Assembly (NCBI RefSeq): GCF_014697545.1
Contig: NZ_JACJSA010000006.1
Span: 124,001-188,000, forward strand
From: Oscillatoria sp. FACHB-1407
Lineage (GTDB): Bacteria > Cyanobacteriota > Cyanobacteriia > Elainellales > Elainellaceae
Reading direction: 5' to 3'
Length of the DNA: 64,000 nt
In this document: one piece after another, positions 1 through 64,000 of the stretch
How the letters are laid out: every line of letters starts with the position of its first letter
Numbering within the stretch: position 1 is the first letter of the stretch
Translations under genes and position numbers: made by a program
Notes under the pieces: generated by a model
Told to the model about the DNA's origin: nothing
The model's database searches: none
Seen by the model: only the letters and a program-made list of their open reading frames with translations

Positions 1-318
1 CTCTTTTAGGGCGCGTCCTGCTGCCCGAATTGCTTGCTCCGGGCTTTCCTGATAGCTCATAAACGGCAGATCGACGACAACCAATGCTTGCTTTACTCCA
101 CGGCGCACAGCTTTGGCATGGTGCAAAATTTCATCTAACGTCAGTGGCAGCGTCGTGTCATAGCCCAGTGCCACCATCGCCAACGAATCGCCAACTAAAA
201 TCAAATCGACCCCTGCCTGATCCAGGAGGGATGCTAAAAGATAATCCCAGGCAGTGACAGCGGCGATCGCCTTGCCCTGCTGTTTAAGTCGGATTAACTG
301 CTGAGTGGTGATTGCCAT
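1..318 (-). CDS. panB: Ketopantoate hydroxymethyltransferase, 3' end cut by window
   Basis: Reading the minus strand from ATG at 318 gives 106 codons open to the window edge. The protein starts [18 protein letters not shown] and continues with [28 protein letters not shown] and [18 protein letters not shown]. These are the N-terminal part of PanB, including the VGDS and GY.TT region that binds Mg and ketoacid in this TIM-barrel family. PanB transfers a hydroxymethyl group from methylene-THF to 2-oxoisovalerate, the first committed step to pantothenate and CoA, in the cytosol. About 60 percent of the protein lies outside the window. A HIP1 site is in the coding sequence. The gene is divergent from the one at 530. 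Confidence 0.93.
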
Positions 319-529
319 AGGTCAATGAATAAAGAATGCCTGATAGCGAATGCAAATAGTAAGAGTTCGTCTATAAAACGATTGTAGTCCTCCGCCTTCA
401 GCATTCGTGTCCTCTCTTATGGTGAGGATGAAGGGGACTCAAACGCAATGGGGCGATCGCAAAGTGGTAGATTGATTCGGTGAGGGCAGCATCTCTGATC
501 TCTCATCCGCTGCATTTAAGAGAACGATC

Positions 530-1513
530 ATGTCGCAGGATCAACCACCCAATTCCAATCCATTGCCTGATGATGACCTGGATGATGTGTGGGATTCACC
601 AACGCCAGATCCCTCATCTGCGTCGCAGGCTTCGCCATCGCCATCCCCACGAAGCTCTAGCCAGAAGCCGACTACGCCACAACCTACTTCCCGATTGACC
701 ATTAACCCTGAACGGGTAGCACAGATTGTCAGTCAGCTTCAAACGGGGTTAAACCAGGCTAAAACAACTCTGAATACCCAATTCAATCAGATTCGTCCTG
801 AGTTAGATAATCTATCAAACAAACTTCGTCCAGCTTTAGCAACAGCGATCGATAAACTTCGTCCTCTCCTGGAAAAACTGCAAACTTGGTGGAGTGCCAC
901 CTTACCCAAGGTGCGCCAAGTATTGCCGGACTCGCTCAAGCGATCGCTTTCCGATCGAGTCCTGACTAACATCGCGATCGGTTTACTGATCATTGTGCTG
1001 TGGAGCTTGCCAGGGATTCTGTTTGGGACACCGACACGCGCTAGTCAGCCTTCCAGCCAGACCCCAATGAATCAACCTGCCCCTATTGTGCAACCTTCCC
1101 CACAACCTGAAATACCCATAACTCCTACCCCCGTCATCCCATCCCCCATCTCTAATCAACCTCCTAGCCCTCCACCACCGCTAGACCTGACTCCAGCCCA
1201 AAGCTTGATTGCAGCGATTCAAGATCAGGTTGCTGAGGTCACGAACCAATATGCCAACGGCTTGATTCAATCAGTGCAAGCCAACTTTCGCAGTAGCCGC
1301 TTGATTGTCGTTGTGGGCGATGAATGGTACGACTTATCTTCAGCCCGTCAAGATACTGTCGCTGCCGAAATGCAGAAACGCGCCAAAGAGCTTGGTTTCA
1401 CAAAACTCGAAATTACCGATGCCCATGAAACTCTGTTAGCTCGTAGTCCCGTGGTGGGTGAAGTGATGTTGATTTTGCAACGAGCTAAGGGGCAAGTGGG
1501 GAGTAGAGAGTAG
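530..1513 (+). CDS. Conserved cyanobacterial membrane-anchored protein of unknown function
   Basis: A 327-residue protein of unknown function. Residues 1-60 are acidic and Ser/Pro-rich. Residues 60-140 are predicted helical. One membrane segment lies near residues 144-166 (TNIAIGLLIIVLWSLPGILF), followed by a Pro/Gln-rich linker to about residue 225 and a folded C-terminal domain of about 95 residues containing LIVVVGDEWYDLSSARQD and a repeated AA/KELGF pattern. The order suggests a cytoplasmic N-terminus with the C-terminal domain across the membrane. Only a weak ribosome site (AAGAGA) precedes the ATG. The last residues (VGSRE) and the stop are encoded by a downstream GGGAGTA-type heptamer array, so the true ancestral C-terminus may have been slightly different. 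No function should be assigned. Confidence 0.75.
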   Translation: MSQDQPPNSNPLPDDDLDDVWDSPTPDPSSASQASPSPSPRSSSQKPTTPQPTSRLTINPERVAQIVSQLQTGLNQAKTTLNTQFNQIRPELDNLSNKLRPALATAIDKLRPLLEKLQTWWSATLPKVRQVLPDSLKRSLSDRVLTNIAIGLLIIVLWSLPGILFGTPTRASQPSSQTPMNQPAPIVQPSPQPEIPITPTPVIPSPISNQPPSPPPPLDLTPAQSLIAAIQDQVAEVTNQYANGLIQSVQANFRSSRLIVVVGDEWYDLSSARQDTVAAEMQKRAKELGFTKLEITDAHETLLARSPVVGEVMLILQRAKGQVGSRE

Positions 1514-1576
1514 GGAGTGGGAAGTAGGGAGTGAAAGAGTAGGGAGTAAGGGAGTGGGGAGTGGGGAGTAGGAAGG
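1497..1576. repeat. Heptamer tandem array, GGGAGTA/GGGAGTG type
   Basis: A degenerate seven-base-period array (units GGGAGTA, GGGAGTG, GAAGTAG) that covers the stop codon of the upstream gene. Such short tandemly repeated repetitive (STRR) heptamers are known from filamentous cyanobacteria. Related arrays occur at 21113-21186, 24387-24431, 34906-34940 and 63395-63425. Confidence 0.8.
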
Positions 1577-1672
1577 GAATTGGGGAGCTTGATCTAGCGA
1601 TCGCCCTTTTTATCCTTCATCCTTCATCCTTAAACTCTTTTATCCTTTACCCTTTCTTTTTTTCCTTGTCTC

Positions 1673-2848
1673 TCATCCGCCTCGCTGATATCGCATTCCT
1701 GGAAGCTGGGAAATCAATCCCATTAATTCCAACTGGGCGAGGGAACTGAGGACAGTTGCCGTATCTAATCCAACCTGTTGCACAATTAGGTCGATCGCCA
1801 GAGGTTCCAGGGGTACGGCTTCAAAGACCTGTTTGAGCACGGGTTCTCCAATTAACGGCTCTAGAATGCGCGGTTGAGGACGGCTCATCTCCAGTTCATC
1901 CTCATCCTCTTCCTCAAAGAGGGAGAGTTGGTTAGTGGGGAGTTGCGCAGTGTCAAGTTGGGGGAGTGACTCTAGAGCCGCCAAAAGCTGCTTTTCTCCC
2001 AAGATCATATGGGCTCCTGTGTTGATTAATTCCAGGCAACCTTTGGAGCGATTGTTATCCAATGATCCGGGTAGGGCGTAAACTTCCCGGCAGTAGTCAT
2101 TAGCAAGACGAGCGGTAATGAGTGCCCCTGACTTATGAGGAGCTTCCATCACCAGGACGACACGGCTCAAACCAGCGATGATGCGGTTACGTCGCGGAAA
2201 ATGGGTGCGATCGGGTTGAGAGCCAGCTGGATATTCACTTAACAGCAATCCCTGTTGTTGCACCTGTTGAGATAGGTTGCGGTTTGACCAGGGATAAACC
2301 ATATCAACCCCGGTGCCTAACACGGCGATCGTCCGTCCTCCCGCACCCAGGCAAGCATGGTGAGTCTCGGTATCTACTCCTTCGGCTAAACCAGAGACGA
2401 TGGTGTAGCCTGCCTGCGCTAAAGCGGCTGTAATTCGACGAGTCCAGCGTCTGCCATAGTCGGTCGGTTCACGAGTGCCGACGATCGCCACACAAGGAAT
2501 GATGCCCTGATTTTCCAACGGCTCCACAACGCCACTGTAGTACAGCACTGGCGGTGGATCAGGAATTTCGAGCAGTAGCCGGGGATAGTCTGGATCAGCA
2601 GGAGTCCAAAAGTGGGGGTTTTCCTGCTCGTGCTGCTGCAAAACGGCGTCTGGATCAAGGGGCGATCGCCCCTTCACCGCGATAGCAGAAATTTGTTCCC
2701 CAACGCCTTCCACTGCTTCGAGGGCAGTAGCACTGGCATACCAGGCTTCACTCAACGTGCCAAAGTGACGCTGCAACCGCAATAACAGTGTCGGACCAAT
2801 TCCGGCAATTCTAGACCAGGCGACCCAAAACGCACGTTCTTCTGGCAA
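1673..2848 (-). CDS. dprA: DNA-processing protein DprA/Smf
   Basis: 391 residues. DprA binds incoming single-stranded DNA and loads RecA in natural transformation. An N-terminal SAM-like region (residues 1-65, IAGIGPTLLLRLQRHFG) is followed by the Rossmann-like core: VAIVGTREPTDYG, IVSGLAEGVDTETHHA, TIAVLGTGVDMVYPWSN and HFPRRNRIIAGLS, which carries the conserved arginine-rich DNA-binding loop. The C-terminal 65 residues look like the winged-helix DML1-type domain (LAIDLIVQQVGLDTATVLSSL). The start is TTG at 2848, preceded by a strong AAGGAG six bases upstream; no in-frame ATG is better placed. A stand-alone gene with DUF2301 upstream on the same strand. Confidence 0.95.
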   Translation of the reverse strand: MPEERAFWVAWSRIAGIGPTLLLRLQRHFGTLSEAWYASATALEAVEGVGEQISAIAVKGRSPLDPDAVLQQHEQENPHFWTPADPDYPRLLLEIPDPPPVLYYSGVVEPLENQGIIPCVAIVGTREPTDYGRRWTRRITAALAQAGYTIVSGLAEGVDTETHHACLGAGGRTIAVLGTGVDMVYPWSNRNLSQQVQQQGLLLSEYPAGSQPDRTHFPRRNRIIAGLSRVVLVMEAPHKSGALITARLANDYCREVYALPGSLDNNRSKGCLELINTGAHMILGEKQLLAALESLPQLDTAQLPTNQLSLFEEEDEDELEMSRPQPRILEPLIGEPVLKQVFEAVPLEPLAIDLIVQQVGLDTATVLSSLAQLELMGLISQLPGMRYQRGG

Positions 2849-2992
2849 TTCCTACTCCTTGCAACCCCTAAAGTTATTCTTCTACTCTGCCGTTATATGA
2901 GTTCTAAATCATCATGCCCATTCTGCAAATGGTTTCAACAGAGCAGCGAGTCCGTTCTGTCAGGGTGTCAGCACTATTATTCCAACATAGTT

Positions 2993-3673
2993 TTAGCTCA
3001 CCTGTTGGGTGCGTTGTTGCTTGAGATAGGCGAATACGCTTTTGTCACCGATATCAGGCGGAATCGGTTGAATGATTTTACGGATGGCGAAAACCAAAAA
3101 TAACGCTGCCCAGGTTGCTAACAAGACACGCTCAAAATCGGCGGATAGAATACCAGTCAGGTGCCCTAACAGCAACAGGGGAACCAGGGGGGTCAGCAGT
3201 TTAGTTTCAAGGCGGTTGAAGCAGAAGGCTTCCTTAAAGAAAATGCCCGTCAAAGCCGCAAAGGTGAAGCCAATCCCAAATAAGGTGAGGGGTTGTTGAT
3301 AGACGGTTAGAGCCAGAGGTTGTGAATTGGCGAAAGCAAGGGCGATCGCGCTGACCGTTCCCACTGCCCAAAACGCCTGTAACGCTCGATGCAGGGGTAA
3401 CAGGTAGATGTGAATGGTTAACAGGCTTACCCCCAATCCAGCAGAGAACAACCCAAACAACAGCGTCAACAGCGACATTGCGATCGCTCGATCGCCTTGC
3501 CACAGCACCAGTCCAACTCCAATGGCAAAGCTGACTGCTGCGACGGCTAATCCAGCACGATACACTACCACACCCTTGCGATCGTCTGTGGTAATCGTAA
3601 ACTCTCCAAACTGCCCCTGATACACCTCTGAGGAAGGTGCATCAGAGGGTGATGCATTTGCCTGTGCTGTCAT
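2993..3673 (-). CDS. DUF2301 integral membrane protein
   Basis: 226 residues, recognised as the cyanobacterial DUF2301 family by GLGVSLLTIHIYLLPLHRALQ and the sequence VYQGQFGEFTITTDDRKGVV at the N-terminus. Six to seven hydrophobic segments run from about residue 35 to 205, including AGLAVAAVSFAIGVGLVLW, LLTLLFGLFSAGLGVSLL, FGIGFTFAALTGIFF and LLATWAALFLVFAI. Probably located in the plasma or thylakoid membrane. The ATG follows GAGGGA at a good distance. The family has no established function. It lies between dprA and larE on the same strand, with about 85-145 bp gaps, so co-transcription is possible but not shown. Confidence 0.85.
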   Translation of the reverse strand: MTAQANASPSDAPSSEVYQGQFGEFTITTDDRKGVVVYRAGLAVAAVSFAIGVGLVLWQGDRAIAMSLLTLLFGLFSAGLGVSLLTIHIYLLPLHRALQAFWAVGTVSAIALAFANSQPLALTVYQQPLTLFGIGFTFAALTGIFFKEAFCFNRLETKLLTPLVPLLLLGHLTGILSADFERVLLATWAALFLVFAIRKIIQPIPPDIGDKSVFAYLKQQRTQQVS

Positions 3674-3758
3674 ACCTATTTCCCTCTTTGTGTGGATCGT
3701 TGTCTGGATCGTTTGCAGATTGATGTTTGGGTTGAGATTGGTGCCTCAACCTGCTGTT

Positions 3759-4571
3759 TTAATGTGTGAGTTGTAAGACTTGATTGAGCTTGCCACTACG
3801 ATAACCTTCTAAGTCTAAAGTGACATAGACGAACCCATAGGATTGAAACTCGTTCACAAGAGTTGGTAAATCAGTCGTGAGGACAAATTCTTTGATTTGC
3901 TCTGGAGGAAGTTCGATTCTAGCGGTATCTGCCTCAGATCGCACCCGCAGGTTTTTCAGTCCTAATGTGCGGAGATAGCGTTCGGCTCTGCCCACTCGCT
4001 GCAACTTGTGAATCGTGATCTCTTCCCCATAGGGAAATCGGGAACTGAGACAGGGTTGAGCAGGTTTATCCCACCAGGGTAGCCCTAACTGTTTTGCCAG
4101 TTCTCGCACCTCCAGCTTTGTCACCCCAACCTCTGCTAGAGGCGATCGCACGCCCCGTTCTTTTGCCGCTTGAATGCCGGGTCGATAGTCGGATAGATCA
4201 TCGGCGTTGACCCCATCCACCACATAGGGATAGCCCCACTTCAATGCCAAGGGTTTCAGTGTGTCGTGCAACTCACTTTTGCAAAAATAGCAGCGATTGA
4301 CCGGATTGCTGGCGTAGTTGGGATTCTCCAACTCATGAGTTCGCACGACCTCATGACGAATGCCAATCTCTGCGGCTTGAATGCGGGCATCTTCCAGATC
4401 TTCTGGCAGCAACGAGGGTGACTCTGCGGTGACGGCTAAGGCGCGATCGCCCAACACATCATGGGCAATTTTGGCGACCAGGGTACTATCAATGCCCCCA
4501 GAATAAGCAATCAAAGCCTGATTCATTTCGGCAAAGAGCTTTTGCAGCCGATCTAATTTCTGCGACAGCAT
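3759..4571 (-). CDS. larE: LarE-type ATP-dependent sulfur transferase, three-cysteine form
   Basis: 270 residues from ATG at 4571. LarE is a PP-loop ATPase that adenylates and sulfurates pyridinium bis-carboxylate in making the nickel-pincer (NPN) cofactor of lactate racemase and related enzymes. The PP-loop is AYSGGIDSTLVAKIA near residue 22; RCYFCKSEL follows near 93 and PCLSSRFPYGEEI near 173. The protein has exactly three cysteines (94, 97 and 174). Cys174 matches the sacrificial Cys176 of the Lactobacillus enzyme, and the extra CxxC marks the class reported to hold a [4Fe-4S] cluster. No larA, larB or larC is in the window. A TTG two codons upstream is an alternative start. Confidence 0.9.
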   Translation of the reverse strand: MLSQKLDRLQKLFAEMNQALIAYSGGIDSTLVAKIAHDVLGDRALAVTAESPSLLPEDLEDARIQAAEIGIRHEVVRTHELENPNYASNPVNRCYFCKSELHDTLKPLALKWGYPYVVDGVNADDLSDYRPGIQAAKERGVRSPLAEVGVTKLEVRELAKQLGLPWWDKPAQPCLSSRFPYGEEITIHKLQRVGRAERYLRTLGLKNLRVRSEADTARIELPPEQIKEFVLTTDLPTLVNEFQSYGFVYVTLDLEGYRSGKLNQVLQLTH

Positions 4572-4639
4572 GACCAATCCAAAACCCTAATTCGCAACGA
4601 CAAACGGGAACCCCCGTTTTCTCCAGCGTAGCGAATTTT

Positions 4640-4766
4640 TGGTATTGGGAGTGCGAGCATCTTGCTCGCGATCGGCTTAATCCAAAATCTAAATTGTCCG
4701 TGAGCTTCAATTTCTAGTGAGCCAGACGCTCACCCTAAATCCAAAATTACCCGTAGCAAGATGCTC
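4640..4766. repeat. Cluster of short REP-like hairpins
   Basis: Three short imperfect inverted repeats in 127 bp share a core: GCGAGCATCTTGCTCGC, GTGAGCCAGACGCTCAC and AGCAAGATGCTCAC. They alternate with an AAATCCAAAAT-like spacer. A relative, GCGGGCAAGATGCCCGC, is at 24346. They lie between the divergent-spaced larE start and the aroQ stop and may act in transcript termination or be REP-type relics. Confidence 0.55.
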
Positions 4767-4769
4767 ACA

Positions 4770-5240
4770 CTAGGGAGTCTGTTGTCTCAAATGCTGAACC
4801 AGAGCGTGTAGCCCTAACCGATAGCTATCTGCTCCAAATCCACTGATTTGACCTACAGCAACAGGCGCAATGTAGGAATGGTGTCGAAAAGGCTCACGAC
4901 GATAGACGTTACTCAAATGGACTTCCACCGTGGGAATCGCAACGCCAGCGATCGCGTCTCGAATGGCAACACTGGTGTGGGTGTAGGCTCCAGGATTAAT
5001 CAAAATGCCCTGATGCACACCCAACGCAGCATGAATCACATCCACCAACGCACCTTCGTGATTGGATTGAAATGTGGCAACTTTGACCTGAAGCGATCGC
5101 CCCTCCTGCTCCAATCTGTCATTGATGCTAGCTAACGTCACGTCGCCATAAATCCCCGGCTCTCGTAGCCCCAGGAGATTTAGATTGGGTCCATGCAGCA
5201 CCAAAATACTGAATGAAGTTAAAGCATTGGATTCAGCCAC
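4770..5240 (-). CDS. aroQ: Type II 3-dehydroquinate dehydratase
   Basis: 156 residues, the usual length. It catalyses the third shikimate-pathway step (3-dehydroquinate to 3-dehydroshikimate) as a dodecamer. The motifs are complete: [18 protein letters not shown] with the catalytic tyrosine, [28 protein letters not shown] with the asparagine and histidine of the active site, and [18 protein letters not shown]. The start is GTG at 5240, which shares its first G with the TAG stop of a 44-codon gene just upstream (TAGTG). Translation of aroQ is therefore probably coupled to that small gene; no separate ribosome site is obvious. Confidence 0.96.
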
Positions 5241-5374
5241 TAACGACGCTCTGAATCTCTAACTGGAATGGGAATCGGCTCTGGCTCTGGCTCTGCCTCT
5301 GGACCTAATAAAGCCTCAATCAGCTTGCGTGCCCATTCCTTTAACTTTTCCAGTACCTTTTCGATGTAATCCAT
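5240..5374 (-). CDS. 44-residue small protein coupled to aroQ
   Basis: An ORF of 44 codons starting at ATG 5374 after a good AAGGAG (11-base spacing). The product begins [20 protein letters not shown]: a strongly amphipathic helix with regular Leu/Ile/Val and alternating Lys/Glu. Then come ALLGPEA, an EPEPEP stretch and PIPIPV, ending SERR. There is no signal peptide and no cysteine. The stop overlaps the GTG of aroQ by one base, which argues for real translation and coupling. The composition suggests membrane-surface or partner-helix binding. It might be a leader-type translation gate for aroQ or a small protein of its own. Function unknown. Confidence 0.65.
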
Positions 5375-5471
5375 TAATCAAAAAGCTCCTTCAATGCCGA
5401 CCAAAGCTTTTACTAAAATTAGAGCCTCAGCCTAACAATGTAAACGCTCAACGCCTTATATCTGATCATAA

Positions 5472-5621
5472 CCAATCATCGAAAATGATCAAGACCATTG
5501 TGAAGCTGTTCTTGATAAAGATGAATTTTCTTCAGAAAATGAAAACGATGTTGCAGCGATTATTGGTAACACTGCATTGCATTTACTTGTGATTGGGCTA
5601 GAAAAACAACTGTTTTTATAA
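5472..5621 (+). pseudogene. Possible AT-rich coding remnant
   Basis: A 49-codon open stretch without a start codon, ending in TAA at 5619-5621. It reads like protein (EAVLDKDEFSSENENDVAAI, then IGNTALHLLVIGLEKQL) and has lower GC than its neighbours. It could be the 3' end of a degraded gene. Nothing upstream restores the frame, because a TAA lies just before it. Weak evidence. Confidence 0.2.
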
Positions 5622-5709
5622 GCTACGCTAAACTCAATTATTTGAAATTGTTATATAGCGATCGCGCTCCAATAACTCCCTTGACGAAGTTGGAAAGGTT
5701 TTATTGAAG

Positions 5710-5736
5710 CAAAAAAGGGGGCGCGATCGCCCCCTA
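5710..5736 (-). terminator. Rho-independent terminator of dnaK
   Basis: Read on the minus strand, a seven-base-pair stem GGGGGCG/CGCCCCC with a four-base loop is followed by TTTTTTGC. It sits about 25 bases after the dnaK stop. The stem-loop is built around a HIP1-like GCGATCGC core. Confidence 0.85.
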
Positions 5737-5761
5737 ACCTAATCACAACTCATGGATAAAC

Positions 5762-7672
5762 CTATTTGGTTTCTGAGAACTCAGCATCAATCACATCATC
5801 ATCGGCTGGAGCAGAACCCCCACCTGTGGGAGGAGTAGGACCATCGCCAGGACCACCATCACCACCACCAGACTGCTGATAGAGGTTGCTGCTGACGCTG
5901 TAGAGCACTTGCTGCAACTCAGCGGTGATGGACTTAATCTGGTCAAAGTCTTCGCGAGAAATTGCATCACGCAGATCCTTCACTAAGCCCTCAACCTTGG
6001 CTTTGTCATCCGCAGGAACTTTGTCACCCAGTTCATTGATTTGCTTCTCAGCCTGGTATGCCAGTGAGTCTGCCTGGTTCTTGAGGTCGATGCGCTCACG
6101 CCGCTCTTTGTCTGCTGTCGCGTTGCGCTCAGCCTCTTGTACCATCCGTTCAACGTCGGACTTGTCGAGTGTAGACGCGTCCTTAATGGTGATGGATTGC
6201 TCTTTGCCAGTGCCCTTATCCTTCGCCCGGACATTCAGGATACCGTTAGCATCAATGTCGAAGGTCACTTCGATTTGAGGCACGCCACGAGGAGCAGGAG
6301 GAATCCCATCCAGACGGAAGATACCCAGGCTCTTGTTGTCGTCTGCCATCTCGCGCTCACCCTGGAGCACTTTGATTTCAACGTTGGTTTGTCCGTCGGC
6401 AGCGGTTGAGAAGGTTTCAGACTTCTTGGTAGGAATGGTGGTGTTGCGAGGAATGATCTTGGTCATAACACCGCCCAGCGTTTCCACACCCAAAGAGAGG
6501 GGAGTCACGTCGAGCAACAGAATGTCCTTAACTTCACCTGCCAACACACCCGCTTGAATCGCTGCACCAACTGCTACCACTTCATCAGGGTTAACAGTTT
6601 GGTTGGGGTCTTTGCCCAGAACCCGCTTCACCAGTTCTTGGATAGCCGGGATACGGGTCGAACCACCCACAAGCACCACTTCGTCGATCGCCCCTTTGTC
6701 GATCTTGGCGTCACGCAGAGCACTCTCAACGGGAACACGGCAACGATCGATCAGGTCAGAGCAAAGCTCCTCAAACTTGGCACGGGTCAAGGTGGTATCT
6801 AAGTGCTTAGGACCATCTTGAGTCGCTGTAATGAAGGGCAGATTGATTTCTGCTTGAGTCACGCTGGAAAGCTCAATCTTGGCTTTTTCAGCAGCTTCGG
6901 TCAAACGTTGTAAAGCCCGCTTGTCTTTGCGAAGATCAATGCCTTCTACTTTTCTGAACTCTTCAGCCAGAAAATCGACGATCTTTTTGTCGAAGTCATC
7001 ACCACCCAGGTGAGTGTCACCGGAGGTTGCCAATACTTCAAACACACCATCACCGACTTCCAGGATGGAGACGTCAAACGTACCGCCCCCTAAGTCAAAC
7101 ACCAACACAGTTTCGTTGGTTTTCTTATCTAGACCATAGGCCAGTGAAGCGGCAGTCGGCTCGTTGATGATCCGTAGTACTTCAATACCAGCGATTTTTC
7201 CAGCGTCCTTCGTGGCTTGACGTTGGGAGTCGTTAAAGTAAGCAGGAACGGTAATAACCGCTTGAGTTACCGTTTCGCCTAAATATTTGCTAGCGTCTTC
7301 GACTAACTTACGTAGCACTTGTGCCGAAATTTCTTCAGGGGCAAACTGCTTGCTTTCTGCGGGGCAATCAAGTTTGACGTTACCGTTAACATTCAGCACT
7401 TTGTAAGGAACTTCTGTCGTTTCATGGGTCACTTCATCAAAGCGGCGACCGATGAATCGCTTGACAGAGTAGAAAGTATTTTCAGGGTTGATGACGGATT
7501 GCCGTTTCGCAATCTGACCTACACGCCGCTCCTTCGTTTTGGGATCAAATGCGACCACCGAGGGCGTTGTGCGGAAACCTTCTGCGTTGGCGATGACGGT
7601 CGGCTTACCACCCTCCATCACAGCTACGCAAGAGTTGGTTGTTCCTAAGTCAATTCCAACAACTTTTGCCAT
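5762..7672 (-). CDS. dnaK: Chaperone protein DnaK (Hsp70)
   Basis: 636 residues, full length. The N-terminal ATPase domain starts [19 protein letters not shown] and carries the phosphate and adenosine motifs [17 protein letters not shown] and [18 protein letters not shown]. The linker [17 protein letters not shown] precedes the substrate-binding domain (about residues 390-505). Then come the helical lid and a Gly/Pro-rich tail ending DDDVIDAEF, the usual DnaK tail. It works with DnaJ and GrpE in cytosolic protein folding; neither is adjacent here. The 463-bp region upstream shows no CIRCE element, so HrcA control is not indicated. A terminator follows. Cyanobacteria have several dnaK copies; this looks like a housekeeping DnaK2-type, though that is inference. 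Confidence 0.97.
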
Positions 7673-8135
7673 ATCGTTCTGTTGCTCCGGTTCTATCTAC
7701 AGGTTCTAGCTCAATTGACTAAATGCTTTGGGAGTTGCACTGCCCTCGGTCAGGGCACAGAGGCGATCGCTTCGCAGTTCCCCACAGGGTTAATCGCAGA
7801 TCCCACAACTCTGCACTCTTCTATATACTGCGTATGTTTGCCCCCTACCATGAAGGCGTATTTACCGAACCAAACGTGGACGGTTCACCCAATTGACTGG
7901 GTTGACGATTCGTTTGGGCATCAGTCGAAATTGATTGTATTGCATTCATGAATCCAGTGTAGGCAGGGCTGGGCAAACCAGAGTGGGGGTGAACCGTAAC
8001 GCTGATGGTGAGGTTGCCGTCGATCGCCCAAAATTTTGCTTGAGATCAGCCGTTGCCCGATAGGATGAATGAACAGATGGAACAACCCATTCACTCTTGC
8101 CCATTTACTCTTGCCCATTACTTCTGCGGGTAGTT
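7673..8135. other. Intergenic region between divergent dnaK and the 8136 gene
   Basis: 463 bp without a convincing gene. It must hold the promoters of dnaK (leftward) and the 8136 gene (rightward). I see HIP1-type sites near 7760 and 8020 and a short imperfect inverted repeat (GCCCTCGGTCAGGGC, about 7740). I see no CIRCE, riboswitch or RNA gene. Confidence 0.5.
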
Positions 8136-8480
8136 ATGTCTTCTCAACTTCGTCTCAATTTGGTAGAAGGGTCAGTCAGCTTTAGTTTTACGCCACAAGC
8201 AGCGCGTGAGTTGCAGGGGGCGATCGCTACCCTAATGAGCAGCCTCAAAGCCGCTGCGGCTCACAGCAGTGGCACGAAGCCCGACCCCAAACAACCCATG
8301 GAATATCAATACGTTGGAGACGTCTTTTTGGAAATTTTTTGCAATCCCAATATTTGGGCAAGCCCTTTTGCGGCTAAGGTGCTAGTAACTCTACGCGACC
8401 AAAACATTCGCCTCACTACTGAAGCCGAGTTGACTCGTCTGATCGAAGATATCAATGAGTATCTGGAGCAGTTTGGTTAA
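8136..8480 (+). CDS. Conserved cyanobacterial protein of unknown function
   Basis: 114 residues from ATG 8136 (MSSQLRLNLVEGSVSFSFTP). The frame is open 39 bases further upstream but the extra residues (PIYSCPLLLRVV) look non-coding. The protein is soluble, without cysteines in its core or membrane helices. A variable middle with SSGTKPDPKQP is followed by a well-structured block, VGDVFLEIFCNPNIWASPFA, then LRLTTEAE-like sequence and a C-terminal acidic helix LIEDINEYLEQFG. The clean composition and good coding bias support a real gene. I cannot assign a function. Confidence 0.75.
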   Translation: MSSQLRLNLVEGSVSFSFTPQAARELQGAIATLMSSLKAAAAHSSGTKPDPKQPMEYQYVGDVFLEIFCNPNIWASPFAAKVLVTLRDQNIRLTTEAELTRLIEDINEYLEQFG

Positions 8481-8594
8481 CGTTAACTGCCAAAATCGTG
8501 ATCCGAACTAAAACGGAGTGATGAATGGCTGGCACTCACCACTCCAAAAAATGATGCATCAGATGGAATTGATTTTGCTGCACCAGTCGATGCA

Positions 8595-9368
8595 TCAGGC
8601 AAATTGACGTTTTGCAGCGCGGTTCGCCAGTCGAGTTTTGTTCTGATAAAACTGGTTTGCAGCGAAGCCCAGTGAGTAAATCAGAGCCGCGTTGCTAGAT
8701 GCACCTAAAAAAGCACCTGCTCCGGGAATAATTTCAGCAAAGCTCAGTCCGGCTTTGAGGACTCTAGACCCACCTAGAGAAAAGCCAAAAATCGTCAACA
8801 CCTCACCACGACGAGTAGGGTCTGCTAGAGAGAACCCATACACAGCCGCAATGCGATAGAGCATTTCGGCTTGCAGTTTGCTGACGGCAGCCAGGTCGAT
8901 CGCCAACAAGCTAAGAGCCAGGGGAGGAATCAGGTTAGTTGCGAGGCCAATTCCACCCGCTTTCATCGCCGTGTCAACGATGATGCGATGCGCCAATTGG
9001 TCATCCGATTCATTGGGATATTGCTGTCGTAGCTGGCTCACTTCCTTTTGAACTTGCTGAGTGTCAACTTCACCCAGTGCTGACATCAGCCAATTGATGA
9101 TGGGTAGCTTGCTAACAAACTTAATCATCGGGTTGTCGATGATGGGGCTAACGACTTTGCCAACGGTTTCAGTGGTCTGTTCAACCCACTTGTGAGTGGC
9201 AGGACCACTGGTTTTAGCAACTGCTGTTGCGGCACCCATGATTTCCTCACTGGCAACCATCAGGGCGTTTGTAGCCATCTTAGTAGCAGAGACACCGACT
9301 TGATTCGCAGCGGCGATCGCCTCTTGCATTGGATCAGCATTTTTGTTTTTGTCGTACTGCGTTGCCAT
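8595..9368 (-). CDS. EcsC-like protein of unknown function
   Basis: 257 residues. The N-terminal third is polar and helical (AAANQVGVSATKMATNALMV), followed by LPIINWLMSALG and a QQVQKEVSQLRQQYPNE linker. The central part has two long hydrophobic stretches (GIGLATNLIPPLALSLLAI and LSFAEIIPGAGAFLGASSN) and an acidic/arginine block LADPTRRGEVLTIFGFS that resembles the EcsC/DUF697 kind of membrane-associated protein. The C-terminus is basic (KTRLANRAAKRQFA). Probably peripheral or inner-membrane associated. The family assignment is tentative; the biological role is unknown. The gene stands alone between the 8136 gene and hemA. Confidence 0.6.
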   Translation of the reverse strand: MATQYDKNKNADPMQEAIAAANQVGVSATKMATNALMVASEEIMGAATAVAKTSGPATHKWVEQTTETVGKVVSPIIDNPMIKFVSKLPIINWLMSALGEVDTQQVQKEVSQLRQQYPNESDDQLAHRIIVDTAMKAGGIGLATNLIPPLALSLLAIDLAAVSKLQAEMLYRIAAVYGFSLADPTRRGEVLTIFGFSLGGSRVLKAGLSFAEIIPGAGAFLGASSNAALIYSLGFAANQFYQNKTRLANRAAKRQFA

Positions 9369-9473
9369 AGTTGATCGTTGCCTTGCTTAACAAACTTGTT
9401 TCCACTCTAAAAAAGCAGCGACAAAATCAACCTCTACCGTGTGATAGTGATTTCCCTCTTTAACCGTACGCCC

Positions 9474-9513
9474 AAAAAAAGATCTTCAACCTCTCAAGGA
9501 AGTTGAAGATCTT
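9474..9513 (-). terminator. Rho-independent terminator of hemA
   Basis: Perfect 12-bp inverted repeat AAGATCTTCAAC/GTTGAAGATCTT with an 11-base loop. On the minus strand it is followed directly by TTTTTTTGGG. It lies 22 bases after the hemA stop. Confidence 0.92.
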
Positions 9514-9535
9514 GGACGAAAATTAATCTGACTAC

Positions 9536-10834
9536 CTAGCCAAACTGCCGTTCTGACTGGGCTTCAGTCTCTAAGTTAAAGAGCATTTTTAGCGTCTCCA
9601 TAGCTTTACGGCGGGCTTCGATATCCTGCTGTGCTCGCAGTTGCACCATTGGGTCATGAAGAATTTTGTTGACAATCCCGCGAGTCAGAGCTTCGATGAC
9701 CTCCTGGTGTTTCTCGGCGAACTCAGTGCCCAAACGAGAAAGGGCTTTCTCAAGCTCCTGAGTGCGAATCGTTTCTACCTTATCGCGCAGACAGCTAATG
9801 GTTGAGACAGTTTCGAGCGATCGCCACCACATATCAAACGACTCCACCTCTTCCTCTAGCAGAGCTTCTGCCTCCAGTGCCATCTGGCGACGAGTTTCCT
9901 GGTTTTGTGCCACGACTGCTTTCAAGTCATCTACGTTAAACGCCTGCACATGCGACAGTTGATTCACATCCCCGTCTACGTTACGGGGCACAGAGATGTC
10001 AAACAGCATCAGAGGTTGATTGGGTTCCAGAATCATCTCTAACTTGGCGCGATCGAGAATCGGTTCAGTCGCAGCGGTGCTCGTGAAGACCAGATCCGAC
10101 TCAGCGATGACCTGCCCCATTTCATCGAGCGTATGCAGTTGCAAATTGGCATCGGGAAACTGTTTTGCCAATTCTTGCGCCCCTTCCATCGAGCGATTGA
10201 CGATGGTGATTCGGTGAGCCCCTTTCGAGAGCAAATGCTGTACCAGCAATCGAGCCATTTTTCCGGCTCCAATGATGGCTACTCGACAAGCGGCTAGATT
10301 TTGCACTTTAACCTGAGCCAGTTCAACTGCTGCGGAACTGATGGAAACCGCACCTGTGCCAATGCTGGTTTCGGTGCGAACACGCTTCCCTGCTGCCAAT
10401 GCTTTGGTGAACAACTGATTCAGAATGCGTCCAATGCCTTTGTGTTGCTGCCCAATTTTGTGAGTGTGTTTGACTTGAGCCAAAATTTGCCCTTCGCCCA
10501 ACACCAGACTGTCTAACCCGGCAGCGACGCGCATCAGGTGAGTGACTGCGTCCTGGTGCAACAGGGTAAACAAATAGGGGCGCAACTGGAAGAGAGGAAC
10601 TTTGCCATATTCTGAGAGAAACTGGCTAACCTCGCGCACCCCATGATTGCTCTCACTTGTCACGATATAGATTTCAAGACGATTGCAGGTACTTAAAATC
10701 GTGGCTTCTTCAATGTGGGGATAGCTTCGCAGGTGGGCGATCGCTGCTTCCGCTTGAGGAGTTGGAATGCTTAACTTTTCTCGCACTTCGACAGGGGCTG
10801 TTTTGTGGCTCAAACCCACAACTGCAATGTTCAT
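9536..10834 (-). CDS. hemA: Glutamyl-tRNA reductase
   Basis: 432 residues from ATG 10834, chosen because GGGAGGA lies five bases upstream and because the protein then begins [20 protein letters not shown] as in the family. An in-frame ATG 11 codons upstream is less likely. The enzyme reduces the glutamyl group of Glu-tRNA to glutamate-1-semialdehyde, the first step of tetrapyrrole (chlorophyll, heme, bilin) synthesis. Visible: STCNRLEIY with nucleophile Cys50, [17 protein letters not shown], the NADPH-binding [13 protein letters not shown], and the C-terminal dimerisation helices. A strong terminator follows. Confidence 0.96.
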
Positions 10835-11063
10835 TGTTCCTCCCAACGTTTTCCCAAATGAGTTCATTAACAGAGTGCCCGAAAAGGTAAATCACCATCT
10901 TGAACACTATCTTTCGGATGAAAATTTAATCAAGTTTTCGTAATTGAACGACTCAAATCATTAGAATCGGCAATTTAAGAAAAGTCTATCAAGTCAGTGC
11001 CACTTTCAGAATGCTTGAAGACCCGTTCAACTAACATTTGCCCGTGAATTTTTGTGAACCTAA

Positions 11064-11231
11064 TTAACGTGAATTCGAGATCAGCATTTTGGCGGTTAAA
11101 ACCGCCGCGATAGGAACAAACCGACCTCCATCGGTTCGTCTAACCCTCAATTTTCAGTCGTCTGCGAAGGCAGACTTGGCTTCAATAGCTGCGAATTCAT
11201 TCGCCAGGATTTTAAACCGAACTGACGTTAA
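11064..11231. repeat. Interspersed repeat family A, copy A1 (complete)
   Basis: About 168 bp bounded by TTAACGTGAATTC and GACGTTAA (short inverted ends). Inside are four consecutive hairpins: GGCGGTTAAAACCGCC, CCGACCTCCATCGG, GTCTGCGAAGGCAGAC and GCGAATTCATTCGC. Related copies are at 12696-12822, 29943-30106 and a shortened one at 20160-20202. It lies in the 619-bp gap between hemA and glpX; outside the element that gap (10835-11063, 11232-11453) shows nothing I can name. Confidence 0.85.
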
Positions 11232-11453
11232 TTAATTGCAATAAACATCCTGAATGAATTAATTTTTGTTGACGTAAGCGGTTAATCATATACACGATAT
11301 GGACGCAAAAAGTCTGATTTTTCTTACTTTTCACTGCAAAGACACAGAAACAGCAGTAGCTTAATCTGTCTGCCTCTGTGTCTTAAGTAGAGTATTGAAA
11401 ATGGTTGAATTGAACAGGTTTTAGCTAAGCTTTAGCCAAAAACGTTGCCCACC

Positions 11454-12494
11454 TTATCTCAATTGTATGGTTCTTGGATGTTCCTCAAACATATGAATGG
11501 TGTCTACAAACCGAGCTGTTTTTGATTGGTTAGAGATAACCAGACTCTGAGTTCTTGCGCCACCATGGAAGAAGCGAACGCCATCCATCAATGTGCCTGG
11601 CGTGATGCCGCACCCTGCAAACAGGACGGTTTCACCGGATGCCAGTTCTTCAGCCTCATACACGCGATCAGGGTCGGTGATTCCCATTGACTGCAAACGC
11701 TCAATGTTAGCTTCTTTGCTTTCGCCAATCAGACCAGTCTTAACGATCGCCGGGTCGTAGATCAGTTGCCCCTGGAAGTGACCCCCTAAGCAGCGCAGTG
11801 CCGCTGCTGAAATTACTCCTTCTGGTGCTGCACCGATGCCCATCAATGCGTGGGTGTTGGTTCCGGCAAAGGCGCAGGAAATCGCTTCTGACACGTCACC
11901 ATCCGAGATCAGGCGAACCCTCGCTCCAGCTTCACGGATCTCTTTGATTAGCTCATTGTGGCGATCGCGCTTCATCACCACCACAACTAATTCATCAATC
12001 GAGCGATCGAGGCACTCAGACAAAATTTTCAGGTTTTCGGTTGGAGATTTGCGGATGTCTACCTTGCCTTTTGCTGCCGCAGGAGCCGCCAACTTATTCA
12101 TATAGAAGTCAGGCGCAGCAAACAATCCACCCTTTTCAGAGATAGCCAGCACCGCCATTGAACCCGGTTGACCATAAGCACAAAGGTTCGTTCCCTCGCA
12201 GGGGTCAACCGCGATGTCGATTTCAAGCAACTCTTCAGGGTTGCAGTAATCCGTGGCATCGGGGCGAGTGCAAATCCCGACCTCCTCGCCGATGTACAAC
12301 ATAGGAGCGTCATCCCGCTCCCCTTCCCCGATAACAATGCGTCCTCGCATGTAAATCTTGTTCATCCGCTCTCGCATCGCTTCTACAGCAACGCGGTCAG
12401 CTTCATTCTTGTCGCCTTTGCCCATCAATCGAGCCGAGGCGATCGCTGCCTGCTCAACCACTTCAATAATTTCTAAACCAAGTGTTGATTCCAC
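11454..12494 (-). CDS. glpX: Class II fructose-1,6-/sedoheptulose-1,7-bisphosphatase
   Basis: 346 residues. This GlpX-type enzyme hydrolyses both FBP and SBP in the cyanobacterial Calvin cycle and gluconeogenesis. Signature: [35 protein letters not shown] (metal-binding acidic cluster), [41 protein letters not shown] and [20 protein letters not shown]. Length and motif order match the family. The start is GTG at 12494, nine bases after GGGAGGA; no ATG is better. Redox and AMP regulation are known for cyanobacterial members but cannot be judged from this sequence alone. Confidence 0.96.
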
Positions 12495-12584
12495 CTGTGA
12501 TTTCCTCCCGACTGCTGATTTTGCGTCACTCTGCGGACTAAGCTTTAGTAAAAAAGTTTATCAGACTATGGGATCAGGGAAGGG

Positions 12585-12647
12585 AAGAAGAGGGAAGAGA
12601 GAAAAAAGAAGAGGGAAGAGAGAAAAAAGAAGAGGGAAGATGGGAAA
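12585..12647. repeat. Purine-rich 21-bp tandem repeat
   Basis: Three head-to-tail copies of a 21-bp unit (AAGAAGAGGGAAGAGAGAAA plus A) start at 12585, 12606 and 12627. Similar purine runs occur at 54961-55030, and pyrimidine complements at 32262-32316 and 35035-35080. It lies just upstream of glpX on its 5' side. Confidence 0.8.
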
Positions 12648-12695
12648 GGGATGAAGGATAAGAGGTTGTGCTTTTTGGGGCGATCGAGTTCTTTC

Positions 12696-12822
12696 TTAAC
12701 GTGAATTCGGGATCAGGATGTTGGCGGTTGAAACCGCCGCAATAGGGATAAAACTGACCTGCGTTGGTTCGTCCAGTCCTTGATTTTTGGTCGTCTGCGC
12801 AGGCAGACTTGGCTCCAGTGCC
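12696..12822. repeat. Interspersed repeat family A, copy A2 (3' truncated)
   Basis: Begins TTAACGTGAATTCGGGATC and contains the first three hairpins (GGCGGTTGAAACCGCC, the CTGACCTGCGTTGG arm, GTCTGCGCAGGCAGAC). It ends after GGCTCCAGTGCC, lacking the fourth hairpin and the right end. It occupies the gap between divergent glpX and the PrsW gene. Confidence 0.8.
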
Positions 12823-12969
12823 CCATTGACTCCCTTGTTTTTTTGACTTGTTGTGCAAATCTAACCCCAACAATCGCTAGACTCCCTTTCTTATTCTTTT
12901 TTCATTTTTCTCTCTTCATTTTTTCCTACCGCTATACTCGTGAGATATTCGCTCCTGAGGGGATGCTCA

Positions 12970-13701
12970 ATGAATGTATTTGTGGTAATCACGCTAGCGA
13001 TCGCTCCAGGGTTGTTTTGGCTATGGTTCTTTTATAAGAAGGACGCGTTAGAACCGGAACCACGGCATCTCATTGTTAAAACCTTCTTTTGGGGAGTGTT
13101 TCTGGCGATCCCGGTGCTGATTGTGCAAATTCCGTTTTTGATGATCAGCAGTTCCATGATATTTCTGGCCGTGATTGTGGCTCCAATCACAGAGGAGTTT
13201 GGCAAATATCTGGTAGTGCGCTGGGGCGTTTACAAGAATATTGAGTTTGATGAGCCAGTGGATGGCATTATCTACGCTGCTGCCGCTGCCCTGGGTTTTG
13301 CTTCGATTGAAAATGTCTTCTATTTGTTGGGTTCTTATTACGCTCCTCAAGAGATCACGGAAGGAGCTTCGGCGTCCTATGCGGTGCTCACACTTTTTGT
13401 GATTCGAGGATTGCTCTCCGTACCTGGGCATGCGTTGTGGGCGAGTTTATGGGGCTATGCGTTAGGGGTTGCTAAGTTTTCGACTCCAGAGCGGGCAAGT
13501 ACGCTGATTCGCAATGGCTTGCTGCTATCGATGTTTTCCCATGGGTTGTTTAACGGATTGCTGGTCATTTTCCCGCCTCTGGCGTTAGGGGTTTTAGTAC
13601 TGATTCCGCTGGGATGGCGGATGACCTTTCGCCGCATTGCTGCTGCTCTGGCGGCCTCACCTCATGCTCTAAAATCGTTGAGCGATCGCCAGGATATCTA
13701 A
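12970..13701 (+). CDS. PrsW-family intramembrane metalloprotease
   Basis: 243 residues from ATG 12970, preceded by GAGGGG at a good distance; the frame is open ten codons further upstream without support. Six to seven hydrophobic segments. The PrsW motifs are visible: APITEEFGKYLVVRWGVY with paired Glu75-Glu76, DEPVDGIIYAAAAALGF and ASIENVFYLL, and the histidine motif VPGHALWASLWGYALG. These form the metal site of the CAAX/PrsW class. Bacillus PrsW cuts an anti-sigma factor; the substrate here is unknown and no anti-sigma gene is adjacent. Confidence 0.88.
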   Translation: MNVFVVITLAIAPGLFWLWFFYKKDALEPEPRHLIVKTFFWGVFLAIPVLIVQIPFLMISSSMIFLAVIVAPITEEFGKYLVVRWGVYKNIEFDEPVDGIIYAAAAALGFASIENVFYLLGSYYAPQEITEGASASYAVLTLFVIRGLLSVPGHALWASLWGYALGVAKFSTPERASTLIRNGLLLSMFSHGLFNGLLVIFPPLALGVLVLIPLGWRMTFRRIAAALAASPHALKSLSDRQDI

Positions 13702-13708
13702 TCCATTT

Positions 13709-13882
13709 TCATCCCAAAAAATAAGGGAGAGAACTTGCATTCTCTCCCTGGTCTGATTTGAGTTTTTGTCTCAGTGCTTGTCGTTGCTTACGCAGTTGTC
13801 GTTGTCTCGCGCTACCACCTTTGCCTTTGTTGTTACGACCTTCGCGGCGCGGAGACTCCCAACTTTTCAGTCGTTGAGCCAT
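13709..13882 (-). CDS. 57-residue very basic small protein
   Basis: A 57-codon ORF starting at ATG 13882, five bases after AAGGAG. The product (MAQRLKSWESPRREGRNNKG, then KGKGGSARQRQLRKQRQ) has about one third Lys/Arg and no hydrophobic core, like RNA- or ribosome-binding small proteins. The strong ribosome site and the following terminator make it credible. The terminator stem lies inside the last ten codons (ENASSLPYFLG). It is third in a minus-strand row: M48 protease, tRNA-Leu, this gene. Function unknown. Confidence 0.6.
   Translation of the reverse strand: MAQRLKSWESPRREGRNNKGKGGSARQRQLRKQRQALRQKLKSDQGENASSLPYFLG
13712..13749 (-). terminator. Rho-independent terminator overlapping the small basic gene's 3' end
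   Basis: On the minus strand, AGGGAGAGAA and TTCTCTCCCT form a ten-base-pair stem with a six-base loop, followed by TATTTTTTGGG. The stem encodes residues near the C-terminus of the 57-residue protein. Confidence 0.75.
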
Positions 13883-14007
13883 GATATCTCCTTATTCAAA
13901 TTAGCTATTGCTTGAGTAAATATCCCAATCTGTTCAAGTGTAGCAATCTACACAGGCAACCGCATCCCCCATTCAGGGGAATATTCGCAGTATAACCTTA
14001 GTTGAGA

Positions 14008-14089
14008 TGGGCAGAGTCGGACTCGAACCGACATGACCGAAGTCGCCACATTTTGAGTGTGGTGCGTCTACCAATTTCGCCATCCGCCC
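14008..14089 (-). tRNA. trnL: tRNA-Leu (anticodon CAA)
   Basis: 82-nt class II tRNA. The acceptor stem GGGCGGA pairs with TCTGCCC, discriminator A. The anticodon arm is CCACA-CTCAAAA-TGTGG with anticodon CAA. The long variable arm is CGACTTCGGTCATG, and the T arm is GTCGG-TTCGAGT-CCGAC. The 3' CCA is not encoded. The 5' 22 nucleotides are also the last codons of the M48 protease ORF. Confidence 0.96.
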
Positions 14090-14943
14090 TTGGACTCGGC
14101 TTTATTATTATAGGGCATTGTGCGATTTTGCAACAAAGATTGATAAGTTTGACTCGTTGCCCAGCGATCAATTTCTCTAGCCCGCAACACTGGCACCGGA
14201 TGAGTCAGTTGAGACGTTTGAACTTGCTTGAGCAATTGCCCCAATTCGCTATTGCTGATGTCATCGTAGGAGCGAGCTTGCGCCAAAAAGGCATCCAAAT
14301 TGAGTTGGGACGATAAGGTAGGGGAACCTCCGGTCAATTTCATCAACACCGAGGCAACGACTCTTGGGTTTTGAGAGACTAACAGGGCAGCGCGATCGCA
14401 CGTAAATTCAGCACAGCGAACCCATTCCAAAATTCGATCTTGCAAACTCTGGGCGATCAAGGTGCCGATGGGTGCAAATTGCCCTGCCGCTAGCACAATC
14501 AAGTTTGCCAGAGTCAGATAGACGCTGTGGTCACATTTCAGATGCCCTAATTCGTGAGCAATTACCGCCTGAATCTCTTCTGGAGTCAACAACTCGATGA
14601 GCGAGGTGTGAATCACGATAAACGGCTGTCTCCCTCGCATGGCGAAGGTGTAGGCGTTGGGGACGGGGTGCTGCCGAATGTAAAGCTGAGGCTGCTCCAG
14701 ATCCAGAATCTTGCAGGCATCCACCAACAGCGTGTAGAGATGCGGAAGCTGTTGCTCACTGACTAGAATGCTAGAAGCAATGTTCTCCAGGTAGAAGAAC
14801 TGTTCTGCTACTGGACCTAACAGGTTTCGCACGAGCAGGTCAATTCCGGGAATTTGTTTTAACGCTTGGGTGGCTTCCAAATCCAGGGGATGGCGAAAAT
14901 GGTCTGACTTGAGACCCAACAGCAGAATTTTTTGAGCAGACAT
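14068..14943 (-). CDS. M48-family zinc metalloprotease running into tRNA-Leu
   Basis: 291 residues. The zinc motif HELGH is at residues 130-134, with AEFTCDRAALL downstream supplying the third ligand (Glu) as in M48 (HtpX/Oma1-like) peptidases. The pattern NAYTFAMRGRQPFIVIHTSL before it is typical. One hydrophobic segment (LANLIVLAAGQFAPIGTLIA) suggests membrane attachment. The last codons (GGWRNW) and the TAG stop are inside the 5' part of tRNA-Leu: the stop is the conserved D-loop TGGTAG. No separate terminator is present, so protease mRNA and tRNA are probably one transcript. Confidence 0.9.
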   Translation of the reverse strand: MSAQKILLLGLKSDHFRHPLDLEATQALKQIPGIDLLVRNLLGPVAEQFFYLENIASSILVSEQQLPHLYTLLVDACKILDLEQPQLYIRQHPVPNAYTFAMRGRQPFIVIHTSLIELLTPEEIQAVIAHELGHLKCDHSVYLTLANLIVLAAGQFAPIGTLIAQSLQDRILEWVRCAEFTCDRAALLVSQNPRVVASVLMKLTGGSPTLSSQLNLDAFLAQARSYDDISNSELGQLLKQVQTSQLTHPVPVLRAREIDRWATSQTYQSLLQNRTMPYNNKAESKGGWRNW

Positions 14944-15100
14944 TGGGAATTGTAAGGTTGGTGAAAAGCGTCGATAAAACCACTCAAAGATGGTTTAACG
15001 CCTATTGTAAGAGGCTGAATGAGAACTCGTCAGAGTTTATTGAAGGTTTAGATTTGTGACGGCGGTTTGGAGCACTTTTTAACGAGTTTTTAGGAATGGC

Positions 15101-16744
15101 ATGACTACACCCTCTGACTCTACTGAAGCGGCATTTCAGCTTTATCAGCAACGGCAATATCGTGAGGCAACCCGTCTGTGTCGGCAGACCTTACAACAAT
15201 ACCCAGATCACATTGATGCTCTGTTGCTCTTGGGGATCACCGCCTGCCAACTGAATCAGTTTGAGGAGTCAATCGCTTGTTTTCAGCGGGTTCTTAAGCT
15301 CAAACCCAGCGACACCAATACGTTGAATAATCTGGGTAATGTCTATCGGGCGCAGGGCAAATTGGACGAGGCGATCGCCACTTACTACAAAGTCTTGACC
15401 CTGAACCCCCGTCATGTGGATGCCTGCTACAACATGGGAATTGCCTTCCAAGACCAGGGCAAAGCCAAGTTTGCGATCGATTGCTATGAACAGGCGATCG
15501 CACTGAATCCCAATTACGTCAATGCCTACAACAATTTGGGTGTGGTGTTACGCCAACAAGGAGCGACAGAAGAGGCGATCGCAGTCTATGAACGGGCACT
15601 CGCGCTGTCACCGGATTTTGCCGAAGTACACGACAACTTGGGCAGTGCCCTGCGGGAAGCCGGAGCCTTAGACGAGGCAGTTTACTATCACCAACGGGCG
15701 ATCGCGCTCAAACCGACTCCGTTAGCCTATTACAACCTGGGTAATGTGTTTTTGGATCAGGGCAAGCCCCAGGCGGCGATTGAGGCGTACAACCAGGCGA
15801 TCGCCCTCAACCCCAACTATTACGAGGCACAGGTATCAAAGGGGATGAGCTACTTGCTCTCAGGAGACTTAATGACGGGCTTCACGCAGTATGAAGCTCG
15901 CTGGGGCGAGAAGCAAGCCAATCCCTACAGCCTGAACCGCCCATTATGGGATGGTTCCCCGTTAATGGGACGACGTATCTTATTGGTGCCAGAACAGGGA
16001 TTTGGTGACACGATTCAGTTCATTCGCTATGTCAGTATCCTCGTTCGTTTTGGGGGCTATGTGATCGTCAGTTGCCAGGAACCGCTGTTACGTCTGTTTG
16101 CCACTGTGCCTGGAATCAGTCAACTGGTATCCGTTCAGGCAGAGCTACCGCAATTTGATGTGTATCTGCCGATGATGAGTTTGCCACGGTTGCTCAAGAC
16201 TCGTTTGGACAGTATTCCTGCCTCTGTGCCCTATGTTCACGCTCCTGCCCAGTCCTCAGTCCAACTTCAGCGGGATAACACTCTGGCAGTGGGCATCGTT
16301 TGGGGAGCGAGGGATGAGTTCATTGCTAAATATCCCGCTCGTCGTCGCTCCTGTCCGCTGATTGCCTTTCAACGCCTCTTGCAGGTGCCCCATGTTCGCC
16401 TCTACAGCTTGCAAAAAGGAGACGCAGAGCAGGAGCTAGAGCAATTGGGGTGGCGATCGCAAATTCAAGACCTGAGCGACCAGATCAACGATTTTGCTGA
16501 TACAGCGGCAGCTATCAATCAACTCGACCTGATCATTACGGTAGATACTGCCGTTGCTCACCTTGCTGGGGCGATGGGCAAACCCGTGTGGTTGCTCCTC
16601 CCCTACGCTCCCGATTGGCGATGGATGCTCGATCGCACCGATAGTCCCTGGTATCCTACGATGAGACTGTTTCGTCAGAGCTATCCCGGCGATTGGGCAG
16701 GGGTCATGGAGCAGGTGACAGAAGCGTTGCAGCAGATGAAATAG
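15101..16744 (+). CDS. TPR protein with C-terminal glycosyltransferase-like domain
   Basis: 547 residues. Residues 8-265 hold about seven tetratricopeptide repeats with the usual spacing (e.g. NTLNNLGNVYRAQGKLDEAI, ALNPNYVNAYNNLGVVLRQQ). From about residue 285 comes a Rossmann-type domain: LLVPEQGFGDTIQFIRYVSI, then FDVYLPMMSLPRLL, GIVWGARDE and LDLIITVDTAVAHLAGAMG KPVWLLLPYAPDWRW, the pattern of TPR-linked GT-B/GT9-like transferases in cyanobacteria. The donor and acceptor are unknown. A perfect 28-bp palindrome lies 12 bases after the stop, between this gene and convergent murA. Confidence 0.85.
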   Translation: MTTPSDSTEAAFQLYQQRQYREATRLCRQTLQQYPDHIDALLLLGITACQLNQFEESIACFQRVLKLKPSDTNTLNNLGNVYRAQGKLDEAIATYYKVLTLNPRHVDACYNMGIAFQDQGKAKFAIDCYEQAIALNPNYVNAYNNLGVVLRQQGATEEAIAVYERALALSPDFAEVHDNLGSALREAGALDEAVYYHQRAIALKPTPLAYYNLGNVFLDQGKPQAAIEAYNQAIALNPNYYEAQVSKGMSYLLSGDLMTGFTQYEARWGEKQANPYSLNRPLWDGSPLMGRRILLVPEQGFGDTIQFIRYVSILVRFGGYVIVSCQEPLLRLFATVPGISQLVSVQAELPQFDVYLPMMSLPRLLKTRLDSIPASVPYVHAPAQSSVQLQRDNTLAVGIVWGARDEFIAKYPARRRSCPLIAFQRLLQVPHVRLYSLQKGDAEQELEQLGWRSQIQDLSDQINDFADTAAAINQLDLIITVDTAVAHLAGAMGKPVWLLLPYAPDWRWMLDRTDSPWYPTMRLFRQSYPGDWAGVMEQVTEALQQMK

Positions 16745-16756
16745 ACACAGGCAACA

Positions 16757-16784
16757 TGAGGGACGCGATTAATCGCGTCCCTCA
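16757..16784. terminator. 28-bp perfect palindrome between convergent genes
   Basis: A perfect palindrome (half TGAGGGACGCGATT) sits between the stop codons of the TPR gene and murA. It may end transcripts from both sides, though no long T tract follows. It resembles the 28-bp palindrome at 41912 (half GTAGGGACATGGCA) in its AGGGAC core, so it may belong to a REP-like family. Confidence 0.65.
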
Positions 16785-16807
16785 GCAATCAACCTAAACT
16801 ATTAAAC

Positions 16808-18190
16808 CTATACCTGCCCTGGAGCAACTGTTTGAATGACAGGTGCATCAGCCTCCGGGTCATCGACCCGCTGCAACTTTGCACCGAGCTTGAGCAACTT
16901 GCCGCCTAAGTCCTCATAGCCGCGATCGAGGTGATGCAGTCCCTGAATGGTCGTTTTACCTTCAGCGGCGAGGGCAGCCAGCACCAGTGCAGCAGAGGCT
17001 CGCAAGTCAGTTGCCACAACCGGAGCACCCGATAGTCGAGGCACTCCACGAATGATGGCGTGGTTGCCCTTAACACGAATATCGGCTCCCATGCGGTTTA
17101 ACTCAGCAACGTGCCGCAAACGGTTTTCAAACACGGTTTCAGTGATGACGCTGTCCCCTTCGCTTAGGGTCAACAACGCCATAAACTGTGCCTGCATATC
17201 GGTGGGAAAGCCAGGATAGGGCAGCGTTTCAATATCCGTTGCGATGTGGTGCTCACCGGGGGTGATGCGGAGACGATTGGGAGTCTCTGCTGTAATGTGC
17301 AGACCGATCGCCCGTAGTTTCGCAATGACCGCTGTTAGATGGTCGGGCACAACCGGAAACAAGCTCAGGTCAGAGCGGGTGATCGCTCCTGCCACGAGAA
17401 ATGTACCTGCCTCAATGCGATCGGGGATGATGGAATAGTCGGTGGAGTGCAACCGGGGAACGCCCGAAATGATAATGGTGTTTGTTCCTGCGCCGCGAAT
17501 GCGTGCTCCCATTGCCCGACAGAAATTTGCCAAATCCACGACTTCTGGCTCCTGCGCCGCATTTTCAATCGTGGTTTCACCATCCGCTAAGGTTGCCGCC
17601 ATCATCAAGGTTTCAGTTGCCCCGACACTGGGGTAGTCCAGATAGATGCGTGCTCCCTGGAGTCGCCGATTCGTGCCTTTGACCGAGGCATGAACAGTGC
17701 CATGGTCGATGTGGACATCTGCCCCCATGGCTTGCAAGCCTCGAACGTGTAGATCAACAGGTCTAGCCCCGATCGCACAGCCACCCGGTAAAGGCACGCG
17801 GGCAACGCCCAGACGAGCCAACAAAGGACCAATTACAAAAAAGCTGGCTCTGAGTTGGCTGACGAGTTCGTAGGGTGCTTTGGAGTGGTGCAAATGGCGA
17901 GCGTTCATATGGAGCGCGTCGCCCTTACGTTCTACCTTTACTCCCAGGGCTGAGAGGATTTGCCCCATCCGATTGACATCCACCAGCGAGGGAACGTTTT
18001 GGATGCGGCAGTCATCAGGGCAGAGTAAAGCTCCAGCCATAATGACCAGGGCTGAGTTTTTGGCACCGCTAATGTTGACTTGCCCTTGCAGTGGTACGCC
18101 ACCCCAAATATGCATGAGAGACTTGTCTTCTTCGGGTGCGGCATTGGAATTGGGAAGGTTAGGAGAGGGAGTAATAGGTTTGTCCTCCAA
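16808..18190 (-). CDS. murA: UDP-N-acetylglucosamine 1-carboxyvinyltransferase
   Basis: 460 residues from a TTG at 18190. MurA adds enolpyruvate to UDP-GlcNAc, the first committed step of peptidoglycan synthesis in the cytosol, and is the fosfomycin target. Visible: [20 protein letters not shown] with the conserved Lys-Asn, [15 protein letters not shown], and [18 protein letters not shown] with the catalytic cysteine (Cys138 here), so not a fosfomycin-insensitive Asp variant. Later motifs include [14 protein letters not shown] and [17 protein letters not shown]. The first 25 residues are extra compared with most bacteria; ATG at 18115 ([11 protein letters not shown]) is the alternative start. 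Confidence 0.95.
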
Positions 18191-18400
18191 AGTGGGTAAT
18201 AGTTCCTAATAACTTCAAAATTTGGTTTGATTCTACCGGAAAGCGGCTAAATGTCTAAATCAAATCCAAGCCCGAATCGTATCTTAGGAAGAATAAGCTA
18301 GAAATTCATTAACCTCAAGCTGCAAATTTCCTTGCTAAAGTAGTTGACTGATGCGATCGCTTGATAGATGATGGGAAATCGCAGCGTTGAATGAGCTGAT

Positions 18401-18484
18401 GCGGAACTGGCGGAATTGGTAGACGCGCTAGATTCAGGTTCTAGTGTCTGCAAAGACTTCCGGGTTCAAGTCCCGGGTTCCGCA
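18401..18484 (+). tRNA. trnL: tRNA-Leu (anticodon CAG)
   Basis: 84-nt class II tRNA. Acceptor GCGGAAC pairs with GTTCCGC, discriminator A. Anticodon arm CTAGA-TTCAGGT-TCTAG gives anticodon CAG. Variable arm TGTCTGCAAAGACTT, T arm CCGGG-TTCAAGT-CCCGG. CCA is not encoded. A second leucine isoacceptor in the window besides the one at 14008. Confidence 0.96.
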
Positions 18485-18632
18485 TTCTACACGGTGTGAC
18501 TTTTGTTCTCCGTTTAAGAATGCATAGCAGGTGAGATGAGTCCTCTGGTTGTATCAATCATGATGATGGATTGGTCAAATCTGCTTATACATTTGTAGAT
18601 TTTTGTAAAAAATTTAAATCGTTGGTGGTGCG

Positions 18633-19418
18633 TTGATCACGAGTTTGCAGAACCCGCTTGTCAAACAGATGCGAAAGCTGCACCGCCCCAAAGAACGGCT
18701 TCAGCAGCACCTATCGCTTCTGGAAGGCACCCACCTATTGGAGGAAGCCTGTGCTGTCAATATTCCTCTAACGACGGTTTGTTGCACCTCTGATTGGCTG
18801 GAAGAGCACACCCAACTGTGGGAGCGTGCGACTCAACAGGCAGGTCGGGCAGAGATCGTCAGCCCCGAAGTGTTGCAGGCGATCGCCACTACAGTTCAAC
18901 CGGATGGAGTCGTCGCTTCCGTAGCACGGTTGATGCCGCGATCGCCCACCTTTCCAGTAACACTGGGAGTAGCGTTAGAAACGATTCAAGACCCTGGTAA
19001 TGTCGGGACGCTGATTCGCACAGCGGCAGCCGTCGGGGTAGATGGGTTGTGGATTAGTGCTGATAGCGTCGATTTAGACCATCCCAAGGTGTTGAGAGCC
19101 ACCGCAGGTCAGTGGTTTCGTCTACCCATGGCGGTGAGTGCTGACCTAAAACAGGACGTTACCAGCTTTAAGCAATTGGGGGGGCAGGTGATCGCCACCC
19201 TCCCCTTTGCCCAAACACCTTACTGGGAGATTGACTGGCAGCAACCCAGCTTGATTTTGTTGGGCAATGAAGGGGCTGGCTTAACCACCGAGTTAGCGGC
19301 TCTTGCCGATGTCAACGTTACGATTCCTCTGATGGCTGGGGTCGAGTCGCTCAACGTGGCGATCGCAGCGGCTGTCATTCTCTACGAAGCACGGCGACAG
19401 CGGGAGGTAGGGGTGTAA
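18633..19418 (+). CDS. TrmH/SpoU-family RNA methyltransferase
   Basis: 261 residues. An N-terminal substrate-binding domain (ITSLQNPLVKQMRKLHRPKE) is followed by the SPOUT trefoil-knot domain with the three motifs: motif 1 IQDPGNVGTLIRTAAAVGVD, motif 2 LILLGNEGAGLT and motif 3 IPLMAGVESLNVAIAAAVIL. This places it with 2'-O-ribose methyltransferases of rRNA or tRNA using SAM. The exact target cannot be told from sequence. The only well-placed start is TTG at 18633 after a weak GGTGGTG. The last codons and the stop fall in a GGGTGTA heptamer array. Confidence 0.9.
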   Translation: MITSLQNPLVKQMRKLHRPKERLQQHLSLLEGTHLLEEACAVNIPLTTVCCTSDWLEEHTQLWERATQQAGRAEIVSPEVLQAIATTVQPDGVVASVARLMPRSPTFPVTLGVALETIQDPGNVGTLIRTAAAVGVDGLWISADSVDLDHPKVLRATAGQWFRLPMAVSADLKQDVTSFKQLGGQVIATLPFAQTPYWEIDWQQPSLILLGNEGAGLTTELAALADVNVTIPLMAGVESLNVAIAAAVILYEARRQREVGV

Positions 19419-19458
19419 GGGTGTAGGGTGTAGGGGTGTAAGGGTGTAGGGTGTAGGA
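19407..19458. repeat. Heptamer tandem array, GGGTGTA type
   Basis: About seven units of GGGTGTA with occasional extra bases. It begins inside the last codons of the SpoU methyltransferase and ends 78 bases before purE. Confidence 0.8.
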
Positions 19459-19535
19459 GCGATCGCTCTAGCAAAATTTCAATCTCATCGCGACCACTAA
19501 ATGACCAAAAACAAATGACCAGCAACAATTGACGA

Positions 19536-20072
19536 ATGACTAATACACAATCTGAAACTCCAGCCGTTGGCATCATTATGGGCAGTGACTCTGATTTGCC
19601 AACCATGCAAGGGGCGATCGCGATTTGTGAGCAGTTTCAAGTGCCTCACGAGGTGGCGATCGTCTCGGCTCACCGCACTCCTGACCGCATGGTTGAATAT
19701 GCCAAGCAAGCGCATGAGCGTGGGTTAAAAGTGATCATTGCCGGAGCCGGAGGAGCCGCCCACCTGCCGGGAATGGTAGCAGCGTTGACTCCACTACCGG
19801 TGATTGGGGTTCCTGTGCCCAGTCGCCATCTCCAGGGGGTTGACTCGCTCTATTCCATCGTGCAAATGCCTGCCGGAATTCCTGTAGCTACTGTGGCGAT
19901 CGGCAATGCCCAAAACGCTGGGTTGCTGGCAGTGCAAATTCTCGCGACTCACCACCCAGACCTGTTAAAACAGGTGCAAGCCTATCGCCAGAGTCTGACT
20001 GACATGGTGATGCAAAAACAGGCAACGCTAGAGGAAGTGGGGTATCAACGGTATTTGAAGAAGGAAGATTGA
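19536..20072 (+). CDS. purE: N5-carboxyaminoimidazole ribonucleotide mutase
   Basis: 178 residues, class I PurE. It converts N5-CAIR to CAIR in purine synthesis, working after PurK. Motifs: [31 protein letters not shown] (with the catalytic histidine loop), [39 protein letters not shown] and [19 protein letters not shown]. Length is normal for the family. purK is not adjacent; the other purine gene in the window is purM at 44098, as is usual for the scattered pur genes of cyanobacteria. Confidence 0.97.
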
Positions 20073-20159
20073 AGATTGAAGAAGGAAGATTGAAGAAAGA
20101 AAAATGAAGTCTGCGGCTCGACTGAGTTTCGCCGCGTGTCCTTGGTGAAATACCGAGAC

Positions 20160-20202
20160 TAACGTGAATTCATTCGCCGGAATCTTAAACCGACCTGACG
20201 CG
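20160..20202. repeat. Interspersed repeat family A, shortened copy A4
   Basis: TAACGTGAATTCATTCGCCG joins the left end of family A directly to its fourth hairpin (GAATTCATTCGCC), followed by the TTAAACCGACCTGACG right-end region. The three inner hairpins are missing, as expected from deletion between the two GAATTC sites. Confidence 0.7.
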
Positions 20203-20239
20203 AGATTAAGTGTTTCATCTCCCGATTTTCTGTTTGCCC

Positions 20240-21112
20240 TCAATCCGGCACAAAAACTGAGATTGCTTTGGGTATGACTCGAAAGTAAGCGGGGGTTCGG
20301 GAACTGACTTCTCCATCGGTGTCGATCAGACGTGGTTTGGTGGTGTAGATCTCAATTTCCTGGCCCTGTAAAACGCGGATGCGCTGACCTGTAGCGTATT
20401 CTCCTCGCATCAACGTTGGAATCAGCGCGATCGCCTGCCACCAGTGCTGTACTTCCAGGCTACACAGATCGAGCCGCTCATCGTCGATCGCCGCATCCGC
20501 AGCGACGGTTAGACCGCTGCCATAATACCGTCCATTACACACCGTAATTTGAAAGGTTTTGACCCACACCGACTGATCATTACAGCGAATCTCAGCGGTA
20601 AATCTGCGATAGCGGGAGATGACTCGCAGAGCCGTCATGGCGTAGGCAAACACTCCCCAACGCCGCTTCACATTATCCTCGACTTGTTGATTAATGTCGG
20701 CACTAATGCCCATCCCCGCAACGTTTAAGAAGTACTTGCCGTTGACACATCCCAAATCGATCAGTTGAGTCTTTCCCTGAACGATCGCCCGACAAGCCAT
20801 TTCGAGGGATTGCGGTAGTTTGAGGGTGCGGGCAAGGTTGTTTGCAGTTCCAAGGGGAATCACCCCCAGTGGCAGTTGAGTCGCTAACAAACCCGCGATC
20901 GCCGCATTCATCGTGCCATCTCCGCCGCCAATAATCACCCGATCGACTCGATCACGGTATGTCTGAATCAGGTCTGATATCTTGGCTGGGTCGGCGATCG
21001 GGACATCTATAAACTCCATATCGAACGCTTTTAGCCATTCAATGACCTGTAGGCGAGTTTGTTCACCACGACGAGCGTAGGGATTGATCAGGAGCAGTGC
21101 GCGTTGGGTCAC
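20240..21112 (-). CDS. Diacylglycerol kinase-family lipid kinase (YegS/BmrU-like)
   Basis: 290 residues from GTG at 21112. Motifs of the DAGK catalytic family: LLINPYARRGEQ, DRVIIGGGDGTMNAAIAGLL (ATP-binding GGGDGT), PLGVIPLGTANNLARTL and LDLCSLEV, then GEVSSRTPAYFRVIP. It would phosphorylate a lipid such as diacylglycerol or phosphatidylglycerol at the membrane. The frame stays open for 77 codons upstream, but that part is translated GGGAGTG heptamer repeats and PTPTPYSPLP-like sequence, so it is probably not protein. The GTG start gives MTQRALLLINPY, as in homologues. Confidence 0.87.
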   Translation of the reverse strand: MTQRALLLINPYARRGEQTRLQVIEWLKAFDMEFIDVPIADPAKISDLIQTYRDRVDRVIIGGGDGTMNAAIAGLLATQLPLGVIPLGTANNLARTLKLPQSLEMACRAIVQGKTQLIDLGCVNGKYFLNVAGMGISADINQQVEDNVKRRWGVFAYAMTALRVISRYRRFTAEIRCNDQSVWVKTFQITVCNGRYYGSGLTVAADAAIDDERLDLCSLEVQHWWQAIALIPTLMRGEYATGQRIRVLQGQEIEIYTTKPRLIDTDGEVSSRTPAYFRVIPKAISVFVPD

Positions 21113-21186
21113 GGGTGGGGAGTGGGAATAGGGAACAGGGAGTGGGGAGTAGGGAGTGGGAGTGGGAGTGGAGAGTAGGGAGTGGG
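21113..21186. repeat. Heptamer tandem array, GGGAGTG/GGGAGTA type
   Basis: A seven-base-period array of GGGGAGT, GGGAGTA and GGGAGTG units in the 5' region of the lipid-kinase gene. Its lack of stop codons on the minus strand creates a false N-terminal extension of that ORF. Confidence 0.8.
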
Positions 21187-21414
21187 GTGCATTAGCGTTA
21201 GCGTAACGCACCGTTTCACAATCAATATTTTGGTGTTGATCCTGAGGAGTCGTCAAAGGTTGAGAACACTCTTTTAGCGCTTGTCTGCTTCTGCCTTTTG
21301 CACGTTGTCCCCTTTCTCCCTTCAAAGTATTTCTAGCAAACACAGCCTTGGTGTCCTTTTTTGCTAGAGTGGCAGTCGTTGCTGACGATGCTGCCTATTC
21401 CGGAGTCTCAACCT

Positions 21415-23121
21415 ATGCCTCTGAATCGAATCTCAACCTTTTTTGAAAAACGGACTCGCGTTGCAATGATCACTGTTGGAGCAGCGATCGCCCTAGCAGC
21501 AGGGGGTTTAGCGTCGTATTGGGTGGTGACTCAACGGCGTCCGGCGATCGCCAGTTTGCCAGTAGGGTCTGATCTGGTACCGCAGGATGCGTTGATGACC
21601 GTGTCCTTTTCGACCGACACAGAGCAATGGCGAGAATTGCGCCAGTTTGGTACGCCCGAAACTCAAGAGCAACTGGATGAGCGGTTAGCGGAGTGGCGCG
21701 ATCGCCTGCTCACAGATTATGGCTATCGCTATGACCGCGATGTACAGCCCTGGATTGGCGAAGAGGCAACGCTGGCAGTGTTGACGAATCTATCGGAAGC
21801 CCCCGAAACACCAGATCCGATTGAGCAGAATGCTCAAACATTGGTGCTGATTTTGCCGATTGACGATGTGGTGCAGGCGCAAGCTGTCTTGTCAGAGGCT
21901 CAGGACAGTGCTGAACGCTCCTGGACGGTGCGTGATTACAACGGGGCACAGATTCGCGAGACGGAGGTGGACGGGCGTAACTTAAGTGTAACGGTCGTTG
22001 ATAACCGCTTTTTGGTGATCAGTGAGGATGGGGCAGCGATCGAGCGAATGATTGATACCCATCGCGGCGGCGAGTCGGTGGCAGATACACCGGGTTATCG
22101 GCAGGCGATCGCTGATGTAGCCGCAACAGACCCATTCTTGCGGGTGTATGTGAATGCTCCAGTGGCACGGGAGGTTGTTACCACCAACACGATTCAGCCC
22201 ATTCCCACGCAGGGGTTTAGCCCCCTTAAGAACAATCAAGGTATTGCTGCCACTGTGACGCTGGAGGAGGACACAATTCAGATTCAGGGAGCCGGATGGC
22301 TGCCTCAGGATAGCGAACAACGATATCAGGTCAACAATACGGCGACTAATATGCCTACCCTGCTGCCCGAAGAAACGTTGATGATGATGTCAGGGGCAAA
22401 CTTACAGCAGTTTTGGCAGCAGTTTAGCCAGGGTCCGGTGGCTGACCCTAAAAGCTTAAGCAACCCGGCAATCCTGCGAGACGCCATTCAAAGCACTACT
22501 GGGCTGGATCTCGATCAAGATTTGTTGGCGTGGATGGATGGCGAGTTTAGTTTGGCATTGATTGCTGACCCTGCTCCAAGCAGTACTGTGCGGACGGCAG
22601 GGGTGGTGTTTATGGTCAAAGCCAGCGATCGCACTCAAGCTGACGCTGCCCTAAAACGACTCGATGACGTCATGGGCGATCGCTATCAGTTTGAGGTCAA
22701 GGAAACCAACCTCAAGGGGGAATCTGTGGTGCAGTGGGTATCTCCATTTGCCTCGCTCACCGTTACACGCGGTTGGATGAGTTCAGATGTGGCATTTCTG
22801 GCGATCGGAGCACCCGTCGCCGAAACCATCTTGCCCAAGCCCAACACCAGCCTGAGCCAAAATTCCCTGTTTCAATCAGTGACACAGAGCGATCGCAACA
22901 CTAGCAGTGGCTACTTCTTCCTGAATCTGGAGCAACTCCTGGGCACGAGTGGATCACTGCCCATTCCAAACCTGCCTGAGAATGGAGAAGCCTATGCTAA
23001 AGCCATTCGGGCGATTGGAGTTAAGGCAGCAATTCAACGTGAAACCAGTACTCGCTTTGATATTTCAGTGCTGATGCGTAAAACGGAGAACGCTCGCCCA
23101 CTTCCTTCGCCGGAAGAATAA
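21415..23121 (+). CDS. DUF3352 protein with N-terminal membrane anchor
   Basis: 568 residues from ATG 21415, chosen for GGAG nine bases upstream; ATG 21388 and TTG 21361 are alternatives. One membrane segment at about residues 16-36 (VAMITVGAAIALAAGGLASY) is followed by a large extracytoplasmic part. It shows the DUF3352 pattern: ALMTVSFSTDTEQW near the start, DYGYRYDRDVQPWIGEEATL, then FLVISEDGAAIERMID, and a second half beginning ILRDAIQSTTGLDLDQDLLA with LAWMDGEFSLALI. The two halves look like related alpha/beta folds. The family is common in cyanobacteria and has no known function. Confidence 0.85.
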   Translation: MPLNRISTFFEKRTRVAMITVGAAIALAAGGLASYWVVTQRRPAIASLPVGSDLVPQDALMTVSFSTDTEQWRELRQFGTPETQEQLDERLAEWRDRLLTDYGYRYDRDVQPWIGEEATLAVLTNLSEAPETPDPIEQNAQTLVLILPIDDVVQAQAVLSEAQDSAERSWTVRDYNGAQIRETEVDGRNLSVTVVDNRFLVISEDGAAIERMIDTHRGGESVADTPGYRQAIADVAATDPFLRVYVNAPVAREVVTTNTIQPIPTQGFSPLKNNQGIAATVTLEEDTIQIQGAGWLPQDSEQRYQVNNTATNMPTLLPEETLMMMSGANLQQFWQQFSQGPVADPKSLSNPAILRDAIQSTTGLDLDQDLLAWMDGEFSLALIADPAPSSTVRTAGVVFMVKASDRTQADAALKRLDDVMGDRYQFEVKETNLKGESVVQWVSPFASLTVTRGWMSSDVAFLAIGAPVAETILPKPNTSLSQNSLFQSVTQSDRNTSSGYFFLNLEQLLGTSGSLPIPNLPENGEAYAKAIRAIGVKAAIQRETSTRFDISVLMRKTENARPLPSPEE

Positions 23122-23257
23122 GAAGTCTCTCCTCCTCTACTCCCCACTTCCCACCCCCTCACTTGTGGATTGTGAACGGTCAACCTTAGGGGTTAGACTG
23201 TCCAGAATCGAGATGTCTTCTCTAGATTCTGTTCATTCATCGGTGTATTAACCCCCC

Positions 23258-24256
23258 ATGGTCAACTGGCACGACACAATGTATCCCAAACGTATTTTGC
23301 TCACGGGTGCCAGTGGTTGCATTGGTCATTACATTGCTGATGGGCTGATTCACAATACTCCCCATGAGTTGTTTTTGCTGGTTCGTAATCCTCAAAAGCT
23401 TCAGTTTGATTATGAAGCCCGTCCCGGCATCACGATTCTTCAGGGTGATCTGCGGCAGATTGAACGTTATAGCCGTCTGTTAAAAACAATGGACAGTGCC
23501 ATTTTGACGGCAACAGCATGGGGAGGCACTCAGGAGGTATTTGATGTCAATGTGGTCAAGACGATTCGCCTGATGAATCTGCTCGACCCCGATGTGTGCC
23601 AACAGGTAATTTATTTTTCTACAGCGAGTATTTTGGGGCGGGATAATCAACCTCTACGGCAAGCGGGCGAACTTGGCACTGATTACATTCGCTCAAAATA
23701 TATGTGTCATCAGCAGTTGTCAAAACTGGCGATCGCCCCCCGCATTACGACCCTGTTTCCGACCCTAGTCTTTGGCGGCGACAGCAATAAGCCTTACTCT
23801 CATCTATCGGCAGGGATTCCTGAGATTGTCAAATGGCGAAAGTTGGCTCGCTTCTTAAGGGCAGAGGGTAGTTTTCACTTTATGCACGGCTATGACATTG
23901 CTCAGGTTGTCTTGCATCTGCTAGAGCATCCCCCTGGACCTGATGACTCGCGTGAACTCATTCTCGGAAATCCTCCCCTGACAGTTAATCAAGCCGTTAG
24001 AGAACTGTGTGCCTACTTCAAAACGCGGGTCTATTTTGGGATTCCCCTGACCAAGCAACTGACAGAACTTTTAATCAATGTGTTTCGCATTCAGGTTGCC
24101 GCATGGGATCGGTTTTGTTTGCAATATCGCCACTTTACGTATCAAAATCCCATTAGCCCTGCTACTTATGGGTTGACGCCCTACTGTGCCACGCTGACTG
24201 AGCTATTTCAGGTGAGTGGAGTGAATTTGCCACAGCGAACCAAAGGCAGGAAGTAA
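23258..24256 (+). CDS. NAD(P)-dependent epimerase/dehydratase (extended SDR)
   Basis: 332 residues. An N-terminal Rossmann fold with RILLTGASGCIGHYIADGLI (GxxGxxG) is followed by GDLRQIERYSRLLKTM, FSTASILG and the catalytic Tyr-Lys pair in DYIRSKYMCHQQL (YxxxK). The C-terminal part, with MHGYDIAQVVLHLLEHPP and LGNPPLTVNQAVRELCAYF, is the substrate domain of extended SDRs. The substrate is unknown; a nucleotide sugar or isoprenoid/steroid-like compound are both possible. An internal ATG seven codons in (MYPKRILLTGAS) is an alternative start. A short inverted repeat (CAGAATC ... GATTCTG, about 23210-23234) precedes it. Confidence 0.85.
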   Translation: MVNWHDTMYPKRILLTGASGCIGHYIADGLIHNTPHELFLLVRNPQKLQFDYEARPGITILQGDLRQIERYSRLLKTMDSAILTATAWGGTQEVFDVNVVKTIRLMNLLDPDVCQQVIYFSTASILGRDNQPLRQAGELGTDYIRSKYMCHQQLSKLAIAPRITTLFPTLVFGGDSNKPYSHLSAGIPEIVKWRKLARFLRAEGSFHFMHGYDIAQVVLHLLEHPPGPDDSRELILGNPPLTVNQAVRELCAYFKTRVYFGIPLTKQLTELLINVFRIQVAAWDRFCLQYRHFTYQNPISPATYGLTPYCATLTELFQVSGVNLPQRTKGRK

Positions 24257-24599
24257 GCAAGGAAAGGAATGATGAAGGGGAAGGGGAAAGAGGATTGTAT
24301 TTTTTGGGGCGATCGTCTCGGTCGTGCAATACCTTAAAAAGGATACGCGGGCAAGATGCCCGCACTGACACAAAATTTTGAACATATCCTCCCCACTCCC
24401 TACTCCCTACTCCCTACTCCCCATTCCCTACACCTTCTACCCCATTTAGCAACGCTATTTATCCTTCATCGTTTATCCTTTTTTCCTCCCCACACCCCAC
24501 CCCATTTAGCAACGCTCTGTCGAAAGATGTTAGTCATTGAAAGTTGGTGCTATAGAAGTAAGGGCTAAAAAACCGTAAACAATACTCTGGGGGAATGGC
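24257..24599. other. Repeat-rich intergenic region
   Basis: 343 bp without a gene. It holds a purine run (24258-24295), the REP-like hairpin GCGGGCAAGATGCCCGC (about 24348-24364), a heptamer array of CTACTCC/CCACTCC units (24387-24431), and a 17-bp direct repeat CCCCATTTAGCAACGCT seen twice (about 24441 and 24502), 61 bp apart. Confidence 0.7.
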
Positions 24600-25688
24600 G
24601 TGTTGAAACCCTTACGATCTGGTTGGCTTGGCTTCCAACGTCACTTTCACGTTTGCCCCATTTGCTGCATTTTGCCACCTCACATCACTGAATCAATTGC
24701 CAGACACGGCAATGAAAGACAACGGGATTGGGCATTTCAAACTTTGATTACTTCGGAACAATTTCGCGGGCGACGGCAGGCAGTTGGCACATTGACTTTC
24801 GCGGTGCCTGCCGGAGAAAAGCGACGCACGGTGTTTAACGCTCGAAATGAGTTTGACCTGCCGGGGACGTTAGTTCGAGGAGAGGGTGATCCAGCGACCG
24901 GAGATGCAGCGGTTGATGAGGCATACGACGGTGCGGGAGCCACTTATGATTTGTACGCCGAGGTGTTTGAACGCAATTCCATTGACGATCGCGGCTTACG
25001 ACTCGACTCTACAGTGCATTACGGGGTTGATTATGCCAACGCCTTTTGGGATGGTAGCCAGATGGTGTATGGCGATGGCGATGGGGAGTTATTTGAGCGA
25101 TTTACCAGGGCGATCGATGTGATTGGTCATGAGTTGACCCATGGCGTGATTCAGTACGAAGCGAATTTGATTTATTACGGTGAACCCGGTGCGTTAAATG
25201 AGTCATTTGCCGATGTGTTTGGCAGTCTGGTAAAGCAGCGATCGCTCAATCAAACGGCAGAAGAAGCCGATTGGATCATTGGCGCAGGACTGTTTACACC
25301 GAATGTGCAGGGGGTAGGCATTCGCTCGATGAAAGAACCGGGCACGGCGTACAACGACCCCGTCTTAGGGCAAGACCCCCAACCGGGTCATGTAGATGAC
25401 CTCTATCGCGGCACAGCAGATAATGGCGGGGTTCATATCAACTCCGGGATTCCCAATCGAGCGTTTTATCTGGCAGCGGTGGCGATCGGCGGTTATGCCT
25501 GGGAAAAAGCAGGACGCATCTGGTACATCACCTTGCGCGATCGCCTGCGGTCACGAGCCAACTTCAGACGAGCCGCAACAGCGACGATCACCGTGGCAGG
25601 TGAGTTATATGGTGCAGACAGCCCAGAGCAGCAAGCGGTTCGCACGGCATGGGAACAGGTTGGTGTACTCCGGAGTGTTAGTCGGTGA
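24600..25688 (+). CDS. M4-family metalloprotease, protealysin-like
   Basis: 362 residues from GTG at 24600. The thermolysin-family catalytic site is complete: HELTH at residues 177-181, the third zinc ligand in NESFAD (Glu201), and the active-site histidine in GGVHINSGIPNRAF. The N-terminus is short (about 50 residues) with CPICCILPPHITESI, which matches the short protealysin-type propeptide (PPxxx motif), not the long thermolysin one. No Sec signal peptide is evident, as in protealysin. It is followed by an emfourin-like inhibitor gene 128 bp downstream on the same strand. Some cleavage function inside or outside the cell is expected; substrate unknown. Confidence 0.92.
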   Translation: MLKPLRSGWLGFQRHFHVCPICCILPPHITESIARHGNERQRDWAFQTLITSEQFRGRRQAVGTLTFAVPAGEKRRTVFNARNEFDLPGTLVRGEGDPATGDAAVDEAYDGAGATYDLYAEVFERNSIDDRGLRLDSTVHYGVDYANAFWDGSQMVYGDGDGELFERFTRAIDVIGHELTHGVIQYEANLIYYGEPGALNESFADVFGSLVKQRSLNQTAEEADWIIGAGLFTPNVQGVGIRSMKEPGTAYNDPVLGQDPQPGHVDDLYRGTADNGGVHINSGIPNRAFYLAAVAIGGYAWEKAGRIWYITLRDRLRSRANFRRAATATITVAGELYGADSPEQQAVRTAWEQVGVLRSVSR

Positions 25689-25816
25689 GTTGCAGTCGCC
25701 GTTTGTTCTTACGCTCTAGTGGCATGATGCTATGGTCATCTGTAGGGCAGGTCTTGACCTCATTGGACGATGCGAAATGGTTTCCGCGACAGGATCATCA
25801 GCAGGAGAGTACACCC

Positions 25817-26113
25817 ATGCAGATATCTATGGAGCGCAGCGGTGGGTTTACGGGCATTCCACTCGTGGTAACTGTAGACACGGTAACCCTATCTCCGGCT
25901 GAGGCGGAACACCTGCGCCAACTGGTCAATGCTGCTGATTTCTTTAGACTGCCAGAGGCGATCGCTGATACTCCCCAACCCGATCGCTTCCATTACCAGA
26001 TCACGGTGCAGGATAATGGTCAACACCATACGGTATCGGTCAGCGAGTCAGCCATGCCTGCTGGCTTGCGTCCCCTGGTGCAGTGGTTGACCGCTGCTGC
26101 TCGTCGTCGTTAA
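25817..26113 (+). CDS. Emfourin-like inhibitor of the adjacent M4 protease
   Basis: 98 residues from ATG 25817, with CAGGAG eight bases upstream. The frame is open 44 codons further 5', but the protein begins MQISMERSGGFTGIPLVVTV as expected for emfourin. The middle has LSPAEAEHLRQLVNAADFF and the end has HYQITVQDNGQHHTVSVSES. Emfourin was described in Serratia as a tight inhibitor of protealysin encoded beside it. The position directly after the M4 gene supports the same pairing here. It probably keeps the protease inactive until needed. Family assignment is by recognition, not by search. Confidence 0.75.
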   Translation: MQISMERSGGFTGIPLVVTVDTVTLSPAEAEHLRQLVNAADFFRLPEAIADTPQPDRFHYQITVQDNGQHHTVSVSESAMPAGLRPLVQWLTAAARRR

Positions 26114-26135
26114 GGATGGTCTAACGGGTGATCTG

Positions 26136-26246
26136 ATGTACAATCCTGCTCTTGCCCCTGTCTTGGATTGGTTAGCGGTGTTTGGCTATCTGGCGATCGC
26201 CCTGATTGTCACCTGGCGTGTCATCAACACCACCAAGTCTGACTAA
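26136..26246 (+). CDS. Possible 36-residue single-membrane-span protein
   Basis: A 36-codon ORF, ATG 26136 to TAA 26246. The product has one membrane span (DWLAVFGYLAIALIVTW) with a short N-terminus (MYNPALAPVL) and a polar C-terminus (RVINTTKSD). It resembles in size the small thylakoid subunits (PsbX, PetL, Ndh types) but matches none that I know. No clear ribosome site is present (GGGTGAT only), so it may be spurious. Confidence 0.35.
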   Translation: MYNPALAPVLDWLAVFGYLAIALIVTWRVINTTKSD

Positions 26247-26416
26247 GAAAGATTAAGAAAACTACTGCTTTTGGTAGAACTACCCCAATAGGGGTGTATG
26301 ACTCGCCCCTTTGCCGCTTAAACTCGAATTAGTGCTTCCCTCTTGTCCGCCCGCTCCCCGACTGGCGACGGTTTCAGTCTGGGTATCACCTCATTTGTTT
26401 CTTGTGGGTACATTTT

Positions 26417-26698
26417 ATGGACACCGCCCAAGACCCATCCAGCTTGGCTAATAGTTATTTCCGCAAAGCCGACCACATGCGCTGGCATCGTGCGCTGAGT
26501 AAACAACACATCTTGCGATCGCAGCTTGGTTTTCACAATGATGTCACAGCGTCTCGACCTAAACCCTGCCAGGGATGTGTTCATTATCATGGCATTGCCT
26601 ACGGTTACAGCAAAGCCAATCGTACGGTTTTAGTATGTGGCTACCATCCCTATGGTTGGCAGGGCGATGCATGTCCCGATTGGACGGATCTGCAATAG
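26417..26698 (+). CDS. Conserved small protein with four-cysteine motif
   Basis: 93 residues from ATG 26417. The C-terminal half contains CQGCVHYHG, then VLVCGYHPYGW and CPDW, i.e. Cys-x2-Cys ... Cys ... Cys with several His residues. That pattern would fit a structural zinc or iron-sulfur site. The N-terminal part is polar and helical (SYFRKADHMRWHRALSKQH). No function is known to me. The gene is separate from the M4 and CyanoP genes, with gaps of 110-170 bp. Confidence 0.65.
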   Translation: MDTAQDPSSLANSYFRKADHMRWHRALSKQHILRSQLGFHNDVTASRPKPCQGCVHYHGIAYGYSKANRTVLVCGYHPYGWQGDACPDWTDLQ

Positions 26699-26807
26699 TC
26701 TTTTAGTGATTCCAATGATTGAGGAATCCCCATGACTCCAATACCACTGCCAACCCTTTAATGGGAGAATGGAGCGGTATTCAACCTGGGAAGAAGGAAT
26801 CTGAGAC

Positions 26808-27350
26808 ATGCTGAAGCGACTTGCAGCAGTGCTTTTAATTGTGCTGAGTTTGAGCTTGCAGGGCTGTGTTTCAGTCGCCGCAAGTTTGGCAAGCTACGCC
26901 AACAATATCAATGGGTATCAGTTCTTGTATCCAAACGGATGGGTGCAGGTCAACGTTTCAGATGGTCCTGATGTCGTGTTTCACGACCTGATCGAGATGA
27001 CCGAAAATGTCAGCGTTGTGATCAACCCCGTGCCCGATGGCAAAACACTGCAAGATTTGGGTAGCCCCAGCGAAGTGGGATACCGTCTCTCCAAAAATGC
27101 GATCGCCCCTCCTGATTCCGGTCGTCAAGCTGAGTTGATCAGTGCTGAGTCGCGAGATGTGGATGGCATCACCTACTATCTGCTGGAATACGCGGTTAAG
27201 TTAGCCAACAGCCAGGAACGCCACAATTACGCCAGCGTTGCTGTGCGCCGGGGGCAGCTCTTCACCTTAAATCTCTCCACCAGTGAGCGACGGTGGGCAA
27301 AGAAAGAACCCGTCTTCCGCTCGGTTGTGCAATCTTTCTCGGTCTACTAA
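26808..27350 (+). CDS. PsbP-family lipoprotein (CyanoP)
   Basis: 180 residues. A lipoprotein signal peptide has lipobox LSLQGC, cut before the cysteine at about residue 20. The PsbP fold follows: NNINGYQFLYPNGWVQVNV at the start, VVFHDLIEMTENVSVVINPV, and DVDGITYYLLEYAVK, then RHNYASVAVRRGQLFTLNLS. CyanoP is anchored to the thylakoid lumenal face and assists photosystem II assembly. The family has several paralogues; this one has the features of the main CyanoP, though I cannot exclude a paralogue. The VUT gene starts ten bases after the stop, so they are probably co-transcribed. Confidence 0.9.
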   Translation: MLKRLAAVLLIVLSLSLQGCVSVAASLASYANNINGYQFLYPNGWVQVNVSDGPDVVFHDLIEMTENVSVVINPVPDGKTLQDLGSPSEVGYRLSKNAIAPPDSGRQAELISAESRDVDGITYYLLEYAVKLANSQERHNYASVAVRRGQLFTLNLSTSERRWAKKEPVFRSVVQSFSVY

Positions 27351-27359
27351 TCCAGATTC

Positions 27360-27893
27360 ATGATTCTTTCCGCTCTCATCTACATCGTTGCCGTTTTAGG
27401 AGCAAACTACACAGCAACCTGGTTTATCCACTTTCCAGTGTTTGGGCAGGTTGCTGTCGGCACCTTTATCTTTGGACTCACCTTTACCCAGCGCGATCGC
27501 CTCCATGCCTATGGTCGGCGTTGGGTCTATGGCACGATTGCTGTCGCGGCGATCGCCAATGTTCTCATGAGTGCCTATCTAGAAGTACCCTTTCGCATCA
27601 TTCTGGCAAGTTTCACCGCCATTTTGATTTCCGAAGGGGTAGACACCGAGATTTATCAGCACCTCTTGCAAAAACGCTGGTTGTTTCGAGTCGCTACCTC
27701 AAATGCGGTTAGCATTCCCCTTGACACGATGTTATTTGGGGTGATCGCCTTTTTGGGCGTGCTCTCGACCCGGGAAATCCTCTCGCTGTTTGTTGGTGAG
27801 ATTATTGTCAAATACGCGATCGGTATTATCAGTGCTCTGTGGAAGGCGCGAGAAACAACCCCTGCCACCGAGACATCTAGCGATAATCCGTAA
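27360..27893 (+). CDS. VUT-family membrane transporter (queuosine-precursor-like)
   Basis: 177 residues with five to six membrane spans: LIYIVAVLGANYTATWF, VAVGTFIFGLTFTQRDRLH, TIAVAAIANVLMSAYL and VSIPLDTMLFGVIAFLGVL. The sequence AFL..EGVDTEIYQHL and the Asp in SIPLDTMLF match the VUT/YhhQ family, in which YhhQ imports queuosine precursors. The substrate here is not proven. Start ATG 27360 is ten bases after the CyanoP stop. Confidence 0.83.
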   Translation: MILSALIYIVAVLGANYTATWFIHFPVFGQVAVGTFIFGLTFTQRDRLHAYGRRWVYGTIAVAAIANVLMSAYLEVPFRIILASFTAILISEGVDTEIYQHLLQKRWLFRVATSNAVSIPLDTMLFGVIAFLGVLSTREILSLFVGEIIVKYAIGIISALWKARETTPATETSSDNP

Positions 27894-27963
27894 GTGCAGT
27901 CTGATACAAAACGCCGACGGCGGGTTTGAGAAATTTGAATCAATCCCTATCCAGCAGCGACCT

Positions 27964-29109
27964 ATGGTGTTCCACAAAACGACGGATACCTTCCAGCAGG
28001 GAACTAAGACCCTGCCGGGGCATTACTACACCTCAGAGGCCATCTTTGCTGAGGAAGTCGAGCGGATCTTTTACCGTCGCTGGGTTTGTGTTGGTCGGGC
28101 TGAAGAATTGCCAGAACCGGGAGACTACATCACCCGACAAGTGGGCACCGAAAGCCTGATTCTCGTGCGAAACCGTTACGGAGCCATCCAGGCTTTCTAC
28201 AACCTCTGTCGCCATCGGGGAGTGCGCCTCTGTAGCGATGCAACGGGACATGTCGCTGGCACGATTCGCTGCCCCTATCATGCCTGGGGCTACGCCTTAA
28301 CCGGGGAATTGGTTGCAGCCCCGTTCATGAGCGAGGTGGAGGGGTTTGATGCGGAGGATTACGCTCTCAAAGCTGTGGCGATCGCCACCTGGGAGGGGTT
28401 TCTATTTGTCAACCTATCTGACTATCCAGAACCCTTTGAGCAAGCGTTTGCTCCCCTGCTCAATCGCTTCTCTCAATGGCAGATTCCCACTCTGCGGCGG
28501 GGCTACCGCATCGACTATCCCCTGCACGCCAACTGGAAAATCCTGGTGCAAAACTACTCCGAGTGTTATCACTGCCCTACCGTTCACCCGGCTCTCGTCA
28601 AGATGTCGCCTGCCAGTAGCAGTGCCAATGATCTCTACAAGGGGGCATTTCTTGGGGGGCCCATGGCGATCGCCCCTACTTACACCAGTCTCAGCACCAG
28701 CGGCAGGCGTACCCTTCCTGTAGTGGGTGAGGTGGCGGGCGATGACCTGCAACGCGCCTACTATTACTTCATCTTTCCGAATCTATTGCTCAGCTTGCAG
28801 CCCGATTTCGTCATGGCTCACCGTCTGGAACCCCAGTCTCCTGACCGGACAACGATTATTTGCGAATGGCTGTTTACCCCGGACGCGATCGCCCAACCAG
28901 ACTTTGACCCCAGCGACATCGTCCACTTTTGGGACACCGTAAATCGCGAAGATTGGCAACTCTGTGAGTCAATGCAGTTGGGGGTTCGCTCTCGCGCTTA
29001 CGTCCCCGGTCACTACTCGCCACAAGAGAGTTTACTGCCAGAGATTGACCGAGAAGTGTTAAAAGCACTGGGACATTTAGATGATACTGATTTACCCTTG
29101 ATACACTAG
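27964..29109 (+). CDS. Rieske aromatic ring-hydroxylating oxygenase, alpha subunit
   Basis: 381 residues from ATG 27964; the open frame extends 58 codons 5' into the VUT gene but begins with non-ATG starts. The Rieske [2Fe-2S] motif is NLCRHRGVRL (Cys82, His84) with CPYHAWGY (Cys103, His106). The mononuclear iron site shows as ECYHCPTVHP (His203, His208), with an acidic residue later. This is the SRPBCC alpha-subunit architecture of the choline monooxygenase, glycine-betaine or carnitine oxygenase type. Substrate unknown. No reductase or ferredoxin gene is adjacent; photosynthetic ferredoxin could serve. A VOC-domain gene follows 77 bp downstream. Confidence 0.92.
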   Translation: MVFHKTTDTFQQGTKTLPGHYYTSEAIFAEEVERIFYRRWVCVGRAEELPEPGDYITRQVGTESLILVRNRYGAIQAFYNLCRHRGVRLCSDATGHVAGTIRCPYHAWGYALTGELVAAPFMSEVEGFDAEDYALKAVAIATWEGFLFVNLSDYPEPFEQAFAPLLNRFSQWQIPTLRRGYRIDYPLHANWKILVQNYSECYHCPTVHPALVKMSPASSSANDLYKGAFLGGPMAIAPTYTSLSTSGRRTLPVVGEVAGDDLQRAYYYFIFPNLLLSLQPDFVMAHRLEPQSPDRTTIICEWLFTPDAIAQPDFDPSDIVHFWDTVNREDWQLCESMQLGVRSRAYVPGHYSPQESLLPEIDREVLKALGHLDDTDLPLIH

Positions 29110-29186
29110 TAGCATTAGGAGAGCTACGGGGCGATCGCCCCCAACTGTCCTACTTGTCCTGCGGTTGTCATTCTCCATTGGCGTTC

Positions 29187-29780
29187 ATGACTTTAGCAAA
29201 CCTGGATATTATCAGCATTCCTCAACCTTTAGCCTCGTTTTTGCCTTCGATCCCTCTAGATGGCTTGCTTTCAACTCAGGGCATCATGGTGATGCTGCTG
29301 GTTGCCTACGCGGGGGCAATGTGGATGTTTCTCACCAGTGCTCCCAAGGTTCACACTGTGATGGTGTCTGACCTTGAGATTGCTAGAGATTTCTATGAAG
29401 GGATGCTCGACCTGCCCGTAGCCGATGTGCCGTTGCACTATTACTACGATTACGAGCAAACCCTGGGCACGGTTGGGGCTGACCCGCTCTACATGTCATC
29501 CGCCAACTTTGGACGCGCCACGGCTCAACGCTCGAATGCGTCGGATGGGCTGTGGTATCAACTCAAGAAAAACACTCAACTGCACGTTATTTCAGGGGCG
29601 AGCCTGGGAGACAAAAACCGTCAACGCCATGTTTGCTTTGATCACGACTGCCTGGAACAGGTGTTGATGCGGGTTCAAACTCGTGGTGTCAGACACAAAA
29701 TTCGCCGCAACAAACCCCTCAATTTTCTGGTAAAAGACTTTGACGGTCGCGTTATTGAAATGGCTGAAGTCGATAGCTAA
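29187..29780 (+). CDS. VOC (glyoxalase-fold) protein with N-terminal membrane segment
   Basis: 197 residues from ATG 29187. A membrane segment near residues 31-53 (GIMVMLLVAYAGAMWMFLTS) precedes a glyoxalase-fold domain: KVHTVMVSDLEIARDFYEGM with the helix-strand start of VOC proteins, LWYQLKKNTQLHVISGA, RHVCFDHDCLEQVLMRVQ and NFLVKDFDGRVIEMAEVD, which holds the C-terminal metal-ligand Glu (VIEM). It could be an extradiol dioxygenase or glyoxalase relative. Its neighbour upstream is a Rieske oxygenase; a common pathway is only inferred. A strong terminator follows. Confidence 0.8.
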   Translation: MTLANLDIISIPQPLASFLPSIPLDGLLSTQGIMVMLLVAYAGAMWMFLTSAPKVHTVMVSDLEIARDFYEGMLDLPVADVPLHYYYDYEQTLGTVGADPLYMSSANFGRATAQRSNASDGLWYQLKKNTQLHVISGASLGDKNRQRHVCFDHDCLEQVLMRVQTRGVRHKIRRNKPLNFLVKDFDGRVIEMAEVDS

Positions 29781-29797
29781 CTGCAAATCTCTGATTG

Positions 29798-29833
29798 AAA
29801 AACCCCCCATGGCTTGAGCCATCGGGGGTTTTT
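29798..29833 (+). terminator. Rho-independent terminator after the VOC gene
   Basis: AAAAACCCCCCATGGC and GCCATCGGGGGTTTTT form a 16-bp stem with one mismatch-like position and a four-base loop, ending in a T run. It is symmetrical enough to work in both directions. 17 bases after the stop. Confidence 0.93.
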
Positions 29834-29842
29834 AAGTGGCTT

Positions 29843-30118
29843 AGGGCTTACGCACTTGACGCCTAAAACTTTGATTCCCCCTAGCTTCCCTTAGAAGGGA
29901 GCATTTCGGAAGCCCTTTCTAAGAGAGTTTGGGGGATCTAACTAACGTGAATTCGGGATAAGGATTTTGGCGGTTGAAACCGCTGCTATCGGAGCAAAAC
30001 CGACCTGCGTCGGTTCGTCAAATCCTGCATTTTCCGGAGTCCGCGTCGGCGGACTTTGTTCTAGTAGCCGCGAATTCATTCGCCGGACTCTTAAACCGAC
30101 GTTAACTGCGTAAGTCCT
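29843..30118. mobile_element. MITE-like element family B, copy B1, split by a family A element
   Basis: Bounded by AGGGCTTACGCA (29843) and its inverted partner TGCGTAAGTCCT (ending 30118). Its left part (CTTGACGCCTAAAACTTTGA, then CCCCCTAGCTTCCC) matches the reverse complement of copy B2 at 42111-42223. In B2 GATCTAAC is followed at once by TGCATAAGTCCT; in B1 the family A element 29943-30102 lies between them. No transposase is encoded. Terminal inverted repeats without coding capacity fit a non-autonomous MITE. Confidence 0.75.
29943..30106. repeat. Interspersed repeat family A, copy A3 (complete, nested in B1)
   Basis: Starts TAACGTGAATTCGGGATAAG and ends ACCGACGTTAAC, with the four hairpins GGCGGTTGAAACCGCT, CCGACCTGCGTCGG, GTCCGCGTCGGCGGAC and GCGAATTCATTCGC. 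The flanks read GATCTAAC on the left and TAACTGCG on the right, consistent with a TAAC target duplication. Confidence 0.8.
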
Positions 30119-30159
30119 GTGGCTATACCTGATGACCACTAGTGTTGCGAACACAAAGT

Positions 30160-30232
30160 TCTGCAATGTAAGGGGGTTTGGGGGCTTCGCCCCCAAGAAG
30201 GGGTGGAACCCCTTCACCCCTTTCAAAACTTA
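30160..30232. repeat. Hairpin-rich repeat, GGGGGCTTCGCCCCC type
   Basis: Two hairpins, GGGGGCTTCGCCCCC and GGGGTGGAACCCC plus TTCACCCC, lie between family B copy B1 and the stop of the lipoprotein gene. This is a common cyanobacterial repeat type. It could help end transcription of the minus-strand lipoprotein gene. Confidence 0.6.
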
Positions 30233-30253
30233 TTTTTGCTGTACTAGTGATGA

Positions 30254-30892
30254 CTACTGGCGAACGCGATAGCTACTAACGATCGCCTCTGCATCAGGTT
30301 GGTAATCTTGATAGGCTTTGTTGATGCCAAACAAGTTCAGAATAAAGATGTTGTCGCCTCGTTGTTCGACAAAACTAACAGCATCCAGTTCATTGCCCTG
30401 CTGATCAGTACCAACCCAATCAACCCGAACGCTGCCGTCGGGTTGTTCTTCAGAGCCTTGCCAGGTGACTTGCTCCAACCGCTTTTCGTATTCTGTTTTT
30501 AGGGCTTCCTCAAGTTGAGTGTTGTTGAGTTGATTACCCTGAGCCGAGCCAAAGTCTACCGAGCCACCAAAGCCCTGATCCCCAGATACAAAGGCAACGC
30601 CGCTGCCAGTGTCCTGATGGGTGTAGCCTTCAGGGAAGGAAATTTCAAATAAGCCATCCTTTTCGCGGTAGGTTTCAGCTGTTTCAGCGGCAGCAGGAGC
30701 CTCAGGGGATGCCTCAGGAGATGCTTCAGCGGCGGGGCTAGGAGATGCCGCGATCGATGCTTCAGGAGCCGGAGAAGCTGGAGAAGCTGCCGTTGTCGGA
30801 GTAGGGGGTTTTTCGGCAGTCTGACTACCACAGGCGGAAATGGTTAAGGTCGCAATCAGAAGAAGCGACGTTAGAAGAGATGATTTTTTCAT
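30254..30892 (-). CDS. Lipoprotein with Ala/Pro/Ser linker, function unknown
   Basis: 212 residues. A signal peptide has lipobox TISAC (cut before Cys21). Residues 24-75 are a low-complexity Pro/Ala/Ser/Glu linker (repeats of ASPEASPEAP). The folded C-terminal part, about 135 residues, includes LFEISFPEGYTHQDTGSGVA and FVEQRGDNIFILNLFGINK. Its layout (FEISFPEGY ... VSFVEQ ... IVSSYRV) is reminiscent of PsbP-like folds, but I would not assign it. Extracytoplasmic, membrane-anchored. The repeat linker is encoded by direct repeats in DNA, so its length may vary between strains. Confidence 0.75.
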   Translation of the reverse strand: MKKSSLLTSLLLIATLTISACGSQTAEKPPTPTTAASPASPAPEASIAASPSPAAEASPEASPEAPAAAETAETYREKDGLFEISFPEGYTHQDTGSGVAFVSGDQGFGGSVDFGSAQGNQLNNTQLEEALKTEYEKRLEQVTWQGSEEQPDGSVRVDWVGTDQQGNELDAVSFVEQRGDNIFILNLFGINKAYQDYQPDAEAIVSSYRVRQ

Positions 30893-31111
30893 TAGCAGGT
30901 TCTTGTGAACGCTTTAATTGAAGGTGTAGAGAAGCGATTGCAATTAGGATGCCCCAAAAATCACTACATCGATCTATGCAATCGTTACGTAAACAATCCG
31001 CAGAGTTTTTGTAGAAATTTGCTCAAACCTGTCAGGTTTCGCCGAAGCCGTAAAAAACCAACAAATCCCGAACAAGAGATGCCAAAATGATGAAGGTGAT
31101 TTGTTAAGCAA

Positions 31112-31951
31112 TTGTATTATTCCGTGACTTCTCAACCATCCCTGCCCCTGCGTCAACCCAATCGTGCCTCCAGGATTCAAGGCATTTTGGCTGATAGTTT
31201 GACTGTTTTTTGGGGAGATTGGCTCGACCTGCGAGTTCGCATTCTTCAAGTGGCTGCCTCCGGTTTAGTGTCCCCGCTGATTTATATTCTGGCATTTGGC
31301 TTAGGGTTGGGCAGTGCCCTGGATGCTGTTGCTCAACCTGCTGCGGGTGAGAATTACTTGCAGTTCATCTTACCGGGGATGGTGGCTCTGTCCTCCATGA
31401 CGATCAGCTTTGGGGGCACCACATTTTCCATTTGTGGAGAGCGGCTCTACACCAAAACCTTTGAGGAGATTTTGCTGCTGCCCGTTCACCCCCTGGCACT
31501 GTTTTTGGGCAAGATGTTGGCGGGTGTGGTGCGGGGGTTGATGACCTCTGCCTCGGTTATTTTAGTGGCGGTGTTATTTACGGGTCAATTTTGGAGCTTT
31601 TTGAATCCGCTCTTTCTACTGATCCTGGTATTGAACTGCTCGGTGTTTGCCGGATTGGGTGTGATTGTGGGGCTGAATGTCAAATCGCTAGAAGGGGTTG
31701 GGTTGCTCAACAACTTTTTGATTGTGCCGATGTCATTTTTAGGCGCAACCTTTTTTGATCCCCAAACCTTACCGCTCGTGCTCAAGGGAATTGTCTACAT
31801 CCTGCCGCTTACCTACAGCAGTTTAGGGCTACGGGCAGCTGCCTATCTACCCGTCTCTCAATTTCCCTGGTACAGCATTCCTATCTTGTTGACGATCGCG
31901 ATCGCCCTTTCTGCGGTAGGTGCCTATCAGTTTGCTCACCAGCAGGATTAG
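31112..31951 (+). CDS. ABC-2-type transporter permease
   Basis: 279 residues. Six membrane spans of the ABC-2 type, with GLVSPLIYILAFGLGLG first, MVALSSMTISFGGTTFSICG, the conserved LLLPVHPLALFLGKMLAGVV loop and LIVPMSFLGATFFDP, then GIVYILPLTYSSLGLRAAA. This resembles NodJ/DrrB-type permeases. The ATP-binding partner is not adjacent. The start is uncertain: TTG 31112 (used here) or GTG 31124; no ATG is available before the first span. The substrate (polysaccharide, lipid or drug) cannot be told. Confidence 0.85.
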   Translation: MYYSVTSQPSLPLRQPNRASRIQGILADSLTVFWGDWLDLRVRILQVAASGLVSPLIYILAFGLGLGSALDAVAQPAAGENYLQFILPGMVALSSMTISFGGTTFSICGERLYTKTFEEILLLPVHPLALFLGKMLAGVVRGLMTSASVILVAVLFTGQFWSFLNPLFLLILVLNCSVFAGLGVIVGLNVKSLEGVGLLNNFLIVPMSFLGATFFDPQTLPLVLKGIVYILPLTYSSLGLRAAAYLPVSQFPWYSIPILLTIAIALSAVGAYQFAHQQD

Positions 31952-31975
31952 GTATATGGTCAGTGGGTAATGGTT

Positions 31976-32226
31976 AATGGTCAATGGTCAATGGTCAATG
32001 GTCAATGGTCAATGGTTAATGGTCAATGGTTAGGGGTCAAGAGTTAATAGTTAATGGTCAATAGTTGATGGTCTGTAGTTCAACATTGTGGGGCGTGACA
32101 ATTAAATATCTGATGTAATGACGATTGACGATTGACGATTAACGACTGACGATTGACGATTAACCACTGACGATTGACGATTAACGACTGACGATTAACC
32201 ACTGACGACTGACGATTGACCACCGA
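31976..32226. repeat. Two adjoining heptamer arrays: TGGTCAA, then GACGATT
   Basis: 31976-32060 is made of ATGGTCA/TGGTCAA units. 32115-32226 is made of GACGATT/GACGATTAAC-type units with GACTGAC variants. The same two heptamers occur in reverse order and orientation at 63081-63390. They fill the gap before lysS. Confidence 0.85.
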
Positions 32227-32317
32227 CAATCATCAATTGACCATTACCCGCTATCCTTCTCTTTTCTCTCTTCGTTCTTCATTCTTCTCTTTTCGTTCTT
32301 CATTTTTCTTTCCTCCT

Positions 32318-33814
32318 ATGTCGTCTGACGAATTGCGTGCTGCTCGCCTCGAAAAAGTAAATCAACTTAAGCAACTGGGCTTCAATCCCTACGCCTACAA
32401 ATGGGATGTGACTCACCATGCAGCGGAGTTGCAAGAAAAGTATGCTGACCTCGCCAATGGGGAAGAGGTTGAGATTGAAGTGGCGATCGCCGGACGGGTT
32501 ATGAATCGCCGCGTGTTTGGCAAACTGGCTTTCTTTACGCTGCAAGATGAAACTGGGGTGATTCAGCTCTATCTGGATAAGAAAAAAATCCAGGAAAGCA
32601 TGGCGGAGACTGATTCCGATGCCTTTGAGCATCTGAAGCAACTCACCGATGCGGGTGATATTTTAGGGGTCAAGGGGTCGATTCGCCGTACGGAAAAGGG
32701 CGAACTGTCAGTCTACGTGGCTGAATACGCCGTGCTGACTAAGTCGTTGTTGCCGCTGCCCGACAAGTGGCATGGCTTGACAGATGTAGAGAAACGCTAT
32801 CGGCAACGATATGTCGATTTAATCGTCAACCCAGAAGTACGGGAAACCTTCCGGCGACGAGCACTGATCACAGCAGCGATTCGCCGTTACCTGAATCAGC
32901 AGGGCTTTATTGAGATTGAAACTCCCGTGTTGATGACAGAAGCAGGGGGAGCAGAGGCGCGTCCCTTTATCACTTATCACAACACGTTGGAGATGGAGCT
33001 ATATCTGCGGATTGCCACCGAGCTTCACCTGAAACGGTTGATTGTGGGCGGCTTTGAGAAAGTGTTTGAAATGGGACGGATCTTCCGGAATGAGGGGATC
33101 TCAACTCGCCATAACCCTGAATTCACCACGATTGAGCTATATCAAGCCTATGCTGATTATGACGACATGATGGCATTAACCGAAGCCATTATTGTCTATG
33201 CGGCTCAAGAGGTGTTGGGGACACTCAAGATTACCTATCAGGGGCAGGATGTGGATCTCACCCCACCCTGGCGACGGGTGACGATGCACGACTTGGTACA
33301 GGAAAAGACTGGGATTGACTTCACTCAATTTGATACGGTAAATGCGGCTAAAGCAGCGGCGGCAACCGCAGGCATTGATGCGAAGGACTGCGAAAGTGTA
33401 GGGCATGTGCTGAACGAAGCCTTTGAACAAAAGGTTGAGGAAACGCTGATTCAGCCGACGTTTGTGATCGATTACCCGGTTGAAATTTCACCGCTAGCCA
33501 AGCCCCACCGCAGTAAGCCCGGATTGGTGGAGCGATTTGAGCTGTTTATGGTGGGACGTGAAACCGCCAATAGCTTCTCGGAGTTGACCGACCCCATTGA
33601 CCAGCGAGAACGCTTCGAGTTGCAAGCGGCGCGTAAGGCAGCAGGTGATTTAGAAGCTCCGGGAGTCGATGAGGACTTCTTAACGGCTCTGGAATATGGG
33701 ATGCCGCCCACTGGAGGGATGGGCATGGGAATCGATCGCCTCGTGATGCTGTTGACGGATTCTGCCAGCATCCGCGATGTGATTGCCTTCCCGTTGCTTA
33801 AACCCGAAGTTTAA
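32318..33814 (+). CDS. lysS: Lysyl-tRNA synthetase, class II
   Basis: 498 residues from ATG 32318. The open frame runs 34 codons further 5' through a pyrimidine-rich repeat ([17 protein letters not shown]), which is not part of the family. It charges tRNA-Lys. The OB-fold anticodon domain ([20 protein letters not shown]) is followed by motif 1 ([18 protein letters not shown]), motif 2 ([20 protein letters not shown]) and motif 3 ([16 protein letters not shown]). No Shine-Dalgarno is visible; TTTCTTTCCTCCT lies directly before the ATG. ldh follows at 33910 on the same strand. Confidence 0.97.
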
Positions 33815-33909
33815 TCGGGACAATCTGCCAACGGCGATGTCCCAGCCGTAATGTGTAGCGATCGCCCCAACCTCGCGCTAGGATTCCAGTGGAGTTGTGG
33901 GGCGTGTCT

Positions 33910-34995
<1,086 letters not shown>

Positions 34996-35160
34996 GACCA
35001 CTAACTCCCACCATCAGTTAACTGCAACTCCCTTCCCTCTTCCTTCTTCCTTCTTCTTTTTTCCTTCTTCTCCCTTCTCTCATCCCTCAACTCAGAGTCC
35101 AAAATGCTATAGTCAACTCAATTGCTGTAAAGCGATTTCTCAATTGCAAGACATATCACT

Positions 35161-35748
35161 ATGAGACGTAGACCAAAAGCACCTCCCCGATCGCCTTCAA
35201 GACCTCCTCTAGATCGGGATGTAGAGCGTCCCTCTAACGGTGGAGGGCGATCGCCCCTAAGTTCGGCATTTAATTATGTCAACATTGCCATTATTGCGGC
35301 CGTGTTTATTTTGGGCATTGGTATTGGGATTGCTTTTAGTTCAACGGCTAGCTTTAGCCCTGAGAATGTGGCATCCCGTGAGGTGATTGACCGCAGTGCC
35401 CCTAACCCTGAGTTGTGTCAGCAGTTTGGAGCCAGTGCGATCACGATGGATATGCGGGCGTTTGTCACCTTGAACCCGTTTAGTGTGTATGTGTCTCAAC
35501 CACGGATGGAACCGGGTTGCGTCCTGCGGAATACGAACTGGGCGGTGTTGGAGCGTAAGAACCTGATTAACCAGCAACAAGTGAACCAGTGTCGGCAACG
35601 GATGAATACGTTTGCGTTTACGGGAGATATTGAGGTGGGTACGGGCAATCCGAAGGTAGATTGTGTGTACCAGAATGATGCGGCTCAAAACCTGTTCTTG
35701 AATCAACCTGGGTTTGGTGCGTCTCCTCCTGAAACCGATCGCTTCTAA
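35161..35748 (+). CDS. DUF3172 membrane-anchored protein
   Basis: 195 residues, recognised as DUF3172 (found in cyanobacteria and plastid-bearing lineages). The basic, Pro-rich N-terminus (residues 1-38) contains a HIP1 site in its DNA. One membrane segment is at about 40-60 (NIAIIAAVFILGIGIGIAFS). The outer domain has four cysteines (in PELCQQFG, PGCVLRNTNWAVL, VNQCRQRMN and KVDCVYQN) that could form disulfides. The motif FVTLNPFSVYVSQPRMEPGC is typical. Function unknown. A good terminator follows at 35790. Confidence 0.85.
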   Translation: MRRRPKAPPRSPSRPPLDRDVERPSNGGGRSPLSSAFNYVNIAIIAAVFILGIGIGIAFSSTASFSPENVASREVIDRSAPNPELCQQFGASAITMDMRAFVTLNPFSVYVSQPRMEPGCVLRNTNWAVLERKNLINQQQVNQCRQRMNTFAFTGDIEVGTGNPKVDCVYQNDAAQNLFLNQPGFGASPPETDRF

Positions 35749-35789
35749 GGTCGAGTTAGTTTGGCTAACAATCTAAGATTTTGAATTCA

Positions 35790-35816
35790 GAAAGGCGAAG
35801 TTGATTCGCCTTTTTT
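35790..35816 (+). terminator. Rho-independent terminator after the DUF3172 gene
   Basis: AAAGGCGAA and TTCGCCTTT form a nine-base-pair stem with a five-base loop, running into TTTTTTG. It marks the left edge of the accessory island. Confidence 0.88.
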
Positions 35817-35881
35817 GTTGTTTAATGGTCTCCTGCGATCGCCCCTATCAATGACAAACACGCGATCGCCCTCATCCATGA

Positions 35882-35914
35882 AGATCTCCGACTTTTTCAA
35901 AAAGTCGGAGATCT
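35882..35914. repeat. 33-bp perfect inverted repeat
   Basis: AGATCTCCGACTTTTT and its complement, AAAAAGTCGGAGATCT, are separated by a single base. It lies 30 bases after the stop of the nuclease gene (minus strand). No T run follows on the minus strand, so it may be a terminator of a non-classical kind, an operator, or an island-edge relic. Confidence 0.75.
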
Positions 35915-35943
35915 GTTTGCTCTTAGCTAATATCTGCGGTTGT

Positions 35944-37392
35944 TCACTCAACAGGTAAATCGCGTAGGTAATAGAAGCGATCGCGCCCATCATTGCCTTT
36001 TCTTCGCCCTAAATAGCCTGTAAGAGGAGAGGACAGTTCAACCAAAATCTCACTTAGTTCTTCTCGATTTAAGGACTGAGGTGGATTGTCAAAACCATAA
36101 ACTGCATGAAGTTGGTCAAGATCCACATCGTCATAATGCGAGTTATCTAGGAGACGTTTCACAAGTTGAACAACATGAGATCTTAGTTTCGCTGCTTGGA
36201 TACTTCGCTCAATAAACTTTTCGACCTCATCATCGGCTTGACCACCGACGAGACAGGCTTTGAGCTTGAATAGGTCAATCGGGTAGTCGTGATGAAGCTT
36301 AACGAGTTTTTCAAGGGTTGAAGGGTTGATGATTGCCATACCGTGTTTTTTAGCTGCTTCTTTTAATTGTTCGGTGGGTTCACCAGGGCCGATGATTACT
36401 TTTGCAGATTTGTTGAAAGTTTCTTTGTCTTCAAGACGGATTGTTCCAAGATTTAAGAGTTGAACAGCTGTATCGTTTGGAATCTTTCTACCTGCTTTAC
36501 ATTCACCAACTAAAGAGTAAGGCTTTGAACAGAATAAATCTAACCCTCCTGCACCACCTTTGTGGGATTCATCAACAGTAAAGCCCAAAAATATAAGACT
36601 GTCGCGCACTATATTTTCAAAATCTGTTCCTGCTTGATAGCTACTTTTACCAGTATCTTGCTCCTTACTACGATTACCTAAATCTGTAATAGTTCCAATC
36701 CAAGCCAATTCTGAATTTATTTTCTTATGTGAATCAGCAAAGCCTAAAAATGACTTAATGTCATCTTCTAATTCTTTAGCTGATGGATAAGAGTGACCCA
36801 TTTTAGAGAGTTCTTCCTGTAAATTCTCTAATTCAGGATATGGAGATGGTTTAAGCTCAAGAATTTTTTGCTTGCATTGAGCAAAGGTTTTCTCATCTAA
36901 AACGGGTGAGATCCTAGTTACAGAAATAGGATTTTGCATAATAGCAAACTGTCCTTTCTGTTTAAGTAAAACCTCAACTATTGGCTGTAGTTTATAGACA
37001 CGTAAATGAACTAGAAATATTCGCTGTTGTTGAGATAACAGTGCTTTCAAAGCTTCTACAGTCCAAACGGTCATTTTGGACAGAGTTGATAGTGAAGCAG
37101 TATTGTCAATAATTTGGCAAGATTCACATTCTGCCCATGCGTGAACTGTTTTCTTTGGTGTACTTAGATCTATACTTACAGACTTATCTGAAGCAATCAA
37201 ACTTGAATGATACCAATCTTTAATTGATAAATTTACATCAACTTCTGATGGACATAAAGCAAATGTTCGTCCAGCTTTAATAAACATCTTGGAGCTACAG
37301 ACTATTGTTCTCCCTTCAATAAGAGCATTAATTTCAATTGAAGGTAGACTGAGAGCAGTTGAAATTAGAACTGAATTATCCTGCAATATCAC
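35944..37392 (-). CDS. DUF1802-like domain fused to a PD-(D/E)XK nuclease
   Basis: 482 residues from GTG 37392. The N-terminal 150 residues resemble DUF1802: IEINALIEGRTIVCSSKM, HAWAECESCQIIDN and LVHLRVYKLQPIVEVLL. After a helical linker, residues 253-365 form a PD-(D/E)XK nuclease core: AGTDFENIV (Glu259), GAGGLDLFCSKPYSLVGECK (Asp285, Glu297, Lys299), then TAVQLLNLG. All catalytic positions are intact, so DNA or RNA cutting is expected. The C-terminal 110 residues are unassigned. The start overlaps the end of the ATPase gene by 17 bases, so translation is coupled. AT-rich and with only one HIP1 site (near the stop). No such fusion is known to me; the domain calls are by eye. Confidence 0.75.
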   Translation of the reverse strand: MILQDNSVLISTALSLPSIEINALIEGRTIVCSSKMFIKAGRTFALCPSEVDVNLSIKDWYHSSLIASDKSVSIDLSTPKKTVHAWAECESCQIIDNTASLSTLSKMTVWTVEALKALLSQQQRIFLVHLRVYKLQPIVEVLLKQKGQFAIMQNPISVTRISPVLDEKTFAQCKQKILELKPSPYPELENLQEELSKMGHSYPSAKELEDDIKSFLGFADSHKKINSELAWIGTITDLGNRSKEQDTGKSSYQAGTDFENIVRDSLIFLGFTVDESHKGGAGGLDLFCSKPYSLVGECKAGRKIPNDTAVQLLNLGTIRLEDKETFNKSAKVIIGPGEPTEQLKEAAKKHGMAIINPSTLEKLVKLHHDYPIDLFKLKACLVGGQADDEVEKFIERSIQAAKLRSHVVQLVKRLLDNSHYDDVDLDQLHAVYGFDNPPQSLNREELSEILVELSSPLTGYLGRRKGNDGRDRFYYLRDLPVE

Positions 37393-39622
37393 CTTGTTGT
37401 TCCTTTAGTTGCCTCTCTAAGAGATACTTAGCTCGAACTAGCTGAATTTCGTCATAGGTATAGCTGTCACTCAAATGTTCGCGGATACTCCTCAAAGAAG
37501 AGATATTACTAGTTTTTTCGATCGCCTTTCTAATTTGAACTTGTCGCCTTACGGGTACTAATAAATCTAGATTAATTGCCTGATTCATTTCAATCATTTC
37601 GACAAAATGGCGAGTGATTGTACTACGACTAAGGCGACGTTTTTGAGCAATCCTTCCAAGAGTTGAACCTTGCTGATGTAACTCAAATGTAGCGAGTTGA
37701 GTTTTAGATAGCTGAGATAAATCTGGCTTTGTATCTTCCGGAGTAGCAACTGTTTGTTCTACTAAATCAGCGACATCCTCGGAAGAAGTTTCAGAAGAGG
37801 GTTCAGATACAGCTTCTAAAGTTTTGATTACGGCATCTTCATCAGTTGCTTCATCAGGAATTTGCCCTGAGGGATCGCTAAGAATCTCTCGAATCAGTGG
37901 GTTATCGAGAATAAGACGATTTTGATCAATAAATTGATAGAACTGCTCTTCCTTAAAGCCATAATTTTCTAGTTCTCTAGAAATAGTCCTTAATGCAATT
38001 AAAGGTCTAACTTCTTCTTCCTTTAAAAGAATCCACTCACCACCCATCTCCTTAAGAAGTTTTTGAAGCTCTTTATAGGCATCCCAATTCTCATCAATTG
38101 TTTTTGAACGTATTAAACAACCACGAGTGATATTGAATGTTTGGTACTGCGTGAGACGTCTTAAACCTGCACTCACTGTTTTGCCATGAGCATCTTGCAA
38201 CACAGAAACTCCAATCTTGACATCCTGGTTGTTCTCCTTACCAAGAACCTTAAACTTGATAAATCCCTTATTTTCAGATTTAGGTACTACTTCCTTATCT
38301 AAATCCTCAATAGTTACATTTTCCAGAGTTTGGTTCTTTAGGTAGCTGAATGCAAAGGTAAGTGCATTTGTAATCTTTTCGTTGTCTTCGAGAAAATCTT
38401 CAATGCTCTCTTCAGTTTCTTGGTAAATTCGCTCGATTTTCTCTCCTACGTCAATACTTGTTCCAAAATTATCTGCACACCAACGTAGGACTTCTCTAAT
38501 CGTTGCTCCTGAACCAATCTCTTTGAGGTGCTTCTCATCAAACGGATAAACTTTATGGGGAGGAGTCAAACCATACCTAGCATAAAAATCTTCCAACCAG
38601 CCAGACACTAACTCAATTGTCTCCTCAGACTTCAGAGTATTTAGTTCAATAGTTTCTTGAGCAATACGATCTTCAACAGCATTAGCTCCAGAAAGAGTTC
38701 TTACCTCAGTAGTGAAAGTACTTTGGTACATTGAGGTAACAATTAGTCCTTTCTTTAAGTTGTTGTATAAATCCTTCGCCAGATTAGCAACTATCTGTGC
38801 TCTTGTATAACCTGCGTTATAACAATCATCTTCATCACCAAACTCTGCTCCATCTAGCTCATCAAAGCAGATTACTGGAGTCATATAGTGACCCACTAAA
38901 TTTAAAGTTTCGTATGCATTGTCAAACGCTGAAACTTCCTTGTCCTCACGAGTAGAGTTAGGCAAATTCATCACTTCAGCCTGAGCTTGTGTTAGTTCTC
39001 TTCCGGCTAACCAATTAATTGCAAAAGGAGCATGGGTTGGTGAAAGAGTCCATACAAGAGCTTGAATAATATTAGGATCGCTAACATCCACTTTAAGCAA
39101 AATCTTCTCAGTAAGTTGGTTTGTAATTTTAGGGTTTTTAGCTAAAATTCTGTGAAATTGGTTGACCAATTGTTGAGGAGTAAAATCTTTTTGTAGAGCT
39201 TGTTTTACTAATGCAGTGGCAATCTCCTGACACTGCATCACGCCATAAGCTCCTCGTTTTCTTAAACTGGCTGCTAACCCTTGTAAAAACTGTTGTTTAA
39301 TATGGCTGAGATTTCCATATTCACACATATAGACAAACAATCCACCTCCTTGTTCTTGTACATGATGACGGATTCGACTTAAAACATGGCTTTTCCCAAT
39401 ACCTTTAGGTGCAAGGAGAGCTACTCCAAAGGTTGAAAGATTACCAGACTTCATCTTTTCTATGATTTCAATTATTCTGTTAGACGCATGAGCGTGTAAT
39501 AACGGAACGTCAGGAAACTCTTCTCCCCAAACTTGTTGAGACTTTACAACCAATCGTCCATCAAATGGATTATTGCTTTTGATTATTTCGTTGATTTCCT
39601 CTAGGGAAGACTGCACAGACAT
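37376..39622 (-). CDS. Large P-loop ATPase with C-terminal helicase-type HTH
   Basis: 748 residues. An N-terminal ATPase shows Walker A APKGIGKSHV (residues 71-80; first Gly replaced by Ala), Walker B PVICFDELDGAEF (Asp254-Glu255) and a sensor-like LIVTSMYQST (about 293-302), like AAA+/STAND ATPases of mobile and defence systems. Residues 450-550 are a mixed alpha/beta region (FIKFKVLGKENNQDVKIGVS) of unknown type. An acidic linker (585-635) precedes LSKTQLATFELHQQGSTLGR and RRLSRSTITRHFVEMIE, which match the HTH_40 domain found at the C-terminus of RecQ-type helicases. ATG 39622 has AGAGGT upstream. No HIP1 site in 2.2 kb. Probably the motor or sensor for the downstream nuclease. Confidence 0.75.
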   Translation of the reverse strand: MSVQSSLEEINEIIKSNNPFDGRLVVKSQQVWGEEFPDVPLLHAHASNRIIEIIEKMKSGNLSTFGVALLAPKGIGKSHVLSRIRHHVQEQGGGLFVYMCEYGNLSHIKQQFLQGLAASLRKRGAYGVMQCQEIATALVKQALQKDFTPQQLVNQFHRILAKNPKITNQLTEKILLKVDVSDPNIIQALVWTLSPTHAPFAINWLAGRELTQAQAEVMNLPNSTREDKEVSAFDNAYETLNLVGHYMTPVICFDELDGAEFGDEDDCYNAGYTRAQIVANLAKDLYNNLKKGLIVTSMYQSTFTTEVRTLSGANAVEDRIAQETIELNTLKSEETIELVSGWLEDFYARYGLTPPHKVYPFDEKHLKEIGSGATIREVLRWCADNFGTSIDVGEKIERIYQETEESIEDFLEDNEKITNALTFAFSYLKNQTLENVTIEDLDKEVVPKSENKGFIKFKVLGKENNQDVKIGVSVLQDAHGKTVSAGLRRLTQYQTFNITRGCLIRSKTIDENWDAYKELQKLLKEMGGEWILLKEEEVRPLIALRTISRELENYGFKEEQFYQFIDQNRLILDNPLIREILSDPSGQIPDEATDEDAVIKTLEAVSEPSSETSSEDVADLVEQTVATPEDTKPDLSQLSKTQLATFELHQQGSTLGRIAQKRRLSRSTITRHFVEMIEMNQAINLDLLVPVRRQVQIRKAIEKTSNISSLRSIREHLSDSYTYDEIQLVRAKYLLERQLKEQQGDIAG

Positions 39623-39670
39623 AGATACCTCTAGGTTGAAAGTTTAGGGAGAAAGATGAAGGAAGTTAGG

Positions 39671-40348
39671 TTATGCACTCATCCGTTTAGCATAACAACG
39701 TAACTTTCCTAACTTTGTTGTAATTGAATCTTCGATCTTGTCTGGAGCACTGTCTTCAATACTCCCCTCTAATAACTGAAAAACATCATTAGTTTGTAGT
39801 TCTAACATCCATTCATTGAAATTAGAGCGAGAAACCCGATCGCCAATTTCACGACGAATCCGATAGATAGGCACTAGATTGTCTAGGTTGTAATCTTTGT
39901 TCAAGCGATTATAGGTTTCCAGTGCAACTGTCTTAAACGCTTCATAAGACTCGATCGCCCCAGATGCTTTCTTGCCGTTGCCATTCGTTTCAGCTTTGCC
40001 GAGGGTTCCATCCATTTCGCGTATCCACTTTAAGAGTGCATTTGCTGTTTTCGCTCCAACATTTGAGGCAAAAGTAAATTCAGCGTTACTCAAGTTCTTC
40101 CCTAATAAGTTGGCTCCCTGATCCGTCAAAGAAACTGTGGCTTTAGTCGTGGCGATCGCCCCATCCTTCTCTAACTGATCCAACAGAGGCTTGTAATCAC
40201 TGCTTTTTTGTCCTTTTGGAACAATTCGCTTTGTCAGATCTCCTTGCTTTACCTCCCTGCCAACGCCTCCCAGATCCCAGAGGGCAAGCAAAACACGAGT
40301 TGTATTGCTCAATTGAGTTGGACTGGTCTTTGTTTTGGTGGTTGCCAT
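39671..40348 (-). CDS. Winged-helix protein, first gene of the ATPase-nuclease operon
   Basis: 225 residues. The N-terminal 85 residues read as a winged helix: TTRVLLALWDLGGVGREVKQ, LTKRIVPKGQKSSDYKPLLD, then LEKDGAIATTKATVSLTDQG (wing). A variable middle with GKAETNGNGKKASG links to a second conserved block, NLVPIYRIRREIGDRVSRSN, then FNEWMLELQTNDVFQLLEG, with a shape like a second winged helix. It ends KLRCYAKRMSA. It could regulate the operon or recognise DNA for it. The gap to the ATPase gene is 48 bases. It has one HIP1 site. No family name can be given with confidence. Confidence 0.7.
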   Translation of the reverse strand: MATTKTKTSPTQLSNTTRVLLALWDLGGVGREVKQGDLTKRIVPKGQKSSDYKPLLDQLEKDGAIATTKATVSLTDQGANLLGKNLSNAEFTFASNVGAKTANALLKWIREMDGTLGKAETNGNGKKASGAIESYEAFKTVALETYNRLNKDYNLDNLVPIYRIRREIGDRVSRSNFNEWMLELQTNDVFQLLEGSIEDSAPDKIEDSITTKLGKLRCYAKRMSA

Positions 40349-40850
40349 AATGAATTGCTCAAATAAGGAATAAGGCTTAACGTAATTTCCTTTAGGAGAG
40401 TACCCACAGATTTCGACAGAATCTCAGATGTCTCTGTGGAATTACTAACAGTTTTTATGTGCACCCTTACTTAGTTATGCAACCTAAAATCCTTATAGAA
40501 CAAGGCTTTACAAATAATTGATACTTGCTGTGACTCACTTTTTCAAAACTTCGTAAACCTCTTCATTTTTAGTTGAAATACATCAATAGTTTTTGATGCA
40601 AATTCTTGGTATTTCACCCTATATACTCTTGCAGAATTACAACTGGTGATTGAGAAAACTCTATAGATGCAACTACACTTCTTGTGTGTTCTGGCAGTCC
40701 GCACATAGCCCGCAATTGATTTGCGATGGTTGTTATAAGCAGTGCAAAATCTGAGCTTCAAGGGAAGCCTTGCCGTGAGCCTCAGTTACAAGCCAACCTC
40801 CAAACGCAAACTGGCAAAATTTGAACCGTTATAGATTCGGCTCCTTCACA
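40349..40850. other. AT-rich upstream region of the winged-helix operon
   Basis: 502 bp without a gene I would support. It presumably holds the leftward promoter of the operon. A 72-codon minus-strand ORF (40543-40761) has poor composition and no ribosome site. No tRNA or integrase is visible. Confidence 0.5.
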
Positions 40851-41102
40851 TATAAGCTTTGTTTAAGCAAAAGCTAGAAAGATATAAGCATTAGCTGCAA
40901 TCATTCAAACGAGAGTAACTCACGTTCAAACAAGTATAAGTTTCGTTTAAGCAAAAGCTAGAAAGATATAAGCATTAGCTGCAATCGTTCAAACGAGAGT
41001 AACTCTCGTTCAAACAAGTATAAGTTTCGTTTAAGCAAAAGCTAGAAAGATATAAGCATTAGCTGCAATCGTTCAAACGAAAGTAACTCTCGTTCAAACT
41101 TA
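40851..41102. repeat. Three exact-length 84-bp tandem repeats
   Basis: Three head-to-tail units start at 40851, 40935 and 41019, each 84 bp and over 90 percent alike. Each begins TATAAG(C/T)TT, continues GTTTAAGCAAAAGCTAGAAA and GATATAAGCATTAGCTGCAA, and ends with an inverted repeat AACGAGAG-TAA-CTCTCGTT. No spacers lie between units, so it is not CRISPR. The array lies about 500 bp upstream of the winged-helix gene and 320 bp before the 41425 gene. It could be an operator array or encode a repeated small RNA. Confidence 0.9.
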
Positions 41103-41160
41103 CCTAACGTTTATTGCAATTTTTGCAATCATCGGTTCAACTAACCTATCTCAACACAGA

Positions 41161-41265
41161 TATAGCTTTGGTCAGAAAGCTTAAGGCAAAGACAATGGTT
41201 CAAACCCTGATGCTGGGGAAGCTGCCTGACTCGCCTCCGCCACATTGAATGTGGCTACGGCTAGA
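41161..41265 (-). repeat. Interspersed repeat family C, copy C1
   Basis: About 105 bp that in reverse complement matches 49118-49222 and 55060-55164. Its ends (TATAGCTTTGGTCAGAAAGC here, and TGTGGCTACGGCTAGAG) are weakly inverted. The shared core includes GCATCAGGGTTTGA and GGCGGAGGCGAGTCAG. Confidence 0.85.
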
Positions 41266-41424
41266 GAAACACCATCTGATTTTTATCTGATCTCAGTAAT
41301 AATTACTAAACTTTGAGAGCAGTTATTAAGATGGCTTCAAAACTTGCTAGTTTTTCCTCAGGTCAGTCTCTAAATTCTCTGGATAGAGTGTTTTTGTAAA
41401 CCCAATTCAGGGATCTACTGAGTC

Positions 41425-41874
41425 ATGCCAAGACGTAAAAGAAACTCTGCGCCATTACAACGGACTAAACGTCGCCTTGAGAGTATTTTGTCCATTCATC
41501 CCAATCTTGATTTAGGCGGTGGACTTACGACTGAAGCTTACGCTGCTACCATCAACGATCTGGAAATCAAGCTAGCGGCTTACAACACCGCGCTTTCTGC
41601 GATTGACAAACTCGCTGATGATGTCAAAGCGGCCGAGCAAACCGCGACAGAAATGTCAGAAAAAATGCTGCTCGGCATTGGCAGTCGCTACGGCAAAACT
41701 AGCCAGGAATATGAAATGGCAGGAGGGGCACGCCGCCGCAGCAGACGCCGCTCTATCAGACATACGGCAACGACTGCGACAACAACTAATGCTGTATCAA
41801 CACCCTCAACCAACGGTTTCGCTGCCAGTGGTTTCACGTCGAATGGCACCTCTGTAACTGCATCTTATGGTTAA
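41425..41874 (+). CDS. Small basic/helical protein of unknown function
   Basis: 149 residues. The basic start (MPRRKRNSAPLQRTKRRLES) precedes a helical middle (TINDLEIKLAAYNTALSAID, KLADDVKAAEQTATEMSEKM), then GSRYGKTSQEYEMAGGARRR. The last block resembles the YGKxSxEYExxGG(T/A)R motif found in small proteins of many cyanobacteria and other bacteria. The Thr/Ser-rich C-terminus (about 40 residues) looks disordered. It lies alone within the island between the 84-bp array and the PPC-propeller gene. Function unknown. Confidence 0.6.
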   Translation: MPRRKRNSAPLQRTKRRLESILSIHPNLDLGGGLTTEAYAATINDLEIKLAAYNTALSAIDKLADDVKAAEQTATEMSEKMLLGIGSRYGKTSQEYEMAGGARRRSRRRSIRHTATTATTTNAVSTPSTNGFAASGFTSNGTSVTASYG

Positions 41875-41911
41875 AAATGTGGATTGGATAACCTGAAGAT
41901 TTGTAAGCTCT

Positions 41912-41939
41912 GTAGGGACATGGCATGCCATGTCCCTAC
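41912..41939. repeat. 28-bp perfect palindrome
   Basis: Perfect palindrome with half-site GTAGGGACATGGCA, 37 bases after the stop of the 41425 gene. It could act as a terminator, but no T run follows. Its AGGGAC core also occurs in the 28-bp palindrome at 16757. Confidence 0.8.
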
Positions 41940-42110
41940 TTAGTAAATTGAACTTTAATAAATTTGCAGCCCTCTAAGTTGATGGAGTGAATTAAGGCTG
42001 AGTGGTCGGATCTCGACTATGCTCACCCCTGCTATAACGGAAGTTTGAGCATTGAGCGAAGTCGAAATGCGTTTTACAAGCCGTTATGTCTCTTAGAAAT
42101 TTTTAACCAC

Positions 42111-42223
42111 AGGACTTATGCAGTTAGATCTCTCAAACCCCATTAGAAAAGGGGCTTCCGGAATTTCCCCCTCTCAAGGGGCTAGGGGGGATCAAAGTTT
42201 TAGGCTTCAAGTGCGTAAGTTCT
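42111..42223 (-). mobile_element. MITE-like element family B, copy B2 (uninterrupted)
   Basis: 113 bp with ends AGGACTTATGCA and TGCGTAAGTTCT (inverted repeats, 10 of 12 matching). The inner sequence is the reverse complement of B1 at 29843-30118, but without the family A insert: GATCTAAC joins TGCATAAGTCCT directly. No coding capacity. It lies upstream of the PPC-propeller gene. The rest of the 489-bp gap 41875-42363 shows only the palindrome at 41912. Confidence 0.8.
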
Positions 42224-42363
42224 AAATCATTTGAAAATCTTGTGAAGCCCTAGTAAAAATACCGAACTATTTCAAACCCCATGTTAGTCTCTATACAAAT
42301 TACATCTTTAACAGCAGTATCAAGATTTAACGCGATTCAATCTAACATTTGGGGTGATTAAAG

Positions 42364-44019
42364 ATGGCAACGACAAGTCAAATGAACAATAGTTTGAGGT
42401 CGGCGCGTAACATAGGCAATTTGACAAATAGCCGTCGAATCCAAAGAAGTTTACTAAGTCCATCTGACTCTCAAGATTACTTTCGATTTAATGTCTCTAG
42501 TCAAAGCAATTTGACGCTTTCCCTAACGAATTTAAGGGCAAATGCAGATGTTTTTTTATTGGATTCAAGGGGTCGCCTGATAAAGGCTTCTACTAAAGGT
42601 GGAACACGCTCTGAACTGATCCAAACCATCTTAAATGCAGACACTTATTTTGTCAGAATCCTTCGTCGTAGTGGAACAACCCGCTATACACTTCAACTTA
42701 ACTCTGCGGTTCTTGCTCCAAGCCCTAACCCAAATCCTACGCCAAGTCCTAGTCCTACACAGAATCCTACGCCAAGCCCAAGCCCAAGCCCAACATCAGC
42801 TTCTCAGAGAACGCAGGAATGGATTAGACAAATTCCTACAGATAACCCTGCTGCGGCAACGGCTGCTTTTAACTACTCGGGTGGGTTAGCCATTGACTCG
42901 TTTGGTAATACCTTTGTCAGCGGTTACTCTAACAGCCCGATCGCTGGAGGAAACCAAGCTGGTTTCGATGATGCCTGGTTCGCGAAGTATGACAATACCG
43001 GAAATCAACAATGGATTAGGCGTATTGCAACTAATACTAACGATTACATTCGAGGATTAAGCACAGATCCTGCTGGCAATATTTACCTGGCTGGATTGAC
43101 GCTGCACAGTAGTTCTACAGGATCAGCTGGTTTTATCGCTAAATACGACACCAATGGTAATCAACTTTGGATTGATAACTCGTTGAGATCAAATACTCTA
43201 GGTGATATTCCTGAGGTCAGCGATATCGCGATCGATCGCTCTGGTAACTTATATATTACAGGAGTGACCGCTGGCTCTTTAGGAGGTACAAATCCTAGGA
43301 ATTTTACGTTTGATGCTTGGGTAGCTAAATACGACAGCAATGGCAGCCGTCTTTGGATTCGTCAACTTGGTACGGCTGAATCTGAATCATCAACTAGTAT
43401 TGCCGTAGATAGTTTGGGTAATGCTTATATTGGCGGCACAACGTCTGGCGTTCTAGGTACGTCCAACGCAGGTGGTTCAGGAGATGCCTGGTTTGCCAAA
43501 TATGACACAAACGGCAGTTTGCAGTGGGTTCGCCAATTTGGAACTTCTGGAATTGGTAATGAAGCAGTCAGCGGTATTACTGTTGATAGTTCAGACAATG
43601 TTTATTTAACTGGCGATACGGCAGGTGCTCCTGGGCAACTCTGGGCTGAGAACAAACCATGGCTAGTTAAATACAATGCCAATGGTGATCGCTTGTGGTC
43701 TACTCAGTTTGGAACCTTTCTCACTGATTCTTCTGATATAGCTGTTGATGGAGGCAACAATATCTATACAGTAGGTAGAACTCAAAATGCTTTTGGTTCT
43801 TCGTCTGGTGGTTGGAATGCTTACTTTGCCAAGTTTGACAGCAATGGCGTTAATCAATGGGGCGAGATTTTAAGCACATCCTCAGAGGATCGGACAAGTG
43901 CTATAGCCCTTGATAGCTCGAACAACATTTATATGTCTGGTATCACAGGTGGTTCACTTGGTAGAACGAATCCACGTGAACCCGTTTGGGATGTTTGGGT
44001 TGCTAAGTACCGTCAGTAA
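42364..44019 (+). CDS. PPC domain plus SBBP-type beta-propeller protein
   Basis: 551 residues. Residues 12-118 form a pre-peptidase C-terminal (PPC) domain: DSQDYFRFNVSSQSNLTLSL, ADVFLLDSRGRLIKAS and TYFVRILRRSGTTRYTLQL. A Pro/Ser/Asn linker (residues 119-155, repeats of PSPSPTQNPTP) leads to about seven 55-residue blades with the SBBP pattern DAWFAKYDxxGNxxWIRxxG and DSxGNxYxxG. No signal peptide is present, although this type is usually outside the cell. It is rich in Asn/Ser/Thr and without HIP1. Function unknown; binding or adhesion is likely. Confidence 0.85.
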   Translation: MATTSQMNNSLRSARNIGNLTNSRRIQRSLLSPSDSQDYFRFNVSSQSNLTLSLTNLRANADVFLLDSRGRLIKASTKGGTRSELIQTILNADTYFVRILRRSGTTRYTLQLNSAVLAPSPNPNPTPSPSPTQNPTPSPSPSPTSASQRTQEWIRQIPTDNPAAATAAFNYSGGLAIDSFGNTFVSGYSNSPIAGGNQAGFDDAWFAKYDNTGNQQWIRRIATNTNDYIRGLSTDPAGNIYLAGLTLHSSSTGSAGFIAKYDTNGNQLWIDNSLRSNTLGDIPEVSDIAIDRSGNLYITGVTAGSLGGTNPRNFTFDAWVAKYDSNGSRLWIRQLGTAESESSTSIAVDSLGNAYIGGTTSGVLGTSNAGGSGDAWFAKYDTNGSLQWVRQFGTSGIGNEAVSGITVDSSDNVYLTGDTAGAPGQLWAENKPWLVKYNANGDRLWSTQFGTFLTDSSDIAVDGGNNIYTVGRTQNAFGSSSGGWNAYFAKFDSNGVNQWGEILSTSSEDRTSAIALDSSNNIYMSGITGGSLGRTNPREPVWDVWVAKYRQ

Positions 44020-44097
44020 CGACTACGCCAAAATCTGCGTTGATGCGAGCCTTCCCGTAGGATAATTTGAGGGTTCAAAACGTTGTCAGTGGTTCTC

Positions 44098-45120
44098 ATG
44101 GATTATCGGGAAGCGGGTGTAGATGTCGTTGCGGGGCGCAATTTTGTCCAGCAGATCCGCCAGTTAGTTGAAAGCACTCGTCGCCCAGAAGTCTTGGGCG
44201 GTTTGGGGGGCTTTAGTGGGTTGTTTCAACTGCCAACGGGCTATCAAGAACCCGTGTTAGTCTCCGGCACCGATGGCGTGGGAACCAAACTCAAACTGGC
44301 GCACCAGTGCGATCGCCACGATACGGTTGGGGTGGATCTGGTGGCAATGTGCGTCAATGACGTTCTTACCTGTGGAGCGGAGCCACTGTTTTTTCTTGAT
44401 TACCTGGCGACAGGCAAATTAAACCCAGAGCAACTGACGCAGGTGGTGTCAGGCATCAGCGAGGGATGTCGCTTAGCAGGATGCGCTCTGTTGGGGGGTG
44501 AAACCGCTGAGATGCCGGGGTTTTATCAACCGGGAGAATATGACCTGGCAGGTTTTTGTGTCGGCATTGTGGAGAAGAGCCAGATCTTAGATGGGTCGCA
44601 GGTACAAGTGGGAGATGTGGCGATCGCCCTCGCCAGTCAGGGCATCCACAGCAACGGCTTTAGTCTGGTTCGCAAAATTGTGGAAGTGAGTCAAACCCAA
44701 CTCGACCAACCCGTGCCCTGGCAGGAGGGACAGTCGTTTGCTGATGCTTTGCTTACTCCGACGCGCATCTACGTCAAGCCTGTGTTAGCCGCTCGACGGG
44801 AGGGGCTAGCCATTCACGGGATGGCACACATCACCGGAGGGGGTTTGCCCGAAAACCTGCCGCGTTGTCTGGGCGAGGGGCAATCGATTCGGGTCAATCC
44901 TCAAAGCTGGTCGATTCCCCCTATCTTTGAATGGTTAGCCACGACAGGGAATGTCGCCACTCCTGAGATGTTTAACACCTTCAATATGGGGGTTGGGTTT
45001 GTGCTGTTAGTGCCTCCCCATGAGGCGGAGCAAGTCATTCGCTGGTTTGAGTCGCAGGGGTTACCTGCCTGGGCGATCGGTGAGGTCATTGCCGGGTCGG
45101 GGGAACTCGTTTTTCAATAA
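44098..45120 (+). CDS. purM: Phosphoribosylformylglycinamidine cyclo-ligase (AIR synthetase)
   Basis: 340 residues from ATG 44098; a TTG five codons upstream (44083) is possible. PurM closes the imidazole ring (FGAM to AIR with ATP) in purine synthesis. Motifs: [82 protein letters not shown] and [13 protein letters not shown]. Normal length. This is the right edge of the HIP1-poor island: HIP1 reappears in this gene (about 44309). Confidence 0.97.
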
Positions 45121-45265
45121 TCTTTCCTCACACTTTCTAAATCCAAAACTCTCGGACTTCACAGAATCCTTTTATGAAGTTCAGGTCAACCTGGGCACAA
45201 TAGAAGCAAGTCATCCAGTTGGATAATCATTTATCATGCCTGCCACTTGATCGCAGTGCCCTGTT

Positions 45266-46057
45266 ATGAGGAACCCAAGAGATAGCGAGTTAGAGCTTCT
45301 GAGGATTACGACAGCGGATAATGTCTTAGAACAACTTCCGTCAGAGGCAAGATTGTGGTTTGAAGGCTTGCCCTGGTATCAACGCCGCTATGTTCTATCG
45401 CTGTGTCATCTGATGTGTGTCGCTCCTCCCGAAGTGCAGGCTGAATTTTTGGACGAATATACCGCAGATGGGATTGTGTCTCGCAAACTCGAAGATCACG
45501 AGGCACGGCAACGAGTCCAGCAACTTTTACAAGGCTTTAATATTCACGTTGAGTTAACTGAAGTAGTTTTACGGAGTTACATTCGCCAGTTTTACATTCA
45601 CTCTGCTCAAGATGCTCGCCGACAACCGGATCTATATCTCGAATCAGCACTCAAGTTGGTATTTAGCAACGAAGAACGGAGTAACGTCTTCAACTACATT
45701 TCAGGATTTGAACTGCTCAAAATGATGTTTCGGATGAGTTGGCTACAACACGAGCGACTCTATCGACTGCAACGCAATCAGGAAGAATTTATTACAACTT
45801 ACATTAAACCGATCCAATACGCCCATCGGATCAACCACATCATCGTTCCTAAGGATGAGGGCATCTTTTTCGCAAAACGTAGTTACTTTGTACAAGAACC
45901 AGCCATTTCAGACCGTAAATTGGTGGAATTAGTGATGGCGACGTTTACGACGGATGTCACCTCTAATTTTGGGTTTTCGATTATTCGTCATCCACATTCC
46001 ATGGTGTTTGATGCAGATTACATCTACAAACCCGAACAAGAATTGATTTTTAGATAA
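45266..46057 (+). CDS. Conserved cyanobacterial protein of unknown function
   Basis: 263 residues. A mostly helical first half (WYQRRYVLSLCHLMCVAPPE, RVQQLLQGFNIHVELTEVVL) is followed by LKLVFSNEERSNVFNYISGF, ELLKMMFRMSWLQHERLYRL and a final part, ISDRKLVELVMATFTTDVTS with NFGFSIIRHPHSMVFD. No signal peptide or membrane segment; likely cytosolic. The strong coding character and position after purM fit a conserved gene. I cannot name a function. Confidence 0.75.
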   Translation: MRNPRDSELELLRITTADNVLEQLPSEARLWFEGLPWYQRRYVLSLCHLMCVAPPEVQAEFLDEYTADGIVSRKLEDHEARQRVQQLLQGFNIHVELTEVVLRSYIRQFYIHSAQDARRQPDLYLESALKLVFSNEERSNVFNYISGFELLKMMFRMSWLQHERLYRLQRNQEEFITTYIKPIQYAHRINHIIVPKDEGIFFAKRSYFVQEPAISDRKLVELVMATFTTDVTSNFGFSIIRHPHSMVFDADYIYKPEQELIFR

Positions 46058-46128
46058 GCTTTTGACTCGTTACAATACGGTCGGGTCAGTTTTACTGACT
46101 GAAACGACTATGGTTGTGTTTTGGAGTT

Positions 46129-46740
46129 ATGCGATCGCCCCATCTTCGTCGTTCTGGCAAACCCCGCGCTCAGCGCAAACGGGTTGGGTGTGTCAGACGA
46201 ATCTTTTCCCTGGTGCAGGTTCTATTGCTCGTGTTTGCGATCGCCGTTGCTTACTGGCAACTTGAGGGATATCTCAGACAACCCCAGGCAATTTTGGTGT
46301 TAGGGGGTGCAACCGAGCGGGAAGTCTATGCTGCCCAGTTTGCTCAAGAGCATCCTGAGTTACCTATTTGGATTTCATCAGGCAGCAACCCGGAATATAC
46401 CGAATGGGTATTTGGTGAGGCAGGCATTGATCCTGTACGGCTCAATTTAGACTTTCGTGCGGTAGACACGGTGACTAACTTCACAACCCTCGCCGACGAA
46501 TTTAAAGCCAGCGAGATCAAGAGCATCTATCTCATTACCTCTGACTACCACATGCGCCGCGCCCGCATCATCGGAGGCATTGTGTTTGGCAGTCGAGGCA
46601 TCCATTTTCGTACGGTTGCAGTGCCTTCGCAGCAATCACCAGAGTCCGTTGAGAAAAGTATTCGAGATGGAGCGAGAGCCGTATTGTGGGTCTTTACCGG
46701 ACGTACGGGATCGAGCCTGGGACGGTTTTTTAGTCAGTGA
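46129..46740 (+). CDS. YdcF-family (DUF218) protein
   Basis: 203 residues from ATG 46129. A basic N-terminus and one membrane span (FSLVQVLLLVFAIAVAYW) precede the DUF218 domain: QAILVLGGATEREVYAAQFA, LPIWISSGSNPEYTEWVFG, AVDTVTNFTTLADEF and IYLITSDYHMRRARIIGGIV. The conserved polar residues of the YdcF active-site-like pocket (GG..E, SSG, D.H..R) are present. Some members take part in envelope biogenesis (SanA, ElyC). Role here unknown. Confidence 0.85.
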   Translation: MRSPHLRRSGKPRAQRKRVGCVRRIFSLVQVLLLVFAIAVAYWQLEGYLRQPQAILVLGGATEREVYAAQFAQEHPELPIWISSGSNPEYTEWVFGEAGIDPVRLNLDFRAVDTVTNFTTLADEFKASEIKSIYLITSDYHMRRARIIGGIVFGSRGIHFRTVAVPSQQSPESVEKSIRDGARAVLWVFTGRTGSSLGRFFSQ

Positions 46741-46931
46741 CGAATATCCAGATCTGTAGCTCTTTCGCAAGCCAATAGGATTGCCATCGCAATCTGGCAA
46801 AAGCATGATGCAGAAATCCTCAGCAAAAAACTATTCTCAAAACGCAGCCTCGCTTTCACCCTGGAATTGCCAGGAGCATGATACAGTCGAGGCAATTATC
46901 CTTTGATGAAATTCTTTCTCTGTGCTGCCCT

Positions 46932-48452
46932 ATGCCGTTTCCAAGAGCCAGTGGTATTCTTTTGCACCCAACGTCGTTTCCCGGTCGCTTTGGCATTGGA
47001 GATTTAGGAACAGCCGCTTATCACTTCATCGATTTTCTAACCAACAGTGGTCAGCAAATCTGGCAGGTGTTGCCACTGGGTCCCACAGGGCACGGCAACT
47101 CGCCCTACATGTCTTATTCATCGATGGCGGGTAATCATCTGTTGATCAGCCCTGACATGTTGCGTGATCAGGGGTTTTTAGACGATTCAGATCTTCATCA
47201 CATTCCAGAGTTTCCGTTAGATCACGTTGACTATGACGCGGTGATCGCGACGAAAACTCCCTTACTCATAAAAGCGGCTGAAAATTTTCATGCCAGAGCC
47301 ACGACCGAACAGCGACAGCATTTTGAAGAATTTTGTGCAAGTCGGGCGTTTTGGCTGAATGACTACGCCCTGTTTATGGCGTTGAAAACGGCTCACGATG
47401 GGGCAAGTTGGCATCAATGGGATGAGGCGATCGCCAAACGTGACCCGGACGCCATGGAAAAATGGCGATTGCAATTGACCAACGAAGTTTTTTACCACAA
47501 GTATGTGCAGTACGAATTCTTTCGGCAGTGGTCTGCCGTCAAAACCTACGCCAATGAGCGAGGCATTAGCATTATTGGGGATATCCCCATCTATGTAGCC
47601 CACGACAGTGCTGATGTTTGGGCATTTCCGCAGTATTTTCACCTCGACTCCGAAACAGGCGAAGTGTCTCTCATGGCGGGTGTGCCACCCGACTACTTCA
47701 GTGCGACGGGGCAACTCTGGGGCAACCCTATCTATAAGTGGGACGTGATTGAGAAGACCAACTTCCATTGGTGGATTCAACGATTCCGCGCTCTGTTAGA
47801 GTTTGTCGATCTAATTCGGATTGACCACTTTCGAGGGTTTTGTGCCTATTGGGCAGTGGCTCAAGGTGAAGAGACAGCGATTAATGGCGAGTGGGTTGAG
47901 GCTCCGGGAGTTGCTTTCTTCAATACCCTGCGGCAAGAACTCGGCAGTTTGCCCATCCTGGCAGAAGATTTGGGTGTGATTACCCCAGATGTTGAAGCCC
48001 TGCGCGATCGCTTCGAGTTTCCCGGTATGAAGATCTTGCAGTTTGCCTTTGGCTCCGACAACGACAATCCCTTTTTACCCTTCAACTACGTCCGTAACTC
48101 GGTGGTCTACACCGGAACGCACGACAACGACACCACTCAGGGCTGGTTTGCTAACCTCTCCGACTATGAACGAGGTCGCCTGTTGAGCTATTTAGGATGC
48201 ACCAGCAATGACGGCATCCACTGGGATCTGATTCGTCTGGCACTCAGTTCGATCGCTAACCAGGCACTCATCCCCCTGCAAGATGTGTTGGGGCTAGGCA
48301 GTGATGCCCGCATGAACTTTCCGGGCAAAGCCGATGGTAACTGGGCTTGGCGATATCGACCAGAAGCACTGTTTACCGGACATAGCGATCACCTCCGTCA
48401 TCTGACTACAACCTACGGACGTGCCCCCAGACCTAGAGCACACCAATCATAA
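46932..48452 (+). CDS. malQ: 4-alpha-glucanotransferase (GH77)
   Basis: 506 residues from ATG 46932 (MPFPRASGILLHPTSFPGRF), the usual family start; ATG 46878 is 18 codons upstream with an ill-placed AGGAG. The enzyme transfers glucan chains in glycogen and malto-oligosaccharide metabolism. GH77 motifs: WQVLPLGPTGHGNSPYMSYS, IIGDIPIYVAHDSADVWAFP, DLIRIDHFRGFCAYW (catalytic Asp near residue 296), LPILAEDLGVITPDVEAL (acid/base Glu) and YTGTHDNDTTQGWF. Normal length for the bacterial type. Confidence 0.95.
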   Translation: MPFPRASGILLHPTSFPGRFGIGDLGTAAYHFIDFLTNSGQQIWQVLPLGPTGHGNSPYMSYSSMAGNHLLISPDMLRDQGFLDDSDLHHIPEFPLDHVDYDAVIATKTPLLIKAAENFHARATTEQRQHFEEFCASRAFWLNDYALFMALKTAHDGASWHQWDEAIAKRDPDAMEKWRLQLTNEVFYHKYVQYEFFRQWSAVKTYANERGISIIGDIPIYVAHDSADVWAFPQYFHLDSETGEVSLMAGVPPDYFSATGQLWGNPIYKWDVIEKTNFHWWIQRFRALLEFVDLIRIDHFRGFCAYWAVAQGEETAINGEWVEAPGVAFFNTLRQELGSLPILAEDLGVITPDVEALRDRFEFPGMKILQFAFGSDNDNPFLPFNYVRNSVVYTGTHDNDTTQGWFANLSDYERGRLLSYLGCTSNDGIHWDLIRLALSSIANQALIPLQDVLGLGSDARMNFPGKADGNWAWRYRPEALFTGHSDHLRHLTTTYGRAPRPRAHQS

Positions 48453-48461
48453 AAGTGAAGC

Positions 48462-49112
48462 GTGAAGGGGGGAAGAAGGCGATCGTGCAGTTGCACTCCG
48501 AAAAACGGCTTTCCGTTGCTCTCCTCCCTTATCCCTTCACTGATTATCTTTTTCCCTCCTCGCACAAACACGGATAATCTTCTCAGTGCTTTTGCGAGTT
48601 CTGCTCTCCCAGGGAATACCAATCATTTTTTTATTAGTTCCACCGATGTTGCTCTTAGCTGCCAAAGACTAGATTCAAAGCTAGTCCTAGAGCCATTACA
48701 AATTGTGAATCCTCTACCATTTCTGTTGACTGAGCGATCGCTGGGCAGTCAGCTTTTTCTATTCAAATTCTGGTTTAACGGAAAAATTTACGATGGTTTG
48801 CGCTATCAGGGCAAGCTGTTTCATTTGTGCTGCACCTTCCAAGCCTCACAACGCGACAAGATCTACGAAATCGGGTGTGAGTTTGAACGCAAGGGTATTA
48901 AAGTCGCTATTACATTCACAGGTAAAGAATATCGGCTCTGGACGGATTTGTGCAGTTTTGCCCTTTTACCTAAGGAGGGCAATCCTGCCTCCAGAGCACT
49001 ACCCAGCATCCCCTCCGATGCGCAGAGTTTGCTGATGAGCGATCGAATGACTACTCCCACCCACCCCAATCAGCGATCATCTCAGCTCATGCTCCAATCA
49101 ATGCAATGTTGA
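48462..49112 (+). CDS. Unassigned protein, start uncertain
   Basis: Up to 216 residues from GTG 48462, ten bases after malQ. The first 60 residues (MKGGRRRSCSCTPKNGFPLL) look low-quality. The convincing part is about residues 65-170: LVLEPLQIVNPLPFLLTERS, FKFWFNGKIYDGLRYQGKLF and IYEIGCEFERKGIKVAITFT, a likely beta-rich domain with several Cys. The last 45 residues are Ser/Thr/Pro-rich. No in-frame ATG lies before the good part. It may be a real small protein with a non-ATG start or a decaying gene. Confidence 0.5.
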   Translation: MKGGRRRSCSCTPKNGFPLLSSLIPSLIIFFPPRTNTDNLLSAFASSALPGNTNHFFISSTDVALSCQRLDSKLVLEPLQIVNPLPFLLTERSLGSQLFLFKFWFNGKIYDGLRYQGKLFHLCCTFQASQRDKIYEIGCEFERKGIKVAITFTGKEYRLWTDLCSFALLPKEGNPASRALPSIPSDAQSLLMSDRMTTPTHPNQRSSQLMLQSMQC

Positions 49113-49117
49113 GTCTG

Positions 49118-49222
49118 TATAGCCGTAGCCACATTCAATGAGGCGGAGGCGAGTCAGAAGGCATCCCCAGAATCAGGGTTTGAGCCATTGCCGTTGTCTT
49201 AAGCTTTCTGACCAAAGCAATA
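49118..49222 (+). repeat. Interspersed repeat family C, copy C2
   Basis: 105 bp starting TATAGCCGTAGCCACATTCA and ending GACCAAAGCAATA. Same orientation as C3 (55060-55164) and inverted relative to C1 (41161-41265). It ends 30 bases before the 49252 gene and might carry its promoter. Confidence 0.85.
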
Positions 49223-49251
49223 AATAAACATTGAATAGGGTTGATGAGACA

Positions 49252-49548
49252 ATGCGACTCTCTCCACTCACGGCTTACTACATTCGGAAGCTATTGCATC
49301 AGCAGGAAACAAAACTGCGGTTTATTGTTGCACCCGGAGCAGCCGTACAAGCTGACCTGCTAACGGATCTGAATCGAGTTTTGGAGAGCTTATATCTGGA
49401 GGAATCGGAGATTTGCACCATTGCAGGGGAACTGGAAAAACTGGTTAGGCTCCACCAACTGCTGACTAGCCAAGGGATAAAGTACCCTCAGGAAGCGTTG
49501 GAGATCGAACGACAGATTTTCTGGATTTTAGGCTTTAAGACCCGATAA
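49252..49548 (+). CDS. 98-residue hypothetical protein
   Basis: 98 residues from ATG 49252 (MRLSPLTAYYIRKLLHQQET). A compact helical protein: RFIVAPGAAVQADLLTDLNR, VLESLYLEESEICTIAGELE and ALEIERQIFWILGF. There is no ribosome site, cysteine-rich motif or membrane segment. It lies between repeat C2 and the large sensor kinase; the 236 bp downstream up to 49784 contain nothing I can name except likely promoter sequence. Confidence 0.5.
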   Translation: MRLSPLTAYYIRKLLHQQETKLRFIVAPGAAVQADLLTDLNRVLESLYLEESEICTIAGELEKLVRLHQLLTSQGIKYPQEALEIERQIFWILGFKTR

Positions 49549-49784
49549 AGAGGACAGGCGGGCACAATCTCCAGGTAATCTGGTCTACTAACTCGCGATC
49601 TACTGATTCGAGAGTGTGGAAAACACGGAAGTTTGACCTGTTGAAAATACGTAGAAAATTCTAAGCAAATTCCAGCTTACGTTCATGAGAACGGAACTTC
49701 TACAGTTAAGAAGTGTGTAGTTCATTAACTCTCAGCTGGTGTATTGTCCCTCTGTGACCCATAGCTTGACGAACGGAGATAAGG

Positions 49785-52700
49785 ATGGCAGTCTGCATCA
49801 GACAGTTGCAAGGTTTGTTAGATAGTGCCAGTGATCCGTATCTCATTTTTACTCCTGATGGACGTTGCCTCTACGCCAATCCTGCTCTGCATCAATTATT
49901 GGGCTATAGCAAAACAGAATTAAAGCAACGTTCCTTTTTTGAGTTGTTGCACCCAAACAGTCGCGATCGCCTCCAGAAAACGCTGCAAAGCCTGCAAACT
50001 CGCAATAAAGAGCGCGCCATTACCGCTACATTTACGACTAAAGATGGTGAGCTCATGTCCCTCAGTGGGCGCATCAGTCATCAACTAGAGGATGGTGCAT
50101 CAACATTTTGGAGCATCTGGCGTGTATCAGCGGATCTATGTTCCTCCTGTGCCACTGCAACCCATCAAGAGACAGTCGAACGCTCGAATCAACAAGACTC
50201 ACGCTATCGGATGCTGGTCGAAAACCAGACCGAAATGATCTGTTGTTTTCTCTCAGACGGCACTCTCACCTTTGTCAATCAAGCCTGCTGCCGCTACTTC
50301 GATCAGCCCGCTCAAGAACTCATTGGCACTAATTTTCTGCGGTTTATCGCCCAAGAAGATGGCGATTTGCCCCTTCAGCATTTGTCAATGTTGTCTCCAA
50401 TGTGCCCGGTCGTAACCTACGAACACCGCATGACAACGCCAACAGGTGAGGTGCGCTGGCAACAGTGGACAAATCATGCCATTTTTGACAACCGGGGACG
50501 ACTCGTCGAATATCAGGCGGTTGGGCGCGACATCACCGATCTGAAACAAGCAGAAGCTGCTCTACGAGTCAGTGAAGAGCGACTGCGGCTAGCGTTAGAA
50601 GCGTCTCAGATTGGTATTTGGGATTGCAACCTGCGAACTGGAAAAGTGACCTGGTCTGACAATGTTGAGAAGCTGTTTGGCTTGACCCCAGGCGAGTTTA
50701 ACGGTAGAGATAGAGACTTTTTGAGTTGTGTGCATCCGGACGATCGCGACTATGTGTTTCAGGCGAGCCGTCAGGCGATTTGTCAGCGATCGGCGTATGA
50801 CATTGAGTTCAGAGTGATTCGCCCCAACAACGAGGTGCGCTGGATCGCCAGCAAAGGGCAGGTGCTTTATAGCGAGATGGGCAAACCCGTGCGAATGACG
50901 GGCATTAACCTCGATATCACCAACCGCAAAGTGTTGGAAGAATCACTGCGCCAGGTCAACGAACGCCAGGGATCTGAGATTAGAGCGTATTCCAACGAAC
51001 TAACGGACACCATCGAACGGTTGCAGCAGGAAATCAGCAATCGTAAACAGGTGGAACATGCGCTGCGGGAAAGTGAGGAACGGTATCGCTCGGTGATCGC
51101 GGTCTTGCAGGAAGGTATTGTGTTGTATGACGGAGATGGATCAGTACGAGCTTGCAATGCCAGTGCGGAGCGTATTCTGGGGCGATCGGCAGCGCAGATT
51201 TACGGTAGTTCACTGCTGGATTCCTCATGGCAAGCGATTTGTGAAGATGGGTCTGAGTTCTTAACTGAAATGCATCCTGCAACCATCACACTGCGTACGG
51301 GCAGACCTTGCTCCAATGTGGTGATGGGGCTGTATAAACCTAATGGTGGGTTGACCTGGATTTCAATGAACTCCCAACCCCTGTTTCACATTGGCGATCG
51401 CCTCCCCTATGCCGCCGTTATTTCCTTTTCAGATATCACCGCCCGCAAGCAGACCGAGATGGCACTGCAAAACAGCGAAGCACTCTATCGGGCGATCGTC
51501 GAAGATCAGACGGAACTGGTGTGTCGCTTTTTAATTGATGGCACTCTGACCTTTGTTAACGATGCCTACTGTCGCGTGCTGGGGATTCCTCGTGAAGAGT
51601 TGATTGGGCACAACTACCGCATGTTTCTACTGGCACTCGATAGTGAAACTGAAACCTCCCTCATTGCTTCCCTCCGACCTGACAATGCCTTCAGTTGTTT
51701 TGAACACCAGGTGATTCTGCCGACCGGGGAAGTGCGTTGGCAACAGTGGAACAGCCGAGCTATTTTTGACGACCAGGGCAATTTTATTGAGTTTCAAGCG
51801 GTTGGTCGCGACATCACCGATCGCAAACTGGTGGAAGAAGCTCTACGAGATACGACCGATCGCCTTAACGGCATCTTGCAATCCGTTGACGATGTGGTGT
51901 GGTCATACTCTCCAGATAACACCATGGTCTATTACATCAGTCCGGCGGCTGAGCAAATCTATGGCTACTCCATTGAAAAGTTCTACTGTAACCCCAATCT
52001 CTGGCTAGAAGTGGTTCACCCGCAGGACAAGTCGGAGGTGGGTGGGTTGGTTGCCAATCTCTGGCAAACCGAATTACTGAGCATGGAATATCGCATTGTT
52101 CGTTCCGATGAAACGACCCGATGGCTGTATCACCGCTCCTGGTTGATTCGCGATAACACCGGAAAAGCCAGTCGCATCGACAGCATTATCACCGACATCA
52201 CCGAACGCAAATTGGTAGAGGCTGAACTGCGATTACGAGAGGCTCGGTATGTCCTGGCGTCCTGTGCGGGTCAGGTAGGCGTGTGGGATTGGAACCTGAA
52301 CACAAATGAAATTTACATTGACCCCCATCTCAAGCAAATGCTGGGGTATCAAGACCATGAGGTTCGTAATCATTTAGATGCCTGGTTGCAACTTGTTCAC
52401 CCAGAGGATCTCAGTCGGGTTCTTGCATCAGTTGACAAGCATTTGGCAGGTCAGGTCGCAGAGTACGAACTGGAATATCGAATGATTCATCAAAATGGAA
52501 CGGTGCATTGGTTCCTTACACGAGGTGTGGGGTTATATGATACCAGTGGCAGACCATATCGCATGATGGGGACAAATACGAATATCACCGACCGTAAACA
52601 GGCTGAAGAGCAACTCCGGCGACAACACCAGCGATCGCAACTTTTTGCCGAAATCACCCTCAAAATTCGGCAATCGTTGCAGTTGGAAGAAATCCTACAT

Positions 52701-54275
52701 ACAACTGTCACTGAGGTGCAGGAGTTACTACAAGCCGATCGTGTGATCGTGTATCGACTACAACCCAATGGTTCTGGCACAGTTGTCCAGGAAGCTGTAG
52801 TGCCCGGATATACCCAGATCCATGGACAAAATATTTTCGATCCCTGCTTTACCAAACATATTGATCACTATCGTCAGGGGCGCATTAAAGCCATTAGCAA
52901 TATTGCAACTGCCGAGACTCAGCCCTGTCACATCGAATTTCTACAACAGTTTGAAGTTAAGGCAAATCTAGTTGTTCCTATCCTTCAGATTGATCACCAC
53001 GAAAGTAGTGAAGCTACGCTGTGGGGGTTGCTGATTGTGCATCAGTGCGATCGCCCCAGAGATTGGTCTGAGTTTGAATTAGAGTTGTTGCAACAACTGG
53101 CAGATCAGGTGGCGATCGCTCTGGCTCAAAGTCAACTGCTTGAATCGCTGCGTGAAAGCGAAGAACGCTTTTATGGCGCATTTGAACACACAGCAGTGGG
53201 TATGGCAATCATGGGGTTGGAGGGTCAGTGGTTGCAGGTCAACCCTGCTCTCTGTCGTATCGTTGGCTACTCCGAAACAGAACTGCTGGCGATGACTTCC
53301 CAATCCATTACCTATCCCGACGATCTGGAGTTAAATCAGCAACACATTCAGCAAGTTCTTGCTGGCAAAATTCGCTTCTATCACCTGGAAAAGCGGTACT
53401 TTCACAAAGATGGTCACCTCGTTTGGATTGCCCTGAGTGTGTCGCTAGTACGAGATGCTCAAGGTCAACCACTCTATTTCGTTTCACTGATTCAAGACAT
53501 TACAGAACGCAAACAGGCAGAGGAGGAGATTCTCAAAGCCCTGGCCAAGGAGAAGGAGTTGAACGAGCTAAAATCTCGGTTTGTCTCGATGATTTCCCAC
53601 GAGTTTCGTACGCCGTTGACCACCATTCAATCAGCCGCCGAACTGCTCGAACACTATGAGTGGTCGGTTGAGCAACGACGAGAACGGTTCCAGCAGATTC
53701 ACGCTTCGGTGCAACACATGATTCAGCTCTTAGAAGATGTGTTGCTAATTGGTAAGTCGGATGCCGATCGCCTGCAACTCAAAGAAGAGCGATTAAACTT
53801 ACCGTTGTTTTGCCAAACTCTGATCGCCGATCTGCAACTGACGGCTGGCTCCAAATACTGCATGACCTTCACCAACCATGGCGAGGTTCAGGATGTGTTA
53901 ATTGATTCAAAGCTGCTCAGACAGATTCTGACCAACTTGCTTTCTAATGCCATCAAATACTCTCCAGATGGCGGCAATGTTTCGCTGGAATTAGCTTGTG
54001 AGGTTGACAACGTTATATTACGAGTTAAGGATCAGGGAATTGGAATTCCCCCGGAGAATCGAGAACGGCTCTTTGAAGTGTTCTACCGTGCAATTAACGT
54101 TGACACTATCCAAGGGACAGGGCTAGGATTGGCAATTGTAAAGAGATGTGTTGATTTATACAAGGGTCATATCACCCTAGAGAGCGAGATAGGGGTGGGC
54201 ACAACATTTACCGTTACATTGCCGCTGAAACGTCCAGGTATGAAGGAAACCAATGTCGAAAATTCTAGTCATTGA
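49785..54275 (+). CDS. Multi-PAS/GAF sensor histidine kinase, possible cyanobacteriochrome
   Basis: 1496 residues, cytosolic. Domains in order: PAS 8-120, PAS 137-253, PAS 262-382, coiled coil, PAS 430-556, PAS 562-682, PAS 690-809, PAS 819-936, GAF 949-1116, PAS 1124-1240, HisKA from about 1262 (ISHEFRTPLTTIQSAAELLE, His1272) and HATPase to about 1485 (LTNLLSNAIKYSP, DQGIGIPPENRERLF, GTGLGLAIVK). The GAF has DPCF (Cys1021) and CHIEFLQQFEVKANLVVPIL (Cys1048), the two cysteines of DXCF cyanobacteriochromes, 27 residues apart. PAS 137-253 and 562-682 share PTGEVRWQQW and VGRDITD and look like an internal duplication. ATG 49785 follows GGAGATAAGG. The response-regulator gene overlaps its end by 23 bases. 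Confidence 0.92.
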   Translation: MAVCIRQLQGLLDSASDPYLIFTPDGRCLYANPALHQLLGYSKTELKQRSFFELLHPNSRDRLQKTLQSLQTRNKERAITATFTTKDGELMSLSGRISHQLEDGASTFWSIWRVSADLCSSCATATHQETVERSNQQDSRYRMLVENQTEMICCFLSDGTLTFVNQACCRYFDQPAQELIGTNFLRFIAQEDGDLPLQHLSMLSPMCPVVTYEHRMTTPTGEVRWQQWTNHAIFDNRGRLVEYQAVGRDITDLKQAEAALRVSEERLRLALEASQIGIWDCNLRTGKVTWSDNVEKLFGLTPGEFNGRDRDFLSCVHPDDRDYVFQASRQAICQRSAYDIEFRVIRPNNEVRWIASKGQVLYSEMGKPVRMTGINLDITNRKVLEESLRQVNERQGSEIRAYSNELTDTIERLQQEISNRKQVEHALRESEERYRSVIAVLQEGIVLYDGDGSVRACNASAERILGRSAAQIYGSSLLDSSWQAICEDGSEFLTEMHPATITLRTGRPCSNVVMGLYKPNGGLTWISMNSQPLFHIGDRLPYAAVISFSDITARKQTEMALQNSEALYRAIVEDQTELVCRFLIDGTLTFVNDAYCRVLGIPREELIGHNYRMFLLALDSETETSLIASLRPDNAFSCFEHQVILPTGEVRWQQWNSRAIFDDQGNFIEFQAVGRDITDRKLVEEALRDTTDRLNGILQSVDDVVWSYSPDNTMVYYISPAAEQIYGYSIEKFYCNPNLWLEVVHPQDKSEVGGLVANLWQTELLSMEYRIVRSDETTRWLYHRSWLIRDNTGKASRIDSIITDITERKLVEAELRLREARYVLASCAGQVGVWDWNLNTNEIYIDPHLKQMLGYQDHEVRNHLDAWLQLVHPEDLSRVLASVDKHLAGQVAEYELEYRMIHQNGTVHWFLTRGVGLYDTSGRPYRMMGTNTNITDRKQAEEQLRRQHQRSQLFAEITLKIRQSLQLEEILHTTVTEVQELLQADRVIVYRLQPNGSGTVVQEAVVPGYTQIHGQNIFDPCFTKHIDHYRQGRIKAISNIATAETQPCHIEFLQQFEVKANLVVPILQIDHHESSEATLWGLLIVHQCDRPRDWSEFELELLQQLADQVAIALAQSQLLESLRESEERFYGAFEHTAVGMAIMGLEGQWLQVNPALCRIVGYSETELLAMTSQSITYPDDLELNQQHIQQVLAGKIRFYHLEKRYFHKDGHLVWIALSVSLVRDAQGQPLYFVSLIQDITERKQAEEEILKALAKEKELNELKSRFVSMISHEFRTPLTTIQSAAELLEHYEWSVEQRRERFQQIHASVQHMIQLLEDVLLIGKSDADRLQLKEERLNLPLFCQTLIADLQLTAGSKYCMTFTNHGEVQDVLIDSKLLRQILTNLLSNAIKYSPDGGNVSLELACEVDNVILRVKDQGIGIPPENRERLFEVFYRAINVDTIQGTGLGLAIVKRCVDLYKGHITLESEIGVGTTFTVTLPLKRPGMKETNVENSSH

Positions 54276-54960
54276 AGATGAGCGTCCCGTTCGCACTAAC
54301 ATTGTTGATCTTCTCAGTGTGGAAGGGTTTGAGGCGATCGGCGCAGAAAATGGTCGCATTGGGTTGCAACTGATCCAGGAGCAAGAACCTGATCTGGTCA
54401 TTTGTGACGTGCTCATGCCCAAAATGGACGGATTTGAAGTGTTGCGAGCCCTCAGCCAAAAATCTGATGCAGGGTCGGTTCCCTTCATCTTTTTAACTGC
54501 AAAGACTGAGCGATCCGATATGCGACAGGGCATGGAGTTGGGCGCGTACGACTACCTGACAAAACCCTTTACCCGCACTGAGTTGCTTGGAGCCGTACAC
54601 GCTCAACTGAAAAAGCGGGATTTGATGATGCAGCAATACACAACCGCTTGTGAGCAAACCGAACAGTTGCGCCAACGATTGCACGAGTTGCAACAGTTTA
54701 GTGATGCCAAAGGGCAACTGCTGAATAACTTGATTGATGAACTGCGAAATCCGCTGTCTAATATCAGCCTTTCCATCCGGATGCTAAAGGAAGGGATTCC
54801 CGGTGCTCAGCGCGATCGCTACCTCAAGATCTTGCAGGAAGAATTCTCCCGTGAAATTGCTCTGTTAAATCAAGTGTCTGAGCTGCAACAACTCCTTACC
54901 CCAGCCAACATTAAGCTGTTGCGACAATTCAATTTGCTGCAAGGCAAATCTGAGGGGTAG
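54253..54960 (+). CDS. Response regulator with degenerate DHp-like output domain
   Basis: 235 residues. A receiver domain is complete: acidic pocket ILVIEDERPVR, phospho-acceptor Asp52 in VICDVLMPKMDGFEVL, FIFLTAKTERSD (Thr) and Lys104 in YDYLTKPFTR. After a coiled coil (about 120-155) comes LLNNLIDELRNPLSNISLSI, which mimics the kinase H-box (SHELRTPL) but has Asp162 where the phospho-histidine should be. It has no ATPase domain and no DNA-binding domain. It may dimerise with or inhibit the upstream kinase. Its ATG lies inside the kinase gene (23-base overlap), so the two are co-translated. Confidence 0.88.
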   Translation: MSKILVIEDERPVRTNIVDLLSVEGFEAIGAENGRIGLQLIQEQEPDLVICDVLMPKMDGFEVLRALSQKSDAGSVPFIFLTAKTERSDMRQGMELGAYDYLTKPFTRTELLGAVHAQLKKRDLMMQQYTTACEQTEQLRQRLHELQQFSDAKGQLLNNLIDELRNPLSNISLSIRMLKEGIPGAQRDRYLKILQEEFSREIALLNQVSELQQLLTPANIKLLRQFNLLQGKSEG

Positions 54961-55030
54961 GGGAACAGAAAAAAGAAATAAAGAAGAGGGAAGAAAGAAA
55001 AAGGAAGAGGGAAGAAAAAAAGAAGAGAGG
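54961..55030. repeat. Purine-rich repeat tract
   Basis: AAAGAAGAGGGAAGAAAGAA-type units repeated with a period near 20 bp, like the tract at 12585-12647. It follows the response-regulator stop and precedes repeat C3. Confidence 0.65.
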
Positions 55031-55059
55031 ATAGCAGGGTGCCTTGACTCGTTGCCAGG

Positions 55060-55164
55060 TATAGCCGTAGCCACATTTGATGGGGCGGAGTTGAGTCAGG
55101 AAGCTTTCCCAGCATCAGGGTTTGAGTTATTGCCTTTGCCTTCAGCTTTCTCACTAAAGCTATG
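55060..55164 (+). repeat. Interspersed repeat family C, copy C3
   Basis: 105 bp from TATAGCCGTAGCCACATTTG to ACTAAAGCTAT. Here the ends are the clearest (TATAGC ... GCTAT). The core GCATCAGGGTTTGAGTTATT matches C1 and C2. It lies between the response regulator and the HlyD-type gene. The remaining gap up to 55315 shows nothing else. Confidence 0.85.
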
Positions 55165-55315
55165 TTTTCCTGGTGAGAATGTGGGAAACCTGAATAGGAG
55201 GGGGAGCGTCGCTCTACCCAGCCCTTGCATGAATTATTGCTGAACTTCAAGAACTCCCTGCAAGAGCACAATTGAATGACTATGATTGAGACGGTTATCT
55301 TTGCTTGCTCAGCCT

Positions 55316-56689
55316 ATGGAATCGCCACGCCCTACTTCTTCTGCCCATGCCCGTCAAACTCGCCAACAGTTTGTTAATCCTGAAGATTACCTCTCCTATG
55401 AGTTGGGCAAGGCTGTTCGAGAGTTGCCCCCGCTCTACACCCGGTTGCTCGCGGGCAGCCTGACTGCCCTAGTCTTAGGAGCCATCACCTGGGCACACTT
55501 CAGCAAAGTTGATGAGGTGGCGACCACTCAAGGTGAGCTGATTCCTGCTCAGCAGGTTCGTCCCGTACGCGCACTGGACGGTGGCATCATTCGGGAAATT
55601 CGAGTCAAGGAAGGCGATCGCGTTCAACAGGGCGATATCTTGATTGAGCAAGACCCGGACGTATCCGATGCAGCGGTAGAACGGTTAAGACAATCTGCCG
55701 AGCTGATTCGCCAGGACATTGCCCGGTTAGAGGCAGAGCGAACAGGTCAGACCCGTGCTGGAACTGCATTACAAGATCAGTTGTTAGCCGCACGGTTGCG
55801 TGAGTTTGATACCCGACAGGCGGCGGCTGTGGCAGAGACAAACCGACAATCAGCGGCGATCGCAGAAGCCCGTGCCCAATTGGCTCGCCTTCAAGAAAAT
55901 CTGTCAAACGCCAGAATTAGCCTGCGAAATGCTGAAGAACGAGAACGCAGCCTGCGTGGGTTAGTGGATGGGGCTATTCCTCGATTTGATTACCTGGAAG
56001 CCAAAGATCGCCTGACCCAGGCACAAGACCAGGTGTCTTCATTGGAGCAGGAGATTGCTGGACAGCGGCAAGCGATTCGACAGGCAGAGCAAGCCTATCA
56101 AGCGGCTCGTCAAGCTTCTGGAACCCTCAGTTCACAACGCGAAGGGGAGATCATCGCTCAACTCAACCAACGCCGCGAAGAGTTGACCAACATCGAGGGA
56201 CAACTGGAGCAAGCCACCAAACAGCGCGATCGCGAAACCCTGCGAGCACCCATCAGTGGCAGAATCTACAACGTACAGGCAACCTTGGGCGAAGGCACTG
56301 TAGAGCCTGGAGAAGAGTTGCTCTCCATTCTGCCGGATGGCAATAACCTGATGCTGGAAGTGAAGGTGTTGAACCGGGATATTGGCTTTATCCATGAAGG
56401 GATGCGAGCAAAGGTAAAACTCGCCACATTCCCCTTCCAGGAGTTTGGCACGATCGAAGGAAAAGTGGTGCAGATTAGCCCAAACGCCACGCTGGACGAA
56501 AATTTGGGTCTGATCTTTACCGCCACAATTGAACTTAGCCGCACCACCGTTCGGGTGCAAAACCGCGATGTAGAATTGGTTCCCGGAATGGCAGCGACGG
56601 CTGAACTGGTAACTCGTCAACGATCGGTGTTGACCTTCTTGATTGAACCGATTACTCGCCGATTTGATGAAGCCTTTGGGGTGAGGTAA
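55316..56689 (+). CDS. HlyD-family membrane fusion protein (type I secretion adaptor)
   Basis: 457 residues from ATG 55316; TTG/ATG candidates lie ten codons earlier. A cytoplasmic N-terminus (1-50) and one membrane span (LLAGSLTALVLGAITWAHFS) are followed by a lipoyl half (VRPVRALDGGIIREIRVKEG, DRVQQGDILIEQD), a long coiled coil (about residues 125-300), the second lipoyl half (LRAPISGRIYNVQATLGEG) and a beta-barrel (ILPDGNNLMLEVKVLNRDIG, AKVKLATFPFQEFGTIEG). It would join an ABC exporter to TolC. No ABC gene is adjacent. The cargo may be an RTX or bacteriocin-like protein; unknown. Confidence 0.93.
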   Translation: MESPRPTSSAHARQTRQQFVNPEDYLSYELGKAVRELPPLYTRLLAGSLTALVLGAITWAHFSKVDEVATTQGELIPAQQVRPVRALDGGIIREIRVKEGDRVQQGDILIEQDPDVSDAAVERLRQSAELIRQDIARLEAERTGQTRAGTALQDQLLAARLREFDTRQAAAVAETNRQSAAIAEARAQLARLQENLSNARISLRNAEERERSLRGLVDGAIPRFDYLEAKDRLTQAQDQVSSLEQEIAGQRQAIRQAEQAYQAARQASGTLSSQREGEIIAQLNQRREELTNIEGQLEQATKQRDRETLRAPISGRIYNVQATLGEGTVEPGEELLSILPDGNNLMLEVKVLNRDIGFIHEGMRAKVKLATFPFQEFGTIEGKVVQISPNATLDENLGLIFTATIELSRTTVRVQNRDVELVPGMAATAELVTRQRSVLTFLIEPITRRFDEAFGVR

Positions 56690-56724
56690 TGTAGTTAAAC
56701 CCTTGACGAGGAGCGATCGCCCCT

Positions 56725-57282
56725 ATGGCTAAAGTGTTTGATTGCATCACTGACGACTTGCAACGATTCATCGCCGCTCAACATATCTTCTTCGTTGCAA
56801 CGGCACCCCTTAGCCCTACCGGACATATCAACGTTTCTCCCAAAGGGCTCGACAGCTTTCGCATCCTCTCTCCCAACCGGGTTGCCTACCTCGACCTGAC
56901 GGGGAGTGGCAACGAAACCTCGGCTCACCTGCTGGAGAATAGTCGCATTACCCTGATGTTTTGTGCTTTTCAGGGAGCACCACTGATTCTGCGTCTCTAT
57001 GGACAGGGCAAAGTGTTGCTCCCCACAATGTCGGGTTGGGACACGTTCGCAGGGTTATTCCCCGATATCCCTGGAATTCGGCAAATGATTGTGGCGGATA
57101 TCGATCGCGTCCAAACGTCTTGCGGTACAGGGGTTCCGCTGTTTGAACACACGGGCGATCGCGATGAGTTGGTGAAGTGGGCAACGAAGAAAGGCGATGA
57201 TGGGTTGCGCGACTACTGGCAACTCAAAAACATGAAAAGTATTGATGGTTTACCCTCTCCCCTCAGTTTAGAAATGCAGTAA
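56725..57282 (+). CDS. Pyridoxamine 5'-phosphate oxidase-family (PPOX) flavoprotein
   Basis: 185 residues. Split-barrel FMN-binding fold: LQRFIAAQHIFFVATAPLS, PTGHINVSPKGLDSFRILSP, NRVAYLDLTGSGNETSAHLL and ENSRITLMFCAFQGAPLILR. This pattern (NVSPKG, DxTGSGNET) belongs to PPOX-class proteins of unknown substrate rather than to PdxH. It may reduce a small compound or bind F420 or FMN. A HIP1 site and ATG 56725 follow a short gap after the HlyD gene; co-transcription possible. Confidence 0.85.
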   Translation: MAKVFDCITDDLQRFIAAQHIFFVATAPLSPTGHINVSPKGLDSFRILSPNRVAYLDLTGSGNETSAHLLENSRITLMFCAFQGAPLILRLYGQGKVLLPTMSGWDTFAGLFPDIPGIRQMIVADIDRVQTSCGTGVPLFEHTGDRDELVKWATKKGDDGLRDYWQLKNMKSIDGLPSPLSLEMQ

Positions 57283-57363
57283 ATCTTGAATTACTCTGCT
57301 TTTATCTTTAAGCCAAACTATCTGGGCATTCTATAAATAAATTAAGTGCATTGGTAGAATTTT

Positions 57364-57878
57364 GTGAAATACAACTCAGAGAAGCATCACAGGCGATCGA
57401 CCCGATTAAAAGAGTATGACTATTCATCACCTGGAACGTATTTCATCACAATTTGTGCCTATCAACGATAGTGTTTGTTTAGAGCAATCGCTGCTGGTGA
57501 GATGCAATTGAGTGAATTTGGGCAAATCGTGTCAACGGAATGGCAGCGATCGGCGATGATTCGGCAAGAAATTGAATTTGATGCTTGGGTGATCACGCCG
57601 AACCATAGCGGTTGATAGGGGCGAATTGCCATTCGCCCAACATACTTGCAATGCAACCTCGATCCTTGTCATCTTGTGTTGCAGGTTTCAAAGTAGCTGT
57701 GACAAGGCAAATTAACATCCTTCGCAACGCACCTAGAAGCTCAGTTTGGCAACGCAGTTATTACGACCACATTATTCGTAGCGAGCGATCGCTGCATTTT
57801 TTACGGCAATACATTCAGCAAAATCCCCTTTGTTGGCAGGAAGACCAATTGCATCCTGACAATCCTTCTGATTGGTAG
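57364..57878 (+). pseudogene. Decayed REP-associated (RAYT/Y1) transposase
   Basis: Reading from GTG 57364 gives KYNSEKHHRRSTRLKEYDYS, then YFITICAYQR, an in-frame TAG (57469-57471), and CLFRAIAAGEMQLSEFGQIV, EFDAWVITPNH up to TGA at 57613. These match RAYT transposases (IS200-like Y1 family). The second half, in another frame, is SLSSCVAGFKVAVTRQINIL, VWQRSYYDHIIRSERSLHF and QLHPDNPSDW, ending at 57878; the YYDHIIR block holds the catalytic-tyrosine region. The central HUH segment is mostly deleted. One nonsense mutation, one deletion and one frameshift mean it is dead. RAYTs move REP palindromes; one lies inside it (57615-57640). Confidence 0.9.
57615..57640. repeat. REP-like palindrome inside the transposase relic
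   Basis: GGGCGAAT-TGCC-ATTCGCCC, an eight-base-pair stem with a TAGGGG/CAACAT context. In intact RAYT genes of cyanobacteria this segment encodes GANGHSP-like residues, so the palindrome is part of the coding sequence (here IGANCHSP). Confidence 0.75.
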
Positions 57879-57884
57879 ATTGGC

Positions 57885-57916
57885 AAAAGACCCCGAAATC
57901 TCAAAGATTCCGGGGG
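57885..57916 (-). terminator. Rho-independent terminator of the aldolase gene
   Basis: On the minus strand, CCCCGGAATCT and AGATTTCGGGG form an 11-base-pair stem with one mismatch and a three-base loop, followed by TCTTTTGCC. It sits 20 bases after the aldolase stop. Confidence 0.85.
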
Positions 57917-57936
57917 TTGCTGTCAAGAGAATTTTG

Positions 57937-58965
57937 TTATACAGCGATCGCTTCCATATCGCGACTATATTCACCCAATGCGGCTGCACTATTGCACTTA
58001 GCTCGGTGATACAGGGCTTTTTGAGCAGCGGCTACGTTTTCGTCGCGTCCTCCCCAGGTTTGCATTGCGGCTTGTTGCAGTGCCCGACCGTAGGAGAAGG
58101 TGAGATGCCAGGGAAGTTGTCCCTTAAACAGTTGATTCATGGCGTTGAGGTGAGCGGTCGCATCCTCATCGCTTTGACCTCCAGACAGGAAGGCGCATCC
58201 GGGGACTGAAGCCGGAACGCAATCGAGCAAGCACTTCACGGTGGCTCTGGCGACTTCTTCTGCACTGACCTGATTTGGCGAATTTTCACCGGGAATCACC
58301 ATGCTGGGTTTCAAGATCATCTGATCCAGGTCAATGCCCTGACGGTGCAGTTCATAAAAGACGGTTTTTAGCGTCTCCTGATGAACCTCATAGCTGCGTT
58401 CCAGGGTGTGGTCACCATCCATCAATACTTCCGGCTCCACAATCGGGACTAACCCGCCTTCCTGACACAACGCGGCATAACGTGCCAGAGCGTGAGCGTT
58501 GACCTCAATGCAACGCCGCGAAGGAATGCCATCGCCAATGGTAATCACCGCTCGCCATTTGGCAAATCGGGCACCCATGTCATAGTACTCTTTGATGCGA
58601 TCGCGCAAGCCATCTAAGCCCTCGGTGACAACCTCGTTAGGAGATTTTGCCAGCGGTTTTGCTCCGGCATCCAGCTTAATGCCTGGAATGATGCCTGCAT
58701 CCATCAAGACTTTGGTAAACGGCACCCCATCTTTGGTCGATTGCCGAATGGTTTCGTCAAACAGGATGACGCCACTAAAGAAATTACCAATGCCCGATGC
58801 GGTGAACAGCATCTCGCGATAGGCTCGCCGCATCTCTTCAGTGGTAGGAATGCCTAATTTTTGAAATCGTTTATTGGCAGTGCCATAGCTTTCATCGGCT
58901 GCCAAAATGCCTTTTCCCGGTGCGACCATGGCTTTTGCGGTCGCTTTCAACTCCTCGGTATACAT
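57937..58965 (-). CDS. Class I fructose-bisphosphate aldolase
   Basis: 342 residues from ATG 58965, ten bases after AAGGAGG; a TTG seven codons upstream overlaps that ribosome site and is unlikely. The Schiff-base class: APGKGILAADESYGTANKRF, GVILFDETIRQSTKDGVPF, FAKWRAVITIG, PIVEPEVLMDGDHTLERS (Glu177) and MILKPSMVIPG with the Schiff-base Lys219, then ASVPGCAFLSGGQSDEDATA. It splits FBP or SBP in glycolysis and the Calvin cycle. The class II enzyme, the usual main aldolase of cyanobacteria, is not in the window. A terminator follows. Confidence 0.95.
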   Translation of the reverse strand: MYTEELKATAKAMVAPGKGILAADESYGTANKRFQKLGIPTTEEMRRAYREMLFTASGIGNFFSGVILFDETIRQSTKDGVPFTKVLMDAGIIPGIKLDAGAKPLAKSPNEVVTEGLDGLRDRIKEYYDMGARFAKWRAVITIGDGIPSRRCIEVNAHALARYAALCQEGGLVPIVEPEVLMDGDHTLERSYEVHQETLKTVFYELHRQGIDLDQMILKPSMVIPGENSPNQVSAEEVARATVKCLLDCVPASVPGCAFLSGGQSDEDATAHLNAMNQLFKGQLPWHLTFSYGRALQQAAMQTWGGRDENVAAAQKALYHRAKCNSAAALGEYSRDMEAIAV

Positions 58966-59185
58966 CCCTGAAATGCCTCCTTGCAATGGTCTTGGAATAG
59001 GGACTGGGTGTGGTCTTGGAAGGGGAAATAATCGGTTAGCCTTAGCTCCATTCTAGATAGCGGTTTTGAGTTCGGGAGCGATTCTCCCATTGGGAAACGT
59101 TTTGCCTTATCTCGGTTGAGTGTGTTTTAGCACTTTAAAGGGTTAGAGATAGGGATTGATTAATGGCAAATTAATCTTGCGATCG

Positions 59186-60907
59186 CTAAGACTGGGATTG
59201 AAGCGATCGCGCCAGTTGACTCGTGTTGAGATAGCGAACGAGTCTCAGGGGCAAACTGTCCCGGCTAATCGTTTTAGCGTAAGCCGATCGCAGGTAGGTG
59301 CTGTAGTTTGGCTGATCGGCGACATAGGTTTGAAAAAAAGCAACACTCAGGGCATTCAGGTAAGCACGAGCGGAAGGGCGATCGCGTCCCACCACTTCTG
59401 GGGGTAGATCGACCACGGTTTCATCTGCTTCAGGCTCTCCCAGAGTAGAGAAGTGAGTTCCCCCTCGCATCAGCACCAGATATTTGTCAGAGGAGCTTAA
59501 CCAGGTAAACGGTTGAATTTGTTCGGTCAGGGAAGGGGCGATCGTGTCGGCGTTTCCCGTAACCATCATGACTGGAATCGTGATGTCGCTATACTCCTGC
59601 TCGCCCAGCAAACTGCTACCGATGGGGTTGATCGGAATAATGGCTTTGACCCGTTCATCGCGGAGGGAACGGATAGCTTGAGTGGAGTTTAGAGCTTGGC
59701 ACTGGAGCAGGAGCGAAATATTGAAGGGATCGGGGGGAGGACAGGTGCTCTGCAATTGAGGAATGTTAATTTCGGCTCCAGCTAGAGCGAGAGACGTGTA
59801 GCCTCCGAGCGACTGTCCCACAACTCCAACCCGTTGCAAATCGAGCCGTCCTCGCAAAGAGGGATCGACTTGAGAGCGATATTCCAGATGATCGAGCAGG
59901 AAGGTAATGTCCAGGGGGCGATCGATAAATTCGTTGAGCTGTGCGACCTGGCTCGTCCGTCCCGAAATTAAAGCTTCCAGTTGGTCGGAGTTGCTGCCTG
60001 GGTGTTCTGGCACGGCAACAGCAAATCCATAGGAGGCGAGATGTCGCGCCAGGTAAGCATAGGCACTGCGACCCGACCCCAGCCCATGGGAAATGACGAT
60101 GACGGGAGTAGGGGTTGGGGGTGGAGTGCCCGCTGCCGTCAAAGGGAGATAGAGATCGGTTTCGTAGGTGCGATCGGAACCTTGGCCGCCATCGCGACTA
60201 CGGTCTTTTAGGGTTATCGTCTGAGTCTGCCAGGTATACGAACCACGAGCTTCTAGATTGGGAAGCTGGCTGTAGTTAGGGGTTAGTTCGGTGGCGGCTT
60301 CAATCGTGGCTTGCTGCTCAACAGCGGCGATCGCCTCACTTGTTTCTTGAATAAGCTCCTCTAACTCCTGCACAACTTGCAGGGTACGCTGCACATCAAC
60401 CCGAATGCCTCGTCCCGGAAAGTGGCGCAAAATGTTCAGTGGGGTTAACCCTCCGCCTGCTTCGTCAGCTGCTGCCAAAATCAGGGCGGCTCGAATCGCG
60501 TAAAATCCGGGTTCGCGTGCCTCCGTCTGAATCAACTCCCCCAACTGTTCTAAAATGAATTCGCCTTGAGAGGTATAGAGAAACTGGGAAATGGCAACGA
60601 CATCAATATCGATGGCGGCTGGGCTATCCAGTAGGGTCTGGAGCTGTTCTAAGCTTTCTGGGGTGGCGTAGGCAGTATACGCTCGCAGATCGTCTTCAAT
60701 CCGCCCCTCGGTTGCATAAATTTCTAACGATTTGACAGAGACTGAGCGTTCTAGCAAGCCATAGGAAATGTAAATTCGCTCTGCACTCAGGGCAGGGGTA
60801 GCGGTTAACAAAGCTGTCAGACTCGAAAGACCCAGGGTTAGATGGAACCAACTTTTAGAAACAAGGCCAGAGCGTGCGATTGGGCGTAAGGATGAGATCC
60901 ATTTCAT
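59186..60907 (-). CDS. Secreted alpha/beta hydrolase with DUF1400 domain
   Basis: 573 residues from ATG 60907; a GTG six codons earlier is possible. A signal peptide (HLTLGLSSLTALLTATPALSA) is cut near residue 42. The DUF1400 domain (about 43-200) starts ERIYISYGLLERSVSVKSLE and includes GEFILEQLGELIQTEAREPG. The alpha/beta hydrolase has the oxyanion region VIVISHGLGSGRSAYAYLAR, the nucleophile Ser in VGVVGQSLGGYTSLALAG, the acid in MVTGNADTIAP and the base in MRGGTHFSTLG. It is likely periplasmic and related to platelet-activating-factor acetylhydrolase-like enzymes; the substrate is unknown. A CPPP segment adds two cysteines (STCPPPDP, LLQCQAL). Confidence 0.9.
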   Translation of the reverse strand: MKWISSLRPIARSGLVSKSWFHLTLGLSSLTALLTATPALSAERIYISYGLLERSVSVKSLEIYATEGRIEDDLRAYTAYATPESLEQLQTLLDSPAAIDIDVVAISQFLYTSQGEFILEQLGELIQTEAREPGFYAIRAALILAAADEAGGGLTPLNILRHFPGRGIRVDVQRTLQVVQELEELIQETSEAIAAVEQQATIEAATELTPNYSQLPNLEARGSYTWQTQTITLKDRSRDGGQGSDRTYETDLYLPLTAAGTPPPTPTPVIVISHGLGSGRSAYAYLARHLASYGFAVAVPEHPGSNSDQLEALISGRTSQVAQLNEFIDRPLDITFLLDHLEYRSQVDPSLRGRLDLQRVGVVGQSLGGYTSLALAGAEINIPQLQSTCPPPDPFNISLLLQCQALNSTQAIRSLRDERVKAIIPINPIGSSLLGEQEYSDITIPVMMVTGNADTIAPSLTEQIQPFTWLSSSDKYLVLMRGGTHFSTLGEPEADETVVDLPPEVVGRDRPSARAYLNALSVAFFQTYVADQPNYSTYLRSAYAKTISRDSLPLRLVRYLNTSQLARSLQSQS

Positions 60908-60987
60908 AGGAGGCGGCAATGGCACTACTAGTGTTGACTACATCTAAACTTTGGAAGTTGCCACACCGACCGATTTGGCAGTTGACC

Positions 60988-63390
<2,403 letters not shown>

Positions 63391-63487
63391 CCCTCCCCAT
63401 CGACTACTCCCTACTCCCTTACTCCTCCACCCCCTACCCCCCCTTTCCTTGCAGTACACTAGAGCAGAGAAAATAGACGACGACTTT

Positions 63488-64000
63488 ATGGGATCACGTA
63501 ACGGTTGTTTTGGGATGGTGAAGTGGCGCAGGATGGCAGTGGCGATCGCACTGGTAGCGATGATCACCCCTCAAGTGGCGATCGCTCAGGAGCAGCAGGT
63601 AGAATCATTCCCGGCAAATCCACTGGAGGAGCCGATTGAGGATGACCCGCTCTATCCTCGCTTAGTCGTCGATCGCCCCCTCAGCCCTCAAGAACGCCGC
63701 ATCTTGATCACGGCTCTAGATGAGTTGCAACGACAGGCTGAGGCAAGAGCACGAGCAGGGGATCTGTCAGGGGCACTTGAGATCTGGAACCGGGAGTTGC
63801 GGTTGAGACGGGTCTTGGGGGTTGAAGAAGAAGTGCGGGCACTGAGCCGAGTTGGGGAAGTGGCGTGGCGCGAAAACCAAACCACTGAAGTGCGCGTCAT
63901 CACCCAACGCTTGCAACAGATTCAACAGGAAGTGCAGGCACAAAACCCGGTTGACTATTCCATGCTGTTGACGATCGCCCGAACCTACCAGAAGATGCGG
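63488..64000 (+). CDS. Secreted TPR-like protein, 3' end outside window
   Basis: 171 codons from ATG 63488 to the window edge. A signal peptide or anchor (MVKWRRMAVAIALVAMITPQ, ending VAIAQ) starts at the in-frame ATG 63515, an alternative start. The rest is helical and repetitive: SPQERRILITALDELQRQAE, ARARAGDLSGALEIWNREL and RRVLGVEEEVRALSRVGEVA have the shape of TPR-like helical hairpins. Expected in the periplasm or outer membrane. Function unknown; a HIP1 site lies in the signal-peptide coding region. Confidence 0.8.
   Translation, partial: MGSRNGCFGMVKWRRMAVAIALVAMITPQVAIAQEQQVESFPANPLEEPIEDDPLYPRLVVDRPLSPQERRILITALDELQRQAEARARAGDLSGALEIWNRELRLRRVLGVEEEVRALSRVGEVAWRENQTTEVRVITQRLQQIQQEVQAQNPVDYSMLLTIARTYQKMR

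Follow-up and report, generated by a model that had tools for sequence, protein, structure and literature searches.

What does a cassette of three adjoining genes, encoding a winged-helix protein, an ATPase and a nuclease, do for the filamentous cyanobacterium that carries it? The genes lie in a 64-kb stretch of DNA from Oscillatoria sp. FACHB-1407, referred to here as the window, and their features are collected in the table below. A first-pass annotation of the same DNA proposed an undescribed defence-type operon, and its description of the locus agrees with the ORF coordinates and base composition: the three genes share one strand, genes 1 and 2 are separated by 48 bp, and the ORFs of genes 2 and 3 overlap by 17 bp. 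The GC content of positions 35944-40348 is 0.389 vs 0.494 for the window. The HIP1 motif (GCGATCGC) occurs 99 times across the window, and its two widest gaps there are 35977-40152, in agreement with the absence of HIP1 reported over 36.0-40.1 kb, and 40152-44309. The cassette contains no methylase, as the annotation stated, and an Rfam scan of positions 33000-43000 matched nothing. Nearest relatives, as judged by sequence comparison, differ between the three window genes.

Table. Coordinates in the window of the three genes and their predicted domains.
Feature	Position	Strand	Basis or remark
Gene 1 (225 aa)	39671..40348	minus	ORF calling; proposed DNA-recognition subunit
N-terminal winged-helix region, gene 1 aa ~15-115		minus	weak Pfam winged-helix matches
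C-terminal domain, gene 1 aa 126-223	39680..39973	minus	winged-helix-like by eye
Gene 2 (748 aa), predicted ORC/Cdc6-type AAA+ ATPase with C-terminal extension	37376..39622	minus	ORF calling
AAA+ core, gene 2 aa 13-387	38462..39586	minus	VIA-align of AF2 model
Candidate inactive REase, gene 2 aa 405-532	38027..38410	minus	model secondary structure
HTH_40 tail, RecQ-type, gene 2 aa 641-730	37433..37702	minus	Pfam, E 5e-22
Gene 3 (482 aa), predicted ASCH/PUA-like reader, PD-(D/E)XK nuclease and winged helix	35944..37392	minus	ORF calling
DUF1802, predicted ASCH/PUA-like fold, gene 3 aa 8-162	36907..37371	minus	Pfam and AF2 fold comparison
PD-(D/E)XK core, gene 3 aa 225-399	36196..36720	minus	AF2 fold comparison; site E259, D285, E297, K299
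C-terminal winged helix, gene 3 aa 400-482	35947..36195	minus	AF2 fold comparison

The core of gene 2, according to its AF2 model (mean pLDDT 84), is an AAA+ domain of the ORC/Cdc6 kind. Fold assignments by VIA-align, which compares a model with its listed families only, place this core near Orc2 (1w5t; Z 15.2, 236 aligned residues, 3.4 Å) and Cdc6 (1fnn; Z 15.1), with alignments of 236-238 residues to the two, followed by MuB (8xvb; Z 13.8), TnsC (7plh; Z 13.7) and RdrA (8hr8; Z 13.3). The single Foldseek match at E ≤ 0.001 is p97, which superposes poorly, and a PDB sequence search (E ≤ 1) returned P-loop matches, the best at E 0.027. The Walker A and B motifs of the first-pass annotation are conserved, with K77 and D254, respectively, present in 120/120 relatives. 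Pfam adds a weak AAA_16 match and recovers the RecQ-type HTH that had been annotated; this HTH_40 tail is absent from the other trio ATPases (ORFs of 120 loci, L032-L151), its only match in its own genome is gene 2 itself, and as a trait private to the window member it was rejected as a defining feature of the system. In the model, residues 405-532 follow the strand-helix order of a restriction endonuclease with no obvious acidic site and form a candidate inactive REase. This region gave no fold match and no profile match to the active nuclease core, and the proposal is without sequence support, since different domains never cross-matched in a profile-profile comparison of eight domain alignments. 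The lone high score in that comparison paired a piece with a stretch containing the same piece.

Gene 3 (AF2 model: mean pLDDT 84, pTM 0.58) begins with a DUF1802 region (Pfam E 1e-21, aa 13-175) that resembles EOLA1 (5y7d; Z 9.2, 135 aligned residues, 3.4 Å), CXorf40A (6kir; Z 9.1) and TTHA0113 (2dp9; Z 8.8). ASCH domains (TRIP4, ZmASCH) appear in the Foldseek results for gene 3 only at E ~0.1. These modest but consistent likenesses suggest that DUF1802 adopts an ASCH/PUA-like fold. In the portions of the literature available to us, the reading of 6mA in DNA by ASCH domains is a published prediction, and an ASCH protein that acts on N4-acylated cytosine is on record. The central domain of the model is a FokI-like PD-(D/E)XK nuclease, with similarity to N.BspD6I (2ewf; Z 14.0), FokI (1fok; Z 13.5) and HindIII (2e52; Z 10.9). 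FokI also heads the Foldseek results (E 1.2e-3, nothing being returned at E ≤ 0.001), and the PDB sequence search with the nuclease (E ≤ 1) gave zero matches. The four site residues are each retained in 118/119 distinct relatives, so that the intact site read in the first-pass annotation stands, and the core is predicted to be active rather than the non-catalytic fold that was named there as a ground for refutation. The C-terminal winged helix superposes on Zur (3mwm; Z 10.8, 69 aligned residues, 1.5 Å).

Gene 1 appears, from its sequence, to consist of two winged helices. Its Pfam matches are weak winged-helix ones only, and the PDB sequence search (E ≤ 1) returned just three chance-like rows. 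The C-terminal domain is also found in viral contigs, where each protein carries two copies; by eye, these contigs are Mu-like. Of the earlier designation of gene 1 as a DNA-binding regulator, the winged helix is retained and the regulatory role is not: we infer that a DNA-recognition subunit is more likely.

The three genes are a real conserved unit, beyond chance. The winged-helix, ATPase and nuclease genes occur in this order in 37/40 loci found via the ATPase and in 73/80 found via the nuclease, the latter being the best 80 of 254 confirmed loci and hence biased to close relatives; the two sets overlap in genomes, and a greedy script, not a gene finder, supplied the ORFs of the loci. The suspicion that the trio rarely occurs together elsewhere is thus removed. 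Constant gene order extends across many cyanobacterial genera, and tandem trios occur in two loci (L095, L139). The nuclease is carried by 149/192 genomes of one family, in which at least seven genera mix carriers and non-carriers, so the trio is common yet dispensable. The ATPase core is not general in the phylum, because it was counted in at least 57/386 genomes among the matches listed. The best 80 of the 254 nuclease loci are all cyanobacterial except a contig of a planctomycete MAG (L109); the genes around it correspond to those around L108, a cyanobacterial locus, and the contig may be misbinned. No relatives were found on plasmids searched with the ATPase, in phages searched with the nuclease, or in viral contigs searched with both, and horizontal spread was therefore not caught in the act.

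In the Nostocales the trio occupies one recurrent site, between mdh and pgi, whereas its neighbourhoods vary in other lineages. Across common loci, the median amino acid distances of the trio proteins are 0.36-0.55, vs 0.15-0.19 for fpg, mdh and pgi, a divergence in the Nostocales about 2 to 3.5 times that of the neighbours. ATPase distances barely track those of pgi (rho 0.09), whereas housekeeping genes track one another (rho 0.69-0.94). Divergent trios, with ATPases 28% identical to that of the window, sit at mdh-pgi in three loci (L065, placed by flanks on both sides; L062, on the pgi side; L063, on the mdh side), where the ATPases of other occupants of the site are 38-46% identical to the window's. 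Twenty of the 43 trio-less genomes were inspected: at mdh-pgi, two have nothing left of the trio but a fragment of the nuclease 3' end (L187, L188), one has a retron-type reverse transcriptase and an SLFN_AlbA_2 protein (L190), and one has a NACHT protein (L189). Replacement, scraps, fast divergence and differing nearest relatives support an immune-like mode of evolution for the trio. The fixed synteny in the Nostocales and the 78% occupancy in one family are nevertheless unusual for a defence system and would equally suit a chromosomal function specific to the lineage. The trio was rejected as a typical defence-island resident, since its recurrent neighbours are housekeeping genes.

An alternative is that the cassette processes the chromosomal DNA of filamentous cyanobacteria, whether to repair it, to restart replication or to handle the genome during development; the ORC-like ATPase would load at damaged sites or forks, and the nuclease would trim. 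Such a role would suit the high occupancy in one family and a conserved site amid housekeeping genes, which often include fpg (MutM, DNA repair). It would also suit the RecQ-type domain borrowed by the window ATPase and the distances of gene 1, which track housekeeping genes well (rho 0.64-0.74) in what looks, on sequence comparison, like vertical inheritance. It accords poorly with the absence of the trio from single species of otherwise carrier genera, with remnants in two, and with the immune-type genes that two other genomes have at this site. The excess divergence of the trio over its neighbours, the differing nearest relatives of the three window genes and the restricted distribution of the ATPase core in the phylum also count against a chromosomal role, which we regard as unlikely. 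No membership in a known core pathway was found.

Searches of profile libraries are consistent with the earlier statement that the cassette matches none of the defence systems named there. With PADLOC (2023) models at E ≤ 1, the sole match of the three proteins is ZorD, to the nuclease at E 0.007, and equating the trio with BREX, Zorya or another listed system was rejected on that result; taken together, PADLOC, NCBIfam and PHROGs profiles gave nothing convincing. Defence genes do occur near some trios. Shango-type or HEC-02 genes directly adjoin the trio in two loci (L119, L108), and a mads-2-like PADLOC match is located in L098. Less recurrent neighbours were pooled as 195 proteins of at least 150 aa, encoded within 6 kb and belonging to clusters found in fewer than three loci; PADLOC scanning of 177 of these gave counts of 31 and 43 families at E ≤ 1e-10, not all of which are specific to defence. 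The pool, taken as a whole rather than by locus, also matched reverse transcriptase, Cas1, a type II restriction enzyme and methylases. Of the two counts proposed with the first-pass annotation, co-occurrence of the trio proves high, whereas defence genes are only occasional neighbours in the trio neighbourhoods that were scanned.

The operon cannot be called undescribed. One clause of PMC10853773 (NAR 2024) predicts an unnamed operon of an Orc/CDC6 ATPase, an ASCH-REase and a DndG-like triple-wHTH protein; the text there assigns it a counter-invader role and calls the neighbourhoods mobile. Likened by kinds of component, without accession matching, both operons comprise an ORC/Cdc6 AAA+ ATPase, an ASCH-fused REase and a multi-wHTH protein. 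The gene 2 model falls with the ORC/Cdc6 clade named in that clause (Z 15.2 and 15.1), and gene 3 is predicted to fuse an ASCH domain (Z 8.8-9.2, modest) to an active REase (Z 13.5-14.0). The inactive REase described between the AAA+ core and a C-terminal wHTH is compatible with the modelled topology of gene 2 aa 405-532, and for the triple wHTH, gene 1 offers two winged helices, one from weak Pfam matches and a second by eye. The window ATPase differs in its extra HTH_40, and the Nostocales trio, in contrast to the mobile neighbourhoods described, holds one recurrent site with replacements. In the literature available to us, we found no experiments on an operon of this type.

Several better-known systems share parts of this plan. 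Ssp and DndFGH, as described in the relevant passages of PMC10853773, also have an ORC/Cdc6 ATPase (SspC) and a multi-wHTH subunit (the triple wHTH of SspB; DndG), but the trio proteins include no phosphorothioation enzymes, and the trio nuclease is made up differently. The central BREX subunit BrxC is an ORC/Cdc6-clade ATPase according to the part of PMC12839542 available; the trio differs in having a nuclease and neither methylase nor PglZ, and the BREX models in the PADLOC scan left all three proteins unmatched. Type IV enzymes (EVE-HNH VcaM4I, EVE-PD-(D/E)XK), in the sections available of PMC7897488 and PMC7641849, likewise fuse a PUA/ASCH-superfamily reader to a nuclease, whereas the trio has an ASCH-type reader and constant ATPase and wHTH partners.

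The AAA+ fold is also shared with TnsC of Tn7 and with MuB, and the trio might accordingly be read as transposition machinery, domesticated or still mobile, with a TnsC/MuB-like ATPase, a TnsA-like nuclease and a winged-helix protein that chooses targets. TnsA pairs a nuclease of restriction type with a winged helix, a plan that gene 3 resembles, and the occurrence of the gene 1 domain in viral contigs of Mu-like appearance points in the same direction as the MuB and TnsC scores. The conserved unit, however, has no transposase, its nuclease carries an ASCH-like domain, the fit to TnsC is slightly poorer than that to Orc2 and Cdc6, and synteny in the Nostocales is fixed, all of which make a transposition role very improbable. 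A selfish, toxin-antitoxin-like addiction module, in which the nuclease would kill any cell that has lost the cassette and gene 1 would serve as repressor or antidote, is hardly credible either: gene 1 could be a repressor, and tandem copies and the recurrent pair of small genes associated with the trio would fit, but within-genus absences are not rare, and we know of no addiction module of such size or with an ORC-type ATPase.

We therefore favour, with a probability of roughly 0.65, a resident restriction-type system directed against invaders, a cassette that probably attacks invading DNA. The defence role proposed in the first-pass annotation is strongly suggested by the conserved trio, the nuclease site and the immune-like evolution, and is put forward here as an inference. 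The winged-helix protein would bind DNA jointly with the ORC/Cdc6-type AAA+ protein, the latter perhaps forming an ATP-dependent ring or filament where the winged helices choose. The DNA-bound complex would license the nuclease subunit, whose ASCH-like domain would inspect bases, probably for their modification state, and whose FokI-like core would cut the presumed foreign DNA. Because the cassette is without a methylase, it needs either a mark on the invader, as in type IV systems, or a host mark made elsewhere. In a bolder and quite unlikely version, filamentous cyanobacteria would have here an immune locus of nearly core status: an ORC-type loader would search DNA, the ASCH-reader nuclease would decide on cutting by the host's genome-wide solitary methylation, and modules would be exchanged between versions at a dedicated chromosomal site, which in other strains houses either a NACHT protein or a reverse transcriptase of retron type.

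If the prediction of a resident restriction-type system is true, filamentous cyanobacteria possess a widespread restriction-like system, its nuclease present in more than three-quarters of the genomes of one family. Phage defence and barriers to transformation are of practical weight in these organisms. DUF1802 would gain a function as an ASCH-like reader, and the cassette would be a further instance in which immunity has recruited an ORC-type ATPase. More cyanobacterial defence genes may be sought at the mdh-pgi site.

The winged-helix gene (gene 1), ATPase gene (gene 2) and nuclease gene (gene 3) of the window form a unit that recurs in other genomes. ORF calling placed the three reverse-strand frames, their 48-bp gap and their 17-bp overlap where the first-pass annotation had put them. 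Its low GC (0.389 versus 0.494 across the window) and missing HIP1 sites also hold: of the HIP1-free intervals in the window, the locus takes up one of the two longest. The sequence is otherwise rich in HIP1 and its relatives are cyanobacterial, in keeping with a cyanobacterial source. Nuclease, gene 1 and ATPase each have a single match in the 8.13 Mb genome. A lactate/malate dehydrogenase-family gene near the trio has 32% identity to Nostocales mdh and a different orientation; its resemblance to the Nostocales mdh context is probably coincidence.

Coordinates of the trio genes and of related features (L numbers denote loci fetched from other genomes)
Feature	Sequence	Position	Strand	Basis
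Gene 1, wHTH, 225 aa	window	39671-40348	-	ORF calling
Gene 2, ATPase, 748 aa	window	37376-39622	-	ORF calling
Gene 3, nuclease, 482 aa	window	35944-37392	-	ORF calling
RecQ-type HTH_40 tail of ATPase	window	37433-37702		Pfam
Lactate/malate dehydrogenase-family gene	window	33889-34905		
ATPase without nuclease or gene 1	L057	8858-10894		
ATPase without nuclease or gene 1	L060	7563-9473		
Divergent ATPase and wHTH pair	L213	7300-10246		
Divergent ATPase and wHTH pair	L214	8223-11166		
SLFN_AlbA_2 + TPR protein with reverse transcriptase	L190	4272-6583		
Retropepsin-like gene and small partner	L103	11531-12207		
Protein with two gene-1 C-terminal domains	L152	4444-5730	+	
Protein with two gene-1 C-terminal domains	L154	1770-4388	+	
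Dehydrogenase-family ORF with gene-1 match	L098	3564-4814	+	

Co-occurrence of the three genes was followed by two routes, whose locus sets overlap in some genomes. The ATPase query matched 118 of 386 genomes of the phylum, many through the RecQ-type HTH tail alone; the ATPase core is present in at least 57 of the 386, counted among the matches listed. The order wHTH-ATPase-nuclease was found in 37 of the 40 loci fetched by this route. L057 and L060 hold an ATPase of the family without its partners in the fetched stretch, and in L066 the contig ends ahead of any visible nuclease. The L060 ATPase adjoins a protein judged by eye to be of the vWA type. By the nuclease route, for which the best 80 of 254 confirmed stretches of the named GTDB collection were used, 73 of 80 loci carry the ordered trio, including one with gene 1 as a fragment (L113) and three with interruptions by other genes (L104, L115, L142). 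The other seven comprise four contig ends (L094, L116, L124, L148), two split ATPase frames (L078, L083) and one degraded locus (L144). Genes 1 and 2 are typically separated by 47 bp and genes 2 and 3 by 2 bp (medians over 75 trios), and tandem trio copies occur in L095 and L139. The divergent ATPases (678-689 aa) of L213 and L214 are paired with wHTH proteins (273-287 aa), the ASCH nuclease missing; in L214 an 894-aa protein follows the pair.

AlphaFold models of the nuclease and ATPase (48 sequences each, mean pLDDT 84 for both) give the likely folds. In the nuclease model, the N-terminal domain (Pfam DUF1802) is ASCH/PUA-like, a modest match (EOLA1 Z 9.2, CXorf40A Z 9.1), the core resembles N.BspD6I (Z 14.0), FokI (Z 13.5) and HindIII (Z 10.9), and the C-terminal winged helix resembles Zur (Z 10.8). 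Foldseek alone ranked FokI first (E 1.2e-3), with ASCH domains at E ~0.1. The PD-(D/E)XK site described as intact is well conserved, E259, D285, E297 and K299 each being present in 118 of 119 distinct relatives. DUF1802 also matches within a 202-aa open frame elsewhere in the window genome and in two of 14 control genomes (Synechococcus elongatus and Deinobacterium chartae).

The modelled ATPase core belongs to the ORC/Cdc6 type (Orc2 Z 15.2, Cdc6 Z 15.1), with similarity also to MuB, TnsC and RdrA (Z 13.3-13.8). Its Walker A and B motifs are confirmed by K77 and D254, conserved in 120 of 120 sequences; D254 is followed by E in 102 of these, by Q in 14 and by R or D in two each, and the Q version might hydrolyse ATP slowly. 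In the model, the strands and helices of residues 405-532 follow one another as in a restriction-enzyme fold, and fold and profile searches with these residues returned no match. The RecQ-type HTH is real (HTH_40, aa 641-730, E 5e-22) but private to the window's ATPase: in the ORFs of 120 loci (L032-L151), no further trio ATPase carries it. Alignments of the window's ATPase to its nearest relatives, L208 (53% identity, 631 aa) and L211 (52%, with a split frame), stop near residue 615. Within the window genome the stretch matches itself alone, despite three RecQ_Zn_bind matches there, and none of the other RecQ-like genes matches it.

At the N-terminus of gene 1 lies a winged-helix region with weak Pfam matches, and the C-terminal domain of gene 1 is found twice per protein in viral contigs (IMG/VR). 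The large proteins of L152 and L154 are of this form, on contigs that look Mu-like by eye. Directly upstream of the L098 trio, a 416-aa malate/lactate-dehydrogenase-family ORF with Ldh domains and a gene-1 profile match (77 bits) is perhaps a fusion of a dehydrogenase with a gene-1-like part.

In Nostocales the trio frequently lies between fpg-mdh and pgi-livM-livG (the mdh-pgi site), and at least one of fpg, mdh and pgi is within the fetched flanks of 48 of the 73 ordered-trio loci. In these 48, median amino-acid distances are 0.36-0.37 for gene 1, 0.53-0.55 for the ATPase and 0.41 for the nuclease, and 0.15-0.19 for fpg, mdh and pgi. Housekeeping distances correlate with one another (rho 0.69-0.94, n 17-28) and with those of gene 1 (0.64-0.74), the nuclease (0.49-0.53) and, weakly, the ATPase (0.09-0.33); none of 200 permutations reached the observed value, save 15 of 200 for ATPase versus pgi. 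Pairwise correlation within the trio is 0.40-0.57 (n 73). Because gene 1 tracks the housekeeping distances and the ATPase does so weakly, gene 1 looks largely vertical and the ATPase looks exchanged. Trios in L061-L065 have ATPases 28-30% identical to that of the window, and such a divergent trio holds the mdh-pgi site in L065 (both sides seen), L062 (pgi side) and L063 (mdh side); ATPases of other occupants are 38-46% identical. Among the relatives compared, the nearest differs for each window gene (ATPase, L208, 53%; gene 1, L210, 64%; nuclease, L076, 58%). In the window's own family an ATPase match occurs in 10 of 36 genomes, the window genome counted, one of which (G551) has the divergent pair alone, without nuclease. 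In this family all eight loci L205-L212 have a trio richer in AT than its flanks, as does variant L214 but not variant L213.

The nuclease is present in 149 of 192 genomes of one family (E <= 1e-20, partial copies counted), and at least seven genera among its listed genomes have both carriers and non-carriers. The pgi locus was inspected in 20 of the 43 nuclease-less genomes, namely those listed. In L187 and L188 the flanking genes are present and the nuclease is reduced to a 3'-end scrap, which we read as old deletions of the trio. At the mdh-pgi site of L190, a SLFN_AlbA_2 + TPR protein and a reverse transcriptase (PADLOC RT-Protease_XI, E 1e-137; Pfam RVT_1) stand in the trio's place; going by PADLOC model names, the transcriptase is of the retron kind, and the pair is possibly a retron of unlisted make-up. 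In L189 the site holds a protein of 1060 aa that bears a NACHT domain (Pfam E 9.5e-14); no PADLOC model matched this protein at E <= 1e-5. In the remaining 16 of the 20, the site is rearranged, at a contig end, or uninformative. Nearness to known defence genes, proposed earlier as a check, is seen in two trio carriers, with immediately adjacent genes in L119 (SngB, E 1e-176, and SngA-like, E 3e-22) and L108 (a HEC-02 pair, E 1e-154 and 2e-66), but the recurrent neighbours are housekeeping genes. A retropepsin-like gene with a small partner (~105-120 aa) also recurs beside the trio (L103, L139, L038, L062); their clusters occur in 18 and 20 of 80 loci, and the pair is repeated several times in some.

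The trio is most likely a restriction-type system, in which, we infer, the winged helices would recognise the target, the ORC-type ATPase would assemble on DNA in an ATP-dependent manner, and the assembled ATPase would license the FokI-like nuclease, gated by a mark that its ASCH domain may read. What the analysis itself shows are the folds as predicted, the conservation of residues and the dynamics of the locus. Counting against this reading are the constancy of the site, the seemingly vertical inheritance of gene 1 and the lack of relatives in the mobile-element collections searched (plasmids and viral contigs for the ATPase; phages and viral contigs for the nuclease). BREX and related systems with ORC/Cdc6 ATPases (PMC12839542) and restriction systems with PUA-superfamily readers (PMC7641849, PMC12707154) are described, and 6mA reading by ASCH domains is a prediction, not a demonstration (PMC11037411). 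The operon had been called undescribed; PMC10853773 (2024) already predicts one of the same kind, with an Orc/CDC6 ATPase, an ASCH-REase and a DndG-like triple-wHTH protein, in all likelihood the same operon, the two being likened by composition rather than accession. No experimental study of it was found among the search results listed from the open-licence literature. The window trio belongs to this previously predicted kind, and the tail of its ATPase is unusual. The distribution of the trio fits the frequency of regulated conflict systems, which PMC8195603 describes as common among multicellular bacteria, cyanobacteria among them.
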